64,000 nucleotides of DNA from an uncultured Planctomycetaceae bacterium (GCA_937862885.1 CALMEE010000064.1:1-64000), one strand, 5' to 3'; positions 1-64,000 are shown, counted from the first letter of the stretch. The notes: generated from the letters alone by a model not told the origin. Program-made: numbers and translations.

Positions 1-83
1 CTCGCCGGGGCGGGGGGGGGGCGGGCGGATCGCCCGGTGGGGGAAACCGGGGGGGTGTTTTTTCAGGGCGAGCCGATTGGGGG
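1..83. other. G-rich low-complexity contig end
   Basis: The first ~60 bases are dominated by G runs, including ten or more consecutive G, unlike the roughly 50% GC of everything downstream. The frame of the following PEP-CTERM gene stays open through this stretch, but the residues it would encode are mostly Gly and Arg. This looks like low-quality sequence at a contig edge rather than biology. Confidence 0.6.
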
Positions 84-1493
84 ATGACCGCCGATAACTT
101 TCAATCGGTTTTTGACAACCAAAGCAACGCCACCTATTGGAAAACAGCCGGCAATGGAACCCATTCGGTTCAATGGGTGTTCGACAACCGGGGCACGCTT
201 TACGTCGATCGCGGTACGATAAACCTCCAAAATGGTTCCAATCACTTCGGTGGAGTCACCTATTTGGATCCATACCATGCGGGGTTGAGTGCAGCACTAG
301 AGTTCTCCGGTGGCAATCCCTTCGTGTTCGGTGACGGATCGATAAACGGTTTCTCCAATTCAGTCTTCCGAATTCAGGGAGCATCGACCGAAGTTAAAGC
401 AGGCCAGGATATGAGCGTGAACGTGCCGCTCGAAGCCTACTATTCTCATACCGGGAGTGGAAACACACGTACACTGGGCTCGAGTTTCAGCGCCGACAGC
501 TACTTGAGCTTCTATGGACCGTCGGTGATTACGAACCATGGTGGCACGGGAACATTTTTGCAGGTAGGCGGAGTCGGACAGTTGTCGTTTGTCGATCTCG
601 ATTTGTATGGGACTGCAGATGGTGGCATCACGACGTTTCGCAACACGACTTTCAATGGGCAAACGACCTGGCACAGCGGTCGTTTGGCGGCGTCTGGTTC
701 GGGTGGAGTGGGGACAACTGCAGTCACTAACGACGGCCAGTTCGATATCGCCGCGATGAATGCGGTATTTCGCGATGGCGGCGCCGGAGGCAAGCAGTTT
801 GTCAACGTAGCTGTCGGCGGATCAAATTCGATGAGAGTCTTGGACGGAGTCGGAACCGCCACTTTTGAATTGACGCTTGTCAATCAGGGAACGATTCGTA
901 TCGGTGATAGCACGTTGAGAGTGCATTCAAATAAGTTCGAGCAAGCAACCTGGGGAAACGTCATTCTAGAGCAGAGCAGCAGCGTGCTCGAACTGATGTC
1001 GTCGACAGGGACGTTTTACGGCGGATTTGAAGGCAATGGGACGATTCGAGCTTCGTCGATCGAACTTGCTGATGGTTGGATTCGGCCTGGAACGAGCACC
1101 GGGACGCTCACGTTCGATTCGGACTTGCACCTCGGTCACGCTTCATTTTTGTTCTTTGAGTTGGGAACGCAATCTGACTTGATCGTCGTCAATGGCGATT
1201 TCACACTGGACGGATCACTCTATGTCGATGCGTTGGCCGGATTTGGGGTCGGTGATTATTTGTTAGTGGACTACTCGGGGAGTTTTGTTGATCATGGACT
1301 ATGGATCGAGTCAGTGCCGGGCGGGTTCAGTTATTCCATCTCGCATGATGCTGTGCTGGGGCATGTTTATCTCACCGTCGCAGCGGTTCCCGAGCCCAGC
1401 TCGATCGCATTGTTGGGAGGTTTCCTGCTAATGGCGATATTTAGGCGTTCGCCGATGAGGCCAGCGAATCGCGCCAGCAAGCTGGGGCACTAA
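84..1493 (+). CDS. PEP-CTERM sorting domain protein, 5' end missing
   Basis: Predicted secreted surface protein carrying a C-terminal PEP-CTERM signal, the substrate tag of the exosortase system. The body (residues 1-430 from the first ATG) is rich in Gly, Ser, Thr and Asn with repeating beta-strand-like patterns such as NQGTIRIGDS, typical of autotransporter or beta-helix repeats. At residue 435 comes VPEPSSIALLG, then a hydrophobic stretch and the basic cluster FRRSP: the Pro-Glu-Pro motif, transmembrane segment and Arg anchor expected for PEP-CTERM. No signal peptide is visible and the frame stays open to position 1, so the N-terminus lies off the contig and the ATG at 84 is probably internal. 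Cargo function is unknown. Confidence 0.85.
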   Translation: MTADNFQSVFDNQSNATYWKTAGNGTHSVQWVFDNRGTLYVDRGTINLQNGSNHFGGVTYLDPYHAGLSAALEFSGGNPFVFGDGSINGFSNSVFRIQGASTEVKAGQDMSVNVPLEAYYSHTGSGNTRTLGSSFSADSYLSFYGPSVITNHGGTGTFLQVGGVGQLSFVDLDLYGTADGGITTFRNTTFNGQTTWHSGRLAASGSGGVGTTAVTNDGQFDIAAMNAVFRDGGAGGKQFVNVAVGGSNSMRVLDGVGTATFELTLVNQGTIRIGDSTLRVHSNKFEQATWGNVILEQSSSVLELMSSTGTFYGGFEGNGTIRASSIELADGWIRPGTSTGTLTFDSDLHLGHASFLFFELGTQSDLIVVNGDFTLDGSLYVDALAGFGVGDYLLVDYSGSFVDHGLWIESVPGGFSYSISHDAVLGHVYLTVAAVPEPSSIALLGGFLLMAIFRRSPMRPANRASKLGH

Positions 1494-1838
1494 TCATCGT
1501 TCCCCTACGTCGGGTCAATATGAATTCCTGGCGCGGTGCGCTGGCCAACCGGATTGGCAGCGCGGCGTTAGGGAATTGACGGTGGTTTGCGAACAAGGCG
1601 TTGCCCCTGGATCACGAGTTGATTCATCATATTCGTCTTGCAATAATTGTATTTCCGGCGGCCGTGGCTGACGGACGGTGGCATGTGGAACGGCGGACTG
1701 CTTGGGGCAAGCCCACAAATTTGTTGGCTTTCGGACCAAACGAACCCGCACCGGTCAGAAACAAATGCCGGCCCCAATTCGAATTACGACAAAGAGCAGT
1801 CTCGGTGTGAACGGACACGTGGTTCGCAAGGGCGCGCA
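1494..1838. other. intergenic, no gene seen
   Basis: Between the PEP-CTERM gene and the kinase. The kinase frame is open upstream to 1647, but that stretch reads as unstructured sequence without family similarity and ATG 1839 is the better start. The kinase promoter presumably lies here; no clear -35/-10 pair stands out. Confidence 0.4.
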
Positions 1839-4800
1839 ATGAAGAACAACTGTTTGACCATCGAACAATTGGATGAGTTGATTGTCGAGGTCGAGGCAAC
1901 GAGCACTCATGCCATGCTTCGTTCTCATCTCGATGAATGTGCTACGTGCCGGATGTCACTAGATGCGCGCATTCACTCCCTGGATCAGGTGATGGACTTG
2001 CTTCGTGACGGCAGCTTTGTCAAGGTATCCGGTTCGGGACCCTTGCCCTTAAAAGCGGCTATAGAGCGAATCAAGTCGTTATCGCTAGTGGCAGATCCGA
2101 CTGCTGAAGCCGCTGAGTTCTGCCGGTGGGACCACGGGGTTGCCGGTGACGAGTTGGGGCCATTTCGATTGGTGGAGCGGCTTGGATCGGGAGGCATGGG
2201 CGAGGTGTGGTTGGCCAAACAGGAACGTCCTGTCCGCCGAACCGTCGCTCTAAAGATTATGTCGCGGGCGGACTCTCCAGAGAATCGCGCCCGGTTTCGA
2301 CTGGAAACTCAAGCGCTCGCTCGGATGAACCACCCTCATATCGCCCGAGTTTATGAAGTCGGGACCACTTCGACCGGTGGGATGTACTTTGCGATGGAGT
2401 ACGTTCCTGGCCCGAACCTGCTTGAGCATTGCGATCGGGCCAACTTATCCCTTCGCGACCGCCTGGAATTGTTCCTTACTGTGTGCGAAGGGGTTCACCA
2501 TGCGCATCAGAAAGGAATCATTCACCGCGACTTAAAACCATCCAACATCTTGGTGGAAACCGTGGAGGGCAACGTCATCGCCAAAGTTATCGATTTCGGG
2601 CTAGCCAGGGTTGCCGACGACTGGTTAGACGAATGCTCGTTATCATGGAAATCGACAGGTGCGAACATCGTAGGGACCATCCGGTACATGAGTCCCGAAC
2701 AAGCCTCACTGGATCCAAAACTAGTTGATATTCGAAGTGACATCTATTCCCTGGGGATCGTCTTATTTGAATTGCTGGTAGGAAGTACGCCTCTGACCCG
2801 CGAAGCTGTGCGTGTCGGCACGGTGATATCATTGCTGAATCAAATTCAAAATGCCGACCCGCCATTGCCGAGTGCCCGCTGGCTGGCGACGGATCATAAA
2901 TTGCGTCTTGAGTTGGCAGGCCGTCGGAATGCAGGCGTGCGTCAGATTGAGAACGATCTGAAACAAGATCTCGATTGGATCGTCAGCAAGGCGATTGAGC
3001 GGGACCCCTCGGCTCGGTATGGAACCTGCCTGGAGCTTGCGCAGGATCTGCGCCGCGCCCTAGTAGGCGAACCCGTTACGGCACGACCGCCACAATTGAC
3101 TTACTACATGAGGAAGTTTTGGGCCAGAAATCGGGTAGCAGTGCTCATTACATTTGGGTTCGTCGCCGCCTTGCTCTTGGGATTGGGAGGTTCGATTTGG
3201 GGCTGGATGGAATCCGTGCGGTCTCGGGGAGAATTGGAGTCGGCCCTGGAGCGAGAATCAAGGGCTCGCGCTTTTGCTGAAACACAGATCGTTGCCAGGG
3301 ATGCGGCAATAGAACGAGAGCAGCGAGAGCGCGAATTCGCTGAAGAGATCGCCGCTTTTGTTCGCGATGACTTCTTGGCATTGACTAGTGTTGAGGGGCA
3401 AACTCGCTTTGATTACGAATCAACGATCACGTTGAGCCGTAACGCGAGCCTGGAGGATTTGCTTGATCGTGCTGCAGAGAAACTTGAGCAAAGAACAGGC
3501 CTGGCACCTCGGATTGAAGCGGAACTGCGTTGGATGATCGGGGTCAACTATCGGGGGATGAGTCGTTATTCCGATGCTGTGATGCACCTGGAACACAGCG
3601 CGAGGCTCTACAAAAAAGCGTTTGGCGAGCAGTCGCCCGAAAGCCTGCTGACCTTGAATAGTCTCGCGGCCGCGTACCGATTCAATGGGCAGATTGAACA
3701 GGCCATTCAACAATACGACAACTTACGACAGCTTTTGATTGGCTCGACAGAATCGAACCCTGAAGCACTCATTGCCGTGATGAATAATTTGGGCGATGCC
3801 CTTTCGCTGAAGGGCGACCACGATCAGGCGATCCAGATTCATCGAGAGACGCTGGAAATTGCGCAAGACCATTATGGCCACGATCACGAAAAGACCTGGT
3901 TGTGCGCTGCCAATTTGGGGACGTCGTTATTGGCAGTGGAGGATGTCGAGGAGGCGACCCGTTTAACGGAGGAAGCCTGGCGTCGATCGCTGGAGAAGTT
4001 CGGTCCCGAACACCATTGGACACTTCAATTAGAAAACAACCTCGCACTGTGCTGGAAACAGGGCGGCCAATTGCAAAAAGCGATTTCAACGTATGAATCG
4101 ACACTGGCCAAGCAACGCGCCATTCTCGGCGATCGCCACGCGCAGACGCTGGTCACAATGGGCAACTTGGCAGATTCGTGGGTAGCGATGAAGCAATTGG
4201 ATCAAGCGTTCCCGCTAATGGAGTCCACGCTCAACTTGAGAGTTGAAGCCCTAGGAGAGACTCATCCAGATACCGTCGCTGCGCGGAAGAAACTGGGAGA
4301 ACTGCTGCTCCAAATGGATCAAATTGAGCGGTCTGTCGCCCTGTTACGTCAGGCTGCGGATGAGATGCGCCAGATGCTGGGTGCGGACTCACCAAACACT
4401 CTGGCCTGCCAACACAGCCTCAGCACCGCGCTGCTGCAAGCAGGCGCAGCCGACGAGGCCGTGGAGGTCCTCGAATCATTGGTGGCTGCCAGAGCGCGGC
4501 TCTATGGTGAAACGGATACGAACACGCTTCGCAGTTTGACAAATCTCGCGACCGCCTACGAGCATTGTGGCGAAACGGCCAAGGCACAAGCCTTACTTGA
4601 GGAGACGTTGGCCGCTCAACAACGGCACTTTGGAGACGAGCACCCAGACGTAATTGCTTCAATGAACAATTTGGCGGTCAGCTATTGGCGAAACGAGGTT
4701 CTCGACAAGTCAATTCCCCTATTGGAGAAAGTCCTGGAACTGAGCAGGCGACAATTAGGCGACGAGCATCCAGAAACCTTGATTTGCCGGTTGAATCTCG

Positions 4801-5381
4801 GCGTCAACCTTCAGGATGCTGGACGCTACGACGAGGCGATTGAACAGTTTGAGAGGGTCTATCCCTTTGCGTCCAAATACCCCAGGCTACGGCCGGTCAG
4901 GTCGATGTTACGCGATGCGTTTGGCGAGTCAGGTCACTTAGACAAATTCAACACACTTGTCCAGTCAGAGTTGGCTGCTGCCCGGAAGTTTATGGAGAGC
5001 CAACCCGAATCGGTTGCCGGTCTCTTCGTTAGCATTGGCTCAAGTTACTTGAAATACGCGCAGAATGATTCGGCGGCAGAAGTGCTCCGCGAAGCGCTTG
5101 AGTTCATTGAAAGCAAGCCGATCGACTTGTTCCTGAGGATTCAAGTCCATGTCCTGTTGGGAATTGCTTTGACCCGCAGCGGCGAACCTGCGGAGGCCCT
5201 TCCATTGCTACTCGCTGCGCATGAACTCGCCGAGAGCCCGGAGGCCGCTCGACTGACGCCGACTCAATCCGCCTGGCGAACCACCATCTTTCAAGCGCTG
5301 ATCGAGCAGTCCCAGGCCGTCGATGATAAGGAACAACAGAGTTATTGGGAGTCGCGATTGAAGGAAACTCATCCACGATGA
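1839..5381 (+). CDS. Ser/Thr protein kinase with zinc-finger N-terminus and TPR repeats
   Basis: PknB-type (Hanks) membrane kinase of about 1180 residues. Start at ATG 1839 (MKNNCLTIEQ) is chosen because the upstream in-frame extension has no recognisable content. Order: an anti-sigma-like zinc-finger segment with H30, C34 and C37 (HLDECATC); a kinase domain with glycine loop GSGGMGEVW near 115, VALK lysine near 138, HRDLKPSN at 229-236 and DFG at 252; one transmembrane helix near 433-455; a charged coiled coil; and a long array of TPR_10/TPR_12-type repeats (about 540-1170) of the NNLGDALSLKGDHDQAI kind. All catalytic motifs are intact. The TPR half, predicted across the membrane from the kinase, probably binds a partner. 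It faces an ECF sigma factor tail to tail, with only 8 bp between the stops, a pairing common in planctomycetes. Confidence 0.93.
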   Translation: MKNNCLTIEQLDELIVEVEATSTHAMLRSHLDECATCRMSLDARIHSLDQVMDLLRDGSFVKVSGSGPLPLKAAIERIKSLSLVADPTAEAAEFCRWDHGVAGDELGPFRLVERLGSGGMGEVWLAKQERPVRRTVALKIMSRADSPENRARFRLETQALARMNHPHIARVYEVGTTSTGGMYFAMEYVPGPNLLEHCDRANLSLRDRLELFLTVCEGVHHAHQKGIIHRDLKPSNILVETVEGNVIAKVIDFGLARVADDWLDECSLSWKSTGANIVGTIRYMSPEQASLDPKLVDIRSDIYSLGIVLFELLVGSTPLTREAVRVGTVISLLNQIQNADPPLPSARWLATDHKLRLELAGRRNAGVRQIENDLKQDLDWIVSKAIERDPSARYGTCLELAQDLRRALVGEPVTARPPQLTYYMRKFWARNRVAVLITFGFVAALLLGLGGSIWGWMESVRSRGELESALERESRARAFAETQIVARDAAIEREQREREFAEEIAAFVRDDFLALTSVEGQTRFDYESTITLSRNASLEDLLDRAAEKLEQRTGLAPRIEAELRWMIGVNYRGMSRYSDAVMHLEHSARLYKKAFGEQSPESLLTLNSLAAAYRFNGQIEQAIQQYDNLRQLLIGSTESNPEALIAVMNNLGDALSLKGDHDQAIQIHRETLEIAQDHYGHDHEKTWLCAANLGTSLLAVEDVEEATRLTEEAWRRSLEKFGPEHHWTLQLENNLALCWKQGGQLQKAISTYESTLAKQRAILGDRHAQTLVTMGNLADSWVAMKQLDQAFPLMESTLNLRVEALGETHPDTVAARKKLGELLLQMDQIERSVALLRQAADEMRQMLGADSPNTLACQHSLSTALLQAGAADEAVEVLESLVAARARLYGETDTNTLRSLTNLATAYEHCGETAKAQALLEETLAAQQRHFGDEHPDVIASMNNLAVSYWRNEVLDKSIPLLEKVLELSRRQLGDEHPETLICRLNLGVNLQDAGRYDEAIEQFERVYPFASKYPRLRPVRSMLRDAFGESGHLDKFNTLVQSELAAARKFMESQPESVAGLFVSIGSSYLKYAQNDSAAEVLREALEFIESKPIDLFLRIQVHVLLGIALTRSGEPAEALPLLLAAHELAESPEAARLTPTQSAWRTTIFQALIEQSQAVDDKEQQSYWESRLKETHPR

Positions 5382-5389
5382 TCTGCGGT

Positions 5390-5989
5390 CTACTGTATCG
5401 CGTCGCCAAACTCGTCGCGTAAGCGTTTTAGGACTCGGTATTTGGCTTGCCGGACAGCACCTGCGCTCAACCCCAGTGCCTCGGCCACCACATCGACGGG
5501 GCGTTGATCAATGACCAGCATCCAAAATGATTGACGAGTCGATTCCTCAAACTCACTCTCGATGATACTGAAAGCGCGCAAGAACAATTCGCGCGACTCG
5601 GATGCGATATCGGCACTAGTTTCATCGAAGTCATCTTGAGCAATGGCCTCTAAGGTCATGCCGTCAACCTGCAGTTCACTGCAATGTTCGCATTGGCGAT
5701 AATACATCGCGACTTCGTTTCGAGTGATGACGCGCAACCACCCACGGAACGTCTCGTCAGGTCGGCCGTGTTGAAAGCGTGGAATGGACTTGACCACCGA
5801 CGCGAAAACTCGTTGTGTAACCTCGCTGGCTCGCTCTTCGTCAAGTCCTCGACGGCGACACCAACTGAATACCAAGGGTCCATACAAGTCCACCAGCCGA
5901 TGCCACGCAGTCTGATCCATTTGCTTGACAAGCCGTATGAGATTGCTCGATGTTTCGTCTGTATCATGGCGAGGAAGTTCGCGATCCAT
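5390..5989 (-). CDS. ECF-type RNA polymerase sigma factor
   Basis: Sigma-70 family factor of 199 residues. Region 2 covers about residues 13-85 (WHRLVDLYGPLVFSWCRR, then RASEVTQRVFASVV and FRGWLRVITRNE). Region 4 near 167-195 has the helix-turn-helix VAEALGLSAGAVRQAKYRVL. The subgroup resembles the planctomycete sigmas linked to Ser/Thr kinases. No anti-sigma gene is adjacent, but the convergent kinase carries a zf-HC2-like HxxxCxxC segment at its N-terminus and may fill that role (inference). ATG at 5989 gives a normal family length. An upstream in-frame extension is not needed. Confidence 0.92.
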   Translation of the reverse strand: MDRELPRHDTDETSSNLIRLVKQMDQTAWHRLVDLYGPLVFSWCRRRGLDEERASEVTQRVFASVVKSIPRFQHGRPDETFRGWLRVITRNEVAMYYRQCEHCSELQVDGMTLEAIAQDDFDETSADIASESRELFLRAFSIIESEFEESTRQSFWMLVIDQRPVDVVAEALGLSAGAVRQAKYRVLKRLRDEFGDAIQ

Positions 5990-6266
5990 CTTAAGCCGTT
6001 TCCCACAAGATTCTCATACAATTACTTTGACCAACGGTTCGTCTCAACCTCAAGATGCCCACTGCGATATGTCAAATGTGCGAAACGGATCGGGCCATTA
6101 GTGCTCCGTCGAGAAAAATCAGCCATTGGGCGTTACGCCCGGGTTTTTCCAAACTCAACCGAGACTAAAACTGTGCCGCCGACCCCATGATTGAGCTTGA
6201 ACAAAACCCTCGGATCAAGTCGGATTATAATTGCGGACAGGACATCGATCAAGCTTTTTGGATGAT

Positions 6267-6292
6267 CGAATCAAATGGGTCAGGACTCATTG
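6267..6292 (+). repeat. left 26-bp inverted repeat flanking RAYT remnant
   Basis: This 26-base stretch, containing GGGTCAGGACTCATTG, is the reverse complement of 6998-7023 with one mismatch (AAATGGG against AAAGGGG). It lies just beyond the 3' end of the transposase remnant. Such outward repeats are expected of REP-like elements mobilised or maintained by RAYT proteins. Confidence 0.75.
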
Positions 6293-6297
6293 TTTTC

Positions 6298-6965
6298 CTA
6301 TTCGGCATCAACGTGAACGCGGGGGCGAAGTGCCGATTCGAGTTTCAGCCGCTTGGCGGTTGATTTTATACAACTCGTATCTCCGCAGGGACTTCCATGC
6401 TGCGCAGAAGTTCGAATGGCCTGGAGTTCAGTGTCATGCAATGCTTGATTCACTCGCTCAACCCAATTGCGTGAACGAGATATCGGCTAAGCTGTCAAGA
6501 GTTTCCGTTCAGGCTCGGGCCGCTGAAGCCAACGCGATAGCGATCCCCAACGCCAAGCCTTAGCGCGCTGGACTAATTCAGCATGCAGAGCGTTCCTTTC
6601 AACATAACAAACCATCAAAAAGTGTTTATTGTCCTGAATCGGAAAGCTCTTGAATCGCCCTTGATAGACGTGCCCATGATCGGAAGTGTGATTACGGGCG
6701 TGATAGCGAATGGTGTGAGCCGCCGTGACCCACCGCAAGAAATCGCTCATCGCACCGTCCCGGTTAGGCCTCAGAACGAACTGCCAATGATTGGGCATCA
6801 ACTGAAACGAGAACAGAGAAACAGCATAGCGTTTTAGCCCCTTGGAGAGAATTTTCTCGAAGATTGCGTAGTCCGAGTCTATGCAAAAATGGTCTGACGG
6901 GCATTACCGCGATTCAAAGCATGGCAAACCCCACCAGCTTCATCAACTCGTGGTCGTCTCGGCAT
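6298..6965 (-). pseudogene. decayed REP-associated tyrosine transposase (Y1_Tnp/RAYT)
   Basis: A full-length RAYT of about 222 codons can be reconstructed in pieces. It starts at ATG 6965 (MPRRPRVDEAGGVCHALNRG). That frame meets a TAG at 6879-6881, where a one-base deletion or two-base insertion shifts it. The body resumes as DSDYAIFEKIL, then LMPNHWQFVL and GHVYQGRFKSFPI. A second TAG at 6487-6489 replaces the Trp usually found after KLLT, and the same frame then continues NWVERVNQALHDTELQ and STAKRLKLESALRPR to a stop at 6298. The catalytic HUH motif reads H-W-Q, so a metal-binding His is also gone. The gene is therefore inactive by three independent lesions. The intact stretch 6487-6801 alone would be miscalled as a 104-residue transposase. 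Confidence 0.85.
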
Positions 6966-6997
6966 TTCAATAGCATATCACGGACACATGCACCGAT

Positions 6998-7023
6998 CAA
7001 TGAGTCCTGACCCCTTTGATTCG
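6998..7023 (-). repeat. right 26-bp inverted repeat flanking RAYT remnant
   Basis: Partner of 6267-6292, inverted, 25 of 26 bases matching. It lies just upstream of the pseudogene start and ends 8 bp before the stop-side end of the S9 peptidase gene, so the element inserted directly downstream of that gene. Confidence 0.75.
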
Positions 7024-7030
7024 GGTGACT

Positions 7031-9784
7031 TTATTTGTCACCCTCGTCCGAATCTATTGAATCTGCGGATTCACTCGAATCTTGATTCTCCCTTTCCTTC
7101 GATGTCTCTTGTTTGGCGTCTGCGGTTTCCTCGGTTCCTAAGTCTTCGTTGGCCGAGGCGCCTGCACCAAGAGTGCGCAGTAAGAAGTCTTCGTATTTGC
7201 GCATGCGGTTCAATCGTTTCACATCACCGCCCAGGCCATGACCACCTGTCGGATCGATGAACAATTCGACATTCGTTTCTTTGCCAGCTTGCAACAGCTC
7301 GCGATATACGGCGATCGTATCTTGAAATAATACGTTCGTGTCTTCGACACCGTGAATCAATAGCATCTTGCCTTTCAAATTCTTAGCCAAGGGCCGCAGG
7401 GAATATTTCTTTTGATCTGGTTTGCCGGTTTGCGAAGGGCCGACCGTTCCTGTGGTGTACCAGGCGTTATAGTTTTCCCATTCCGTGGGTCCCGCACCGG
7501 CGATGCCGACCTGGAAGACGTCGGGTTCCGTATACAAACACATTTGTGTTTGGAAGCCGCCAAAGCTCCAGCCGAAAATCCCCACGCGCCGATTATCGAT
7601 GCTGAAGTTTTCCGTGAGAAATTTGACGCCATCCACTAGGTCTTCGACTTGTGGCTTGCCGACTTGTTCGTAGTTTGCTTTCTCGAACAAGCCACCGTAT
7701 CCCGATTGACCGCGTGGATCAATCACGACGGTCACGTATTCGTGTTTCTCGGTCATGTAACCTTGAAAGAAGTAGCCATCCGCGCTGTAACTCCCATCCG
7801 TAACACTCTTGCGCGTGCCGAGCGGTCCGCCATAGACATAGATGAGCAATGGATATTTTTTCGAGGCATCCCAATCCTGCGGCTTAAACATCATGCCGTG
7901 GATGGTGTGTCCATGCCGGTTTTCGTAATCGAAGAATTCAGGCATCCAGGCAGTCAATTTTTTCGTCTCGGCCGGATGCGATTCGGTCACCAGTCTCGCT
8001 CTGCCTCGTTGATTTTGGACGAGCAATTCCGGCAAATTACCGTAGGTTACAAAGTTGCCCACAAGCTTAGTGCCATCATCACTGACGGCGACGGAAGAGT
8101 AATTTCCTTCTCTGCGTGAAATTTTCTTGACAGACAACGATTCCAGGTCCACGGCGTAAACCAACTCGCGCGCGGGGGAATCTTTCGTGGCGGTGACGAA
8201 AACGGTTCGGTTATCACCAGAAAATTGTTGTGGATAGACTTCGTAATTACCGCTGGTGAGTGACTGCACGGTTTCGTAAAGCGGATCCAACAAGTGCAAA
8301 TGCCGGAAGCCAGTCTGTTCGCTAAGAAATACGATGCGTTTGCTGTCCCAAGCCCAATTGGGGGAGACCATCCGCGGCGTGTTGGGGCCGCCATAGTGCA
8401 TGAAACGATAGACCACTCTGGCTGGATCTTCCAAAATATCTGGAGTGGTTGAACTTGCCATGCGCCCACCGCGACGTCGTTGTTCCGAATCCTCTTCGGA
8501 GTCATCCGCGCGGGAGGCAGCTTCAGACCGGCTTGGCGGCTTCCGCTTTTTCCGCAGTTCTTTGAGCTTTGCATCATCGGGAAAGCTCGCCACAAAAATC
8601 TGAACCTCGTCCGTTGTCTGATCGTAAAAGCAGAACGTCACTTTACTGCTATCCGGAGACCAGAGGGGACGGCTGATCACATCTCGCGGGTCGTCGATCT
8701 TTGTTTGAAACACTTGAATGAGTTCCGCCGTCTCATCGCGAGCAGACTCAAGGTCATACAAATACACATACGTATCCTGCGGCTTGGTTGCGTCGTCCGA
8801 AACAGTACGAGGAACGGAATCCGCTTTAGCGAATCGATCTCGATAACGAATGATGTCGACCGTACGACTGCCTTGTGGCATTCCGGATCCGCTGCGCGCC
8901 AAGATCGCCAACTTTGTTCCGTCCTGGCTCAGTTCGTAGCCGCCAAGACTCAGGTCTTGAGGCAGTCTGGGGTTGAGCTGTTCGATAAAATGATGACCGA
9001 AGCGTACGCGGTAAACCACTTGATTCTGGTTGTACGTGTAACCTGACCCATCGGGTAGATACGCGACTTGAGCGATGCTGTCCACGGTGTTCGTAATGCG
9101 CGAGAGGGCTGGCTCGGCGACATCGGTGATCTGGTAGATATCCCCCTCTGAAAAAATCAACATGGAATTCTCAGTGGGATGCCAAGCAAATCCCGAAACG
9201 CCCGAGTAACGAGGTGCTTGGCGGTCTTCCGCGTCCTTGTCATCAACCCGATTAATGACTTGTCGCTCTTCCTCTAACTTGTCGCGTTTGCGATCCTGAT
9301 CCTTTTCGGCATCGCCGTTTTTCGAGCCGTTGTCTTGCTTTTGCGCATCCGCCTGCTGGTTCTTTTTCCCTTTTTCCGCAGCGCCTTCCTGCTCTTTCTT
9401 TTCTTTCTCTAACTTGGCCTTGTGTTTCGCCAACCGATCTTCTTTAACCCTCCGCGCAGAGCGCTGGAACTCCGACATCGCGGCGACATCGGTAATCCGA
9501 GAAAGTTGTTCTGTTTCGAAGTCGTAGAGCCAGAGGTCGTTACCATGACGGCGTTCAGCGTACGTTCGATAGAGAAAAGCCACATAGCGACCATCTTTTG
9601 AGAACGCCATACTGCTGGCTTGGGGACCAAATAGGCTTTCCTCTGGAAACAATTTCTCCAGCGTGATCTCATCGCCACCGTTTTTCTGTTTGTCGGTCCC
9701 CTGATCTTGCGGAAATGCCCAACTGGAATTGACGGAATAGGACAATCCACTCAGCACCAGAAAAACTAACGATAAATATCTCAT
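7031..9784 (-). CDS. S9 family (DPP4-like) prolyl oligopeptidase, secreted
   Basis: Serine peptidase of 917 residues, probably periplasmic. A signal peptide spans residues 1 to about 24 (YLSLVFLVLSGLSYSVNSSWA). A beta-propeller follows, with WD40-like PD40 strands such as FAWHPTENSMLIFSEGD and PLWSPDSSKVTF, and then the alpha/beta-hydrolase domain from about 640. The catalytic triad is complete: S740 in GWSFGGF, D815 in HGVEDTN and H849 in GGHGLGG. Unusual low-complexity charged inserts rich in Lys, Glu and Gln occur at about 120-190 and 415-445, with an acidic tail (870-917). These make it longer than the usual 650-750 residues. ATG 9784 is the natural start. The gene stands alone and is divergent from scpB. 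Confidence 0.92.
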   Translation of the reverse strand: MRYLSLVFLVLSGLSYSVNSSWAFPQDQGTDKQKNGGDEITLEKLFPEESLFGPQASSMAFSKDGRYVAFLYRTYAERRHGNDLWLYDFETEQLSRITDVAAMSEFQRSARRVKEDRLAKHKAKLEKEKKEQEGAAEKGKKNQQADAQKQDNGSKNGDAEKDQDRKRDKLEEERQVINRVDDKDAEDRQAPRYSGVSGFAWHPTENSMLIFSEGDIYQITDVAEPALSRITNTVDSIAQVAYLPDGSGYTYNQNQVVYRVRFGHHFIEQLNPRLPQDLSLGGYELSQDGTKLAILARSGSGMPQGSRTVDIIRYRDRFAKADSVPRTVSDDATKPQDTYVYLYDLESARDETAELIQVFQTKIDDPRDVISRPLWSPDSSKVTFCFYDQTTDEVQIFVASFPDDAKLKELRKKRKPPSRSEAASRADDSEEDSEQRRRGGRMASSTTPDILEDPARVVYRFMHYGGPNTPRMVSPNWAWDSKRIVFLSEQTGFRHLHLLDPLYETVQSLTSGNYEVYPQQFSGDNRTVFVTATKDSPARELVYAVDLESLSVKKISRREGNYSSVAVSDDGTKLVGNFVTYGNLPELLVQNQRGRARLVTESHPAETKKLTAWMPEFFDYENRHGHTIHGMMFKPQDWDASKKYPLLIYVYGGPLGTRKSVTDGSYSADGYFFQGYMTEKHEYVTVVIDPRGQSGYGGLFEKANYEQVGKPQVEDLVDGVKFLTENFSIDNRRVGIFGWSFGGFQTQMCLYTEPDVFQVGIAGAGPTEWENYNAWYTTGTVGPSQTGKPDQKKYSLRPLAKNLKGKMLLIHGVEDTNVLFQDTIAVYRELLQAGKETNVELFIDPTGGHGLGGDVKRLNRMRKYEDFLLRTLGAGASANEDLGTEETADAKQETSKERENQDSSESADSIDSDEGDK

Positions 9785-10175
9785 CTCGATCTAATCCCCT
9801 GTGACAACAATTCGTTATTACCTTTGCTCGGCAAGAAACCGTTCCTATAATAAACGGCGGAAAATGCCGATTCAACAATTCTTTGAGCATTCGATTCGAT
9901 TATCAACGAATGGTCCGGCAACCATCCTCATTTGGTTCGACAAGGCACAAAAACCCTTGCGGGACTTTGTTCATTCTCGATCTTGACGGGTGAAGCAGCT
10001 TATGCGTAGAACAAACCGACGAAGCATCTCTGCAACGAACGATCGTGCATAGTTGTTCACCAAAGTCCAGCGGTTCAAGGCATCACTATCCAATCGACGT
10101 TGATTCCCGGCAATGGCTAGATCATCTAAACCCCATTACGTCTAAATCGCAGCATTAGGATGAGTAATACAATTC
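9785..10175. promoter_or_regulatory. divergent intergenic region, S9 peptidase / scpB
   Basis: 391 bp without a credible gene. A plus-strand TATAAT at 9846-9851 has a weak TTGCTC 16 bp upstream; it could start a long scpB leader. Promoters for both divergent genes must lie here. Nothing else is recognised. Confidence 0.35.
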
Positions 10176-11021
10176 ATGAAAAGGGATGAGCCATCAAACC
10201 TGAACGAAGCCCAGCAATCAACCGATTCCGAAAATGAGTTGAATGGTGAAAGCTTGACATCGTCTGAACAAAACTTGGATGATGATGTGAACACCGAGGC
10301 ATCGGATGCGCTAGATCTTATCGACGATCCGGAATTCACTGACGCACTCGTGGAGTTTTCGCTAGACGATTTAGGTCGAGCCTACGCCGCAGCGGTCGGC
10401 CTTGCACCCAAAGATGGACTTGCGGAATCGGCAGAGTCCCAAATCGAAACGCCCGATCCGGTCGAGATGGCCGCTCTCGACGATGCTCCCTGCCCGCTTT
10501 CTCCTAAGTCGATCTTGGAAGCCATCCTGTTCATGGGATCACCTAATGACATACCGTTGACGACAAAGAAGCTGGCTTCGTTGATGAGGGACGTCTCAAT
10601 CAAAGAGCTGAATGCACTGATTGACGAGTTGAATGCGGCTTATGCCGAAGCACAAGCCGCTTTTCGGATTGAAGTCGATAAGCAAAACGTGCAACTCGTG
10701 CTGGTTGAAGAAATGGAGCCGATCCGCCAAAAGTTTTACGGCGAAGTGCGGTTGGCCAAACTCACACAATCGGCAATCGACGTGTTGAGCATCGTCGCTT
10801 ACAACCAACCCATTTCCGCTCGCGAAGTCGATCGATTGCGGACGTATCCGAGCGCGGCGGTCCTCAACCAACTGGTCAAACGGCAACTATTGACGACCAT
10901 AACTGACGAAACAAATCCGCGAACGAAGTTGTACCAGACGACCGATCGCTTCTTGGAGTTATTCGGTCTTTCTAGCTTGTCTGATCTGCCGCGTGCTGAG
11001 TCTGAAATCGATCTGTTCTGA
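10176..11021 (+). CDS. scpB: segregation and condensation protein B
   Basis: ScpB, the winged-helix subunit that joins ScpA and SMC to form the bacterial condensin, acting in chromosome segregation. The conserved domain covers about residues 108-275. It starts SILEAILFMGSP, has the helix-turn-helix segment LTQSAIDVLSIVAYNQPISA and the hallmark YPSAAVLNQLVKRQLL, and ends with a TTDRFLELFGL block. The first ~105 residues are a strongly acidic, probably disordered extension of unknown role. No scpA or smc lies nearby. An ATG at 10160 is out of frame, so ATG 10176 is chosen; AGGATG 13 bp upstream is a weak ribosome site. Confidence 0.92.
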   Translation: MKRDEPSNLNEAQQSTDSENELNGESLTSSEQNLDDDVNTEASDALDLIDDPEFTDALVEFSLDDLGRAYAAAVGLAPKDGLAESAESQIETPDPVEMAALDDAPCPLSPKSILEAILFMGSPNDIPLTTKKLASLMRDVSIKELNALIDELNAAYAEAQAAFRIEVDKQNVQLVLVEEMEPIRQKFYGEVRLAKLTQSAIDVLSIVAYNQPISAREVDRLRTYPSAAVLNQLVKRQLLTTITDETNPRTKLYQTTDRFLELFGLSSLSDLPRAESEIDLF

Positions 11022-11081
11022 ACGTGGATTCGCAGGCGCTTAAAAATCCAGGCACACCTAGAGGCAACCAGCGGCCAACGG

Positions 11082-12473
11082 TTATTTTTCGCTGGCATCA
11101 GCCGCGTAACCCTCAATGAGTTGAGTGAGTTCCGAGACGACGGCTGGGTGTGTTGCAGCTAAATCGATATTCTCGCTAGGGTCATGGTTGAGATGGAACA
11201 ATAGCGGAACGCGGCCATCAAAATGTTTTACGCCGGTTTGGCTTGCTGTCTGAACGTGCAATTTCCAAGGCCCTTTCCGTACAGCTTGAATCGTGTTACG
11301 CGGCCCAAAAAAGAAGATGGGGCGTTCAGGCAAAGCTTCGCCCATAAAGCACTTGCTCATGTCACGTCCATCCATTGGCCGCTCACTCGGCAATTGTCCG
11401 CCGGCCAGTTTTACTAGAGTCGGCAATAAATCGATGGTTGCTAATGGCTCTTGGCAAACACTCCCTGCCTTGATGACGGATACCCATTGGGCGATGCACG
11501 GCACACGCACACCACCTTCCCAGGTGCTGCCTTTTCCATCGCGTAGCAATCCCGCTGAGCCCCCTGCGGTTTGTTTGATGATCCATGGGCCATTATCGCT
11601 TGTCACGATCACCAACGTCCGCTCATCTAGCTTCGCATTATGGATCGCGCGCAAGATTTCGCCGACACTCCAATCGAGTTCCTCGATCACATCACCGTAT
11701 AAACCCCGTTTCGAGCGGTTGCGAAACTGTTCACTGGCGTGCAACGGCACATGCGGCATTGGATGTGCGAGATACAACAAGAAAGGCATGTCTTGATGCT
11801 GCTCAATAAACTCGACCGCGCGACCCGTTAATCTCTTCGTCAAAAGGGCTTGGTCTGGTTCATATTCCACTACTTCATTACCTTCGATCAAGGGCAACTT
11901 AGGGTGACTGGGTTGCTGCATATCGTTAGAGTAGGGAATTCCAAAATACTCGTCAAAACCGTTCTGCAGTGGCAGATGTTCGAACTGATGACCCAAATGC
12001 CACTTTCCGAAACAAGCCGTACGATAACCCATGGGTTTCAACGCCTCCGCCACCGTGATCTCATCCACATCGATCCCTTGCGTTGAATCGGGCATGATGA
12101 CCCAGGGAAAGCCTGATCGATTAGCATACCGTCCGGTCAACAAGGAGTAGCGACTGGCGGAACAGGCCGGTGAAGGTGTATAGAATTGGGTGAATTTCAT
12201 TCCCTGGCTGGCCATGCGATCAATATTGGGAGTGCGAATTGTGGGGTGGCCGTAGCAACCGAAGTCTCCGTAACCGGCATCATCAAGATAGATGATCACA
12301 TAGTTCGGTGTTGCAAGATCGGGCCAGCCTGCTGATTGCTGGCGTGGATCTGTGCTTTGGCTCGATTGGCAACGCAATGCTGTTCCATCGTGGCAAAACC
12401 CAAAACTAGCAATCACCCAAACTAGGAAATAATGTGGAGCCGAAAACCGTGTAGCCTGAAATAAGATGATCAT
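11082..12473 (-). CDS. arylsulfatase (sulfatase family S1), secreted
   Basis: Type I sulfatase, about 463 residues, hydrolysing sulfate esters, probably of marine or plant polysaccharides (substrate not deducible). Start at ATG 12473 is preferred over the in-frame TTG at 12533: it has a GAGGTGGTG ribosome site and begins directly with a signal peptide (SAPHYFLVWVIASFGFC). Seen motifs: the metal-binding IIYLDDAGYGDFGCYG; the formylglycine site SPACSASRYSLLTGRY with Cys type C-x-A-S-R, which needs a maturase; GKWHLGH; and TSDNGPW. The length matches the family. No maturase, porin or second sulfatase is adjacent. It ends about 60 bp from the convergent scpB. Confidence 0.93.
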   Translation of the reverse strand: MIILFQATRFSAPHYFLVWVIASFGFCHDGTALRCQSSQSTDPRQQSAGWPDLATPNYVIIYLDDAGYGDFGCYGHPTIRTPNIDRMASQGMKFTQFYTPSPACSASRYSLLTGRYANRSGFPWVIMPDSTQGIDVDEITVAEALKPMGYRTACFGKWHLGHQFEHLPLQNGFDEYFGIPYSNDMQQPSHPKLPLIEGNEVVEYEPDQALLTKRLTGRAVEFIEQHQDMPFLLYLAHPMPHVPLHASEQFRNRSKRGLYGDVIEELDWSVGEILRAIHNAKLDERTLVIVTSDNGPWIIKQTAGGSAGLLRDGKGSTWEGGVRVPCIAQWVSVIKAGSVCQEPLATIDLLPTLVKLAGGQLPSERPMDGRDMSKCFMGEALPERPIFFFGPRNTIQAVRKGPWKLHVQTASQTGVKHFDGRVPLLFHLNHDPSENIDLAATHPAVVSELTQLIEGYAADASEK

Positions 12474-12603
12474 CACCACCTCACGCGGCTTTGAAAGAAG
12501 CGACACCTGCTTGTCTAGCTGATAAGATTCCAAACTTGTTTCCTCGGTTGGTCGTTATTTCAAATCGAGCCGTTGAATAACTTGCGGCTAACCAATTGTT
12601 GGG

Positions 12604-12632
12604 TTGACAGAAGAATTCAATTGGCGAAAATA
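12604..12632 (+). promoter_or_regulatory. possible tRNA-Ala promoter
   Basis: A perfect TTGACA (12604-12609) lies about 54 bp upstream of the tRNA. The -10 is poor: AAAATA at 17-bp spacing. The -35 match and position argue for the tRNA promoter, the -10 does not. Confidence 0.3.
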
Positions 12633-12662
12633 GGGTCTGACGGAATTACTTAACATTCTAAT

Positions 12663-12735
12663 GGGGTCGTAGCTCAGTTGGGAGAGCGTCTGGCTGGCAG
12701 CCAGAAGGTCAGGGGTTCAAGTCCCCTCGGCTCCA
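12663..12735 (+). tRNA. tRNA-Ala (anticodon GGC)
   Basis: A 73-nt cloverleaf can be folded by eye. Acceptor GGGGTCG pairs with CGGCTCC (one G-T and one T-G wobble). The D arm is GCTCAGTTGGGAGAGC. The anticodon arm is TCTGG-CTGGCAG-CCAGA with GGC at positions 34-36, and the T arm is AGGGG-TTCAAGT-CCCCT. The discriminator base is A and CCA is not encoded. It decodes GCC (and GCU). It sits upstream of mnmE in the same direction. Confidence 0.95.
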
Positions 12736-12971
12736 TTCTCACAAAATCGAGTTGTCTCGCTGGCGTAAATCTGGCCAGAAGATAGTTGTAGATTGAGGTA
12801 TCGTGTTCGCACGGTTTTAGCATACTGCTCATCGCAATCATCCGCTTGCCATTGATCTGTGCAACTGGCTGGCTTGTCAAAATTTTGTGGGCTTCTTCCG
12901 GCTCGGTTTAACAGCAGATTTGTTGTTGGAGAAAGCCAAAGATATTTCTTCACCTCGATCTTGCGCTGTCT

Positions 12972-14372
12972 GTGTTTGACGAACTGAACGAAACGATCGT
13001 GGCCGCCGCGACACCAGCGGGAAGTGCCCCTCGCTCCATCATCCGTATCAGCGGCCTAAATGCGTGCGATGAATTGACGCGCGTTTTTTCGCTCCCCGCA
13101 AATTTGTTGCGAGAGCAAAGCCACCCAAAAATCCATGCACTCTCGGTTTTTGTCCCCGGCTTCAAGCGCGTGATTCCATTCCATTTGGCGTTTTGGCCGA
13201 ATGAAAAAAGTTACACCCGGCAACCCATGGGCGAGCTGCATTGCATCGGCTGTCCGCCCATGGTCCAGGCGATCCTACAAATGTTGCGAGAAGGCGGTAT
13301 TCGCTTGGCTCGGCCAGGCGAATTTACGTTGCGTGCCTTTTTGGGTGGACGCTTAGATTTATCCCAGGCCGCTGCCGTTTTGGGCGTGGTCGATGCGCGC
13401 ACCAGCGAGGAGATGAACCGGTCACTGAAGCAAATGGCCGGAGGTGTGTCAGGCATCTTACAGCGAATACAAGATGACTTGCTTAATCTGTTGGCTGACG
13501 TTGAGGCCGGATTGGATTTCGTCGAAGAAGACATCACCTTCATTTCCGACGCCGACCTGACGGCTCGGCTGGGCGAAGCTCTACATGCACTGGAACAATG
13601 TCTAGAATATCTCGAACAACGATCCAGTTATCACGCCGACTATCGGGTCGTTCTACTCGGTTCACCGAACGTTGGTAAAAGCAGTCTATTCAACCGGTTA
13701 TTGCAAGCGGACGTCGCAAATATTGACTCGGCGGCGGGTACAACTCGCGATTTCAATTTAATGGAGTTGCAACTTTCACTGGAGCCGTCGATTTCGATCA
13801 AGGTTTTGTTGGTGGATACCGCAGGTCTCGACCAATTTACTCCAGGCCCTGATTCGAGCGCCGCGACTATCGATACTATCGCGCAACAGCGGAGCCGACA
13901 ACAATTCGCAGAAGCGCACTTGCGACTGTTTTGCATCGATGGTTCAAGGGGCATGAATGAATGGGAGCAAAATATTCTGGAACAAGCAGATGCCAAAAGA
14001 ATGAATGTGCTTACGAAAGCCGACCTGCCGCAAGTAATCAGCTGGAACCAAGATCGCGACGATTTTATCTCGGTAAGCTGCGTCAATAATTTTCAAATTG
14101 ACGAACTGAAAAAACGAATCGCGCACCGCGTGTTAGCTGATTTGGATGCCTGGCAAGGGCAATTTTTCGTAAGTAGTCAATGCGTGAGTAGCTTAATCTC
14201 GGCCCGCGAATCATTGAATCGGGTTGTCTTCAGTGCGGAACAACATTTGGGCCATGAAATTGTTGCGGCAGATATCAGAGAAGCTGTTGACGCCATCGGA
14301 ATTGTTACAGGAACCGTGTACACAGAAGATATTCTGGGAAGAATTTTTAGTCGCTTCTGCATTGGAAAATAG
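12972..14372 (+). CDS. mnmE: tRNA modification GTPase MnmE (TrmE)
   Basis: MnmE forms with MnmG the complex that places (carboxymethyl)aminomethyl on U34 of certain tRNAs. The 466 residues contain the N-terminal folate-binding TrmE domain (residues 1-120, with TIVAAATPAG and GEFTLRAFLGGRLDL). The Ras-like G domain has G1 GSPNVGKSSLFNRLL near 230, G2 GTTRD, G3 DTAGL and a G4-like TKAD. The helical domain ends in the invariant CIGK, whose Cys is needed for catalysis. The start is a GTG at 12972, which matches the conserved N-terminus; no ATG is available. Helical-domain length is normal, and the gene is probably fully functional. MnmG is not in the window. Confidence 0.95.
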   Translation: MFDELNETIVAAATPAGSAPRSIIRISGLNACDELTRVFSLPANLLREQSHPKIHALSVFVPGFKRVIPFHLAFWPNEKSYTRQPMGELHCIGCPPMVQAILQMLREGGIRLARPGEFTLRAFLGGRLDLSQAAAVLGVVDARTSEEMNRSLKQMAGGVSGILQRIQDDLLNLLADVEAGLDFVEEDITFISDADLTARLGEALHALEQCLEYLEQRSSYHADYRVVLLGSPNVGKSSLFNRLLQADVANIDSAAGTTRDFNLMELQLSLEPSISIKVLLVDTAGLDQFTPGPDSSAATIDTIAQQRSRQQFAEAHLRLFCIDGSRGMNEWEQNILEQADAKRMNVLTKADLPQVISWNQDRDDFISVSCVNNFQIDELKKRIAHRVLADLDAWQGQFFVSSQCVSSLISARESLNRVVFSAEQHLGHEIVAADIREAVDAIGIVTGTVYTEDILGRIFSRFCIGK

Positions 14373-14496
14373 AAGTACGGATTTATTGGATCCTGCACCT
14401 AGCAACAACTTCACCAACCAAGCAGATCGTCATTCCTCAACAGACGCTATCCTGTGGGTTGCATGCGGCGTCGCGCTGAAAATGCCCGCCTTCATT

Positions 14497-14958
14497 CTAG
14501 ATGAGGCCGACGTCCGATTCAGTTGCATCGCGCTCCAGCGTCTTATTGATGAGCAAGAGGAGCGTGTTCGGATCGTAAGGTTTCTTCAGGAAGTAGTGGC
14601 AACCGGCGAACCGGCTTTGGCGAACGATATCCGATTCATCGCTGCCACTCAGAATGATGATCGGTATATTGGCTGTTTCAGGATTATCGGCCAACTGTTG
14701 ACACAGTGCTAATCCACAGCCATCGGGCAACAGGACGTCTAACAGGATGGCATCTGGCCTTTCGGATCTGGCCAAGCGGAATCCACCATTGCAACTCATG
14801 GCAGAAAGGACCCGGAATCCTTGACGTTTCAGGCCCATTTCTAAGAAATCGACTTGTAGCTGATCATCCTCGATCAGCAAGATCGTCGAATTCATGGTTT
14901 GCTTGACGGGTGCAGGTTGTAAGCAGGCAATAGTTTGGCTTTCCATGATCGATTCCAT
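14497..14958 (-). CDS. single-domain response regulator
   Basis: CheY-like receiver domain with no output domain, about 153 residues from ATG 14958. The frame extends further up to a GTG at 15066, giving 189 residues, but that extension shows no domain. Receiver hallmarks: TILLIEDD acidic pair, phospho-acceptor Asp in AILLDVLLPDG, switch Ser in IIILSGSDES, and the conserved Lys in HYFLKKPYDP. It probably signals by protein-protein contact. No histidine kinase lies next to it; the nearest in the window is near 54 kb. It is convergent with mnmE. Confidence 0.88.
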   Translation of the reverse strand: MESIMESQTIACLQPAPVKQTMNSTILLIEDDQLQVDFLEMGLKRQGFRVLSAMSCNGGFRLARSERPDAILLDVLLPDGCGLALCQQLADNPETANIPIIILSGSDESDIVRQSRFAGCHYFLKKPYDPNTLLLLINKTLERDATESDVGLI

Positions 14959-15298
14959 TTTGAAAGCGCCAGAATTGATATGGCCGCAATTAACCAAGAA
15001 CTTGCAGCCAAGGGAAGCCTTGCTCAGCCTATAAAGTTTGTCAAATTCTTCTTGCCGGTTTTTCACAACTTTTGCGACGGCATAACGGAAATTCCGACAA
15101 ATCCAGCTGGTTGTTTGCCGCAGACGTTCGTACCTACTTCATCGATACCAGCAATCTAATCACAAAACACACATTGAATTTGATCGCAGGTCAGCAAAGG
15201 ATTCTTCGTCGATTGGTGGTCCAACGTTTACCAAGGGTTTCATGGTTGCTAGCCGTTAGGAACTGAGTTTCGGCGGCGCCTCCGGCAGGCGTGCAGGT

Positions 15299-16444
15299 TC
15301 AGCTAGTTGATGCTTGAAATTGAGAAATGGTTCGTGCAGATTTTTGCACGGGTTCAAATATCAAGTGGGCAACTTGCCATTCCTTTCCTTCATCGAAGCC
15401 GAATAACTCTGCACCAGCTTCAAAAAATAACAACCAGCGATACCACCATCGATTCGCTTGAGTTCCATAGACTTTTTGAAAGATGGGGAGAATCTGTGCG
15501 CGATTCGCGTGCATGCGATTGATCCATGCTCTGCATGTCTTGGAATAATGGGTGCCGTCCCACACCCATGTTTGCGTGATGTGGAGATGTCGATCGAAGC
15601 GGGACATCAGGTCCACCGATGGCATGAGACCACCGCTAAAAAAATAACGCCCCATCCAATTGGCGGAACCTTTTTCTTCGAAGAAATAGCTGAAGCGGCG
15701 ATGGCAAAAAATATGAATAAACAACTTGCCAGCGGGAGCCAGCCATTGTGAAATGCGTTGCAAGAGCATTTCGTAATTTCGCATGTGCTCAAACATCTCC
15801 ACTGAAACAATGCGATCAAATGTTCGGGTAAGCTGTAATTGATTGACGTCAGATGTGATGATCTCAAGCCGATGTGCAACGCCCAATTGTTCAGCCTGGC
15901 GCATTATATAATCACGTTGCGTTTTTGAGCTGGACACTGCGACGATTTGAGCGTGTGGGAATCGCTGCGCCATGGTGAGCGTCAAGGATCCCCATCCGCA
16001 CCCCAACTCGAGAATGCGCATCCCATCCTGTAAGTCGGCGTGAGCACAGGTCAGTTCTAAGGCATCCAGTTCTGCTTGGGCCAAGCCAGCCTGATCAAGG
16101 GTTAAGTGAGGCGCAAAATAGCACGAACTATATTTCAATCTCGGTCCCAAAACCGTTTTGAAAAACTCCGTCGGGACTTCATAATGCTGTTCATTTGCCT
16201 TGTCGGTCTTTACGGCGATTGGCTCAGCCAAACATTGCTCGGCAACTGTTTCGCTGGACGGTCGTTTCCGCTCAGCCTTTTCAAGATCGTGTAACCGTTT
16301 GCGGATAAGCTGTCGGATCGACATGCGCACCACACTCGACGGAACCCATCCACGCTCGATCAAGGCGATTGCACTCGCCACGATCGCATCCGACAAAATT
16401 GAAAACATAACAACTCCCAAAATGCCCGCAGTACTAGCTGCCAT
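15299..16444 (-). CDS. SAM-dependent methyltransferase, cyclopropane-fatty-acid synthase / coclaurine N-methyltransferase-like
   Basis: Class I methyltransferase of the Cfa/CNMT family, about 381 residues from ATG 16444 (a TTG at 16492 gives 397). An N-terminal helical region with ERGWVPSSVVRMSIRQLI is characteristic of the plant coclaurine-methyltransferase-like branch rather than true Cfa. Next come EQHYEVPTEFFKTVLGP and KYSSCYF, the SAM-binding motif I ILELGCGWGSLT, SVEMFEHM, and the C-terminal block of WINRMHANRAQI and ELFGFDEGKEW. Its likely role is methylation of a lipid or small amine; the exact substrate cannot be read. No fatty-acid genes are adjacent. Confidence 0.85.
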   Translation of the reverse strand: MAASTAGILGVVMFSILSDAIVASAIALIERGWVPSSVVRMSIRQLIRKRLHDLEKAERKRPSSETVAEQCLAEPIAVKTDKANEQHYEVPTEFFKTVLGPRLKYSSCYFAPHLTLDQAGLAQAELDALELTCAHADLQDGMRILELGCGWGSLTLTMAQRFPHAQIVAVSSSKTQRDYIMRQAEQLGVAHRLEIITSDVNQLQLTRTFDRIVSVEMFEHMRNYEMLLQRISQWLAPAGKLFIHIFCHRRFSYFFEEKGSANWMGRYFFSGGLMPSVDLMSRFDRHLHITQTWVWDGTHYSKTCRAWINRMHANRAQILPIFQKVYGTQANRWWYRWLLFFEAGAELFGFDEGKEWQVAHLIFEPVQKSARTISQFQASTS

Positions 16445-16663
16445 GATTCGCTGAGCAGCAAGATGTTTGTGTTGGACGATAACTTTTGACAAGAGAGCTT
16501 ACCAGCCGCAACGGACGGGAATGGTTAAAATCGTTCAGCTGAAGCCATGAGCAACCAGCCTGAAACCCTCCAATCGTTTGTAATTCGAAGAAGAAGCGGA
16601 TTCGGATTTAGAAATTTTCTGGGAGTTGTGCTTACCAAAACTCAGAGTTGGCTCATAAAAGCA

Positions 16664-17923
16664 CTATTCGCGAAAGATGGTCGGAAAAAGCGTACTTCGG
16701 TAGAGTCGATAGCCACCATTCGTGTCGGTATCAATTTCGATATTCGCGTCAAAATTTTCTTCCGCTGGATCGACGGCCGACCAGACATAGATCATCGTGC
16801 CAGGAAATCGCTCAATTATTGTCTCGATTTTATGTGGATCGAGGACGTTCATCGCGGAGGCAAGCGCGTCGGCGGTCGTGCCATCTTTCGCAATCACTGT
16901 TACCTGTCGATGCCCCAGCATTCCCAGGCCGGTCTGCGGATCAATAATATGTGAATAGCGTTTCCCGTCGATTAAAACAAAATGAAATTCGTCTCCCGAG
17001 GTGGCTATCCCACAATTCGCCAGTTTCAAATGGGCGAGAGGTTGTTTGCGCGGCGAAGGCGTTGCCCTGAATCCAATTTTCCAACCATCGGAATTCGGCG
17101 GCGGGTCTCCGATCGACAAGTCTCCGGCGGCATTAATCAATGCTCGCGTTACGCCGCGATGTCGCAAAGTACTCAAGGCAACGTCTGCAGCATAGCCTTT
17201 GCCGATCCCGCCGAAATCGAACCGCACAGCGGGATTTAAGATTTTCAACATCTTCGTTGCAGGATCGTATTCGATTTGCAGGAGCCCTGACGATTGTTTG
17301 GCGGCATGAGTTTCCTCGGGCGAGGGAAGGCGTTTCTCGTGTCGAGCTTTCCGCCATAAACGCGTCAGGTTACCCAACGCGTAGTCGAACGCATTATCTG
17401 TGGCCTGCGCGATCTCGTGAGATCGTTGAAATAATGGCGCCAACTCTTCACACAACGGCACATACTCGACAGAATCGCCTGTGTCGAAAAGCTGGTTAAT
17501 GTGACTGTTGGGATCGTAATCGCTAAATAGCTTTTCGATTCGCTTTATCTGTGCAAAAGCATCTTCGAAAGCAAGTTGAGCAGTTTCCACGTCTTCGCAG
17601 TAGCCTTTGATGGTAAAGACAACGCCCATCAACTGGCGAGACTCCTCGAACAAGCTCAGCTCGTCAGCCGAATCGCTTGCACTTGGATTATGTCCACCAC
17701 GATCGAATCCTTCAGACAACCCGGTTCGCTGATCCGCTAAATCACCGGTAGATAATAGTTTGCCGGCAGCATTCATTTGGGCCGTCGCATCAAGTCCTCG
17801 GTGGAATAGCAGCGTTCCCAACATGAAGCAGATGGCAATGTGCAATTGCCAATGTGTGGGCGATTGTACGGACGCCAAATGCCGGACTGCGAAAAGTATT
17901 TTTATCGACGCTAGTTGCAACAT
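16664..17923 (-). CDS. FAD:protein FMN transferase (ApbE family)
   Basis: ApbE-type flavin transferase, which covalently attaches FMN to Thr or Ser of target flavoproteins such as RNF/NQR subunits, on the periplasmic side. A hydrophobic segment (about 28-45) may be a signal anchor. The catalytic domain begins near residue 95 with MGVVFTIKGY and continues with FSDYDPNSHINQL, DFGGIGKGYAADVAL, INAAGDLSIGD, YSHIIDPQTGLG and the Mg-binding TADALASAMNVL. Length (419) is longer than the ~340 norm because of the N-terminal extension. ATG 17923 is the first start. No NQR/RNF operon is nearby, so the target is unknown. It is divergent from the oxidoreductase. Confidence 0.9.
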   Translation of the reverse strand: MLQLASIKILFAVRHLASVQSPTHWQLHIAICFMLGTLLFHRGLDATAQMNAAGKLLSTGDLADQRTGLSEGFDRGGHNPSASDSADELSLFEESRQLMGVVFTIKGYCEDVETAQLAFEDAFAQIKRIEKLFSDYDPNSHINQLFDTGDSVEYVPLCEELAPLFQRSHEIAQATDNAFDYALGNLTRLWRKARHEKRLPSPEETHAAKQSSGLLQIEYDPATKMLKILNPAVRFDFGGIGKGYAADVALSTLRHRGVTRALINAAGDLSIGDPPPNSDGWKIGFRATPSPRKQPLAHLKLANCGIATSGDEFHFVLIDGKRYSHIIDPQTGLGMLGHRQVTVIAKDGTTADALASAMNVLDPHKIETIIERFPGTMIYVWSAVDPAEENFDANIEIDTDTNGGYRLYRSTLFPTIFRE

Positions 17924-18071
17924 GGATACTCGCGAATCTAGACCAAGTATACTATCCTAATCCGAACTTGCAGAAACGACAACGCTGTGGACGATTCTGT
18001 CGTCAGTCTCCGCAACACGAATTGCGGTAACTGCGAGCCTGCAGCCAATATATTGATATAGGAGCCGATCC

Positions 18072-19466
18072 ATGAAAAAGAATGAACCGAGTCAAATCAC
18101 TGCGGAACAGAATTGTGTTGATAATTCGAGCGCGAACCAAAATCGACGAGAGTTTTTGCAACGAGGTACGGCCGCGTTAACGGCTGGTGCGGTTGCGGCA
18201 AGTGCAGCGCTGCCACAAACGGCTTGGGCTAAATCCGTGCACGTTGCCGGTTCGGAAACGATCCGAATTGGATTGGTCGGTTGTGGTGGTCGAGGTACCC
18301 ACGCGGCAATGCAGGCGTTGAGCACAAAGAGCGGACCGGTGATCCTCAGTTCGATTGCAGACGCTTTTCAGACGCGCGTTGACGACGCGATGGGTTCGCT
18401 GAAGGAGAATTTGAAGGAGCGGTTCGAGTCCCAAGTCTCAGTCACTCCAGATGATATCCACTTTGGATTTGATGCTTTTGAAAAAGTATTGGCCTCGGAT
18501 ATCGATTTGGTAATTTTAGCGACGCCGCCAGGCTTTCGACCTTTGCATTTTGAAAAGGCAATTGCGGCCGGTAAACATGTCTTTATGGAAAAGCCAGTTG
18601 CCGTGGATGCACCCGGTGTGCGACGGGTCATGGAAGCCAGTCGACAGGCTGAAGCGAATGGTTTGGCCGTAGGCGTAGGCTTGCAGCGTCGACATGAGCG
18701 TGTCTACATGGAGACAATTGATCGTCTGAAGCAAGGTGAAATCGGTGATATTGTCCTCGGTCGAGCCTACTGGAATGGCGACACGCCTTGGGTTCGAAAC
18801 CGGCGGCCTGGCGAAGGTGAGCTGTTGTATCAGATGCGAAACTGGTATTTCTTCAATTGGTTGTGCGGTGACCATATTGTTGAGCAACACATTCATAACA
18901 TTGATGTAATCAATTGGCTGAAAGACGCCTACCCAGTCAAGGCTCAAGGTGTGGGGGGGCGCGAGGTGCGTAAAGGCAAGGATCATGGTCAAATTTATGA
19001 CCATCACATGATCGAATTCACTTATGCGGATGGCTCCAAAATGCTCAGCCAATGCCGTCACCAACCCGGTTGTTGGAATGAAGTGGCCGAATATGCGCAT
19101 GGCACCAAAGGCACGTGCTCAATCACGCGCGGGGTGATTGAAAAAGATGGCCAGGCCGTGTTCACGTCACGTGGCGGACGCGATGGCACTCAGCAAGAGC
19201 TTGACGACTTGTTCGCAGATCTTCGCGAAGGACGAATCCCCAACGAGGGCTACTACGGCGCATTGAGTTCCATGACTGCGATCTTTGGAAGGATGGCTAC
19301 GTACTCAGGACGAGAACTCAATTGGGATGAATGTTACAACTCACAGCTTACGCTGGCGGATGTGGATTCAATCCGTTCGATGGATGACGAAGCACCGGTG
19401 CAGCCGGATGAAAACGGCAGTTATCCGATTGCCATCCCAGGCAAGAACTTGAATCTCGTTTTCTAG
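18072..19466 (+). CDS. Tat-exported Gfo/Idh/MocA family oxidoreductase
   Basis: NAD(P)-dependent sugar or cyclitol oxidoreductase, 464 residues. The start at ATG 18072 is backed by a GGAG ribosome site 9 bp upstream. A twin-arginine signal lies at about residues 25-52: NRREFLQRGTAALTAGAVA. The Rossmann fold shows IGLVGCGGRGTHAA, the catalytic-lysine loop is FMEKPVAVD, and the C-terminal substrate domain shows DHIVEQHIHNIDVINWL. Planctomycetes export many such proteins for oxidative breakdown of carbohydrates. The specific substrate is not readable. Neither a sugar transporter nor a partner isomerase is adjacent. Confidence 0.92.
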   Translation: MKKNEPSQITAEQNCVDNSSANQNRREFLQRGTAALTAGAVAASAALPQTAWAKSVHVAGSETIRIGLVGCGGRGTHAAMQALSTKSGPVILSSIADAFQTRVDDAMGSLKENLKERFESQVSVTPDDIHFGFDAFEKVLASDIDLVILATPPGFRPLHFEKAIAAGKHVFMEKPVAVDAPGVRRVMEASRQAEANGLAVGVGLQRRHERVYMETIDRLKQGEIGDIVLGRAYWNGDTPWVRNRRPGEGELLYQMRNWYFFNWLCGDHIVEQHIHNIDVINWLKDAYPVKAQGVGGREVRKGKDHGQIYDHHMIEFTYADGSKMLSQCRHQPGCWNEVAEYAHGTKGTCSITRGVIEKDGQAVFTSRGGRDGTQQELDDLFADLREGRIPNEGYYGALSSMTAIFGRMATYSGRELNWDECYNSQLTLADVDSIRSMDDEAPVQPDENGSYPIAIPGKNLNLVF

Positions 19467-19642
19467 AAGATCAAGCGTGTGCGTTGTCGGCGCGTGATGA
19501 TTGCGTTAGCCCATGACGTAACATTGGTATGTCGACGGCGCATACGGACCGGAGACCTTTGTCTCAGGTCTTTAGCACCTCGAAATTGGGCGACGAAGAG
19601 AGCCAGCGTGGACAGTTCAAAGGTTCGCTAACCGGGGTGTGC

Positions 19643-20182
19643 TTACGGAAATCGCAGATATTGGGCGGGCACGTGTTCAGTCAACCATACACCATTGGCC
19701 GACATATAAAACACGTGTCCGGCTAGGTGCATTGCGTGGGCGTTGACGGTCAGGACAATCGGCTTGCCGCGGCGAGAGCCAACTTTGGTGGCGGTGTCGA
19801 AGTCTGCTGACAAATGGACGTGGTTCCGCGATCCTTTTCTCAAACCGTGTTGCCGAATGCTCTCAACAAACCGCGCTACGGTTCCATGAAACAGTGCATC
19901 CGGCGGCGCGATGGGATCTAATCCCAATTCGACATCCGACACGGAATGCCCTTGGTTGGCACGAATTCTCAAGCCGTCGTCGCTCAGTGCAAATCGCTGC
20001 TTATCGTTGGTTGCTACGATTTCGAGCAGCAGTTCGCTTGTCAACGGGATTCCGAGTCGGTTGGCGTGCGTTACCAATTCAGCGATGGGTAGCCAACCCT
20101 CCGGTTCCAGCTGCATACCGATTTTGTCCGGCCGATGTCGCAACACGAGACTGAGAAACTTGCTGATCTTCTGTTGATTCAT
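19643..20182 (-). CDS. kptA: RNA 2'-phosphotransferase KptA/Tpt1
   Basis: 179-residue Tpt1 homologue that transfers the 2'-phosphate of spliced RNA to NAD+, forming ADP-ribose 1'',2''-cyclic phosphate. Family motifs in order: KFLSLVLRHRPDKIGM (N-lobe with the RNA-binding Arg/His), FALSDDGLRIRANQGHS, FHGT, the catalytic HVHLSADFDTATKVGSRRG, and the final GVWLTEHVPAQYLRF. The length is standard and all four catalytic residues (Arg, His, Arg, Arg) appear present. Bacteria lack the eukaryotic-type tRNA splicing that yields its known substrate, so its in vivo role is unclear. It stands alone, convergent with the oxidoreductase. Confidence 0.93.
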   Translation of the reverse strand: MNQQKISKFLSLVLRHRPDKIGMQLEPEGWLPIAELVTHANRLGIPLTSELLLEIVATNDKQRFALSDDGLRIRANQGHSVSDVELGLDPIAPPDALFHGTVARFVESIRQHGLRKGSRNHVHLSADFDTATKVGSRRGKPIVLTVNAHAMHLAGHVFYMSANGVWLTEHVPAQYLRFP

Positions 20183-20393
20183 GGTTGGATGCAGGAATCG
20201 CTTCGTCTACTGGTCCGTCGGCAATCCAGATTCAATCTGCACGAGAGGACAGCGGTCATTCTAAATTGATCGAGCCAAAGCTGGACTGGCCTTTGGGGAG
20301 ACTTTCAGAACTCGGCATGACGCCATTATCTAAAGTTGTGGCGACTCGCTCAAGCAACCAGAGACGTCCTGTCTAAGTTTCGCCCAATTAATT

Positions 20394-22118
20394 CTAGCGG
20401 CGCCCCATGGCGAGTTGGTAGTCGGCCATTGCAATAAAGAACTCGACATCGGCATCGAGGACTAGTAATTCCGCAGTAGCGACCGCTTCCTCGTAAATGT
20501 TCAGGACGATCAAGTCAATATCGCCCAGCAGAAATTGATTGCGCCCAATTTCCAACGATTGTCGTGCAAGACGCAAATTTTCAGTTGCTTTTTGATGTCG
20601 CTCTCGAGCATTGAGGAGCGCGGAATGTGCATCCTGAACCGCGATTTGAATTTTGTTGGCCGCAAATTCTCGTTTCCACTCCCATTGCCGTCGTTTCGAC
20701 TCTGCTGCAGTGAGTCTTCCTAAGCCAAATCGCCGCTGCAAAGGCAATTCGGCGATGACCCCAATCTCCATTTCCATTTGCGATTTGTCTCTCAGGGGCG
20801 TGGCCGCGCCACCCACATCCTGCGACGTTTCCGCAAAAACGTCGACCCGCGCCAGGATGGAATTCCGCGCCTCTTCGACATCAATTTCTGCTTTGGCCAA
20901 CTGATAGCCGAGCAGAATTATCTCCGGATGAGTTTGCACCGCAATTGTCAGATCTGTTTGCAATTGTTCGCCGGAAACTTGCGGAAGCTCAGGAAAATCA
21001 GGCAAGAGAGCTGCTTCCGGCAACAACATCCTTCCTTCATCGTCACGCAAGAAGAATGCCAGCTTGATTGTCGATGCCTCGAATTTTCTTCTCGCCTCAA
21101 CCACTTTTGCTTCGCGCTGGGCGATCAGTCGGTCGTTGTCGATGCCCGCCAATTTGGGCAAGTCTCCTCGTTCAACTTGTTCATTAATGGCCCGCGACCT
21201 ATCCAGGGCCAAGTCGAGTAACCTTCGCTGGGCTTCCAACGCATTGCCAACACCAACCCACAGCCAATATGCGGCCGTTGCCTCGCGGACAATTTGAATC
21301 TCTTGTGAAAAGATCAGCGGATCAATGGATTGGATGTCTTGATCCGCGCGGAAAACGGCTGCGCGACGGGCGTCAATCAATCGGTTCTGGCGCAGTGGCA
21401 CAACCGTGCCGATCGCGAATTCCCCTCCGTCATTTGTTTCTCGTTCTTTATACCACGGTTGGAAATTGCCTGAACCTAAGCGGTAACCCGCATAAATATT
21501 TCCCCCAGTCGAAAACAAATTCTGCGAAAGGCCCAGTTGTTGTTGATAGTTGCGGTAAAATCCTTGAGGTTGGTTGACGGATTGCCCGCGCATATTCAAA
21601 TCGAATGCTCCCATTGCGGCCGTGAAGTTACCATCCGCAATATCGCGTTCCAAATATACGCGTTGCAATTCAGGAAAGGTGGCCAATGCCGAAGCCGTAA
21701 CGTCGGATAGCTGAAGTTTGACCGATTGTTCGCTGGCTTCCGTTTCAAATGGCGTTTCCCACTGAGATTCGTCAATCGCGATCGTTTGAGCAGGATCAGC
21801 TACAGCGGGATTGGGCATCGTTTCCGAATCGCTGGTGGTTGGTTCCCTCAACATATCAGCCGACAACTCCAGCGGTGGCTGTGGTAAACGATGCGTGTCG
21901 CCGCGAAATGTCGATACCCATCTCCATTTCGTGAGAGGTGCGGATTGGCATCCTGTGCAGATCAGCATTAAGCACACCAATAGAGATAGTTTTAAACCGC
22001 CGCGAAGATTTTTGACTTGCTGAGCGCTCCAAGAACGAAGCCAGCGCTCCGTAGACACGATGAACACGGTCATTAAAGCGGTTATGGAGGTAGTGGTTCG
22101 GTCGTCCTTGACCTGCAT
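20394..22118 (-). CDS. TolC-family outer membrane efflux lipoprotein
   Basis: Outer-membrane channel of the TolC/OEP family, 574 residues. A basic N-terminal lead is followed by a hydrophobic stretch and a lipobox with Cys57 (CLMLICTGCQSA), so a lipid anchor is likely. The body shows the two OEP repeats of long amphipathic helices: ASALATFPELQRVYLERDI early, NRLIDARRAAVFRADQD in the middle, and HSALLNARERHQKATENL to YEEAVATAELLVLDADVEF at the end. It is the third gene of a minus-strand operon: its start is 2 bp after the HlyD stop. It completes an inner-to-outer membrane path with the two upstream genes. Confidence 0.88.
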   Translation of the reverse strand: MQVKDDRTTTSITALMTVFIVSTERWLRSWSAQQVKNLRGGLKLSLLVCLMLICTGCQSAPLTKWRWVSTFRGDTHRLPQPPLELSADMLREPTTSDSETMPNPAVADPAQTIAIDESQWETPFETEASEQSVKLQLSDVTASALATFPELQRVYLERDIADGNFTAAMGAFDLNMRGQSVNQPQGFYRNYQQQLGLSQNLFSTGGNIYAGYRLGSGNFQPWYKERETNDGGEFAIGTVVPLRQNRLIDARRAAVFRADQDIQSIDPLIFSQEIQIVREATAAYWLWVGVGNALEAQRRLLDLALDRSRAINEQVERGDLPKLAGIDNDRLIAQREAKVVEARRKFEASTIKLAFFLRDDEGRMLLPEAALLPDFPELPQVSGEQLQTDLTIAVQTHPEIILLGYQLAKAEIDVEEARNSILARVDVFAETSQDVGGAATPLRDKSQMEMEIGVIAELPLQRRFGLGRLTAAESKRRQWEWKREFAANKIQIAVQDAHSALLNARERHQKATENLRLARQSLEIGRNQFLLGDIDLIVLNIYEEAVATAELLVLDADVEFFIAMADYQLAMGRR

Positions 22119-22120
22119 AG

Positions 22121-23488
22121 CTAGTCCACTTTTTTTAGCTTCGATCCCGTTGACTTACCGTACACTGGATCAATCTCTGGTCGGATTACCGGAAAACCGT
22201 TCATTAATCGCCAAATTTCGTACCCCAAACTAACCTGTTGCAGCATCACCCAGCCGTTCGCACGCACGCCTTGACGCAAGAACGGCGGCGGCGGCCATTT
22301 CTTCTTTTCAGCGGGGTCAGGGATCACTTGAATCCGGAACTTACCCTCGCCATCGTCGGAGTCGTCTATGGCCACGACCTGACCGCCAAACGTTCCAACA
22401 GCGACTGACGGCCAGCCTGGAAATTGAACTGCAGGATAACCCTCGAATTGGATACGTACATGGTCGCCCACTTGGACTAATGGGATATCGAGTCCGGAAA
22501 TCCAAAGCTCGACTGCCAAGTCACTGGTTTCGGGCACGATCGTAAATAAAGCTTCACCCTTCCTCACCACCTGACTCAACTCGAATAAAGGCAGTCGAAA
22601 AATTGTACCATCCCTTGGAGCGCGTATCGTCAATTGTTGAAGTTCTTCAAGTTTGATCTCCAACTCGCGGATTTCCTTGCGTACGGATGCCCCTTCGCTC
22701 ACCGCACTCTGCACGAATGCTTGTGCGCTTTCTATTTTTGTTTGAGCTTCACTTCGTCTTTGCTCCAATTCGTGCCGCTTCGATTCGACTTCGAATTCAG
22801 CAGCCGCAATCTCGTCATGCAATGAATCAAGCTCAGCCCGCGCCACGTCAAGGTCCTTCTTTAAAATCTCCACCTCGCGCTCCGGGCGAGCACCAGAATC
22901 CTTTAGTGACAGGAACCGTTCATAATTCAATCGAGCCTGGAGTTCCTTGGCTTCATACGCCGGAACCAACTTTAGTTTCGATCTCAACTTGGCCATGGAC
23001 GCCTCGACCGTTTCTTGTGCCGATCGAACCGCATAATCGCGGGCTTCGGTATAGTCGATCACGTTTTTGGCATACACTTGTTCTTTGACGGAGACGGCCT
23101 CTAATTTCGTCTTTAACTCCCGAATTTGCGATTCAACCTGTTGAACGAGACTCGAGGCGGCAGGTAATAGCTCCAGGATGACATCGTCTTTTTGGACAAA
23201 ATCACCCTCGCGCAATCCCGGTTTGATTTGCGCGACGATTCCTTCCACTGGCGAATTCACTGTTTGTTGTCTCTCTTGCGGCACAAATGCCATCACCCGT
23301 CCGGTTCCACGAGCCGTTTGTTGCCACGGAAGGAAGAACATCCCCAAGATCCACAATAACAGGCCGATCAAGACGAATCGGGCCAGCCAACGAATCTTGT
23401 TCGATGATTGCACAAGGTCAATCGTCGGTAGCAGTTTGCGCTGAATCTGTTTACCACTGAGTGTCGATTTCATTGGAAATATCGCCAA
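22121..23488 (-). CDS. HlyD-type periplasmic adaptor (membrane fusion protein)
   Basis: Type I secretion-like adaptor of 455 residues. TTG 23488 begins the frame; ATG 23473 (MKSTLSGKQ) is an equally possible start. A transmembrane helix at about 37-55 (WLARFVLIGLLLWILGMFF) anchors it. Then come a biotinyl-lipoyl half-motif (QTVNSPVEGIVAQIKPGLREGDFVQKDD), a very long coiled coil (about 115-285), the second lipoyl half (LTIRAPRDGTIFRLP) and a beta-barrel. It lies 11 bp after the ABC gene and 2 bp before the TolC gene, so the three are co-transcribed and likely form one complex. Confidence 0.9.
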   Translation of the reverse strand: MAIFPMKSTLSGKQIQRKLLPTIDLVQSSNKIRWLARFVLIGLLLWILGMFFLPWQQTARGTGRVMAFVPQERQQTVNSPVEGIVAQIKPGLREGDFVQKDDVILELLPAASSLVQQVESQIRELKTKLEAVSVKEQVYAKNVIDYTEARDYAVRSAQETVEASMAKLRSKLKLVPAYEAKELQARLNYERFLSLKDSGARPEREVEILKKDLDVARAELDSLHDEIAAAEFEVESKRHELEQRRSEAQTKIESAQAFVQSAVSEGASVRKEIRELEIKLEELQQLTIRAPRDGTIFRLPLFELSQVVRKGEALFTIVPETSDLAVELWISGLDIPLVQVGDHVRIQFEGYPAVQFPGWPSVAVGTFGGQVVAIDDSDDGEGKFRIQVIPDPAEKKKWPPPPFLRQGVRANGWVMLQQVSLGYEIWRLMNGFPVIRPEIDPVYGKSTGSKLKKVD

Positions 23489-23499
23489 ATCTTCCCAGG

Positions 23500-25683
23500 C
23501 TAATCTAATCGGGTGTCCGTCGGCGGTTCTGACCTGCCTGTTTCCCCCAAATCGCCAGTTTTGTTCATTTCAACTTTGTGCTGACACATGTCGCCAAATT
23601 CGGGACGTTCACTGATCAGCAGCACAGACATTTCTCGCGAATCAAGCATATTCGTGATGATCTGTTTTGCTTCATCGTAAGCAAAGCCATCTAATAGCCG
23701 GTCTATGATGATCAGTTTTGGATTTCCGGCCCAAGCCCTAGCTAGCATCAGACGGCGACATTGGGCATTCGACAACGGAAATCCCCCCGAGAGCAATTGG
23801 GTACGGATTCCATGTTCCATGCCGTTGACGCTAGGCAGCAGTCCTGTTTTTTCGATTACACGGCGTACGTCAATCATGCTAACTTGTGCACGATGCAAGT
23901 GGATGTTTGTCTCAAGCGTGCCTGCAAACACATCGACGTCTCGAGCAACGCCGACAAACATACGAACGGAATCCAGCCGGTAATCCCGCAGGTCGATATG
24001 GTTCAACAATATTATACCGCCGCTTTGTTGTCTGAGTCCCAAACACAAATCGGCCACAAATTGAATGCCAGACTGACAACTTCCAATGACGGCTAGTGAT
24101 TGTCGGGCAATGACTTCGAAGCTTAGATTTTCAATGACTGGTTGACCGTCGACATCCAAACTCACTCCCTGAAGGGACAGTTGAGCAGCATCCCCTCCGC
24201 CATACTCAACTAATTGGTTGTGGGTCTCCATCGGAAGATCAAACAGCATCCCCAATTTATCGACGGCTGCCATCAAATCGTAATAGCTGGCAATTAGCGA
24301 ACCAAGTTTTGCGAAGGAGCGCAAAATCAAGATCACAATCAATTCAGCTGCCACGAGTTGCCCGAGGCTAAGCTCACCGCCGATGACCAGCGCGCCACCA
24401 ATTCCCAAAAGAGCGGTTGTTGCCACGCAATAGATGCCCAGCAAGAACAACACTTGCCGCATATAAATGCGAAAATGTTGTTTGCGGGCAACAAGGTATT
24501 CTCCCGAAAGTTGATCAGCTTCGTCGAGCGCGAATTCCATTCCGTCATTGAGTTTGAAGGCGGTTGGATTCTTGCTTAATTCCTCCAACCAGGCAAGCAC
24601 CCGATATTTGGCCACCGATTCATTGATGGCCGTGTTGACGCCCCCGCGCCCTAGCACAAAGAGCGCGAATGCCAACAAACACAGCAACAAGATATCGTAT
24701 CCCAACAAGAACGGGTGATAAAACGCGAGGACTAACATGCCAATAGCTGTTTTCATCACAACCGCAACACCCTCGAGCAACAACTTCGATACCGACTTCT
24801 GCAGCGTGATTACCTCTAGGAAGCGATTGACCAGCTCATGCATCGATTGCCGATCATTTACGCTTTGATCGACGCGCGGTAGCCGATAAGCCAAGTCATC
24901 GACTACGCGTACGAATAGTCGCCGTTCGATGATTTCACTCGCGTAAATCGTTAATGCCGAAAGTGCCGAAGAGAAGGCCAGAAAGACAAACACAATGATC
25001 GCAAGGATGACGACCGGTTGGATAAACTGTCCGAACGCAACCGTGTTGACGAGTGCCTCCACGGCAATTGGCGTGGTCAGCGTCAACAATCCAACAACCA
25101 TTGAGAAGATAAAGACCGTCCAAATATCTTTCATCTCCGGGCGTAAGATGCCCATCAAGCGACGCAGGGGCGGAACAAGGTTGTGGTGTTCGTGTCCATT
25201 ATCGTGGTGCGATATTGGGGTACCAGATGCATCGCCGATTAGAATCGGATAGCTGACTAACCACGAAAGCGTGTTATCAATATTGGAAGCTCGCAACCGT
25301 TTCGCGAATTCAGCGCGTTTGATCCAGTGAGTTTTTCCCGAGCTGAGTTCGACGATATTGAGTCGTTGTCCTTGTATCTTGGAAAGAACGAGCCAATTCT
25401 GTGAACCTTCTTCATCGACCAAGACGGCAACTGGATAGCCGCTACGCACCAACGGCAGAACATCGATCAACGGAGACTCGATTCGCCGAATACGCAACTC
25501 CATGGCTTCCGAGCACGACACCACCGTGTCCAACCAGTCCTCGAACGGTTTGCTGGATTCATTCAGGTGGGATTCAAACATGACCTGACTTGCCTGCTGA
25601 CGGTCAAACACGCGTCCATTGCGCAGTGCGAAATATTCAAGCAGCTTTGTCGATTGTCTGAGTAATTCTACGTTTGTATCCAT
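23500..25683 (-). CDS. ABC exporter-like protein with degenerate ATPase and C39-like domains
   Basis: 727-residue half-transporter built like HlyB/RtxB: C39-like domain (about 1-135), type I exporter membrane domain with 5-6 helices (about 180-450), and nucleotide-binding domain (500-727). Key residues are gone. The Walker A site reads GSCQSGIQ (534-541), with Ile540 for Lys and Gln for Ser/Thr. The Q-loop Gln is replaced (VGVARDV). The signature is LSGGF (631-635). Walker B keeps D661, but Arg662 replaces the catalytic Glu, and the H-loop His is Glu692 (LISERP). The C39 domain has no catalytic Cys, and its HFV-type His region reads QNWLVL. It is the first gene of the operon with HlyD and TolC partners. 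ATP hydrolysis seems unlikely; it may be a structural scaffold or pair with another ATPase. Confidence 0.88.
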   Translation of the reverse strand: MDTNVELLRQSTKLLEYFALRNGRVFDRQQASQVMFESHLNESSKPFEDWLDTVVSCSEAMELRIRRIESPLIDVLPLVRSGYPVAVLVDEEGSQNWLVLSKIQGQRLNIVELSSGKTHWIKRAEFAKRLRASNIDNTLSWLVSYPILIGDASGTPISHHDNGHEHHNLVPPLRRLMGILRPEMKDIWTVFIFSMVVGLLTLTTPIAVEALVNTVAFGQFIQPVVILAIIVFVFLAFSSALSALTIYASEIIERRLFVRVVDDLAYRLPRVDQSVNDRQSMHELVNRFLEVITLQKSVSKLLLEGVAVVMKTAIGMLVLAFYHPFLLGYDILLLCLLAFALFVLGRGGVNTAINESVAKYRVLAWLEELSKNPTAFKLNDGMEFALDEADQLSGEYLVARKQHFRIYMRQVLFLLGIYCVATTALLGIGGALVIGGELSLGQLVAAELIVILILRSFAKLGSLIASYYDLMAAVDKLGMLFDLPMETHNQLVEYGGGDAAQLSLQGVSLDVDGQPVIENLSFEVIARQSLAVIGSCQSGIQFVADLCLGLRQQSGGIILLNHIDLRDYRLDSVRMFVGVARDVDVFAGTLETNIHLHRAQVSMIDVRRVIEKTGLLPSVNGMEHGIRTQLLSGGFPLSNAQCRRLMLARAWAGNPKLIIIDRLLDGFAYDEAKQIITNMLDSREMSVLLISERPEFGDMCQHKVEMNKTGDLGETGRSEPPTDTRLD

Positions 25684-26170
25684 AACGTTGTTGGAGCTTC
25701 GTTCAGATCGAACCCTGATTGTCTTAAGCCGAATTAGCTGCTGCCAAAGCGCGTAACACCTCGAACCCGTTCCCCAACCGATTTACAATGAGTTTGGTCA
25801 AGGTCAAGCATTGGCTTCAATGACGCAATCAAGTTATCCGTGAGTGAATTTCAATCTAGATTGCCATCATGGTAATCACTCGATTCCGGTAAGGAAAACC
25901 CTAATCGACTAGGTTAGCAGCGATGGACGATATGGCTGGGACCAAGCAATTGGCCGAAGTTTATCCTGGTCCGCACGGCCAGATAAAAACCGGCTGAATT
26001 GCACCAAGCGACCTCGATTTCAACATCGCTAGGAATGCCCATACGGCACGAAATCAGATCCATAAATTGGCGATTGCGGATCCAGATTCCAAGCCAACCG
26101 TGTCCTGAATGAACGATACCTGAGCGCGGTCCATATTCGGTGGCCACCGCTGATTGGCTGACAATCAAGC
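25684..26170. other. intergenic, no convincing gene
   Basis: Upstream of the ABC operon and downstream of the DUF418 gene, 487 bp. A minus-strand reading frame (25914-26288) runs through part of it with plausible composition, but matches no family I recognise and overlaps the DUF418 3' end. The operon promoter should be in 25684-25900. Confidence 0.35.
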
Positions 26171-27508
26171 CTAGCTGAACCGCCAGTAGGTGAACACGCG
26201 CCAGATCCACTCCAAAGGGCCAAGTCGAAAAAACCTTTGCCACAGATTCGCAAAGAGGAGAATGGCACCATAAATTCCCAATAACCACACCGCACGTTCC
26301 AGCCAGGTATTGTTACCGAAGCGAGCAAGGCCCCAATGCATCATTACAGCTGACATCAACAAGCTTTCGAGCAGGTAGCAGGACAACGCCATTCGTCCCG
26401 CCTTGGCAAAAATATCTTGCAGCCAACGTGCTTGGCGTGTTTTGCACCATTGCATGATCAAGCTGAGGTACATGAGACTCATTAATGGTCCGCCCAGCAT
26501 TGTAGTGAGCGTTGACAAGGCTAACAGCATGGACGAATTAAACGACAAACCGGCAATCGCACCCGATAGACTTAATGGAAAGCCGACGAAAAATCCGAGC
26601 TTAATAAGTCGTTGATTCCACTCCGGCAATTTTCCCTGGAGAAATCCGGATTTCTGAAGTGCCGCTCCCACACAGAAACAAGGAAGGATCACCCAAAATA
26701 GCATCAGGAAAATAAAGGGAGCGGCCAAGAGATAATTGACCACACGCACAACCGCCGCACTGAGAAAGGGACCGCGCGTCATGATCTTTTTTTCCAGCTC
26801 TATGATTCGACTATCAAATTGTTCGGTTTCGTTCCAGTCAACCAATACCTGAAAATACTTTCCGAGCAACGTATCTCCTTGGGGCATTTCTTTGATCACT
26901 TGATCGGAAGCGCTCATGCCCGCCATGGCGACAATAATTAGGATCGACAGTGACACGATACATAAACCAACGCCGTACACGATGCCGGCGATCTTGATTA
27001 ACGTCCGCGCGGAATATCTTCCCAACCACAACATCCAAAGTCCAACGCCGGCGTAGACCAATAGAATGTCCCCCGGCCATAACAAGACAATGTGAGCCAT
27101 CCCAAAAATGGCTAATAAGCCAAGCCGCCGAATGAACATGGCTTCGAAACTTCTGCCCCTGCGGCGAGCGGATTCGAACATCATCGCTAGGCCAGCGCCA
27201 AACAAGATGGAAAATAGCGGATAAAACTTTCCTGCGCATACGATGTTGGTAAACCAGAAGATGGTAACGCTTAGCGAACCTTCATCCGTGGGCACCGAGG
27301 GCTCTAAGATGGAACCGAAGGGTTGGCCAAATATTTCCGCATTGACGAAAAATATTCCCAACAAAGCGATTCCACGAGCGACATCGATCGCTTGAATGCG
27401 TGCCGCGTCTGGGACCGACTGCAACTCGCGTACGACACTCAAATCTCCCGTGTTGTCATGTTCCTCCGATACGCCAGCGGTTGGTTGATCGACGGAGTCG
27501 TTAAACAT
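26171..27508 (-). CDS. DUF418 / YeiB-family polytopic membrane protein
   Basis: 445-residue inner-membrane protein. After a polar N-terminal tail it shows the family start RIQAIDVARGIALLGIFFVN, the loop GKFYPLFSILFGAGLAMMFE, RRLGLLAIFGMAHIVLLWPGD split by the membrane, and the closing block GPLEWIWRVFTYWRF typical of DUF418. About ten transmembrane helices are apparent. The family is related to acyltransferase-like heparan transferases, but its function is undefined. The start at ATG 27508 has AAAGGA 8 bp upstream. The gene appears monocistronic. Confidence 0.88.
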   Translation of the reverse strand: MFNDSVDQPTAGVSEEHDNTGDLSVVRELQSVPDAARIQAIDVARGIALLGIFFVNAEIFGQPFGSILEPSVPTDEGSLSVTIFWFTNIVCAGKFYPLFSILFGAGLAMMFESARRRGRSFEAMFIRRLGLLAIFGMAHIVLLWPGDILLVYAGVGLWMLWLGRYSARTLIKIAGIVYGVGLCIVSLSILIIVAMAGMSASDQVIKEMPQGDTLLGKYFQVLVDWNETEQFDSRIIELEKKIMTRGPFLSAAVVRVVNYLLAAPFIFLMLFWVILPCFCVGAALQKSGFLQGKLPEWNQRLIKLGFFVGFPLSLSGAIAGLSFNSSMLLALSTLTTMLGGPLMSLMYLSLIMQWCKTRQARWLQDIFAKAGRMALSCYLLESLLMSAVMMHWGLARFGNNTWLERAVWLLGIYGAILLFANLWQRFFRLGPLEWIWRVFTYWRFS

Positions 27509-27836
27509 TAGAGATCCTTTAGGTTTAAATGTCTTCTCTCATTACCGACCGGCATTGCAGATTGCGAGGCCGTTGAATTCTAACGAATCTTGGAACTGAA
27601 GGTACACGCCGGTCGAATGCAAGAAAAATCTGCAAACGATTTGGCGGTTGCGCGCTCGGCGGACTTTCAATTTGCCGCTTCTTCTGCGAATGATTCCTGC
27701 CGTTCGATAGAGATCGGGCACAAATCAGAATTTAATGGCGGGTTATCCTGGTACCGGGGAAATGGATGGAAGCACACCTGTTGTTTGCAAATCACTGCGT
27801 CACTCTCTCGGCTGAAAACAGCAAAATTATCACCTG
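27509..27836. other. intergenic, no gene seen
   Basis: 328 bp between the DUF418 gene and the SerA-like gene, both on the minus strand. Reading frames here are shadows without family similarity. It should contain the DUF418 promoter. Confidence 0.35.
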
Positions 27837-29111
27837 TCAAAACAAAATGCGACAATGGATTGTGCCGTGAACTTGCTTGAGTTGGCTGATCGCAAACTGG
27901 CTGTAGTATTCGTTTTCGATGTCAAAAATGACATAGCCGAGTTCGGCTGACGTCTGCAGGAACTGCCCGGAGACATTCACTTGATGATTCGAGAAAATGC
28001 GGTTGATGCAGGTCAATACGCCAGGTTGGTTGCGATGAATGTGCAGCAAACGGCGTTGCCCCGGCGCCAAGTCAGGCAAGGCGACCTGAGGAAAATTCAC
28101 AGCGCCAACCGTCGAACCTGTGTCACTAAATTTAACCAGCTTCTGAGCGACTTCGATGCCAATGTGATATTGCGTCCGCTGTTCAGTCCCAGCATAGTGC
28201 GGCAATAACAAAACATTTTGCATTGCCCCCAATCTTTGGTAAGCCGATCGGTCAATGGAAGCGTCGCTCGTTGGCTTTGAGGTCAATTCAACGGTATTCA
28301 AGGCCGCCCCCAAGAGACGTTGGCTCTCGACGGCGTCAGCCAGTGCCTTGAGGTTAACGATTTGCATGGGGCTGGCATTGATAAGTACGCCGGCTGTTTT
28401 CATGTGGGCGATTTCGGTTTGATCGATGAGAGGCTTCTTGGATGAAGCGTGCGGGACATGGATTGAAACGATATCCGAAGATCTTAAAAGTTCTTCGAGC
28501 GGAACTTGGCGGGCGCGCCCTCGGGGCCCTAAAGCCAATACATCGGAGAAAACAACTTCCATTCCCATTGCTTCGGCCAGCAAGCCGACTTGCGCTCCAG
28601 AATCGCCGTAACCGACGATACCCCAACGTTTGCCATAAACGGCGCTGTCGTGCTTGATGTTTGCGACGTCGACTGGCGTCGTCGTTGCCGCTTGGTCCAA
28701 GCTGAAGTTTCGAGCTACGTTTTGCGTTAAAACTATCGCTTCGGCGATGACCAATTCGGCAATGCTCGTTTTGTCGGTGTACATAGCACTGAATACAGGA
28801 ATCCCGCGCTGCTTAGCAGCTTCGACATCGATGTTGTCTGTAGTGCTGCCAAAACATCCGATTGCCAACAATTTTTCGGCACGGTCAAGAACTTCCTGGG
28901 TTAACTTTGTCTCGCCGCGAATGCCAAGGAAACGCGCTTGGGCAATCGCCGAGCTGAACTCAGGTTCTTGGAGGCTGGAATCAAAGTAGTCGATCGATGA
29001 GTATCCGCAGGAGCGAAGGGTTTGTCTGGCCGAAGTATGGATATCGTGTTGAAGAACGAATTTGATTTTTGACTTATCGAAAGAAAGCAAATCAATCATG
29101 GAGTCAGTCAT
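27837..29111 (-). CDS. SerA-like D-3-phosphoglycerate dehydrogenase homologue with altered active site
   Basis: 424 residues, colinear with E. coli SerA along its whole length: N-terminal substrate lobe (IRGETKLTQEVLDRAEKLLA), Rossmann motif GIVGYGDSGAQVG, and a C-terminal ACT domain (about 350-424, LLHIHRNQPGVLTCINRIF). However, the catalytic arginine of the NASRG motif is Pro248 (NASPM). The region of the active-site Glu (DVFxxEP in SerA) reads NTVELTSKP, with Thr where Glu is expected by count, although Glu275 is close. His305 (LLPHYAG) is kept. It either uses another substrate or chemistry, or acts as a serine-sensing regulator. Overlaps the small upstream ORF by ATGA. Confidence 0.8.
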   Translation of the reverse strand: MTDSMIDLLSFDKSKIKFVLQHDIHTSARQTLRSCGYSSIDYFDSSLQEPEFSSAIAQARFLGIRGETKLTQEVLDRAEKLLAIGCFGSTTDNIDVEAAKQRGIPVFSAMYTDKTSIAELVIAEAIVLTQNVARNFSLDQAATTTPVDVANIKHDSAVYGKRWGIVGYGDSGAQVGLLAEAMGMEVVFSDVLALGPRGRARQVPLEELLRSSDIVSIHVPHASSKKPLIDQTEIAHMKTAGVLINASPMQIVNLKALADAVESQRLLGAALNTVELTSKPTSDASIDRSAYQRLGAMQNVLLLPHYAGTEQRTQYHIGIEVAQKLVKFSDTGSTVGAVNFPQVALPDLAPGQRRLLHIHRNQPGVLTCINRIFSNHQVNVSGQFLQTSAELGYVIFDIENEYYSQFAISQLKQVHGTIHCRILF

Positions 29112-29302
29112 AACGTAACGAAGTTATTCTCCTCGGATGGGTGCGAAGGGATCCAAGTAAGTGTGTCGAGTTCCGCGAGCGAAGCGATTTGGATTGCATC
29201 AACAAAGAAGTGGCAACTACTGTTTGTATCAGTTAGTCTCGGAAAAGCCAGATGGCCTGAGCGATAATCGAATTCCATTCCCAATGAGAAATAGAATGAC
29301 AT
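29108..29302 (-). CDS. possible small protein upstream of serA-like gene
   Basis: 64-residue frame whose TGA stop overlaps the ATG of the SerA-like gene (ATGA), the classic arrangement for translational coupling. Composition is ordinary for protein and there is no similarity I recognise. It has no good ribosome site. It could be a leader peptide or a chance frame. Confidence 0.25.
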   Translation of the reverse strand: MSFYFSLGMEFDYRSGHLAFPRLTDTNSSCHFFVDAIQIASLAELDTLTWIPSHPSEENNFVTL

Positions 29303-29415
29303 GATGACGTTCTACAGACCTAATGGCCTCTTATTGAGAACAAGTCGGCGAGACGGTCAATTTCGCCGCCATTAGTTAGCTCTTGGCGGAGTTCTTATTT
29401 TGTTGCAAGCGGAAT

Positions 29416-31362
29416 TTAGAGATCACGCGGCGTAATATCGAATTCACCAACTTTCACCCCTTGAGGTGACTTCACAATGATGCGAACCGTGAGGTTAAAA
29501 CCGCGAATCACCTCGGCTTCTTCTTCGCTGATCGCATCTTGAATGAAACTTTGCTTGTAGCTGGGCGATGCGTGAAATCCGCGAGGACTAGACTCGATAA
29601 TTCCGTTAGCCAACGTGTACTCAAACTGGACCGAGGTCGCCCCGAGACGACGCACGGACATGCCTGTGAAGTAGCCTCCCCAAGAATCAACGTGTTGATC
29701 CGCAGTGCTATTGTATAGATCGACTAATTGGTCTAACAAATCGTTCGCTCGTGTTCCGGAACTTTGTGTCGCTAAGTCTTTGGGAACATTGAAAAGATCT
29801 GGAGACAACGCGACATTGAGCTGCACATGTTGTATCGTTGTCTCATTGCGCTTTTCGCGTTCAGCGTAGCCCACCTGATGAAAAGGATACTTCACACCGT
29901 CCACGGTTTTGAAATCTCGAATGTGGATTTCACCTTGATTGATATCTTTCGTTGAAAACGCGACATGGTTCAGTCGCCCATCTGCATACAAATACCACGA
30001 TAGACAAGTCGTTCGATCATCATTGAACATTTTCAATTCCGTAACTTCCTGCCCATTGATATTGGAACGCGCGCCAAGCTCAAAATTCTTTGACTTTTGC
30101 AGCATTTCCACTGAGGAAAAGGGATATCGGCTCAAAATGCTGTTCTTGAAATGGTCCTGCTCATTCGAAAAAGACTTTTCCCTGGCAACATCGATGGTCC
30201 AAGAAAATGTGGGCGTTGCTCCACTCGACATTCTGATTCCCCGCAATTGACTGGGAGAGTCAAACACGTATTCGAATAGCGACGAAGCATTCAGCGCCAA
30301 GTGCTGGTACGAGGATTCGAACGTCTGTCCGTTTTCAAAGAACGTTGATCGGCCATTGATTTTAAACGAGTTGATTTGTCGCAAGCGGTCCTCACCACCC
30401 AAAAACTCGATGTGCTTTTGCCACAGCCGTTTGGCGGGATTAATTCCCGGACCAATTACCCAATCCGCACTCGACCCGGCCAGGACAGGTGACTGCCCGT
30501 CGGCCGACAAATTATTGTTGAAAACGTATTCATTCGTTTTCTTGCGCACATAAGCCACTAGCCCATCTAAATGCAACTTGTCGTTATCGTAGTAACCCGA
30601 TTCTGCATTGCCGCCCAGATACTGCAACACGAAAAACGTGAAAACACTGTGCTCAAGTTCATCATGCTCCCAACTGAATTGGGTTTCGTTGCAACTAAAC
30701 AAAACCGTAAGTCCACCCGGTATTGTGCGATTTGTTTCATGGACCGAACCCAAGTTCATCCTCAACGCTGACTTGCGCCGACCGGTAGTCGAAAGAAAAT
30801 CGTTGCGGCATGCATCCACCAAAAACAACTTTCGGCTCGCCTGACATTCCTTTAACAAACTCAGCACTTGGCTAATCGGCAAAAGCGATGATTTGTCGGT
30901 CGGATCTGCATCTTCGGGGCAAAAATACGTTTCACGACTTCCGTCTTCTAGCGGCTCTTCGTCGCTGAATTGTAGGCCGTGTCCCGAAAGACCAACGATA
31001 ATCGTGTCGCCTGGCGCACAACTGCGCAGTTGTGTACGCAGTATCTGCAGAATCTTATCTGGGTTGTTCGGCTTCAGCACGGAAGAGCGAGACCTGCTCG
31101 TCATCACCTTGGTTTGAAATCCAAGGGCATTGAGGGCCTTGGCCAATTCTTGCGCATCACGTTCCGTGTAATTCAACTGCGAGAGGAATTCTTCGTTGTA
31201 AGACTCAACACCAACCAACACCGCGTATTTGTCCTGTGAAAACGCGCTATATTGGCTGGCCGTCCCAGTGAGCAACGCGAAAACTATGAAATACGAGACA
31301 AGTTGGCCCGCGCGCTTAACGGAATTTCGGAAGTGACGTACGGTCGAATTTTGACGAGCCAT
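29416..31362 (-). CDS. secreted caspase-like (C14) protein with LolA-like C-terminal domain
   Basis: 648 residues. A signal peptide lies near residues 21-43. The caspase domain (about 45-300) has KYAVLVGVESYNE, catalytic H128 in VGLSGHGL and C185 in LFLVDACRND, plus AVYNQLNYTERDA-type helix content, so the dyad is intact. From about 320 the protein changes: HIEFLGGEDRLRQINSFKI begins a beta-rich domain ending in FKTVDGVKYPFHQVGY and PDLFNVP. This resembles the LolA / outer-membrane-lipoprotein-sorting fold (inference from pattern). Caspases of this kind cleave after Arg/Lys and act in stress or regulated death. The export signal places it in the periplasm. No partner gene is adjacent. Confidence 0.85.
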   Translation of the reverse strand: MARQNSTVRHFRNSVKRAGQLVSYFIVFALLTGTASQYSAFSQDKYAVLVGVESYNEEFLSQLNYTERDAQELAKALNALGFQTKVMTSRSRSSVLKPNNPDKILQILRTQLRSCAPGDTIIVGLSGHGLQFSDEEPLEDGSRETYFCPEDADPTDKSSLLPISQVLSLLKECQASRKLFLVDACRNDFLSTTGRRKSALRMNLGSVHETNRTIPGGLTVLFSCNETQFSWEHDELEHSVFTFFVLQYLGGNAESGYYDNDKLHLDGLVAYVRKKTNEYVFNNNLSADGQSPVLAGSSADWVIGPGINPAKRLWQKHIEFLGGEDRLRQINSFKINGRSTFFENGQTFESSYQHLALNASSLFEYVFDSPSQLRGIRMSSGATPTFSWTIDVAREKSFSNEQDHFKNSILSRYPFSSVEMLQKSKNFELGARSNINGQEVTELKMFNDDRTTCLSWYLYADGRLNHVAFSTKDINQGEIHIRDFKTVDGVKYPFHQVGYAEREKRNETTIQHVQLNVALSPDLFNVPKDLATQSSGTRANDLLDQLVDLYNSTADQHVDSWGGYFTGMSVRRLGATSVQFEYTLANGIIESSPRGFHASPSYKQSFIQDAISEEEAEVIRGFNLTVRIIVKSPQGVKVGEFDITPRDL

Positions 31363-31881
31363 GTGCTAATGATTCCTAGCAAAAAAGGTGAAACGCTTCC
31401 GCAGATTTATTCAACAGTGGCCGATTGTCAACGCGTCGATCTCAACTGGCGAAAGCTAAGTCACCAATGCGATACGATTCAAGGAATTCCCAAGTTTGCG
31501 TTTACCGCGCTCGGCGAAATTCGCGAAGGATTCGCCGGTGACTAAAGCTCTGGCGACGTGCCAGGTACATGACAACTGCACGGAGTCAACCAAAGATAGC
31601 GGGTTTTGCATGCTGTTTGTCATCGGACTAACTTGGAAAAATAGCAAATTCCATGTCGTCGCCGCGCCACCCGATATCCAATGCTGACAGTTCATTAGGC
31701 GAAAAACACTCGGGTTTCGTATCAAATATTTTCTCAAAGCCCGGATGTTTGGCAATTAGGCATCAAATTCATGCATTCTGAAACGGAATCGAGGGCCTAG
31801 TGCTAGAAGCGACCGATAACTCGTGGCCGGGAACCGTCGACAATGGAAGGCTACGATGTTGCCAAAGTTGGTATGCCAATG
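31363..31881. other. intergenic, no gene seen
   Basis: 520 bp upstream of the caspase gene and downstream of the RNA terminator. Frames on both strands look like noise. It should hold the caspase promoter. Confidence 0.35.
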
Positions 31882-31912
31882 AAAAAAGGTGCCTGTGAAC
31901 CACAGGCACCTT
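31882..31912 (-). terminator. intrinsic terminator, minus strand
   Basis: A perfect 12-bp stem (AAGGTGCCTGTG, loop of 3, CACAGGCACCTT at 31886-31912) is followed on the minus strand by a run of T (forward A run 31882-31887). It is the only textbook rho-independent terminator I see in the window. It ends the candidate RNA, or the MurE-like transcript. Confidence 0.8.
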
Positions 31913-32075
31913 CGTGTTCCCTGGCACTGGGAGGCGAACCTCCCAGTGCTCAGTCTGAAGCTCAGTCGTGAGCACTTATCGAAACGGTCGACCCAGAAAC
32001 CATTGTCTCGATAAGTAAAATGCTCGAACCCCAGGAGGGAGGCAATGTTGAGTTCCCGCAATCTCAACATCAGCG
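31882..32075 (-). ncRNA. candidate structured RNA of four hairpins
   Basis: Read on the minus strand, about 190 nt form consecutive stems. They are: 32045-32070 (8 bp, ATGTTGAG/CTCAACAT); 31970-32025 (GAGCA and ACTTATCGA arms, with a 4-nt bulge and a ~25-nt apical region); 31924-31949 (perfect 11 bp, TTCG loop); and the terminator hairpin 31886-31912. A direct repeat ACTGAGC lies between the second and third. There is no credible reading frame. It matches no RNA class I know (not 6S, SRP, tmRNA or RNase P). It lies between the MurE-like and caspase genes. A promoter is not certain. It could also be a long 3' UTR of the MurE-like gene. Confidence 0.55.
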
Positions 32076-32262
32076 ACCAAGCATCTATTGGGCTACTTTT
32101 ATCCTCGCAATACTATTCCAACTTTTGTTTTCAGATCCCGCACGCAATCTCAAGCTCTAATGACCTGATCTTTGATGCGAAGTAACGTTTACTGTAGTAC
32201 ACGATGCCATTCAAGATCACTTGTTGCAATTTTGAAAACAATTGTGCCCACATGAGACAATG

Positions 32263-33801
32263 CTAGCAATCTGTATCATCTAGGCGAAATGGACCCGAGC
32301 TTCTCTTGTGATCCATGAGCGGGGAAACGGGATGCTCGTAGAGCCAGGCCTGACAAATCTCGCGGTCCGTCAATTGCCAGCGGCCTTGATCGAGAGAACA
32401 CACCGGCTTATCGCCGAAACCGACTACCAAGACACAATCGCCCTTGTGAGCTTGTTGAAGTGCCCATTCGATGGCCGTAACTCGATTGGGAATCACGTGC
32501 GCACGAGCGGGTTGTTTGAATCCATCTAGCCACTGGTGGCAAAGCTCCAGTTGACGGCACTCGGAGATCAGTGGTGTGGAAAGCACGGGTACGTGACACC
32601 CGTTTTCGAGGACCCGACCCATTTCCGATTGCCCGTCCGCTTTTTCTCCTACGGCTGCCACGCAAATTAGCTTGCCCTGTGTCATGCGTTTTAGCGTCGA
32701 CAGCGTTCCCGCAAGGCGGCGAGGAGAATCCGCTAAGTCGACGAAGACAGCAAATGGTTGTCCACATTCGACGCGTTCCAATCGTCCAGCGATTCGCCGT
32801 AGGTTTTCCAGCCCCTTTACGATGGTTGGCAAATCGTGGCCAGCGGCAAGCGCCGCTGAAGCCGCGGCCAAGCAATTCATAATGTGGTTTCGACCGATAA
32901 TTTCCGTGCGCACTGGTGCTGTTTCATTGCCGGCCGTCAGTAGAAACACCTGCTCACTGAAGCATTCTTCGAGGGGAGTGGCGGTTACTTCGGCATCCTG
33001 CTTTATCGCATACGTGATAGCAGGCCGCTTGAGGTTCTCCAGCAACTGATTGGAAGCTGGATCATCCGCGTTTAAAATTGCGATCCCCGTCGAGTTCAAG
33101 TAGTCAAGCAGGCGGAGCGTGACTTGACGATAGTTGGCCGCTGAATTGTGATAATTCAGATGATGCGCACGGATATTTCCAATAATGGCCGCATCAAGTT
33201 GCATGCCCGCAAATTGGTGATTGGCGAGTTGGAGACTAGAAGCCTCAATGATTGCTTGCGTAGCGCCGCTCAAAGTGGCGTGGCTCAGCCAATCTGCAAG
33301 TTCCGCCGTTGATCGCTTTTCTGAGCAATTCCAGACGTTTGACCATCGCCCTTCGTCACCAATCGTGGTCTTTAGGCTGCTTGCGACCGCTACCTGCTCA
33401 CCTGCGGCTATTAATACGTTTTGGAGAAGGTGGGCGATCGTAGTTTTGCCATCCGAGCCCGTTATGCCAAAGGTAGTTAGGTATTGCGAAGGGTTGCCAG
33501 CGAGTGTTTGACAGATTCTCGCATAGGCCTCGTTAGAATTGTCGACAATGCACTGCGGCACATCGACGGCCAATAGTCGTTCACTCAGTATGGCTTTGGC
33601 ACCCCGTGCAATTGCCAATTCAACTTGTTCATGACCGTCCGAGTCAGCATCGACCATCGCGACGAACAAATCGTTTTTTTGGCATTCATTCCAATTCCCG
33701 CAACAGGTCTTGATGAGCACGTCATTGGCCCCGAAGAATTGGCTGCCGGGGAGAATTTGTCTTAGACTGATGCCAAAATCTTCCGTAATTGCATTTCGCA
33801 T
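32263..33801 (-). CDS. MurE-like Mur ligase paralogue, likely not a canonical MurE
   Basis: 512-residue protein with the three Mur-ligase domains. ATP loop GITGSDGKTT (112-121) is intact and IEASSLQLANHQ, NIRAHHLNYH, GRNHIMNCLAAASAAL and RRIAGRLERVE match MurE positions. But the carbamylated lysine of MurE (Y-E-A-A-K) aligns with Thr228 (YRQVT), the substrate motif DNPR is absent (the region reads LSTPLISE), and GCGGDRD is AVGEKADG. It may ligate a different amino acid, or be a regulator. The start is firm: AAGGAGG lies 6 bp before ATG 33801. No dcw cluster is near. Confidence 0.82.
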   Translation of the reverse strand: MRNAITEDFGISLRQILPGSQFFGANDVLIKTCCGNWNECQKNDLFVAMVDADSDGHEQVELAIARGAKAILSERLLAVDVPQCIVDNSNEAYARICQTLAGNPSQYLTTFGITGSDGKTTIAHLLQNVLIAAGEQVAVASSLKTTIGDEGRWSNVWNCSEKRSTAELADWLSHATLSGATQAIIEASSLQLANHQFAGMQLDAAIIGNIRAHHLNYHNSAANYRQVTLRLLDYLNSTGIAILNADDPASNQLLENLKRPAITYAIKQDAEVTATPLEECFSEQVFLLTAGNETAPVRTEIIGRNHIMNCLAAASAALAAGHDLPTIVKGLENLRRIAGRLERVECGQPFAVFVDLADSPRRLAGTLSTLKRMTQGKLICVAAVGEKADGQSEMGRVLENGCHVPVLSTPLISECRQLELCHQWLDGFKQPARAHVIPNRVTAIEWALQQAHKGDCVLVVGFGDKPVCSLDQGRWQLTDREICQAWLYEHPVSPLMDHKRSSGPFRLDDTDC

Positions 33802-34017
33802 CGAGGCCTCCTTGCCCGAAGTAAATTAAATTACCGGCCGCTTATCCCTGTCGGCCGCGCATCCTTGCAGATGACAATGGTTGATTCTCAATAACCGATC
33901 AACTATGTCAAGATGAATCTTTCCACCACATCTATTGCTGAAGAATTTGTATACTATGCTTGCATGTCAGATATGTTAGGATAGGCGAACTAAGCCATTG
34001 AAGGCGAATAGGCACAA
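33802..34017. promoter_or_regulatory. divergent promoter region, MurE-like / HTH-PTS gene
   Basis: 216 bp between divergent starts. The minus side has an excellent ribosome site (AAGGAGG). The plus side holds AT-rich TATACTATGC near 33950 that could be a -10, without a good -35. No operator recognised. Confidence 0.35.
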
Positions 34018-34755
34018 GTGATCTTTTCGAGTATTACACGCCATATGTCAAACGAGGACTTCGATTCGAATGCACTGGCAACGTTCTTGCATTTAACACC
34101 GGCACAAGTCGAGAAAATGGCTGAACGTGGAAAACTCCCAGGTCGCAAAGTTGGAGGCAAATGGCGGTTTTCGCAAGCGGAAATTCACCATTGGTTCGAA
34201 ACCCGCATCGGTGTTTCCGATCCAACTGAATTGATTCAGGTCGAACTGATGCTGGAACGACAACCGTCCGAAAGCTTGGCTGAGACAGTTCGTATTTCTG
34301 ATCTAATGATGGAAAGTGCGATGTGTATCCCATTGCTTGCCCGCACGCGCAATTCAGTCATTCAACGGCTATGCGATCAAGCCAGCCAAGCCGGAGTGTT
34401 GTGGGACGCGAATCAGTTGGCGGATTTGATCCGTCAACGCGAAGATTTGCATCCTACAGCACTTGAAAACGGTGTCGCCTTGTTGCACCCGCGACGCCCA
34501 CAACCTGAATTGATGGCTGAGCCGTTTATCGCATTGGGTGTCACCACTGGAGGCATCCCGTTTGGTGGTCCGCGCGGCGTATTGACGGACCTGTTCTTTC
34601 TAGTTGCTTCCTGCGATGATGCCGGGCATTTAAAAGTGTTGGCCCGCTTGAGTCGCTTGATCAGCAATCGAGATTTGCTGGAACATTTACGCATTGCGGG
34701 CAGCCCCAAGGAAGCTATCGCAGCGATTGCCAAATGCGAAGACGCCATTGATTGA
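34018..34755 (+). CDS. HTH (excisionase-type) domain fused to PTS fructose-type EIIA
   Basis: 245 residues from GTG 34018; ATG 34045 (MSNEDFDSN) is the other candidate. The N-terminus (about 15-70) is a MerR/excisionase helix-turn-helix, ATFLHLTPAQVEKMAERGKLPGRKVGGKWRFSQAEI. The rest is a PTS EIIA type 2 domain with phospho-acceptor His157 in NGVALLHPRRP and the TTGGIPFGGPRG and LTDLFFLVAS blocks. The His is present, so phosphoryl input from HPr/NPr is possible. No EIIB/C permease lies nearby, so a regulatory PTS-Ntr-like role coupled to DNA binding is more likely than sugar uptake. Confidence 0.85.
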   Translation: MIFSSITRHMSNEDFDSNALATFLHLTPAQVEKMAERGKLPGRKVGGKWRFSQAEIHHWFETRIGVSDPTELIQVELMLERQPSESLAETVRISDLMMESAMCIPLLARTRNSVIQRLCDQASQAGVLWDANQLADLIRQREDLHPTALENGVALLHPRRPQPELMAEPFIALGVTTGGIPFGGPRGVLTDLFFLVASCDDAGHLKVLARLSRLISNRDLLEHLRIAGSPKEAIAAIAKCEDAID

Positions 34756-34822
34756 TGGATTCAGAGATTGGACGTACAACCTTTGCATCTGGGAAAAACG
34801 CTTTGGCGAATCGAGTTGTCGA

Positions 34823-35647
34823 ATGATGGTCCATACTCCACTCAATGTCGTGGTCACCGGATGTGTTACTCATCCTGATTTTACATGCGTACATCGTTCA
34901 CTGACAAATTCCTACCGTATCGTACCGTTAGCTGAAGTTGAACAGCAGCTTGCCGCGGAAGTTGATTTGCTGGTCGTTCTCGTTGATCGTGTCGCAGCCC
35001 TAAATCCTCGGAAGGTTCAAGCGTGGATCGATGCAAATCCGCTGGTTCCCGTCATGGTCGTTCTATCTAGCTTGTGCGAAGGCGCTTTGCTGCGGGGGAA
35101 TCCATGGTCCGGTACGATCCCGGTCTATTGGCACAAATGGCCATATTGTTTTGCCAAGTTTTGTTGGCAGCGCAGTCACGAGAACGTGACGGAATGGCAA
35201 CAGCCTCAGACGGCTCTGGCGGGTGACCCTCGATTGGCGGGTTTACGCATGATCTTCGATCCGGTTACGCACAACGTTATCGTAAGTTGCCGCGACAAAA
35301 TAAGCTTTGCTGGATACGCAGACTTGCTTTCCGAGTTAACTCCGAATGTAATTTGGTTCGAAGCGACAAAGAAAAAAAGGAATGCGATTCCCAACGAAGC
35401 AATGAATGCTCCCCATGCATTGCTAATTGATGCCGATGGATGGGACGAAAATTTAGCACCGCGCCTTCGTGCGTTTCACAACGATTTTCCGCTGGCTCCA
35501 AAAATCCTTGTCGTGGGGATTTTTCGAAGCGACTTGGAATCGCGTACGACTCCATTCGGAGTCAATCAAATACTCTCGAAGCCGTTAATTGATGGCGAGT
35601 TAACGTGGGCCCTAAACATAAGCCTAGCAGACTACTCGTCGGCATAG
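34823..35647 (+). CDS. unknown protein with two receiver-like segments
   Basis: About 275 residues from ATG 34823 (the frame is open back to 34694, inside the preceding gene). I do not recognise the family. Two alpha/beta segments look like degenerate receiver domains. One opens with LNVVVTGCV and runs to VDLLVVLVDR and PVMVVLSS; the other has ALLIDADGWDENLAPRLRAF, KILVVGIF and NQILSKPL, where the last Lys-Pro matches the conserved receiver Lys. The phospho-acceptor Asp position is not clear. It follows the HTH-PTS gene by 67 bp and probably shares its transcript. Its end overlaps the convergent TrpG/PabA gene by 16 bp. Confidence 0.65.
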   Translation: MMVHTPLNVVVTGCVTHPDFTCVHRSLTNSYRIVPLAEVEQQLAAEVDLLVVLVDRVAALNPRKVQAWIDANPLVPVMVVLSSLCEGALLRGNPWSGTIPVYWHKWPYCFAKFCWQRSHENVTEWQQPQTALAGDPRLAGLRMIFDPVTHNVIVSCRDKISFAGYADLLSELTPNVIWFEATKKKRNAIPNEAMNAPHALLIDADGWDENLAPRLRAFHNDFPLAPKILVVGIFRSDLESRTTPFGVNQILSKPLIDGELTWALNISLADYSSA

Positions 35648-36255
35648 ATCGACGGCTTTGCGCGAGCAATGGTTGGTTCGATGGGTAGACTGCAGAGTTG
35701 CAAAATGTTGGCCAGGAGTTGATATCCTGCTTGAGTCAAAGCGGACTCGGGGTGAAACTGAACCCCAAAAACCGCATGATCTCGATGAGCGAACGCCATG
35801 ATTTCGCCGTTCTCGGCTTCCGCTGTGATGAGCAATTCATTTGGAAGCGACTGGCGCTCGGCGACGAGCGAGTGGTAACGACATGCAATAAAGGGTGATG
35901 CAATTCCGGCAAACATTGCATGTCCAGTATGCGCTATACGAGAGGTGCGTCCATGCATTGGTTGTTCAGCGCGCACGACCTTTCCACCCAACACGTGAAC
36001 AATTACTTGATGTCCCAGACAAACGCCAACCAGCGGCAACTTCCCCATCGCTTGATCGATTACCTGAAGGCACTTGCCACTTTTGCTGGGATCCATGGGT
36101 CCTGGTGCAATGACAATCGCCGAAATATTAAGTTGATCCAAGTGGTCAAGCCGGTCATCATTGTTGCGCATAACCAAAGTGTCATTGCCAAGCTGTCTGA
36201 AGTATCGAGCTAGGTTGAAAACAAAACTATCATAGTTGTCAATGATTAACAACAT
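35632..36255 (-). CDS. glutamine amidotransferase, TrpG/PabA family
   Basis: 207-residue class I amidotransferase subunit delivering ammonia for anthranilate or aminodeoxychorismate synthesis. Start LLIIDNYDSFVFNLARYF is the family signature. The triad is complete: Cys79 in GVCLGHQ, His168 and Glu170 in VQFHPES. The oxyanion loop reads APGPMDPSKSG. Its synthase partner (TrpE/PabB) is not adjacent, so it is not possible to choose between TrpG and PabA. The 3' end overlaps a convergent gene. Confidence 0.92.
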   Translation of the reverse strand: MLLIIDNYDSFVFNLARYFRQLGNDTLVMRNNDDRLDHLDQLNISAIVIAPGPMDPSKSGKCLQVIDQAMGKLPLVGVCLGHQVIVHVLGGKVVRAEQPMHGRTSRIAHTGHAMFAGIASPFIACRYHSLVAERQSLPNELLITAEAENGEIMAFAHRDHAVFGVQFHPESALTQAGYQLLANILQLCSLPIEPTIARAKPSIYADE

Positions 36256-36320
36256 GATTTCGAATCAAAGTTCCATATACGTTTCGCTGATGTTCCGCAG
36301 ATGAATTGCTGGTAAGGATA

Positions 36321-37670
36321 TTATAGAGTTGACTCCGTGTCTTCAATCGCTGTTTCCAACCATTTCCTTAAATGAGGTTGCAAAGCCGTCACCTCATCGC
36401 ATGTCGGCTCGATGAACACGCGGACGCGTTTGACATAGTCATCAAATTGGTGGGTTGCTAAGACACGCACTACAGGAGACAAATCGGCAAGTGGGCGGAA
36501 CGAGAAATCGCGACTGTCGCGCACTTGGATGTTGAACTGAACTTCGAGCCCCATGGGTGGCGCATCAATCAAGACCCCAGGGGAACTCAGTTTCACGCCT
36601 GCCTCGTGCCGAATGATGTCCGCCAGACGGTGGCCGCAAGCAACCAGCCAACTGTAGGGACGTCGCGCGAGCTTGTCGTAAATGGCTTGATCATCGAAAT
36701 GGGCGAACTGACCCAGCCGCTTATATAGTCTCCGTTGTGGTCCGAACAAACTTTCCAGCAGAGATTTGGCAGGACTGCATTTGGCCGACTCGGCCGCATG
36801 TGAAATCGCTTCAACCCATTCCACATCATGCATATTCCAGAATCTGTCGGCCTTCGGTGCTTCATGCAACTCGAAAAATGCCCGTTGCAACATGGCGGTA
36901 GCACTACGGACCGCGTGATGCCAGTAGACCTCGCTAAACATCACATACCTGGCAAAGACCATCAATTCCGCTGCCGTTCGTCCTTTTTCTGTTAACGCCA
37001 ATTTGCCATCTTGTGCGTTTAAACAGACGCTGGCAATCAATCTTTGGGAATCGAAATGCATTCCGTACGGAACACCCGCGTGCAAACTGTCTCTTTGTAG
37101 GTAGTCCATTTTATCGACGTCGATCGGCCCCGAGAGAATTGAACTTAAGATTCTTCCAGTGTGATCAGGGGCAGTTCCGTCGATTAGGTCCGCAACGCTT
37201 TTCGCCGTAAGGCCCCAATCCGTTTGGAGTAAATGAGATAGGTTTGAGTTTTCTAATCGCTCACGACAGAGCGATTCATGCCGCGGCACATCGACAAGTC
37301 CCATATCTTCGATTGGGTGGCAAAACGGCCAATGCCCCACGTCATGCAATAGCGCAGCGGCAATCAAGGACTCGGCAGCGTGATCATCAACTGTATTTGC
37401 AAACGCATCATCCAATGCTAGTTGACGAAGAAACAACAAGGAATTGTGATAGGCACCTAGACAATGTTCAAATCGCGAGTGGGTGGCTCCAGGGTAAACC
37501 AGCGATACCAGCCCGAGCTGCTTGATATTTCGTAAACGCTGCAGTGGTGACGCATCGATCAATCTTCGTACTCGATCTGTCAGGGGCACCTGTTGTTGGT
37601 AGGGAATCCGCACAACGCTCGTCGGTGCGGTCAAGGCACGCAGTTCAGGTATCGAGTTCAATGACTTCAT
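36321..37670 (-). CDS. HD-domain phosphohydrolase (dGTPase/SAMHD1-like)
   Basis: 449 residues with an HD metal site: HSRFEHCLGAYH (first His) and AALLHDVGHWPFCHPIED (His-Asp), followed by the RHESLCRERL helix and VDKMDYLQRDSLHAG. This is the order of the SAMHD1/YdhJ-type dNTP triphosphohydrolase branch, distinct from classic Dgt. Its role would be in deoxynucleotide pool control or an antiphage effect, but the specificity is unproven. The N-terminal PLTDRVRRLIDASPLQRLRNIKQLG helix matches the family. Length is standard, and ATG 37670 is the first start. Confidence 0.88.
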   Translation of the reverse strand: MKSLNSIPELRALTAPTSVVRIPYQQQVPLTDRVRRLIDASPLQRLRNIKQLGLVSLVYPGATHSRFEHCLGAYHNSLLFLRQLALDDAFANTVDDHAAESLIAAALLHDVGHWPFCHPIEDMGLVDVPRHESLCRERLENSNLSHLLQTDWGLTAKSVADLIDGTAPDHTGRILSSILSGPIDVDKMDYLQRDSLHAGVPYGMHFDSQRLIASVCLNAQDGKLALTEKGRTAAELMVFARYVMFSEVYWHHAVRSATAMLQRAFFELHEAPKADRFWNMHDVEWVEAISHAAESAKCSPAKSLLESLFGPQRRLYKRLGQFAHFDDQAIYDKLARRPYSWLVACGHRLADIIRHEAGVKLSSPGVLIDAPPMGLEVQFNIQVRDSRDFSFRPLADLSPVVRVLATHQFDDYVKRVRVFIEPTCDEVTALQPHLRKWLETAIEDTESTL

Positions 37671-37811
37671 GCTGCTGAGTTACTTCGTTGAGCGGCGTGT
37701 TTCGTCCACTTGTGTGCATTGACAAAGCACAAATAGCCGATGCCGAGCAGGTGCGCATTCAACTGTTGAATTCACCGAATGCACGCGAGCGGTTGCCTTT
37801 GCTTGGCCCAA

Positions 37812-38573
37812 TCAACCTAAAGAATTTGTCAGTAGAACCAATTGTGGAACGACGTGTCCCCACACAACCAATGGTTCCGATTGAGGCAAATCCAGCATCC
37901 CCGGAAACACGCCCAATCCGGACATCCAGCGCCACAACAAACAGGCCACAAAAAAGAAACCGTAATGAACAATTCCATTGATGGCATCCAGTTCCAAGAC
38001 CATTATGGCCACAGCTGCCCCAACCAACACCATCACTACGCTCGCGCTTGCCCAGCTGGCAGTACCATACTCGGCAAATGTGAAAGCAGCCAGTGGCATG
38101 GCTAACCACAACAAGCCGTAAATTACGCTTACGGCCCCAATTCGAATCCACAGATCCTGTCCACGCAATGGTTCGAGTTCCGAGTTGCGTAAGAATGTGT
38201 ATCCCGCAAATGTTACCGGGAAGGCGAAAATTAGGCTCAACCCGAACTCAAGCCAATCGGCAAAGCCAGTCTTGTCCTCGACCAGAAGCCGAATGACCAG
38301 AGCCATCACGAAATACCCAACAATCACCGACGCAATGAGCGTGATTTGGACCGGCGTGATCGATGTCTCTTTTCGAAACACGGGTTTCAGTATGGCTTGG
38401 CCACTAACCCCTTTGGGACCAAATGATTCCGGTTCAAAAACTTTGACTTCTTGACTCGCGTCTGGAATCTTGATCGTCTTTTTGCATTTGGGGCAAGGGC
38501 CTGATTTGCCTGCGAATTTTTCGCTGACATTGAACCGCGTTAAACAAGTTGGACAGGTAACTCGTATTGCCAT
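37812..38573 (-). CDS. MJ0042-type zinc-ribbon membrane protein
   Basis: 253 residues. The N-terminus has two CxxC knuckles, TCPTCLTRF and GPCPKCKKTI, a zinc ribbon very common on planctomycete membrane proteins. It is followed by a linker and five to six transmembrane helices (about 75-245). No enzyme motif is seen, so the function is unknown. The gene is alone, between the HD and ACT-domain genes on the same strand. Confidence 0.8.
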   Translation of the reverse strand: MAIRVTCPTCLTRFNVSEKFAGKSGPCPKCKKTIKIPDASQEVKVFEPESFGPKGVSGQAILKPVFRKETSITPVQITLIASVIVGYFVMALVIRLLVEDKTGFADWLEFGLSLIFAFPVTFAGYTFLRNSELEPLRGQDLWIRIGAVSVIYGLLWLAMPLAAFTFAEYGTASWASASVVMVLVGAAVAIMVLELDAINGIVHYGFFFVACLLWRWMSGLGVFPGMLDLPQSEPLVVWGHVVPQLVLLTNSLG

Positions 38574-38855
38574 TGCCGTTTCTTAATTCAGTTAGCCTTC
38601 TTCCGGAATGTCTGCCGTTGCGAAAAGTTGTTCTTTGAGATCGTCCGCTTACTTCGTTCGTCGGCGGTAGTTTACGGGATCGAGTTATATTTCCAGTCTG
38701 AGCAAGCTCGCATCATTTCCACAAGAGCCACAACAGAACTTTTGATGGCCCGATCAAAAACACGTTTGGCGTCCCTCCATTTTATCACTTTTGCTTGACA
38801 TGCGTCGATCAGGAGACAAGTATAGACGAAAGCTATTCACCCAAGAGGTGAAGCG

Positions 38856-39377
38856 CTACATTTCGTAATCCTCCTCGCCCTCAACCCAATCGACCAGATC
38901 ATCTTCGCTGATCAAAGTCAAATTCTTGGCCTTCAACGTGTGAATCGCAAGATCGATGTTATCTACCATGAGCGCGACCGCCGACTTTCCGCCTGGTCGT
39001 ACCATCAGAGGGTAGGCTTGGACGAGATTAACTTCAACTTGCAGCAGAGCCGTGCAAATTCTCAGCAACGGCTGGGGAGTAGTTGGCAAAATCACGCCGA
39101 TCAGATCACTCTCGATCATCGCAACGCCAGCCCTTTCCAAGATTTCTCTTCCCAATTCAGGATGTGAAAGAACAAACCTTACAATCGAGCATTCCGTCGA
39201 GTCATGGATATTGATGGCGACAATGCGGCAACGACTTCCTTCGAACCGCCGCACCAACTCCAGCAATTGACCTACGCGATTTTCCAAGAATACGGTAAAT
39301 TGGGTGATCGCCGGATAATCGCGACCTCGCATCGTCGAGCAATCTGTAGGGTCGTCATAATCGTCGCTTAAACTCAT
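38856..39377 (-). CDS. double ACT-domain protein
   Basis: 173-residue soluble protein made of two ACT domains: AITQFTVFLENRVGQLLELV with CRIVAINIHDS, and a second with LIGVILPTTPQPLLRICTALLQVEVNLVQAYPLM. No catalytic part is attached. Stand-alone ACT proteins bind amino acids and act as regulators or subunits, for example of acetolactate synthase or a repressor. The partner cannot be told from this neighbourhood. The acidic C-terminus (EGEEDYEM) is distinctive. Confidence 0.85.
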   Translation of the reverse strand: MSLSDDYDDPTDCSTMRGRDYPAITQFTVFLENRVGQLLELVRRFEGSRCRIVAINIHDSTECSIVRFVLSHPELGREILERAGVAMIESDLIGVILPTTPQPLLRICTALLQVEVNLVQAYPLMVRPGGKSAVALMVDNIDLAIHTLKAKNLTLISEDDLVDWVEGEEDYEM

Positions 39378-39573
39378 GAGAATTGCCCTTTAGAGCCCAA
39401 CCTCGTAGGTCGGCCAATATGTTTAGTTTTCAATAGTCTCGAAACTTATTTCGATCCTGAGCGAACAAACATCGCCCCACCTACCGTCAATTGCAACCGC
39501 CCATGGGTGATGAACAGGGGACGCGATTGAATTATCGGATATAAATCTTCGACCAACACTATAAAAGAACAAG

Positions 39574-39987
39574 ATGCCAGCGGTCAACTGCCCTGAATTT
39601 CCGATTTTGGAGCACACAATTCAGCTCCGTGTACGTTATCAAGAAACCGACGGCCAGGGTCGATTGCACCACGCCAACTACATCAATTATTTTGAGGTGG
39701 GACGCGTTGAACTGCTGAGAGCGGCTGGCTTCAGCTATAAAGAACTGGAAGAAAATGGAATCCAGTTAGTGGTGATTGCCGTGCAGTGTGAGTATGTTCG
39801 CTCGGTCGGTTATGATGATGTGGTTTCGTTAACGACCCGCGTGACCAAAAGCAAAGGCGTGCGCATCGAACATGAATACGTTATTGAACACGAGGGCGAA
39901 ATTGTGGCGACCGGCAGCACCATTGTGGCCGCGGTCGGCACGGACGGCAAAGTCAAACGCCTGCCTGCGTGGCTGAGAATCGCCTGA
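39574..39987 (+). CDS. acyl-CoA thioesterase, 4HBT/YbgC family
   Basis: 137 residues, hot-dog fold. The signature IQLRVRYQETDGQGRLHHANYINYFEVGR holds the active-site Asp (TD) and the substrate loop. Usual members read TDAMGVVHH; here GQGRLHH is a small variation. Likely hydrolyses short or aromatic acyl-CoA, and in Tol-Pal bacteria YbgC belongs to that operon, which is not present here. The length and ATG 39574 fit the family. Confidence 0.88.
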   Translation: MPAVNCPEFPILEHTIQLRVRYQETDGQGRLHHANYINYFEVGRVELLRAAGFSYKELEENGIQLVVIAVQCEYVRSVGYDDVVSLTTRVTKSKGVRIEHEYVIEHEGEIVATGSTIVAAVGTDGKVKRLPAWLRIA

Positions 39988-40050
39988 GCGATTGACAATC
40001 AGCAGGACAACGCGGCATCTCAACCAGACAACGGATTGTCTCCAGAAATC

Positions 40051-41067
40051 TCACTTTGTCTTCATTTTCGAAGTGCCGCGAATATCTGCAATGAACTTTG
40101 GCAGGTAGCCCATGATCAACCCCATCACCAGGCCTCCACCATGCGCCCAGTTATTGATGCGCCCGAATCCTAGACTGTCACCGCTGGCCACAATACACAA
40201 CAGAAACCAGCCCATCAAAATGACGATCGTCACGGGGCTGACAAAGAAATTGCTCCGTGGATCAAAAAGCATCTTCATCCAAAGATAGCCGAACAGACCG
40301 TAAATTACTCCGGAAAGTCCTCCGGCAGGCATGATCCAGACCTTACCACTGGCATCGACGGGGAGCCCATCCCACTCTAAAGGGACAATGGCACCGATTG
40401 AATTTGATGGTATCGCAAAGATCACGATTAACATCGCCAACCAGACGGAACCGTATCTGGCTTCGATCTGACGGCCAAAATAGAAAATCCATATCGAATT
40501 GAAAAGCAAATGCATTAAGCCAAAATGAATGAACATTGGCGTGATCGTTCGCCACAACTCAAAGTGACGAATGCTCCCCGTACGAATTGCAGTGCTGTTC
40601 GGATTCGGCGAATTAGAAATGGATAAGGTTTGTTCTTTCGTGAGCGAGGTAAAAGCCAGTGCTCGAAATACCAAAGATTCCCGGTCTTCTCCCATCTGAG
40701 TCGCCAGCGAAACCAAGAGGGAGATCACAATAACGACGATCGTGACGGGTGTCTTTTTTCCGGACAATGGCGTTTGCCATTGTTGCTGGACGTTTACTAA
40801 GTTCTTTTTGTGTTCGTGATAGGCTTGTTGTTGCTGCTTGATGAGCTTGCTTGCCTCATCCATGACCTTGCCGTACTTCGGAGCATCTGGATTGAGCAAA
40901 AACTCCTCGAATTCCTGTTTGGCTATTGCGACACGATCTTCGTCTTTAATCCAGATTTCCCACTCCGAGTTGTCATGTTCCAAATGCGCGCCAATCTCTT
41001 TGACGGTCATACACGCCATGAAACGTTCAGCATGAAACTTATTCTGAATTTTGCCAATTAATCGCAT
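40051..41067 (-). CDS. rhomboid intramembrane serine protease, GlpG-like
   Basis: 338 residues from ATG 41067 (a TTG at 41100 adds 11). The cytoplasmic N-terminus resembles the GlpG rhomboid_N domain (RFMACMTVKEIGAHLE, FEEFLLNPDAPKYGKVM). It is followed by about six transmembrane helices with the catalytic Ser in GGLSGVIYGLFG and the His in NWAHGGGLVMGLIMG, so the dyad is intact. Loop 1 (FELWRTITPMFIHFGLMHLL) carries the usual WR element. It cleaves membrane proteins within the bilayer; substrates are unknown. It stands alone. Confidence 0.93.
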   Translation of the reverse strand: MRLIGKIQNKFHAERFMACMTVKEIGAHLEHDNSEWEIWIKDEDRVAIAKQEFEEFLLNPDAPKYGKVMDEASKLIKQQQQAYHEHKKNLVNVQQQWQTPLSGKKTPVTIVVIVISLLVSLATQMGEDRESLVFRALAFTSLTKEQTLSISNSPNPNSTAIRTGSIRHFELWRTITPMFIHFGLMHLLFNSIWIFYFGRQIEARYGSVWLAMLIVIFAIPSNSIGAIVPLEWDGLPVDASGKVWIMPAGGLSGVIYGLFGYLWMKMLFDPRSNFFVSPVTIVILMGWFLLCIVASGDSLGFGRINNWAHGGGLVMGLIMGYLPKFIADIRGTSKMKTK

Positions 41068-41100
41068 AACACCACTATTTGTATATTCACAGGTTGCCAA

Positions 41101-41778
41101 ACTTCGTAGTGCTTTGTTTCAACTCTATTTTGGGGTAAAGGAGGTTGTTAAACCTCGTTTGTGCAAAGGAACTTTACCAAGCTCCACGACCACCAACCCT
41201 TACTCAAAGTAGAAACAAAACAGTAGCAACTTTAATCTTCCTCAACGTGATCGCTGGCTAGCCCATGGGAAATATTATCCAATAGCATTAGCTAGCAGCT
41301 GCATTGGGCATCGACCCATCCAAGCCTTACCTGGCCCAACTTCCAATCCGGCCAGAAATTTGCTTGCATTCTTCTCGTCAACTCTTTTTCTAGTTGTAAC
41401 CGATAATCGGATTTCAACCAATTGGCGAGTCACGGTTTACAGCTAGTTAACATCAATTAACGAAAAAACCCGATTCGAGCTTGTCAGGATCCAGAAATTT
41501 CGCGAAAGTCTCCCGCGAGTTGCGTCTCGCAGTCACCACTTGGGCGGTTTCTAAGCGGCTATTTTCTGTTTGCCGAACAAGCGGCAATCTGTTAACGACC
41601 CACAGTCCAAATTTCTGGTTTGGAGCCGAACAGATCAGCCACAAGGCGGCGGAAGCCGATGCTAACGCCGGGCAGCCGAGCGCGAAGGCAGCTTGGTTTG
41701 CGCGGAAGATCTCGCTGCAGAAATAGGCAATGCGATCGTGAATATCAAAATTGAACTGAAAACAGGCGTCTAGTAAAC
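41101..41778. other. intergenic, no gene supported
   Basis: 678 bp between divergent rhomboid and GAF-HlyD genes. A plus frame (about 41451-41726) and a minus frame (41453-41866) are open, but neither resembles a family and their codon use is unconvincing. A small hairpin GAGGTT/AACCTC is at about 41142-41157. The GAF-HlyD promoter should be here. Confidence 0.35.
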
Positions 41779-43935
41779 ATGAGTACTGATTCCAGGTCGG
41801 ACTCGTCAACACCGCAAATACCTCCCTTTTTCGCAGGTCATCAGCGACGGGAATCAGCAGGCGCAACCCCGGCGGCTGGCGAGGGAGTCGCCGGTCCGGA
41901 TTCCCTTGATCAAAAACTGGTCCACGAGACGCGCAACCAGATTCGAGCGTTGGTCGAAGAGATTGCGGAACTCAGCCAAGCTAACTGCGATAAAATCGAG
42001 TTCTACGAAGGCTTCTTAATGCGCTGCACTCAGGCGATGGCCTCAATTGGCGGTGCCATTTGGGAGATTGAAGATGGGAGCATCACGCTCCAATACCAAA
42101 TCAACTTAGCCAGAACGCAACTTGTTGATGAGGAAACCCGCAATGCCCACAGTCGCTTGATATCCCGCAAACTGGTGGAAGGTGAAGCCTGCCTTGTTGC
42201 CGCCAACTCTGGAGGTGAGGCTGCTGGCCAACAAGCCAATCCTACGGATCACTTGCTCGTGTTGGCACCGCTCAAAGTCAATCAGCGGATTGTGGGTATC
42301 GTCGAGATCTTTCAACGCACCGACAGTGGCCCGGCAACGCAACGGGGTTATTTGCGATTCTTGGAGCAAATGAGTGCCCATGCGAACACGTACCTGAGTA
42401 GTTATCAACTTCGGCAATATGAAGAACGGCAGCGGTTATGGCTGACCCTCGATCAATTTGTGCGTAACGTACATCTTAGCCTCAGCCTGAATGAAACAGC
42501 ATTTGCAATTGCCAATGAAGGACGTCGAGTAATCGATTGCGATCGTGTTAGTCTGGCAATGATCCGCGGTGGTAAGATGCAGACGCAAGTAGTCAGCGGA
42601 CTGGATTCTATCGAACGGCGGGCGGATCAGATCAAACGACTCAACCGGCTGATCCAAGAGGTGACGCGGGCACAACATCCACTCTGGTATGCTGGTGACG
42701 ATACTCAGTTGCCGCCTCAAATCGAACGTTGCCTCCACGATTATGTCGATCTTGCTCATTCAAAGGTTGTCGGGATCATTCCTTTACGCAAACGGGAATT
42801 GCCGAAGCTCAAACGAAATGAAGCGACGGTCAACGAACAAACGCCTCCCGGAGCAGTCTTCGCTGCGTTGGTAATTGAGAAGCTGGCGGACGAGAGCATG
42901 CCGGCCTCGCTCATCAAGCGAACCGAGGCGGTTGCCGACCACGCCAGCCTGGCATTGACGAATGCCACAGCGCACAACAGCATCTTGTTCGCTCCGCTGT
43001 GGCAATGGTTAGGCCAGTGCTCAGTCATCGTCAGCGCGAGAAACCTTCCCAAAACGTTGCTAATCTCGGCTGTCTTGATAACGGCAATTTTGGCGATGTG
43101 TTTCGTCCCCTATCCATTTACATTGGGCTCTTCGGGGAACTTGACGCCGACAACGACTCATAAGATTTTCGCTTTGACGGACGGGACACTTACGGAATTG
43201 CACGTCCCCGATGATCCGGACGAAATCGTACAACCAAATCAACTATTGGCCGTTCTGGCAAATCCTGACTTGCAGCGGGAGATCCAAAGTCTCGAAGGTG
43301 AAATCAACCAAACGATCGAGCAAATCGACAAATACAACCGGATTCAAACCACAGCTTCGGATCAACTTGAGGCTTCACGAATCATGGGAGATCGCGCCGA
43401 GGCACAAGAGCGGTTGCTCAGTCTGCAAGAGCAAGTCAAACTGAAGAAAGTGGAGGCCCAAAATCTTCAAGTATTTGCACCACATGCCGGGCGAATCATT
43501 GATTGGAAACTGCGCGAGAACCTGTTACGACGCCCGATTAGCCGCGGCCAAAACTTGATGACGCTCGTCGATCCACAAACAGATTGGCACATCGAACTTG
43601 AGTTACCGGAGCGACGGACCGTCCATTTGTTCGAGGCCCTAAAACAACCTGCTGCCTTGGAACAGATTGTGGTTACGTTCACGCTGGCCTCTTATCCCGG
43701 TACCACATTTACGGGGAAGATCATTGAAATTGATCGTCGTCTCGACGTGCATTCGGAAAACAACAATACGCTGAAACTGATCGTGGCGTTTGACAAATCG
43801 TTGATCCCCCGAGATTTGTTGCGCGAAGGGACACGCGTCAATGCCAAGGTTGAGGTCGGCAAACGCTCCATTGGTTACGTGTGGCTCCATGAATTATTTG
43901 AAACCATACAGTCGCAATTGATGTTCTGGCTGTAA
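41779..43935 (+). CDS. GAF-domain / HlyD adaptor fusion protein
   Basis: 718 residues. The cytoplasmic part has two GAF-like regions: about 75-215 (MASIGGAIWEIEDGSITLQ, HLLVLAPLKVNQRIVGIVEI) and about 220-400 (ALVIEKLADESM, RTEAVADHASLALTNA). One transmembrane helix lies at about 425-446 (LPKTLLISAVLITAILAMCF). The periplasmic part is an HlyD adaptor: lipoyl halves KIFALTDGTLTELHVPDDPD and VFAPHAGRIIDWKL, coiled coil, and barrel. This puts a ligand-sensing module on a periplasmic adaptor. The next gene is a second adaptor, 78 bp on. No ABC, RND or outer-membrane partner is adjacent. Confidence 0.85.
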   Translation: MSTDSRSDSSTPQIPPFFAGHQRRESAGATPAAGEGVAGPDSLDQKLVHETRNQIRALVEEIAELSQANCDKIEFYEGFLMRCTQAMASIGGAIWEIEDGSITLQYQINLARTQLVDEETRNAHSRLISRKLVEGEACLVAANSGGEAAGQQANPTDHLLVLAPLKVNQRIVGIVEIFQRTDSGPATQRGYLRFLEQMSAHANTYLSSYQLRQYEERQRLWLTLDQFVRNVHLSLSLNETAFAIANEGRRVIDCDRVSLAMIRGGKMQTQVVSGLDSIERRADQIKRLNRLIQEVTRAQHPLWYAGDDTQLPPQIERCLHDYVDLAHSKVVGIIPLRKRELPKLKRNEATVNEQTPPGAVFAALVIEKLADESMPASLIKRTEAVADHASLALTNATAHNSILFAPLWQWLGQCSVIVSARNLPKTLLISAVLITAILAMCFVPYPFTLGSSGNLTPTTTHKIFALTDGTLTELHVPDDPDEIVQPNQLLAVLANPDLQREIQSLEGEINQTIEQIDKYNRIQTTASDQLEASRIMGDRAEAQERLLSLQEQVKLKKVEAQNLQVFAPHAGRIIDWKLRENLLRRPISRGQNLMTLVDPQTDWHIELELPERRTVHLFEALKQPAALEQIVVTFTLASYPGTTFTGKIIEIDRRLDVHSENNNTLKLIVAFDKSLIPRDLLREGTRVNAKVEVGKRSIGYVWLHELFETIQSQLMFWL

Positions 43936-44013
43936 AATTGGACGAAGGCAATAGGCGTCGATGATCGCTTGAGTCTCAACGCTCCTTAGAACACCGTTAA
44001 TTGGCATAGGCTT

Positions 44014-45006
44014 ATGAAAAATCGAACGATCGGATTTCCCACGTCTGTCACACTGTTCGTTTCCTTGGCTATGGTTTGCGGAATCGGAAACACGACCGCA
44101 CAACAAGATTTGCGCCGCAACAACCCGGGCGATTTGCGCCGCAGTCACAATGTGCCGTCCGTCCGCAGCGAGACCGATAATCGGCAATTTGCGGAAGCGA
44201 GTCTCGGGCAAGTTAAAGGCGCGACAACGTATCCTGTGTCCAAAGTCGCCATCCCGGCGAGAGTCAGCGGGCCGATCGAGGCAATCTATGTTGCAGAGAT
44301 GCAAGAGATCGGGCCCGATGACCTGTTGGCTAAGATCGATACTTCTTTGGTTCAACTTCAGGTTGAATCTGCCAAGGTGCGCGCCGAGGCGGCTCAAGCA
44401 AAAGCGGCCGACGATGTCGCGATTCGCTACGCAATTAAATCTCGCGACCTCGCCAAAAAGGAGATGGAAATCAACCAGGGGCTGCAAAGGACGGGTGCAG
44501 CCACTCGGCAGGAATACGAACGCTCCAAACTCGCTTACGAACAGGCCGATTTGCAGATTGAGCGTAGCAGACACGAATTCGAAGTCGCGCAAAAAGAGGC
44601 CGTTGTTGAAGAATTTAATGTAAAGGCTGCCGAGACTCAACTGGCGCAGCACATGATTACTTCTCCCTTATATGGCAATGTGATCCAGCTGCATAAACAA
44701 CCAGGCGAATGGGTACGCGAAGGAGATGAGGTCTTTACCGTGATGCGCATGGATCGCATGCGCGTCGAGGGACTCGTTGAACTGAGAGATTATTCGCCGA
44801 GCCAGTTACTGGGCAGGCCGGTTACCGTCACCTTATCAACTGGTGGACGACAGGAACTCTTCACTGGCAAGATCGTGATGATCAATTTGGAAGGGTCGTC
44901 GTCTTCCTATCGTGTTCGCGCTGAGGTAGACAACCGTCGTGACACGCAAAACGTGTGGTTACTTCTGGCGAATGTCGGCGTTGACATGAGAATTCATCTG
45001 GAATGA
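44014..45006 (+). CDS. HlyD/RND-type periplasmic adaptor
   Basis: 330 residues. Signal peptide about 1-30 (VTLFVSLAMVCGIGNTTAQ). An adaptor core follows: lipoyl half KVAIPARVSGPIEAIYV, coiled coil with QAKAADDVAIRYAIKSRDLAKK (the classic length), second lipoyl half ITSPLYGNVIQLHKQPGEWV, and beta-barrel. The family is typical of efflux adaptors, and a CusB-like use is also possible. It follows the GAF-HlyD gene in an apparent operon. In related genomes such adaptors often precede an M50-type membrane protein; here a convergent CPBP protease follows instead. Confidence 0.82.
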   Translation: MKNRTIGFPTSVTLFVSLAMVCGIGNTTAQQDLRRNNPGDLRRSHNVPSVRSETDNRQFAEASLGQVKGATTYPVSKVAIPARVSGPIEAIYVAEMQEIGPDDLLAKIDTSLVQLQVESAKVRAEAAQAKAADDVAIRYAIKSRDLAKKEMEINQGLQRTGAATRQEYERSKLAYEQADLQIERSRHEFEVAQKEAVVEEFNVKAAETQLAQHMITSPLYGNVIQLHKQPGEWVREGDEVFTVMRMDRMRVEGLVELRDYSPSQLLGRPVTVTLSTGGRQELFTGKIVMINLEGSSSSYRVRAEVDNRRDTQNVWLLLANVGVDMRIHLE

Positions 45007-45061
45007 CTCTCGGCAGCACCCAACTTGTCTCGCGCTCCGCGTGCGAAGCAAATCGAGGCGT

Positions 45062-46729
45062 TCAGAGGGTGAATATCAGCAAGAACGTAATCGCTCCATT
45101 GTTCAAAGCATGCATGGTCATTGGCGCAATTAGGCTTCCACGCCATTCCCTGGCAAGGCTAAAACTGATCGCCAACATGCCCAGAACGGGAATCGCCAAA
45201 ATGCCTTGCGGATGAATCATGGCAAACACGATGGCATTGGCTGCCGCCGCAAATAAAACGCTGATCCATCGTCCCCAAAAATGACTCAATTCGCGCAAGT
45301 GACGATAGAGCAATCCGCGAAACACGATTTCTTCCAGTATCGGCGCAATGACAACCGCAGTCAGGAAGATGCCGAACAAGGTCAACCACGAATCGGAGTC
45401 GGCAACTTCTTGCAAGATTGGGTGGCTGGGTGACTTGGCAGGTGTCAACTCATCTACATTTTCAAATTGATTAGCCAAGGCGGTTAAAATCAGCACCACC
45501 ACAAGTGCTGCGGCGATAAAGGGCGCGGCTACCAGATAACTTAACAACCCACATACTACCTCTTTGAACGGATTTTTGATTGCAAGGCCAAGTTCATGCA
45601 GCATCGTCGGCAAACGCACTCCACGCAAAATTGGCCAAATCAACACACCAAGCGTCAACAACACGCCCAAACTCGCAAGACCGGTGGGAAGCGCGTCCCT
45701 GAGCAACGCCAACAACAGCGATATCGCCAAGAAGGCCAGAAACCACAAAGCAAACGTTTCAAGATAGATATCTCCATTTCTGCGTTGTCCATCAAATTCG
45801 AAGCGCAGGCGTTGGCTAAAGCATAACACGACAAACACAACAAACGCCGGGATACCCAGCAACACTACACAGACCGAAATGGTCAGGAAACCAAGTTGCA
45901 GCATCGCGGCTTGTTTTGCTTCCCGCAAAAGTTTATCCCGTTCTTTGGTATCTCTTGCGCCAGCAGGTTGTAACACGAGGCGGCCACACCAACCCAGTTC
46001 GCTGACCAGTTCTTTCTTCTCCCTATCAGTTAACGACAGTCCCTCCCAAATTTCGTCTTCATAATCATGCATTAGGTCTCGTAGCGAGCGTAGAATCGAC
46101 CTTTGTGTCTTGCTCGACTCGAATTGAAGTCGCTCGATCAATTGGTCAATGCGGTCCAAAGCAGACAGTGCCTGTTTGGCACCCTGCAATTCGTAGATCA
46201 CGATCGTTTCACAAAGACGTTGTTCAAGCGTGCGCGAAGAAACAAGTCCAGGAGGAGGTTCCGCAACGCTGGTCATGCTCAACAATTCACGCATGCCCAC
46301 GGCAACTTTGGCAGAGGAGTTCGCTTGAATCAAGTGTTGCTTGCCATCTTCTTGGTCTGCTCGATCACCCAAGAAAACGCTTACCGCGATCAAACAGCTT
46401 AAGCCCAAAATGAAAGCCCAGCACAGTCCTACGACAAAAAAGTTCCAGCGCCGTTCCGGTTTCGGGTGGTCTGGAAGACTTTGCGGAGGATCAACGCCTT
46501 CGTGCAGTACATGGATAACCACAGGGACCTCGTGCGCCCCTAGTTTATCGCCATTATCGTTAGGTTCTGATCCAACGGACACGTGTACTTGTTTATGGAG
46601 TGGGTTTTGTATTGACCTCTGCGGAAAGAAATAAGCCGGTTGAGAAACCGGTTTGAAAGCTGAGCCCCCTGCTCTGCTTATTGCTTCAATAGCCGTTCGT
46701 ACTTCTTTTTCACCCGTTGGAATCGCCAT
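45062..46729 (-). CDS. CPBP (CAAX/Abi) intramembrane glutamic protease with large N-terminal region
   Basis: 555 residues, polytopic. The protease motifs sit near the C-terminus: E466-E467 in LEEIVFRGLLYRHL, FAMIH, and MHALNNG. That is the normal order (EExxxR, FxxxH, HxxxN). The first ~300 residues form an unusual N-terminal region with a cytoplasmic stretch (1-95), one membrane helix and a long charged segment without known domain. ATG 46729 overlaps the preceding gene by 52 bp on the same strand, which suggests co-transcription. Confidence 0.88.
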   Translation of the reverse strand: MAIPTGEKEVRTAIEAISRAGGSAFKPVSQPAYFFPQRSIQNPLHKQVHVSVGSEPNDNGDKLGAHEVPVVIHVLHEGVDPPQSLPDHPKPERRWNFFVVGLCWAFILGLSCLIAVSVFLGDRADQEDGKQHLIQANSSAKVAVGMRELLSMTSVAEPPPGLVSSRTLEQRLCETIVIYELQGAKQALSALDRIDQLIERLQFESSKTQRSILRSLRDLMHDYEDEIWEGLSLTDREKKELVSELGWCGRLVLQPAGARDTKERDKLLREAKQAAMLQLGFLTISVCVVLLGIPAFVVFVVLCFSQRLRFEFDGQRRNGDIYLETFALWFLAFLAISLLLALLRDALPTGLASLGVLLTLGVLIWPILRGVRLPTMLHELGLAIKNPFKEVVCGLLSYLVAAPFIAAALVVVLILTALANQFENVDELTPAKSPSHPILQEVADSDSWLTLFGIFLTAVVIAPILEEIVFRGLLYRHLRELSHFWGRWISVLFAAAANAIVFAMIHPQGILAIPVLGMLAISFSLAREWRGSLIAPMTMHALNNGAITFLLIFTL

Positions 46730-47517
46730 TCGAGAAACACGAGGACAAACACGATAATTGCGACGCCGATGAGTTTAATCCATACGCTATCGGCAGGAAT
46801 AATTCTGTTGATCTGTTTGGCAAAGAAGAGCATTAAACCATTGCCAATCAGACTCCCAATAAGCACACCTAAAACCGTGACGACACGACCGAATCCCAAT
46901 AATCGACCAAAAATGGATCCGCCAATGCTGCCCGTTGTCGATGACGGAAAGACCACGAAACAGATCAAGCCTATAAACGAAAGACGCTTGATCCAAGGTT
47001 GTTTTTCCATCAAGTATTTACCATCGGAAACCAACATCGATACCTTGGGACCTAACCATGGCAGACGAAACATGAAGCCAATATGGAACGCGACAAAAAG
47101 TGCCACCGCAAAGTCCATGATGGTGACCATCGAGAACAGTTGAAAAGGGGACAAGCTGTAATCCGCAAAGAACCCCTCAAGTTGTTCCTTTTCGGTACCA
47201 CCGAGAATGACAAAGCGCCCCAACACCACGAAGGTGACAATTCCCGCGATCAAGTAATTGCGGGCGAGGTCAAAGCCCCATACGACTCCAATAAACGACA
47301 ACGTTCCACCAAAAATGATCATTGGTGAAAACAGGGTGAACCACCAGAAAAAGGGATACCTTCTTCGGAAGTCACGTTCAAATCGGGCGTAGGACGTGGC
47401 GATTTGGATTTGCAATTCGCGCGGATCGCCTGACTTCAAACCTTCCAGTTGGTCTTGGTTTTCTAAACTCAAGTTCGTTTCGGACATAGAATCGGTGCTT
47501 TGGGTCTCATCTCGCAT
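46678..47517 (-). CDS. small multi-drug export-like membrane protein
   Basis: 279 residues from ATG 47517 (a TTG at 47646 gives 322; ATG 47487 is also possible). Six or so transmembrane helices, with FPSSTTGSIGGSIFGRLLG and VVTVLGVLIGSLIGNGLML, resembling the Sm_multidrug_ex family (PF06695-like). A charged cytoplasmic helix (RFERDFRRRYPFF) precedes the helices. Function is not established even for the family. It runs into the CPBP protease gene with a 52-bp overlap, so the two may form a membrane module. Confidence 0.6.
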   Translation of the reverse strand: MRDETQSTDSMSETNLSLENQDQLEGLKSGDPRELQIQIATSYARFERDFRRRYPFFWWFTLFSPMIIFGGTLSFIGVVWGFDLARNYLIAGIVTFVVLGRFVILGGTEKEQLEGFFADYSLSPFQLFSMVTIMDFAVALFVAFHIGFMFRLPWLGPKVSMLVSDGKYLMEKQPWIKRLSFIGLICFVVFPSSTTGSIGGSIFGRLLGFGRVVTVLGVLIGSLIGNGLMLFFAKQINRIIPADSVWIKLIGVAIIVFVLVFLEWRFQRVKKKYERLLKQ

Positions 47518-47863
47518 AACAGTATCATGCCTGCTTTCGTCTAGAAAACGGGTGCTTATCGCGGCAAAGTATGCATTGGCATGCAAGATTCTACTAATAT
47601 CGTGTTGAACCGTCGACAATAACGGGGCGTTACCTTGATGGGTCAACCAACTGACGTGCCAGCAATTTGGCGTAAATTGTATCTCCTTGCTAACAAGATC
47701 GGCAAATCTGCTTTAGAAACCTGCCGGATTTTGTTGAGCATACGGCGACAACTTCATAATTCGTGTTGAGGTGGGCGCATTCCAGACACAAACAACATTC
47801 TTTATCTTCGTAGACGTCAAGTTTTGCGGTTGGTTTTGCCAAATTCTAAGCAATTTCGCCGTA

Positions 47864-49087
47864 CTATTTGCCTTTTTCCAGGAGCTTTTTACGCTGCCCG
47901 GCAACGCGATAGGGGAGACTCATGATCTTTAGGAATCCGCCAGCATCATCCTGGTTGTAGGTCTCCCCTCCCTCCATGGTGGCAATTTCGGCGTCGTACA
48001 GACTAAAGTCACTCTCCCGAGATACAACCTCAATATTTCCTTTATAAAGCTCCAGCGTAACTGTCCCGGTCACCGTTTTTTGGGCCTCATCGATAAATTT
48101 GCTGAGGGCTTCCATCTTTGGTGTATACCAGAGTCCATAATAGACCATTTCCGCTAATTCCGGGGACAACCGATTCCGCAGATGGTATAAATCTCGATCC
48201 AAGGTGAGTTGCTCCAAACACTGGTGGGCGGCATATAAAACGGTCATGCCAGGGGCCTCGTACACTCCGCGACTCTTCATTCCAACAAACCGGTTTTCCA
48301 CGACATCGATAATGCCTACGCCATTTTGACCGCCAAGTTTGTTCAGTTCAGCAACCATTTCATACGCGGAGCGGCGCTGGCCGTTGAGCTTGACAGGCAC
48401 CCCTTGCTCGAATTCAATCGTCACTTGTTCAGAACGATCTGGGGCATGACAGGGCCGTACTGTCATTGCGAATTCGATCAACGCCGCTCCGTGCGTTTGC
48501 ATATTTTCCAACTCGCCAGCTTCGTAGCTGACATGCAAACAGTTTTCATCGCGACTGTACGGTTTAGCAACGCTAGCGGTGACAGGTATCTTCCGTTCTT
48601 TGCAAAACGCCAACATCTCAGAGCGACCTGGAAACGTTTGCCGAAACTCACGCATCCGCCATGGAGCGACAATCTTGATCGACGGCTCCAAAGCAGTTGC
48701 CGCCAGTTCGAAGCGACATTGGTCATTGCCTTTGCCGGTTGCTCCGTGAGCAAACGAATCAGCCCCCACCTCGCGCGCGACTTCCACCGCCACTTTCGCA
48801 ATCAAAGGTCGAGCAATCGACGTGCCCATCAAATAGATTGACTCGTACTTCGCTTGCCACTTCAGCACGGGGAAAGCGAAGTCGCGGCATAGTTCCTCTT
48901 TTACGTCGACCGAACGTGCCGAATGTGCCCCGCAATTTGTGGCTTTGTCAAGTATCGCTTGTACATCCTCCGCAGGTTGGCCCAAGTCAACGTAAAGCGC
49001 ATGAACCTCATAGCCTTTTTCCAACAGCCATGACAAAATAACGGAAGTGTCCAGACCGCCTGAATAAGCCAAAACACAACTGGGCAT
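47864..49087 (-). CDS. argG: argininosuccinate synthase
   Basis: ArgG condenses citrulline with aspartate using ATP in arginine biosynthesis. The start at ATG 49087 (MPSCVLAYSGGLDTS) restores the normal ~407 residues; a longer frame to 49153 has no family support. Motifs: ATP loop AYSGGLDTS, HGATGKGNDQCRFE, GRSEMLAFCKERKIP, FVGMKSRGVYEAPG, and the C-terminal MSLPYRVAGQR. All substrate-binding residues expected are visible. Other arg genes are not linked. The start lies only 35 bp from the divergent NnrD gene. Confidence 0.94.
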   Translation of the reverse strand: MPSCVLAYSGGLDTSVILSWLLEKGYEVHALYVDLGQPAEDVQAILDKATNCGAHSARSVDVKEELCRDFAFPVLKWQAKYESIYLMGTSIARPLIAKVAVEVAREVGADSFAHGATGKGNDQCRFELAATALEPSIKIVAPWRMREFRQTFPGRSEMLAFCKERKIPVTASVAKPYSRDENCLHVSYEAGELENMQTHGAALIEFAMTVRPCHAPDRSEQVTIEFEQGVPVKLNGQRRSAYEMVAELNKLGGQNGVGIIDVVENRFVGMKSRGVYEAPGMTVLYAAHQCLEQLTLDRDLYHLRNRLSPELAEMVYYGLWYTPKMEALSKFIDEAQKTVTGTVTLELYKGNIEVVSRESDFSLYDAEIATMEGGETYNQDDAGGFLKIMSLPYRVAGQRKKLLEKGK

Positions 49088-49122
49088 AATTTTTGATCTC
49101 TGGAGTTTCTGTTCAAATAAAA

Positions 49123-50169
49123 ATGAATCACCACGAATTCCAACAAGTGGCAAAGAAGTTTCGTGCTGGGAAAATTTCGCTGTTAGAGTTTACCCAACAA
49201 GTCTTCCCTCGCGAAGGTGGTACCTTCGGAACCAGCGATTCGCCTCAACAGCCCGGGTCGGCGGGTGACTTTGCGTTGCGTGTTGGCGAGGCAATTTCCG
49301 CTTCTACTCCGCTTCGAGTTCCTCAACGAAAAAGGGATTGTCACAAAGGGGACGTAGGACGCCTTCTATTCATCGGCGGCTCGTTAGGCATGTCGGGCGC
49401 AATCGGTCTTTCCGGCTTGGCTGCCTTGCGCAGCGGTGCTGGCTTGGTATCGATTGCAACGCCGGATCTATGTCTCCCCCTGGTTTCTGCAGTTAGCCCG
49501 TGTTTAATGACGCGCCCATTGGTCAGCCAAAACGGCAAAATTGCCAAAGATGCGGCACGACATCTTGAAATATTGGTCGCCGAGCATGACGTTGTCGGTA
49601 TCGGCCCTGGCTTGGGACGCGAACCAGACCTCGATCAAATGGTTTTGCAACTTTACGAGTCGACGACGCGACCGATGGTCTGTGACGCCGATGCCTTGAA
49701 CGCTTTGGCAAGTCAGGAATCGTGGATTGCCCGCTCATTGGCCAAAGCAGGCCCCCGTGTTTTGACGCCACATCCTGGCGAGTTTGTGCGTCTCGCGCGC
49801 GAGACGTTTGACTCCAGACAAGCGATGTGCCAAGCCGCCCAGCAACTCGCTGCCGAGTCACAGACCGTGATTGTCCTGAAGGGTCACAACAGCCTGATCA
49901 CCGATGGAGTGCGGCAATATTATTGCCAAACGGGTAACCCTGGTATGGCGACCGCCGGTAGCGGCGATGTGTTAACTGGCATGATTGCAGCCTTGATCGG
50001 ACAAGGCTTGGATGTTTTTTCAGCTGCAGTCACCGGTTGCCATCTTCACGGCTTAAGCGGCGATTTGGCAATTGAAGTCTTGGGTGAGCATTCATTAATG
50101 GCTACCGATATCATTGATTTTCTACCCAAAGGTTTTTCGCGCTTGCGCGATTCAATAGCGGGGAGATAG
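49123..50169 (+). CDS. nnrD: ADP/ATP-dependent NAD(P)H-hydrate dehydratase
   Basis: NnrD (YjeF C-terminal/CARKD family) repairs hydrated NAD(P)H. 348 residues from ATG 49123. Motifs: RLLFIGGSLGMSGAIGLSG, VGIGPGLGRE, DALNAL, LTPHPGEF, VLKGHNSLITDG, and the catalytic-loop MATAGSGDVLTGMIAAL (Asp conserved). The first ~65 residues (MNHHEFQQVAKKFRAGKISLLEF) are an extension beyond the usual kinase-like domain. The epimerase NnrE is not in this gene. Divergent from argG with a 35-bp gap. Confidence 0.9.
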   Translation: MNHHEFQQVAKKFRAGKISLLEFTQQVFPREGGTFGTSDSPQQPGSAGDFALRVGEAISASTPLRVPQRKRDCHKGDVGRLLFIGGSLGMSGAIGLSGLAALRSGAGLVSIATPDLCLPLVSAVSPCLMTRPLVSQNGKIAKDAARHLEILVAEHDVVGIGPGLGREPDLDQMVLQLYESTTRPMVCDADALNALASQESWIARSLAKAGPRVLTPHPGEFVRLARETFDSRQAMCQAAQQLAAESQTVIVLKGHNSLITDGVRQYYCQTGNPGMATAGSGDVLTGMIAALIGQGLDVFSAAVTGCHLHGLSGDLAIEVLGEHSLMATDIIDFLPKGFSRLRDSIAGR

Positions 50170-50358
50170 GAGTACGTACCGCCGGGGAAATAGGGTTCGC
50201 ATGTTCCGATTCAGTTTGGTTCAGCTCGTTGCCATCTGGTCTGATGATGAGACCTGCGCATGCGGGAATTGAAAATCGCATCTGCAGAATTTTTGCTGCG
50301 GTGTATTAAGCCGGCGTTCGAAGTAAGTTCCTCCAATGACGCGATGCCAAGAGTGGCT

Positions 50359-51423
50359 TTACGGCGAGAATACAGGGAGAAAGTTGAGAGGCATTTGCAA
50401 AATGATGCTCGCCATGGCAGTGCCTAACTCGGGACCACCAACCCCAATAGACCATGATCCGTCGGCGGATTGTTTTTGCAGCAACTCCATGCGAATCGCA
50501 GGATACCACTCGTTCCAATATTCGCCCCCCGCATGCCACATAGCCTGGACGGCGTAGTATTGCGTATAAAAATAGTAATGGTCAGAGCTTCCGCTGGGAG
50601 GTTTGCGGGCCGACAAGTATTTGAGTGCCTTCTCAACTTGTTCACCTTCGTAAATGCCCGCACTGTAAAGAGACGTTACTCCAGCCGCTGTCATCGCTGT
50701 TGTTGAATGGCCGTTGATGGTGTAGCGAAAACTGCCATCTTGCAGGTTCTGACTCTTCTTAACGTAGTCAATGCATTTTGAGCGAACGGTATCGGAGACG
50801 GTAATTCCGGCATCATGTGCTGCGCGAAGCGCCATGATCTGGCACACGGTAATGGAAAGATCTGCATCCGAGGACGAAGGTTGGTACCTCCATCCGCCAA
50901 TTCCGTTTTGTGATTTGCAAGTTAGGGCAACTGCCCGCCGCAATTTCTCCTCGATTTCGGCTTTCATGGTCATGCCATAGGCTTGCGCGAGGAACAGCAT
51001 CGCGAATCCATGCCCATACATATTTTCGTGCACGGTGTTGTCGCCGCGCGTGATGTAGCCCGTATCGCGCGTATTGCGGAGCACAAATTCGATGCAGCGT
51101 TCGACATGCTGGCCGTAAAGCCCCTCGCTCGGTGCGTGCCCGCCGCACATGAATGCCAGCCCACCCAAACCGCAGACCGCCACTCCTGCAGCATAACTTG
51201 AATTCCCAAAGGCGCCTCGATTAGCGCCGTTGGTAATTTGTTTTCTGGCAAGATACGCGAGTCCCCGTTCCACGGCTGCGCGTACTTCCGGCGTGAACAA
51301 TTCCGCGGGGGACTTTTCATTAGCTGACCGTTTGCGATCAGCCAATAACGGATTTGCGCTACCAGCAGCACACGCTGCCCCGGCAGTGGTTCTCAATAAA
51401 AATTGGCGTCGATTAAACCGCAT
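50359..51423 (-). CDS. Tat-exported prenyltransferase/squalene-cyclase-repeat protein
   Basis: About 354 residues. ATG 51423 is chosen over 51483 because AGGAA lies 9 bp before it and the Tat motif RRQFLLRTTAGAACAAG follows at once. The body is an alpha-alpha barrel of QW-like repeats: AVERGLAYLARKQ, LTCKSQNGIGGWRYQPSS, YVKKSQNLQDGSFRYT, LLQKQSADGSWSIG. The acid-motif DxDD of true cyclases is not evident. Planctomycetes carry many such exported proteins of unknown role; a binding protein or a glycan-active fold is as likely as terpene chemistry. Confidence 0.8.
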   Translation of the reverse strand: MRFNRRQFLLRTTAGAACAAGSANPLLADRKRSANEKSPAELFTPEVRAAVERGLAYLARKQITNGANRGAFGNSSYAAGVAVCGLGGLAFMCGGHAPSEGLYGQHVERCIEFVLRNTRDTGYITRGDNTVHENMYGHGFAMLFLAQAYGMTMKAEIEEKLRRAVALTCKSQNGIGGWRYQPSSSDADLSITVCQIMALRAAHDAGITVSDTVRSKCIDYVKKSQNLQDGSFRYTINGHSTTAMTAAGVTSLYSAGIYEGEQVEKALKYLSARKPPSGSSDHYYFYTQYYAVQAMWHAGGEYWNEWYPAIRMELLQKQSADGSWSIGVGGPELGTAMASIILQMPLNFLPVFSP

Positions 51424-51483
51424 TGTTCCATTCCTGACCCGGACAAAGGCTGGTGCCCGAAGGACGAGCCGCCTAGTGTCCAC

Positions 51484-51891
51484 CTAGATTTTAGTCACTT
51501 TCGAGAACAATTAAAACAAGGATTTGCGACGACTCCCCGGTCAAAACGTTGTCCAACAGACAACAGCGGACAAAAAATGTTGCAGCCAATATTCGGAACT
51601 TCGCTGACTAGCGTGCGTTTTGTTGGCGATTGCACCCGAAAGGAGAAATCGCCTGGCATAACCATGGCGATCATTTGACCTACAAGAATGGACTTCGCTT
51701 TATCTGAAAGCGACGTCACATCAACTTTTGATCTTCCAGTAGAAGAGCATGATGCGCGCACAAACCAGCCTTAAATCACGAGCGTAACAGGGACTCGATA
51801 AATCAAGTGCTCGGCTCTTGGTGGCCCGAACACGTAAGACGGTACAGACGCGATTTTACTATTCTGCTTCGCAGACGACTTTTCCGAGAGT
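51484..51891. other. intergenic, no gene seen
   Basis: 408 bp between the cyclase-repeat gene (start side) and the 3' end of the phosphatase gene, both minus strand. Open frames here (51495-51761 minus) have no recognisable features. Confidence 0.35.
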
Positions 51892-53586
51892 CTACTTGGG
51901 GATCATGCGACTTAAAATTACGAGACAAATATCATCGGTTTGTTTGGCACCCTGCATGAACTTTTTCAGCCCGCTGGTCAGTGTATCGCCAACGGAAATC
52001 GCAGATGAGTCTTTGACGGATTTTATTGTCTCGACCACGCGGAAATTGCCGAACATTTCGTTATCGGCATTATGCGCCTCATTGATTCCATCGGTGTACA
52101 GCGCAACAACATCGCCAGGCTTTAGTTCCAATTCGATTTGTCGGTATTCATAGTCATCAAAAATGCCAATCGGCAATCCGGAAAACTCTGAACTTAATTG
52201 TTCTGTCGTTCCATCTTGTCGCCGGACGATTGGCGGGAGGTGCCCGGCATTCACGATTGAGCAGACATGTTTGACAGGATCGAGGACCACAAGCACAACG
52301 GTAATAAAACGATCCAATTGCAGGCCGGAAATTGACCGATTGAGTTTGTTCATGGCTTGCGATGCAGAAGTCGCTGTGGCCAGCGCGAAGCGAACTTCCG
52401 CAGAAAACTTGGCCATCAACAACGCAGCTGCTACGCCATGACCCACCACATCTGCCACAATTAAAGCCACTCGGCCATCTTCAAGCCGCACGTAATCGAA
52501 ATAATCCCCTCCGACTTTATCGGCGGAGCGGTAGTAGTCGTACAGTTCATAATCGACGACAGGGGGAGGATCACTGGGCAGCAGCCGATGTTGGACCTCG
52601 TGGGCGAGTTCCAAGTCTCGGTCCATGGCTTGCTTTTGCAAGGTGGCCTGGTGCAGCCTCGCATTGTCGACTGCCAGCCCAGCTTGCATGGCCACGGTAA
52701 TCAAGATTTCCAAGTCCTCTTCCGAAAAGCCGACGGCGTTACGCAAAGTATCTAACTGGATAACGCCGAGTGATTTTCCATCGGCATCAATTAGCGGTGC
52801 ACACATCAAACTGCGAATCCGAAAGTCGGAGATGCTCTGGCTTAAATCAAAACGAGAATCTTCCGCAGCATCAGCACTAATAATGGCTTGTTGGGAATCC
52901 AGGACATGCTTGACAATTGTGCGGCTCAATCGAATGTTTTCGTCATCCGCAGCACGACGGACTTTTGATGCCAAAGGCAATAGTCCTTGCTTTTCATCGA
53001 CGAGCACGATTGAGCCGCGGTCGACTTGGCGAAATAGATTGAACAGACAGTCGAGCACGCTGGGTAACACTTCCTCCAAACTGACGGTTTTGGCTAAGGC
53101 CCGCGTGATTTCCATGACGGCATTGAGTCGCGCTTGCGGGCTGACACTGTGCGAGGCACTCTCATAATGCGAGGCCACTTCCATTTGGCTCATGATCGAT
53201 GGGTAACTCGACTCATGCACATCATCCAACAAGACCGAGGCCATGGAACCGGAAGCATTCGGTGGGCCGGTAGGGCGATGAGCTGAATCATCAGCTTCCT
53301 CATTGATTTGAAATGTGAAATCTTGCTCGCAAATTTGAATTCGGTCGCCATCCAACAGGCGCGTCGGCTGATGCACGGGACGATTGTTCAAGTAGGTCCC
53401 ATTGCGGCTGTTCAGATCCTCGACAAGGTAATGTCCTCCGTGCTCATAGATCTTGGCATGTTGTCGACTAACGGCCCCTTCGTCGAGTACGATTTCGCAA
53501 CTAGGATGCCGTCCGATGACGACTTCACTTTGGATCGGAATCTTCCGTCTTGGTCCTGACTTATTCTCTGTAATGATGAATGCCAT
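51892..53586 (-). CDS. FHA-GAF-PP2C (SpoIIE-type) phosphatase
   Basis: 564 residues. FHA domain (about 10-90): IGRHPSCEIVLDEGAVSRQH and DLNSRNGTYLNN, which binds phosphothreonine. GAF domain (about 155-315): VDRGSIVLVDEKQGLLPLA, MCAPLIDADGKSLGVIQLD. SpoIIE PP2C domain (about 335-560): GGDYFDYVRLEDGRVALIVADVVGHGVA, FITVVLVVLDP, GDVVALYTDGINEA, with metal Asp residues conserved. It dephosphorylates Ser/Thr, probably of an anti-sigma antagonist. FHA suggests it is recruited by a Hanks kinase such as that near 2 kb. ATG 53586 has AGAGGA upstream. Divergent from the histidine kinase. Confidence 0.93.
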   Translation of the reverse strand: MAFIITENKSGPRRKIPIQSEVVIGRHPSCEIVLDEGAVSRQHAKIYEHGGHYLVEDLNSRNGTYLNNRPVHQPTRLLDGDRIQICEQDFTFQINEEADDSAHRPTGPPNASGSMASVLLDDVHESSYPSIMSQMEVASHYESASHSVSPQARLNAVMEITRALAKTVSLEEVLPSVLDCLFNLFRQVDRGSIVLVDEKQGLLPLASKVRRAADDENIRLSRTIVKHVLDSQQAIISADAAEDSRFDLSQSISDFRIRSLMCAPLIDADGKSLGVIQLDTLRNAVGFSEEDLEILITVAMQAGLAVDNARLHQATLQKQAMDRDLELAHEVQHRLLPSDPPPVVDYELYDYYRSADKVGGDYFDYVRLEDGRVALIVADVVGHGVAAALLMAKFSAEVRFALATATSASQAMNKLNRSISGLQLDRFITVVLVVLDPVKHVCSIVNAGHLPPIVRRQDGTTEQLSSEFSGLPIGIFDDYEYRQIELELKPGDVVALYTDGINEAHNADNEMFGNFRVVETIKSVKDSSAISVGDTLTSGLKKFMQGAKQTDDICLVILSRMIPK

Positions 53587-53986
53587 AAAAATTTACAAAA
53601 TCCTCTTGAATCTCAAGTAGTCCATGATTCTACTTCAGCCATCGGAACATGGTCAACAATGTAACTGCAACGTCGCTAACGTTGACCATCAGTGAATCCG
53701 CCAGCATGGACATCGTTTACCCGAGTCATCTAGCATTTGACTCGTCTGGTGCTGTATATTCAGAATGGCTCCAGTAAATCAATTGGTGCCATTTTAATGC
53801 TTGCCGGGCCGCACTTCCCGGCAAAAATTGGGCAGGTGCGAGTTTAGGCTCCGCCAACGACCAACAAGCTTCCGATGTGATCGTTGTCGCCCTTAATCAC
53901 GTTGATCTGGGTTGTCCGTTGGTCGCGCGGTAACCGCGAACTGTAAAACACAACAAGATGTCCGTTTGGCCTCTGGCCATTGAGTC
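53587..53986. promoter_or_regulatory. divergent promoter region of phosphatase and histidine kinase
   Basis: 400 bp, no gene. A perfect 9-bp inverted repeat ATGGTCAAC...GTTGACCAT (53649-53657 and 53681-53689) lies 63 bp upstream of the phosphatase start. A GCCGGG/CCCGGC hairpin with 8-nt loop is at about 53803-53822. The first could be an operator or a leader hairpin. Confidence 0.4.
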
Positions 53987-55834
53987 ATGTCGTATCGTTC
54001 CATCAAAAAGATCCTTGGCGAGAATAGCCTGGAGTGGAAATGCCGTCTGTTATTTGGCGCGTCCATGTTTGTGCTGATCTCCAGCTCGTTCTACGCTGTT
54101 TCGCGCATCACCGAAAGTTTAGTTCGCGACAAGACGCGAGTTATCGCCAATGAGACGATCGCGACCGAATTCATGCGAATTCACATGGAAAAGCGCGCGA
54201 GCGAGAGTTCCGAATTATTTGAAGAGATTTCGCGTTACTTGGGGCAGTCGCCGCATCAAGTCCGCGCGGTCACGCTGGACGAAGAGGGTTTGCGCGATCA
54301 AATTAATTCGAAGTTGGTCAGCGAATTTGACGGCGCCGCCATTGTAGAATACTTGCGCCCAATTGCTGATCGCCTGAAAACCCTGCAGGACACGTATCAC
54401 GAAAAGTCCCAAAAGCCGTTCGGGACAGTAGCGGTCGACGAAGATCCCGCGGCAGACCGCGAGTTTCTATCGCTGAACTATTTGGGGAATTTCGGAGAAG
54501 ACTATTATGATGCGTACTTGCCCGGCAATGAATATGTCTTCTTCAAGCCGATTGTCTTTACGGAAGCTTGCATCGATTGTCACGGAGTCGGCCGCCGTAG
54601 CGATGCGGGTGGCCGCGTCATTCGCTTTGCTCCTGATGACCCGGATCGTACCGGGCCATCTATCTTTTTTCTTCGCTACTCGCTACCGATCAGTGAAGCT
54701 AATGCCGCCATCAATCGCAATCGCGCGATTCTGATTGCGGCGGCTATCATCACGGCATTTTTGGCGACGGCTGCACTGTATGTGATCATGCGCTATGTCA
54801 TTGTTAAACCTCTGCAACACTTGCGCTCCGTTAGCGAGGAAGTTAGTGAAGGCAATATGGACGTGCGTGCCGAGCTGCACACCGGGGACGAGTTCGAACA
54901 GCTATCGAAGTCCTTCAATCACATGCTCCGCTATTTATCCGATGCCCAAGCCGCACTGCAAAATGCCAACCAAGACCTTGACCGCAAAGTTGATGAACAA
55001 GCTCAATTGACTATGAAACTCTACGAACTCAACAAAGTCAAAAGCGAGTTTTTAGCCAGTATGAGCCACGAATTGCGAACGCCGCTCAACAGCATCATCG
55101 GTTTTTCGGAAGTTTTGGCTGGCTTAGGCCATCTCAACGAAAGACAGCGACGTTACGCCAATAATATTTTGAAATCCGGACGGTCGTTACTGGAACTGAT
55201 TAATGACATCCTGAGTTTGGCGACCCTCGAAACTGGCAAGGTTGAAGTCAATCCAACCGAGTTCTCCATTTTGTCACTCGCGGAAGAAGTCAAGACCATG
55301 ATTGGAAAAATGGCTGAGGATAAACGCATCGATATTCAAATTCGCTCCGAAGCAGCATCACCTATTGTCTTCCAAGATTCGATCAAAGTTCGCCAAATCA
55401 TCACCAATTTGTTTACGAACGCAGTCAAGTTCACTCCGGAAGGAGGGAGAGTACGCTTTACGCTGAAACAACTCGATGACGATTTCATCCAATTCGAGGT
55501 GGACGACACGGGCATCGGCATCCCGGAATGCGACCGCGAAATTATATTCGAGAAATTTCGGCAAGGAATTTCGGCCACTGGCGTCGACACGTTAACTCGA
55601 AAACACGAAGGAACGGGACTGGGACTTTCGATTGTCAAAGAACTGTGCGTGTTGCTCGGTGGAAAGGTGAGCTTGGACAGCGTTGTCGGCAAAGGCAGTA
55701 CGTTCTTCGTCATACTTCCAATTCGATACACACCCAAGTCCAACGACTTGGTCGATCGAATTTCGAGCGAAATGTCGACTCCCGGTGTCCAAGCCGACCT
55801 AGTTTTCTCGCAGCCAGCCGCTGAGACCAAATGA
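53987..55834 (+). CDS. sensor histidine kinase with heme-type (Tll0287-like) periplasmic domain
   Basis: 615 residues. TM1 (about 19-40), a periplasmic DUF3365/Tll0287-like domain with a c-type heme motif C195-I-D-C198-H199 (ACIDCHGVG), TM2 (about 245-268), HAMP (about 270-320: IVKPLQHLRSVSEEVSEGN), coiled coil, HisKA with H361 in SMSHELRTPLN, and HATPase with NLFTNAVKFTPEGG, VDDTGIGIPE and GTGLGLSI. It probably senses redox, NO or oxygen through heme, to be confirmed. No response regulator is adjacent; the orphan receiver near 14.5 kb is one possibility. Confidence 0.93.
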   Translation: MSYRSIKKILGENSLEWKCRLLFGASMFVLISSSFYAVSRITESLVRDKTRVIANETIATEFMRIHMEKRASESSELFEEISRYLGQSPHQVRAVTLDEEGLRDQINSKLVSEFDGAAIVEYLRPIADRLKTLQDTYHEKSQKPFGTVAVDEDPAADREFLSLNYLGNFGEDYYDAYLPGNEYVFFKPIVFTEACIDCHGVGRRSDAGGRVIRFAPDDPDRTGPSIFFLRYSLPISEANAAINRNRAILIAAAIITAFLATAALYVIMRYVIVKPLQHLRSVSEEVSEGNMDVRAELHTGDEFEQLSKSFNHMLRYLSDAQAALQNANQDLDRKVDEQAQLTMKLYELNKVKSEFLASMSHELRTPLNSIIGFSEVLAGLGHLNERQRRYANNILKSGRSLLELINDILSLATLETGKVEVNPTEFSILSLAEEVKTMIGKMAEDKRIDIQIRSEAASPIVFQDSIKVRQIITNLFTNAVKFTPEGGRVRFTLKQLDDDFIQFEVDDTGIGIPECDREIIFEKFRQGISATGVDTLTRKHEGTGLGLSIVKELCVLLGGKVSLDSVVGKGSTFFVILPIRYTPKSNDLVDRISSEMSTPGVQADLVFSQPAAETK

Positions 55835-56098
55835 ACCGAGCAGAAACTCAAGATTATGCGAAACGACTCGCTCCATTGAATTAGCACAACAGGTACTCGT
55901 GCACGGATAATCAACGGGTAAACGGTGTCGCACGCCTCGGTCGTTGGTCATCGGATGGGAGTATCGTCCCGATCTAAATACGGGTATAAAATGCGGGCAG
56001 TCCGAGAGCCGACCGTGCGCTTGCAGATGATTGGCGAAAAGTCTCGATAAGCATTCATTAAGTTCACGCAATTCCAATCCGTACGTTTTCTAAGTCTT

Positions 56099-56554
56099 AT
56101 GTCAAACTACGACGTTCATCTTTTCACCGACGGTGCTTGTAGCGGCAATCCGGGCCCAGGTGGCTGGGCCTTTATACTGCGCCACCTGCCAACGGGCAAA
56201 GAAGTCGAAAAAAGCGGTGCATCGACGCTGACCACCAACAATCGCATGGAACTCGAAGCCGTCGTTCAAGGTCTCAAGGCACTGAACCGAGCATGTCGGG
56301 TTGAGTTGTTCACCGACAGCACGTACGTTGGTAAAGGTATCAGTGAATGGATGACCAAATGGAAAAGAAATAATTGGAAACGCAAAGATGGCAATCGATG
56401 GGTGCCCGTCAAGAACGATGATTTGTGGCAACAACTTGATGAACTCATCTCAATGCATGATATCAAATACACAAAAGTCCTCGGACATAGCGGACATCCC
56501 GAAAATGAGCGGTGTGACGAATTAGCCGTGGCGGCTTACCAGGCCCTGCATTAG
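56099..56554 (+). CDS. rnhA: ribonuclease HI
   Basis: 151 residues. RNase HI cleaves the RNA strand of RNA-DNA hybrids. All catalytic acids are visible: Asp in LFTDGACSGNPGPGGWAF, Glu in TNNRMELEAVVQGL, Asp in ELFTDSTYV, and the C-terminal HSGHPENERCDELA (His and Asp). Length is typical. It precedes recG by 43 bp on the same strand, so co-transcription is possible. Confidence 0.95.
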   Translation: MSNYDVHLFTDGACSGNPGPGGWAFILRHLPTGKEVEKSGASTLTTNNRMELEAVVQGLKALNRACRVELFTDSTYVGKGISEWMTKWKRNNWKRKDGNRWVPVKNDDLWQQLDELISMHDIKYTKVLGHSGHPENERCDELAVAAYQALH

Positions 56555-56597
56555 CCGACGGTCGCCATGGATGTGATTTACTCTCGATTGAAATGCC

Positions 56598-58730
56598 ATG
56601 CCTCATCCAAAGCACCGATATCAAGAGTTATTTGAGCAAGTCCAATTCCTGAAAGGAGTCGGGCCAGATCGAGCTGAGCTGTTGCACAAACTCGGAATTC
56701 ATCAAACCCTCGATCTGCTCTTCTTTTTCCCCAAGCGTTATGAGGACTTCAGCAATCTATCTACGCCGACGCAAGTTCACACCGATGTCAGTTCGACTTC
56801 TGTAGGTACCGTAGTGGACGTGGACGTCAATTATTCACGGTCTGGGAAACTCATCATCACCGCACTGATTGAGTTGAAATCGCCAAGCCAAGACCCCAGC
56901 CTTCGGCCAGTGAACCTGTCGGCGACTTGGTTCAACCTCGATTACCTTGCCACGAAATTAGTTCCCGGACAGACGGTTACTTTACAAGGTGTGATTCGAC
57001 AAGACGAGGATCGGTTTGTCATGACACAACCCAAGATTTCTTGGTCGAATTCTCTCGACTTGGCTGGATCTTGTGGTTTGCTACCCGTCTATGCCTTGAC
57101 CGAAGGAATAAACCAAGATCGAATGCGCAAGATCATAAAAGCAGTCGTTGAAGAATACACAGAATTGCTAGACGAGGTTTTCCCGCTTGCGTTTTTGCAG
57201 CAGCATGAGTTGCCAGGCATTCATCAAGCGGTTCGACAAATCCATTTGCCCCTTGATCAAACTCAATTGGACGCTGCGCAGCGTCGTTTGATTTTTCAGG
57301 AGTTATTCGTACAGCAACTCGCCCTGGCTATGCGACGGCGACGGCATGAAATGCTGCAGTCGGCTCCACAGATCTCATTGACGCCTGTCATCAAAAGCCG
57401 CATTCTCAATCGTTTTCCGTTTGAGTTGACTGCTTCTCAATTGCAGGCAATTGACGAAATCGCCGCCGACATGAATCGCCCGATTCCCATGAACCGCTTG
57501 CTGCATGGCGAAGTGGGGAGCGGGAAAACGGCGGTGGCCACGTTCGCAATTTTGCAAGCGGTTGCGCAAGGATTTCAGGCCGTCATGATGGCCCCAACCG
57601 AAATATTGGTCGAGCAACATTTGGAAAAACTGAATCAATGGCTGGCTGGAAGCCGCGTCCACGTGGAAGCGTGGACGGGTTCGCTGACCGATCGACAACG
57701 GTTGATCACGGCATCGCACCTGCGGGAAGGCAAAACGTCCGTCCTTGTGGGAACCCAAGCGCTGTTGCACGCTGACTTGGAATTCGCCAACTTGGGGCTG
57801 GTCGTGATTGATGAGCAACACAAGTTTGGTGTACGTCAACGCGCAAGACTTCGCTCAATCGGAGGGAGTGACCCGCACTATTTGGTGATGACGGCAACGC
57901 CGATACCCAGATCCATTTCGATGACGCTCTTCGGCGATTTAGACGTTTCAGTATTACAACGGCAAATCAACTCGAGCATTGCAGTTAATACGTATTTCGG
58001 CAGCGAAAATCAGCGTGAGCAATGGTGGAGCTTCTTTCGCAAAAAGCTTCAGGAAGGTCGGCAAGGATACGTTATTGCTCCCTGGGTCGATAGCGAGAAA
58101 GAAGGACAGGCCAGTGCCGAACATCTCTTCGAAAGGCTCACCAATGGGCCGCTTGAGGCATTTCGCGTTGACTTGCTGCATGGGCGGATGAAATCGCAGG
58201 AGAAAATTCAAGTCATCCATGCTTTTGCTCGCGGGCACACGCAAGTACTGGTTGCCACCGGAGTCGTTGAAGTTGGCATTGACGTCCCCAATGCAACGGT
58301 CATGACAATCGAGTCCGCAGAGCGTTTTGGTTTGTCCCAATTGCACCAATTGCGAGGTCGCGTTGCGCGGGGTTGTTATCCCGGGTTTGTCTGTGCATTC
58401 CCTTCTCCGCAAGCAGTGCTGAACGACCCCGAGGGCCTTACGGAGCGCAGGTTGCAGGCCTTTGTGAATTGCACAGACGGTTTTGAGTTGGCCGAAATCG
58501 ATATGCAACTACGTGGCCCAGGTGATTTCTTCAGCGACAAACAACATGGATTTCCAACCTTAAGAATCGCTGATGTGACCCGCGATCAACGGATCTTGTT
58601 TGAGGCCAGGGATGTCGCGCGGGAATTAAGTCAGGCTGATCCGAATTTAGAAAATCCAGATTTCGAAAAACTGCGAAGGATGGTCGTGGTCCGCTACGGG
58701 CAAGCACTCGAATTGAGCGACGTCGGCTAG
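56598..58730 (+). CDS. recG: ATP-dependent DNA helicase RecG
   Basis: RecG (710 residues) remodels stalled forks and branched DNA. N-terminal wedge domain starts with VQFLKGVGPDRAELLHKLGI. Helicase motifs: LLHGEVGSGKTAVA (Walker A), MMAPTEILVEQH (Ia), VLVGTQALLH, DEQHKFGVRQR (II, DEQH), MTATPIPRS (III), and motifs V-VI with VLVATGVVEVGIDVPNATVM and HQLRGRVARG. Length is normal for the family. It follows rnhA; both act on R-loops and replication intermediates. Confidence 0.95.
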   Translation: MPHPKHRYQELFEQVQFLKGVGPDRAELLHKLGIHQTLDLLFFFPKRYEDFSNLSTPTQVHTDVSSTSVGTVVDVDVNYSRSGKLIITALIELKSPSQDPSLRPVNLSATWFNLDYLATKLVPGQTVTLQGVIRQDEDRFVMTQPKISWSNSLDLAGSCGLLPVYALTEGINQDRMRKIIKAVVEEYTELLDEVFPLAFLQQHELPGIHQAVRQIHLPLDQTQLDAAQRRLIFQELFVQQLALAMRRRRHEMLQSAPQISLTPVIKSRILNRFPFELTASQLQAIDEIAADMNRPIPMNRLLHGEVGSGKTAVATFAILQAVAQGFQAVMMAPTEILVEQHLEKLNQWLAGSRVHVEAWTGSLTDRQRLITASHLREGKTSVLVGTQALLHADLEFANLGLVVIDEQHKFGVRQRARLRSIGGSDPHYLVMTATPIPRSISMTLFGDLDVSVLQRQINSSIAVNTYFGSENQREQWWSFFRKKLQEGRQGYVIAPWVDSEKEGQASAEHLFERLTNGPLEAFRVDLLHGRMKSQEKIQVIHAFARGHTQVLVATGVVEVGIDVPNATVMTIESAERFGLSQLHQLRGRVARGCYPGFVCAFPSPQAVLNDPEGLTERRLQAFVNCTDGFELAEIDMQLRGPGDFFSDKQHGFPTLRIADVTRDQRILFEARDVARELSQADPNLENPDFEKLRRMVVVRYGQALELSDVG

Positions 58731-59048
58731 TCGGCGAAACTGGGATTAAGACCATTTGCTCGCGGCAGGCGAAATCGGCTACTCTCGAAATCTGTCGTGA
58801 CCGGAAGTTTCTGGCTTGGGCCGCGATTGGGGATAATGTTCAATTTCGATTGCGAAAAAGCGAAGATATGCTTAAACTAACAGGCTTTTACCCTTGTAAG
58901 TATTCGACCGTTTGTCTGCGCGCTCAATAGTTATCGTTTTGCTAATCGACAATGTCCCGCAACCTCGAAAGGTTAGGGGTGCTCTTTTCTTGGCTGGGTT
59001 GGTCAGCGGAGCGCCGTTTGGTTTAAGAATGTACTTGTATAAGAACTC
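58731..59048. other. intergenic, no gene seen
   Basis: 318 bp between recG and the first metallophosphoesterase. No reading frame of note; the promoter for the following three-gene run (two phosphoesterases, yidC) is probably here. Confidence 0.35.
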
Positions 59049-59816
59049 ATGAATAGCTCGAAACTCGCCATCATTAGCGACGTTCACGCAAATCTGGAAG
59101 CGTTGCAATCTGTCCTTGAAGACATTGGCGCACAGAATATCAAAGATATCTATTGTTTGGGCGATATCATTGGCTACGGTCCCAACCCGATTGAGTGTAT
59201 TGATTTGGTCATGGAAAAATGCACGCGAACGATCTTGGGTAATCATGATCAAGCTGTGATCTTTGATCCGGAGGGTTTTAATCCGGTGGCATTGAGGGCC
59301 ATCTTTTGGACGCGAGATCAGATGGAACAGAACATCGGCGGCACAACCAAATCCGACCAGCGATGGGATTTTATTGGCGAGCTTCCCAGACGGATTGACG
59401 AGGGCACGAATTTGTTCGTGCATGGGTCGCCCAGAGATCCCACGAACGAATATGTGTTTCCCGAATACGTTTACGATCGAGATCGACTAGAGCAGATGTT
59501 TCGCCGTTTCGAACTGTATTGCTTTCATGGTCACACGCATATCCCAGGTATAATTACTGAGTCGGGAAAATTTTTGGCTCCCGAGGACGTTGGATACATT
59601 TACAAGCTCAATCAGGAAAAGGCGTTGATCAATGTGGGTAGCGTTGGTCAACCGCGAGACGAGGATCCTCGAGCCTGTTATGTCGTGCTGCAACGAGATG
59701 AGAAGATTGTTGAGTATCGCCGCGTGAAGTACGACATTGACACGACCAGAAATAAGATCTATGGCATACCGAGTTTAGATAATATGTTGGGTGACCGTCT
59801 GAACCGCGGTAACTAA
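59049..59816 (+). CDS. metallophosphoesterase, YfcE/MJ0936-like (copy 1)
   Basis: 255-residue calcineurin-like phosphoesterase. Metal-site motifs: IISDVHANLEAL (DxH), YCLGDIIGYGPNP (GD), TILGNHDQA (GNHD), and FHGHTHIPG (GHTH). HGSP at about 119 is the remaining metal His. Likely cleaves a phosphodiester or a nucleotide; the specific substrate is unknown. It has a close tandem paralogue 18 bp downstream and yidC after that, all on the plus strand. Confidence 0.9.
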   Translation: MNSSKLAIISDVHANLEALQSVLEDIGAQNIKDIYCLGDIIGYGPNPIECIDLVMEKCTRTILGNHDQAVIFDPEGFNPVALRAIFWTRDQMEQNIGGTTKSDQRWDFIGELPRRIDEGTNLFVHGSPRDPTNEYVFPEYVYDRDRLEQMFRRFELYCFHGHTHIPGIITESGKFLAPEDVGYIYKLNQEKALINVGSVGQPRDEDPRACYVVLQRDEKIVEYRRVKYDIDTTRNKIYGIPSLDNMLGDRLNRGN

Positions 59817-59834
59817 CATGAGGAGTATCGCGCA

Positions 59835-60581
59835 TTGAGTCGCCGCGCAATCATTTCTGATATTCATGGGAACTTGGAAGCTCTGCAAGCCGTGCTGGCC
59901 GACATCCGGCAGCAGCAGACCGACTCGATCTATTGCTTGGGCGATATCGTAGGCTATGGCCCCAACCCATGCGAATGCGTCGATTTGTGTAGAGAATTCG
60001 ATGTTTGTTTGTTGGGCAATCATGACAATGGTGCACTCTTCGATCCAGAGGGCTTCAGCGCGGGTGCCGAACGAGCCATTTTTTGGACACGTGCCCAACT
60101 TGAGCATTCAGGCCCGGAGTCAGCCCAAGCGAGGTGGTCATTTCTTGCGAAACTGCCGCGCACGATTCGCGAGGGGCAGACCATGTTTGTGCACGGCTCA
60201 CCGCGCAGCCCGTTAAACGAATATGTTTTTCCGGAAGACGTGTTCAATGAGCGTAAAATGAGCCGAATTTTTGGCTACATCCAACGATTTTGCTTTCAAG
60301 GTCACACCCACGTGCCAGGCGTGTTCACGGAAAAACGCCGTTATTTGTCGCCTCACGATCTGGACGATTTTTATGATCTCGGTGAAGAAAAAGTCATGGT
60401 CAATGTTGGCAGTGTGGGACAACCGAGAGACAATGACCCGAGAAGCTGTTACGTTATTCTAGATAACAAGCGCATTGAGTTTCGCCGAGTTGAATACGCT
60501 GTTGAAGTCACCCGCAAGAAAATTCTGGAAAACCCCGAACTCGACGATTTCCTCGGCGACCGATTGTTAGAAGGCAGATAA
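59835..60581 (+). CDS. metallophosphoesterase paralogue (copy 2)
   Basis: 248 residues, clearly homologous to the preceding gene ([69 protein letters not shown]). The start is TTG 59835 with AGGAG 10 bp upstream; no ATG fits. All metal ligands are kept, so both copies seem active. Probably arose by tandem duplication. Next to yidC by 10 bp. Confidence 0.9.
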
Positions 60582-60591
60582 TTGAAAGACT

Positions 60592-63048
60592 ATGGAACGA
60601 CGCAAAGGTTCTTTTTTGCTTTATGCAGCATTGATTTTTCTAGGCTTGCTCTTATTTCAGAGCATGTTTCCGCCACCTCAGCAACCTGATCAGGCAAAGG
60701 CTGATGCCGAGAATCAAGATCAAGTAGAGAGACTCGCTGATGACCCATTGAACCGAGCAGACGGCGGCGCAGTTGAAGCGGATGAAACCCAAGTGGCGCT
60801 AAACGACACGGCAACGGACGACGTCGAAGCCGTTCAGGATGAACATGATCTTAAGGCGGAAGCTTTAGCCAACGAACCAACGAGGTTTTTCACCATTGGC
60901 CAATTCGACGCGAATGGATTGTACAAAAATGTCGTAACTTTGTGCAATCAAGGCGCGGCCGTGAGGCGAGTTGAGCTTAACTCGCGTCGGCCCAACGGCA
61001 AATTTCTTTACCGCGATTTGGAAACGGATAGCGCCTACATCGGTCATTTGGAACTGTCGAATAGCCTTCCGTCAGGTGCCCAGATCAATGTGGTTGTGCC
61101 CGGAACTCCAGCCAGCGAAGCCGGACTTCGTGCAGGTGATGTGATCACGCATGCCGCCGGCGAACCGATTGGGCGGGCAGATCAGCTCGATGAAGTATTG
61201 CATAGAACGAAACCAGGACGCGAGATCACGATTGGTTTTATCCGCGATGGCCAAGAGTTATCCGCCAATGTGACGACAACCGAAATACCGCTGACGCTAA
61301 TTGGCGTGCCGCAAGAGCCACATCTCAATTCCCCCGAAGAATTTTATCAACCGTTTCAGATTTCGCTCTACGTCCAGAAAGGTGGCGTATTCGATGTTTG
61401 GCCAGAGCTGGACGCTACGTTGCGCGGGGGCATGTGGGAGTCCGATGTGCGTGGCCAAGATGAAGTTCGTTTTAAACGCGTGATTTCACGCAATCAACTC
61501 AAGTCACTGGAGATCGAAGGCCCAATTGAAATCACGAAGATCTATCGCGCCGCGAAAGATGATCCTAGCAAGCCAAAGCACGAGAACTACAACTTCCATC
61601 TCGATATCGAAATACGCAACTTGGGCTCTGCTCCGCAACCCGTCAATTTGGAGATCGTCGGTCCTACCAGAACGTCGATCGAGGGGTGGTGGTACCAACA
61701 CAAAATCCACGGTCGCTCCTCCGCTATTTTTTCTGCGGCGGGTGCGCGAGACATCGTTGTCAGTACAAAAGGGATGCCGTTTAGTTTCTGGGGTGGCCCG
61801 GAAATCGTGAAAAAACAGCTCTCGGATCGCTACACCTATATCATCGATCCAGCGAAAGACCAGTTGGGACGCACCATTCAGTTTGCGGCCGTCGATACCC
61901 ATTACTTCACCATGGCTCTAATTCCGGAAAATGAATTGGGCACGCAAGAGTTTGTTTGTTTCAACGGTTATGCTCGCCCCGTTATTCCAATTCCTGCGGA
62001 AACGAAGTATCAACGTCTCACCGATTTGACGTTTCAACTTTTTTCCGATTCCATCGTGCTCAACAGCAGCACCGAAGATTCCGAAAACGTCTTTCGTCAG
62101 TCATTCAAGGTGTTTGCGGGGCCAAAGGTCAGTTATGTTTTAGACGAACATGGCTTGTCCGACTGCCGCACCTTCGGTTGGTTTGCCGTTTTCTCGAAGC
62201 CGCTAATTTGGTTGCTGGGACTCTTCTATTCGATTATTCCAAACTATGGAATTGCCATCATCTTGTTAACAGTGCTGGTGCGGTTAGCCATGATGCCAAT
62301 CAGCCGCCGCGCAGCCAAAAGCGCGCTAATGATGCAGGCGTTGCAACCCGAAATGAAGAAAATAACTGAGAAATACAAAGACGATTTCCAAAAGCGGGGT
62401 GAGGCACAAAATGCATTATTGAAAAAATACAATTGCCATCCGTTAGGCGGGTGCATGTTGATGTTCGTCCAATTGCCGATCTTTATCGGCCTGTACCGGG
62501 GATTGTCGGTCGATATTGGCCTACGCGATAAGCCCTTGATTCCGGGATTGAATTGGTGCAGCGACTTAGCGGGACCTGATCAGCTCTTCTATTGGAAGAA
62601 TTGGGGGCTATCGTTCTTATTTGATGAGGCAGGTTGGTTGGGACCTTATTTCAACATCTTACCCTTGGTAACGGTTGTGCTATTCCTGATCCAACAAAAG
62701 CTGTTTACACCGCCGCCAACCGATGACCAGCAGCGGATGATGCAAAAAATGATGACGTTCATGATGTTGTTCATGGGCGTGCTGTTTTTCAAAGTCTCCA
62801 GCGGACTTTGTATCTATTTCATTACGTCAAGCATCTGGGGCATCGTTGAACGGCAACTCATCCCAAAACCAAAACTTCCGGAGCACCTTACAAAAAACAT
62901 CAGTGCTGACGATATTTTGGAAGGTGTGACACAAGAGGTCAAATCAACGGGTGCGGCCTACACAAGTGAGAACAAACAACTTGATGAACGCCGTCGACTG
63001 GCCAGGGAGCGTAACCGCCGCCTGAAAGAAAAGGACGCCAAGAAATAG
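60592..63048 (+). CDS. yidC: membrane protein insertase YidC with inserted PDZ domain
   Basis: 818 residues, longer than E. coli YidC (548). N-terminal TM (about 8-25: LLYAALIFLGLLLFQ) and a periplasmic acidic linker come first. A PDZ-like domain lies at about 160-235 (VVVPGTPASEAGLRAGDVITHAAGEPI, PGREITIGFIRDG). The periplasmic beta-super-sandwich follows (about 240-520). The conserved insertase core starts near 540: PNYGIAIILLTVLVRLAMMP, then SALMMQALQPEMKKITEKYK, CMLMFVQLPIFIGLYRGL, and KMMTFMMLFMGVLFFKVSSG. The insertase grooves look intact. No SD lies before ATG 60592, but it follows the phosphoesterase stop by 10 bp. The basic tail (RRRLARERNRRLKEK) may contact ribosomes. Confidence 0.92.
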   Translation: MERRKGSFLLYAALIFLGLLLFQSMFPPPQQPDQAKADAENQDQVERLADDPLNRADGGAVEADETQVALNDTATDDVEAVQDEHDLKAEALANEPTRFFTIGQFDANGLYKNVVTLCNQGAAVRRVELNSRRPNGKFLYRDLETDSAYIGHLELSNSLPSGAQINVVVPGTPASEAGLRAGDVITHAAGEPIGRADQLDEVLHRTKPGREITIGFIRDGQELSANVTTTEIPLTLIGVPQEPHLNSPEEFYQPFQISLYVQKGGVFDVWPELDATLRGGMWESDVRGQDEVRFKRVISRNQLKSLEIEGPIEITKIYRAAKDDPSKPKHENYNFHLDIEIRNLGSAPQPVNLEIVGPTRTSIEGWWYQHKIHGRSSAIFSAAGARDIVVSTKGMPFSFWGGPEIVKKQLSDRYTYIIDPAKDQLGRTIQFAAVDTHYFTMALIPENELGTQEFVCFNGYARPVIPIPAETKYQRLTDLTFQLFSDSIVLNSSTEDSENVFRQSFKVFAGPKVSYVLDEHGLSDCRTFGWFAVFSKPLIWLLGLFYSIIPNYGIAIILLTVLVRLAMMPISRRAAKSALMMQALQPEMKKITEKYKDDFQKRGEAQNALLKKYNCHPLGGCMLMFVQLPIFIGLYRGLSVDIGLRDKPLIPGLNWCSDLAGPDQLFYWKNWGLSFLFDEAGWLGPYFNILPLVTVVLFLIQQKLFTPPPTDDQQRMMQKMMTFMMLFMGVLFFKVSSGLCIYFITSSIWGIVERQLIPKPKLPEHLTKNISADDILEGVTQEVKSTGAAYTSENKQLDERRRLARERNRRLKEKDAKK

Positions 63049-63912
63049 GCGTTCAATATCTCGTAATGTCAAGTTAACCATACCCGCGTACGACGTGCAC
63101 CGTTTCCGCAGCGTCGAATTGCAACCTCGGTCGCCCGTTCAGCGCTGAAACGTTGGGCAAACAGTCCTTATCGTCGACGCATATTCTCAATGAGCGAAAA
63201 CAAAAGGCTTGTTTCACATTGCCGAACAGCGCTAATATGCAGCGTGAACGAATCACTTGGAACATTTCATTCGCAATTTTGGTAAAAGGCGAACGTTGTT
63301 TGGACTTGTCCGACGGGCAATCCATCTCCAGATGACCCCGAATGACGTGTCAACTTGCGCGGGTTATTTTTGACCTGCGACTTGTGCGTTGCTCGGTTCG
63401 TCGCATTGGTATTGGCGGCTGTTTTTGGGCGCCGTGATTCAGTCGAGCTTGAAATGTTTTGGCTACGCTCAACCTTCACGGTTGTGACTTCATCAGCCAA
63501 TTCCATGTTTTTCAGCCAAAGTTCAACGAGGCGGCTAATGTGGTTAACTCCACTGCGCGTCTTGGTGGCTGCTGCTGCGGAAACATGTCGATTGTAACTC
63601 ATGTGTTCGTTAACTCCATTTAAAGTTGCGCGAGTGTCGGGACAAGATTCTGCTCAACTCGATGGCTGGTCGCGGAATCTCGATGTTTAAACTTGTTCCG
63701 ATTGTCCGGGTGGATCTGGACAAGTCTGGTCAAGCGAAGAAAGCTTTTGCAAAACTTTGGTTTGCCAGCGGTCGGCTAGCAAATCGCGTTGACCCGCTAC
63801 ATTGCTGGTTTTAGAATTTGTAGAACTCGGCGCAAGGCGGAACATTTATTCCAATGGCAGTTCATGTATTCCAAAACTCAGGTAATTCTGCGATTGATAC
63901 CGATGCAGCAGA
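63049..63912. other. intergenic, no gene supported
   Basis: 864 bp downstream of yidC. Several frames of 60-110 codons exist (for example 63267-63602 minus and 63626-63814 plus). None shows conserved motifs, and their composition looks random. No jag/khpB gene, the common neighbour of yidC, is present in this part. Confidence 0.4.
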
Positions 63913-64000
63913 CTAGGAGTGCCGTTTTCGCAGGGTTTCCAGCAGTTGGGCGATTCCCCCGAGCAATTCGATTCCTGGCCATCTTTCTCTCAAGCGTCGG
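63913..64000 (-). CDS. C-terminal fragment of a gene running off the window
   Basis: Read on the minus strand from the edge, 28 codons (RRLRERWPGIELLGGIAQLL then a short tail) precede a TAG at 63913-63915. The helical, Leu-rich composition looks like a real C-terminus. Too short to name. Confidence 0.35.
   Translation of the reverse strand, partial: RRLRERWPGIELLGGIAQLLETLRKRHS

Follow-up and report, generated by a model that had tools for sequence, protein, structure and literature searches.

The window, a stretch of 64,000 nucleotides from an uncultured Planctomycetaceae bacterium (GCA_937862885.1 CALMEE010000064.1:1-64000), carries an operon in which an ABC exporter-like protein without its catalytic residues is encoded together with a HlyD-type membrane fusion protein and a TolC-type channel. 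Judged from sequence comparison, this dead ABC-HlyD-TolC design is an inherited family trait found across several phyla. Our leading explanation, tentative and held at somewhat short of even confidence, is a tripartite envelope system combining an ABC fold, a dedicated HlyD and a TolC channel that is no longer run by ATP hydrolysis.

Operon organization and predicted structures

Three minus-strand ORFs follow each other in the order ABC, HlyD, OEP with intergenic gaps of 11 bp and 2 bp (Table 1), as had been described in an earlier note on this DNA. The ABC protein is recognized in Pfam as ABC_tran (PF00005) with an E-value of 1e-6 and its partners as HlyD_3 (PF13437) and OEP; the HlyD protein also matches TIGR01843 in part. 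Several family members are only 550-590 aa long and lack the C39-like N-domain. The C-terminal block of the HlyD protein contains the motifs FEGYPAVQFPGWPSVAVGTFGG...LRQGVRANGW...YEIWRLMNGFP. In the OEP channel, the conserved Gly-Cys pair at aa 56-57 may belong to a lipoprotein signal. Promoter and terminator scans at the operon gave results no better than shuffled sequence. A gene for a KptA/Tpt1 RNA 2'-phosphotransferase lies directly downstream of the operon (window 19643-20182), and a gene for a 648-aa protein, whose start was read by eye as caspase-like, lies upstream on the same strand (window 29416-31362). Positions 23503-25683 match the PHROG family phrog_2392, a phage 'ABC transporter', with an E-value of 9e-46.

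Table 1. Features of the tripartite operon; nucleotide positions are those of the window
Feature	Position	Strand	Remarks
Dead ABC exporter, 727 aa	23500..25683	-	C39-like N-domain, 6-TM domain and NBD
C39-like N-terminal domain, aa ~1-160	25204..25683	-	Catalytic Cys/His absent
Transmembrane domain (TMD), aa ~170-487	24223..25176	-	Best-conserved region of the family
NBD fold, aa ~500-715	23539..24186	-	Catalytic residues substituted
Walker A position, aa 534-541, GSCQSGIQ	24061..24084	-	Lys540 to Ile
Q-loop region, aa 578-588, GVARDVDVFAG	23920..23952	-	Asp582, Gln absent
True signature position, aa 637-641, LSNAQ (vs LSGGQ)	23761..23775	-	From alignment to canonical exporters
Walker B, aa 656-662, KLIIIDR	23698..23718	-	Glu662 to Arg; Asp661 retained
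H-loop position, aa 692	23608..23610	-	His to Glu
HlyD-type membrane fusion protein, 455 aa	22121..23488	-	TM helix 30-52, hairpin arms, beta domains
HlyD C-terminal block, aa ~320-435	22184..22531	-	Common to partners across phyla
TolC/OEP-family outer membrane channel, 574 aa as called	20394..22118	-	OEP (Pfam)

The AlphaFold2 model of the ABC protein (pLDDT 86) shows the C39-like N-domain, six TM helices and the NBD, and its best Foldseek matches are PCAT1 (E 4e-26) and the HlyB/D complex. Sequence and modelled fold thus both display the 6-TM TMD and NBD of an ABC exporter. Short helices at residues 273-278 and 373-378 of the model sit at coupling-helix positions. The HlyD model (pLDDT 88) comprises a TM helix, beta domains and a hairpin with arms of about 80 residues each (aa 114-197 and 203-284), i.e. 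the TM helix, lipoyl/barrel-sandwich, long alpha-hairpin and beta-barrel expected of HlyD membrane fusion proteins.

Catalytic residues in the window copy and in the family

Alignment to canonical exporters bore out the replacements proposed in the earlier note at Lys540 of Walker A (Ile), Glu662 of Walker B (Arg) and His692 of the H-loop (Glu), as well as the absence of the Q-loop Gln, the aligned residue being Asp582. The Phe that the note had placed at the signature Gln comes from a misread LSGGF: the canonical LSGGQ aligns with LSNAQ at 637-641, which lies opposite the LSGGQ of ABCB1 in a phmmer comparison with PDB chains and has kept the Gln and lost both glycines. The note had also described a C39-like N-domain without Cys and His; the fold is indeed modelled, and Tyr and Trp were read from the sequence at these positions. 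K540I and E662R are common to three genomes (the window, L036 and L037), which speaks against a sequencing error.

The comparison with homologues showed that the catalytic losses are family-wide and not the decay of a single copy. Among 133 distinct family sequences, two of which are incomplete in part of the region because their contigs end there, the Walker B Glu is absent in 129, the H-loop His in 131, the Q-loop Gln in 130 and the Gly-Gly of the LSGGQ signature in 132; none retains the full catalytic set. The Walker A Lys is retained in 92/117 planctomycete/verrucomicrobial members (Arg in 17) and the Walker B Asp in 112/117. The Sphingomonadales members have lost the Walker A Lys in all cases (12/12) and the Walker B Asp likewise. 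Parsimony places at least 10 changes of the Walker A Lys on the tree. The claim that the protein lacks all catalytic residues therefore holds for the window copy and fails for the family as a whole, since many relatives retain this Lys. Asp665, near Walker B, is almost invariant among planctomycete members. The least degenerate member, L080 (genome G021), retains Walker A, the DE of Walker B and the H-loop His, has LSLGQ as signature and lacks the Q-loop Gln. It branches with modest support close to the base of the planctomycete part of the tree and could be an active or intermediate form.

Distribution and phylogeny

Relatives (E ≤ 1e-60) were detected in 129 of the 199 genomes of the window's own taxonomic family. 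In the phylum-wide sample they occur in 44/392 genomes, including most sampled genomes of another family of the same class and several deeper families. Spread beyond the phylum is documented by one Verrucomicrobiaceae MAG contig (L035), the single hit of a contig scan queried with the window protein alone, and by records of a plasmid collection. These belong to Bacteroidota (Riemerella, Persicobacter, Aureibacter) and Sphingomonadales (Novosphingobium, Sphingobium, Sphingomonas, Croceicoccus); as far as annotation or ORF reading reveals the gene order, it is again ABC-HlyD-TolC. In Novosphingobium aromaticivorans DSM 12444 the trio corresponds to SARO_RS19820, 19815 and 19810 on pNL2. One Riemerella record labelled as a plasmid (L197, NZ_CP081938.1) contains rplU, rpmA and murB and seems to be a mislabelled chromosome fragment. 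In a TMD tree, the family forms a single clade against 18 canonical exporters with a support of 100, the canonical sampling being small and some outgroup branches long.

Conservation and selection

Transport driven by ATP is what defines ABC transporters, and among their domains the NBD normally shows the highest conservation. In the dead family, mean pairwise identity is 56% for the TMD and 38% for the NBD; canonical exporters from the same genomes show the inverse (TMD 33%, NBD 55%) in a comparison set that mixes subfamilies and has two poorly aligned rows. The TMD is more similar than the NBD in 99.8% of 7750 family pairs, against 8% in canonical exporters. In five genomes that carry both a dead ABC and a T1SS ABC, NBD conservation equals or exceeds TMD conservation in the T1SS pairs and the opposite is seen in the dead pairs. 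The dN/dS values of close pairs, calculated by Nei-Gojobori with several saturated dS values, are 0.004-0.12 for the TMD and 0.02-0.16 for the NBD. Both are far below 1 and indicate purifying selection. Because of the inverted identities and the low dN/dS, the NBD appears constrained as a fold and not as an ATPase. The suggestion of the earlier note that the decay is non-random, with an open frame and conserved partners, is strongly supported and extends over several phyla.

Several TMD residues are near-invariant across phyla and not in canonical exporters, namely N286, Q295, K296, H323, K359, W365, Q410, E447 and D469; the positions of the NBD that are fixed across phyla are all structural. 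With positions relative to the membrane estimated from modelled helix boundaries, E447 falls within TM6. Among acidic TMD residues, viewed against the conserved membrane acidic ladder of proton-coupled SbmA-like peptide transporters, E447 and D469 are kept across phyla, and E209, D304, D330 and E355 in part of the family.

Partner genes and genomic neighbourhood

Each of the 82 loci inspected has the HlyD gene as the immediate downstream neighbour of the ABC gene. An OEP-family gene is found inside 74 of them and occupies the second downstream position in 66. The ABC and HlyD genes are co-inherited: both occur in 127 genomes, the ABC alone in 2 and the specialised HlyD alone in 4, several of these exceptions being fragmentary assemblies or contig-edge matches. 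In the plasmid set, HlyD accompanies 20/22 ABC records, and one of the two others has an IS3 transposase gene just downstream of the ABC gene. The HlyD C-terminal block also occurs in the Bacteroidota and Sphingomonadales partners. The HlyD of the T1SS encoded in the same genome lacks the first part of this block, as compared up to the end of the available stretch. This canonical T1SS (L002, C40:101199-105743) comprises an RTX-repeat protein, a C39-like ABC and HlyD; its ABC and the orthologues in related genomes have canonical Walker A, LSGGQ, Walker B and H-loop.

The gene content around the trio is variable. Neighbour clusters are patchy, no family is conserved in most loci and no conserved cargo gene was found near the trio. 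By visual comparison of positions, a PEP carboxylase gene lies within about 8 kb of the trio in 13 genomes from 8 genera and DabA in 9 genomes from 4 genera. In some genera, PEP carboxylase and DabB-DabA (inorganic-carbon pump) genes adjoin the trio, and in Sphingobium pHAL16 a DUF2309 (DabA) gene is directly upstream with a carbonic anhydrase nearby (L104, L102, L111, L199). A general tie to inorganic-carbon genes was rejected, as these are absent at most loci, including the window and Bacteroidota, and related genomes are not independent. An NhaR-like LysR regulator gene is present near the trio at 12 loci (L052, L053, L055, L058, L084, L085, L087, L088, L092, L100, L101, L112), and some Sphingomonadales likewise have LysR-type genes next to it. 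The LysR, PEP carboxylase and DabA neighbours are a weak hint of a role in the physiology of small molecules or ions, more than of a dedicated protein cargo.

Possible modes of action

The probability that the gene is a pseudogene or that sequencing errors created the substitutions is negligible. Nothing beyond the substitutions themselves speaks for it, and the open frame, the low dN/dS, the intact canonical paralogues of the same genomes and the identical losses in about 130 sequences from independent genomes refute it. Also highly improbable is an exporter that continues to run on ATP by means of a non-canonical active site. The motifs kept in L080 and the almost invariant Asp665 would fit such an enzyme, but the Walker A Lys is gone in the window and in Sphingomonadales, where the Walker B Asp has disappeared too. 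Hydrolysis of ATP is unlikely because the catalytic Glu, the H-loop His and the signature are gone nearly throughout the family and Walker A is gone in whole clades. ATP could nonetheless act as a gate: the NBD would bind it with no or very slow hydrolysis, binding would open or stabilise the channel, and in some lineages even this gating would have been lost. The retention of the Walker A Lys and Walker B Asp in most planctomycete/verrucomicrobial members and the purifying selection on the NBD are in line with this possibility, as is the stable ATP binding by degenerate sites of heterodimeric exporters (PMC7756269). We nevertheless regard such gating as unlikely, given the repeated changes of the Walker A Lys on the tree and the persistence of the operon in Sphingomonadales and in the window in its absence.

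The ABC protein might alternatively do no more than anchor HlyD and TolC, with a TMD that moves nothing. A catalytically dead NBD and a strongly conserved, co-inherited HlyD agree with a structural scaffold, which is distinctly unlikely since an anchor needs no TMD of such high mean identity with polar residues fixed across phyla. As a further possibility, the earlier note had named a half-transporter that pairs with an active partner. Heterodimeric exporters in which one site is degenerate are common (PMC7756269) and most of these genomes have canonical exporters; yet the signature of the dead protein is broken as well, so that both composite sites would be defective. The search for a second ABC exporter gene found none within about 8 kb in 82 loci, and co-occurrence with a T1SS-type ABC is not consistent: the sole T1SS ABC of the same genome has close orthologues in only 5 of the 38 genomes carrying the dead system, and 5 of the 38 yielded nothing matching it at E ≤ 1e-60. 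Pairing with an active half encoded elsewhere is therefore improbable.

With the catalytic loss family-wide and the partners kept, the non-ATP-driven conduit or scaffold of the earlier note remains the best class of explanation. In the tripartite system without ATP hydrolysis that we favour, the ABC protein would act as a homodimer with TMDs that have kept their opening and closing movement, and a small molecule or peptide would pass through them into the HlyD-TolC duct. Energy would be drawn from an ion gradient (proton-coupled, as in SbmA) or from the gradient of the substrate. The NBD would be kept as a structural or dimerisation platform, with nucleotide binding at most in members having Walker A. 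We favour such gradients since polar TMD residues are under unusual constraint and SbmA, an ABC-type TMD driven by protons, sets a precedent (PMC13316013). On the models, these polar residues could equally be HlyD contacts. The retention of the Walker A Lys and Walker B Asp also counts against this explanation, as ATP binding may matter in many members. So do the motifs kept in L080, and SbmA itself differs in having neither NBD nor coupling helices, whereas the dead family keeps its NBD fold under selection. That an ABC fold acts as a secondary ion-gradient transporter with a dead NBD, HlyD and TolC in several phyla is possible but doubtful. If true, the family would represent an evolutionary stage between ABC pumps and secondary transporters of the SbmA type, and one that spans both membranes.

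No description of an ATPase-dead tripartite ABC system was found in the open-access literature searched. A deep family with reversed conservation, in which the TMD and the HlyD and TolC partners are nevertheless kept, is a natural case in which to ask what an ABC TMD is capable of without its motor. The public label 'ABC transporter ATP-binding protein' carried by many of its proteins is misleading. The culturable relative N. aromaticivorans DSM 12444 makes the question directly testable.

Comparison with known systems

The system has the architecture, and probably the mode of working, of the machineries for type I secretion or tripartite efflux. It resembles T1SS (HlyB-HlyD-TolC; LssB/LapB-type, TIGR03375) in its ABC, HlyD-type MFP and TolC-type OMF encoded in this order in one operon, its C39-like N-domain, 6-TM exporter fold and long HlyD hairpin, and in its structural matches to PCAT1 and the HlyB/D complex. 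It differs by the absence of a conserved linked substrate gene and of the NBD catalytic set (Walker A Lys, catalytic Glu, H-loop His, LSGGQ). The polypeptide substrates of T1SS are often encoded close by, but one for this system may lie elsewhere in the genome. Its scores are far below the NCBIfam cut-offs (107 vs 693 bits for TIGR03375, 93 vs 726 for TIGR01846). Since an ATPase-competent NBD is absent and the family cut-offs are missed, the system was not filed as a T1SS. The T1SS-related SecA_DEAD loci of Planctomycetes, reportedly devoid of an ABC transporter homologue (PMC4452313), are a different system.

SbmA-like peptide transporters (SLiPTs) are peptide importers that lack both an NBD and coupling helices (PMC13316013). 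The dead family would share with them an ABC exporter-type TMD that does not use ATP, but it retains an NBD fold under selection as well as HlyD and TolC partners. The window system was not classified as a SLiPT because the NBD fold and the coupling-helix positions remain. A degenerate catalytic Glu and H-loop are also found in heterodimeric exporters (TM287/288, TAP, TmrAB); these keep one complete composite site, whereas the dead family has lost its own signature and its loci revealed no partner gene. In EmrAB-TolC, the inner-membrane pump is the MFS protein EmrB, which is not driven by ATP and works together with a membrane fusion protein and TolC. The dead system would resemble it in a non-ATP tripartite layout, with an ABC exporter fold as its inner-membrane protein.
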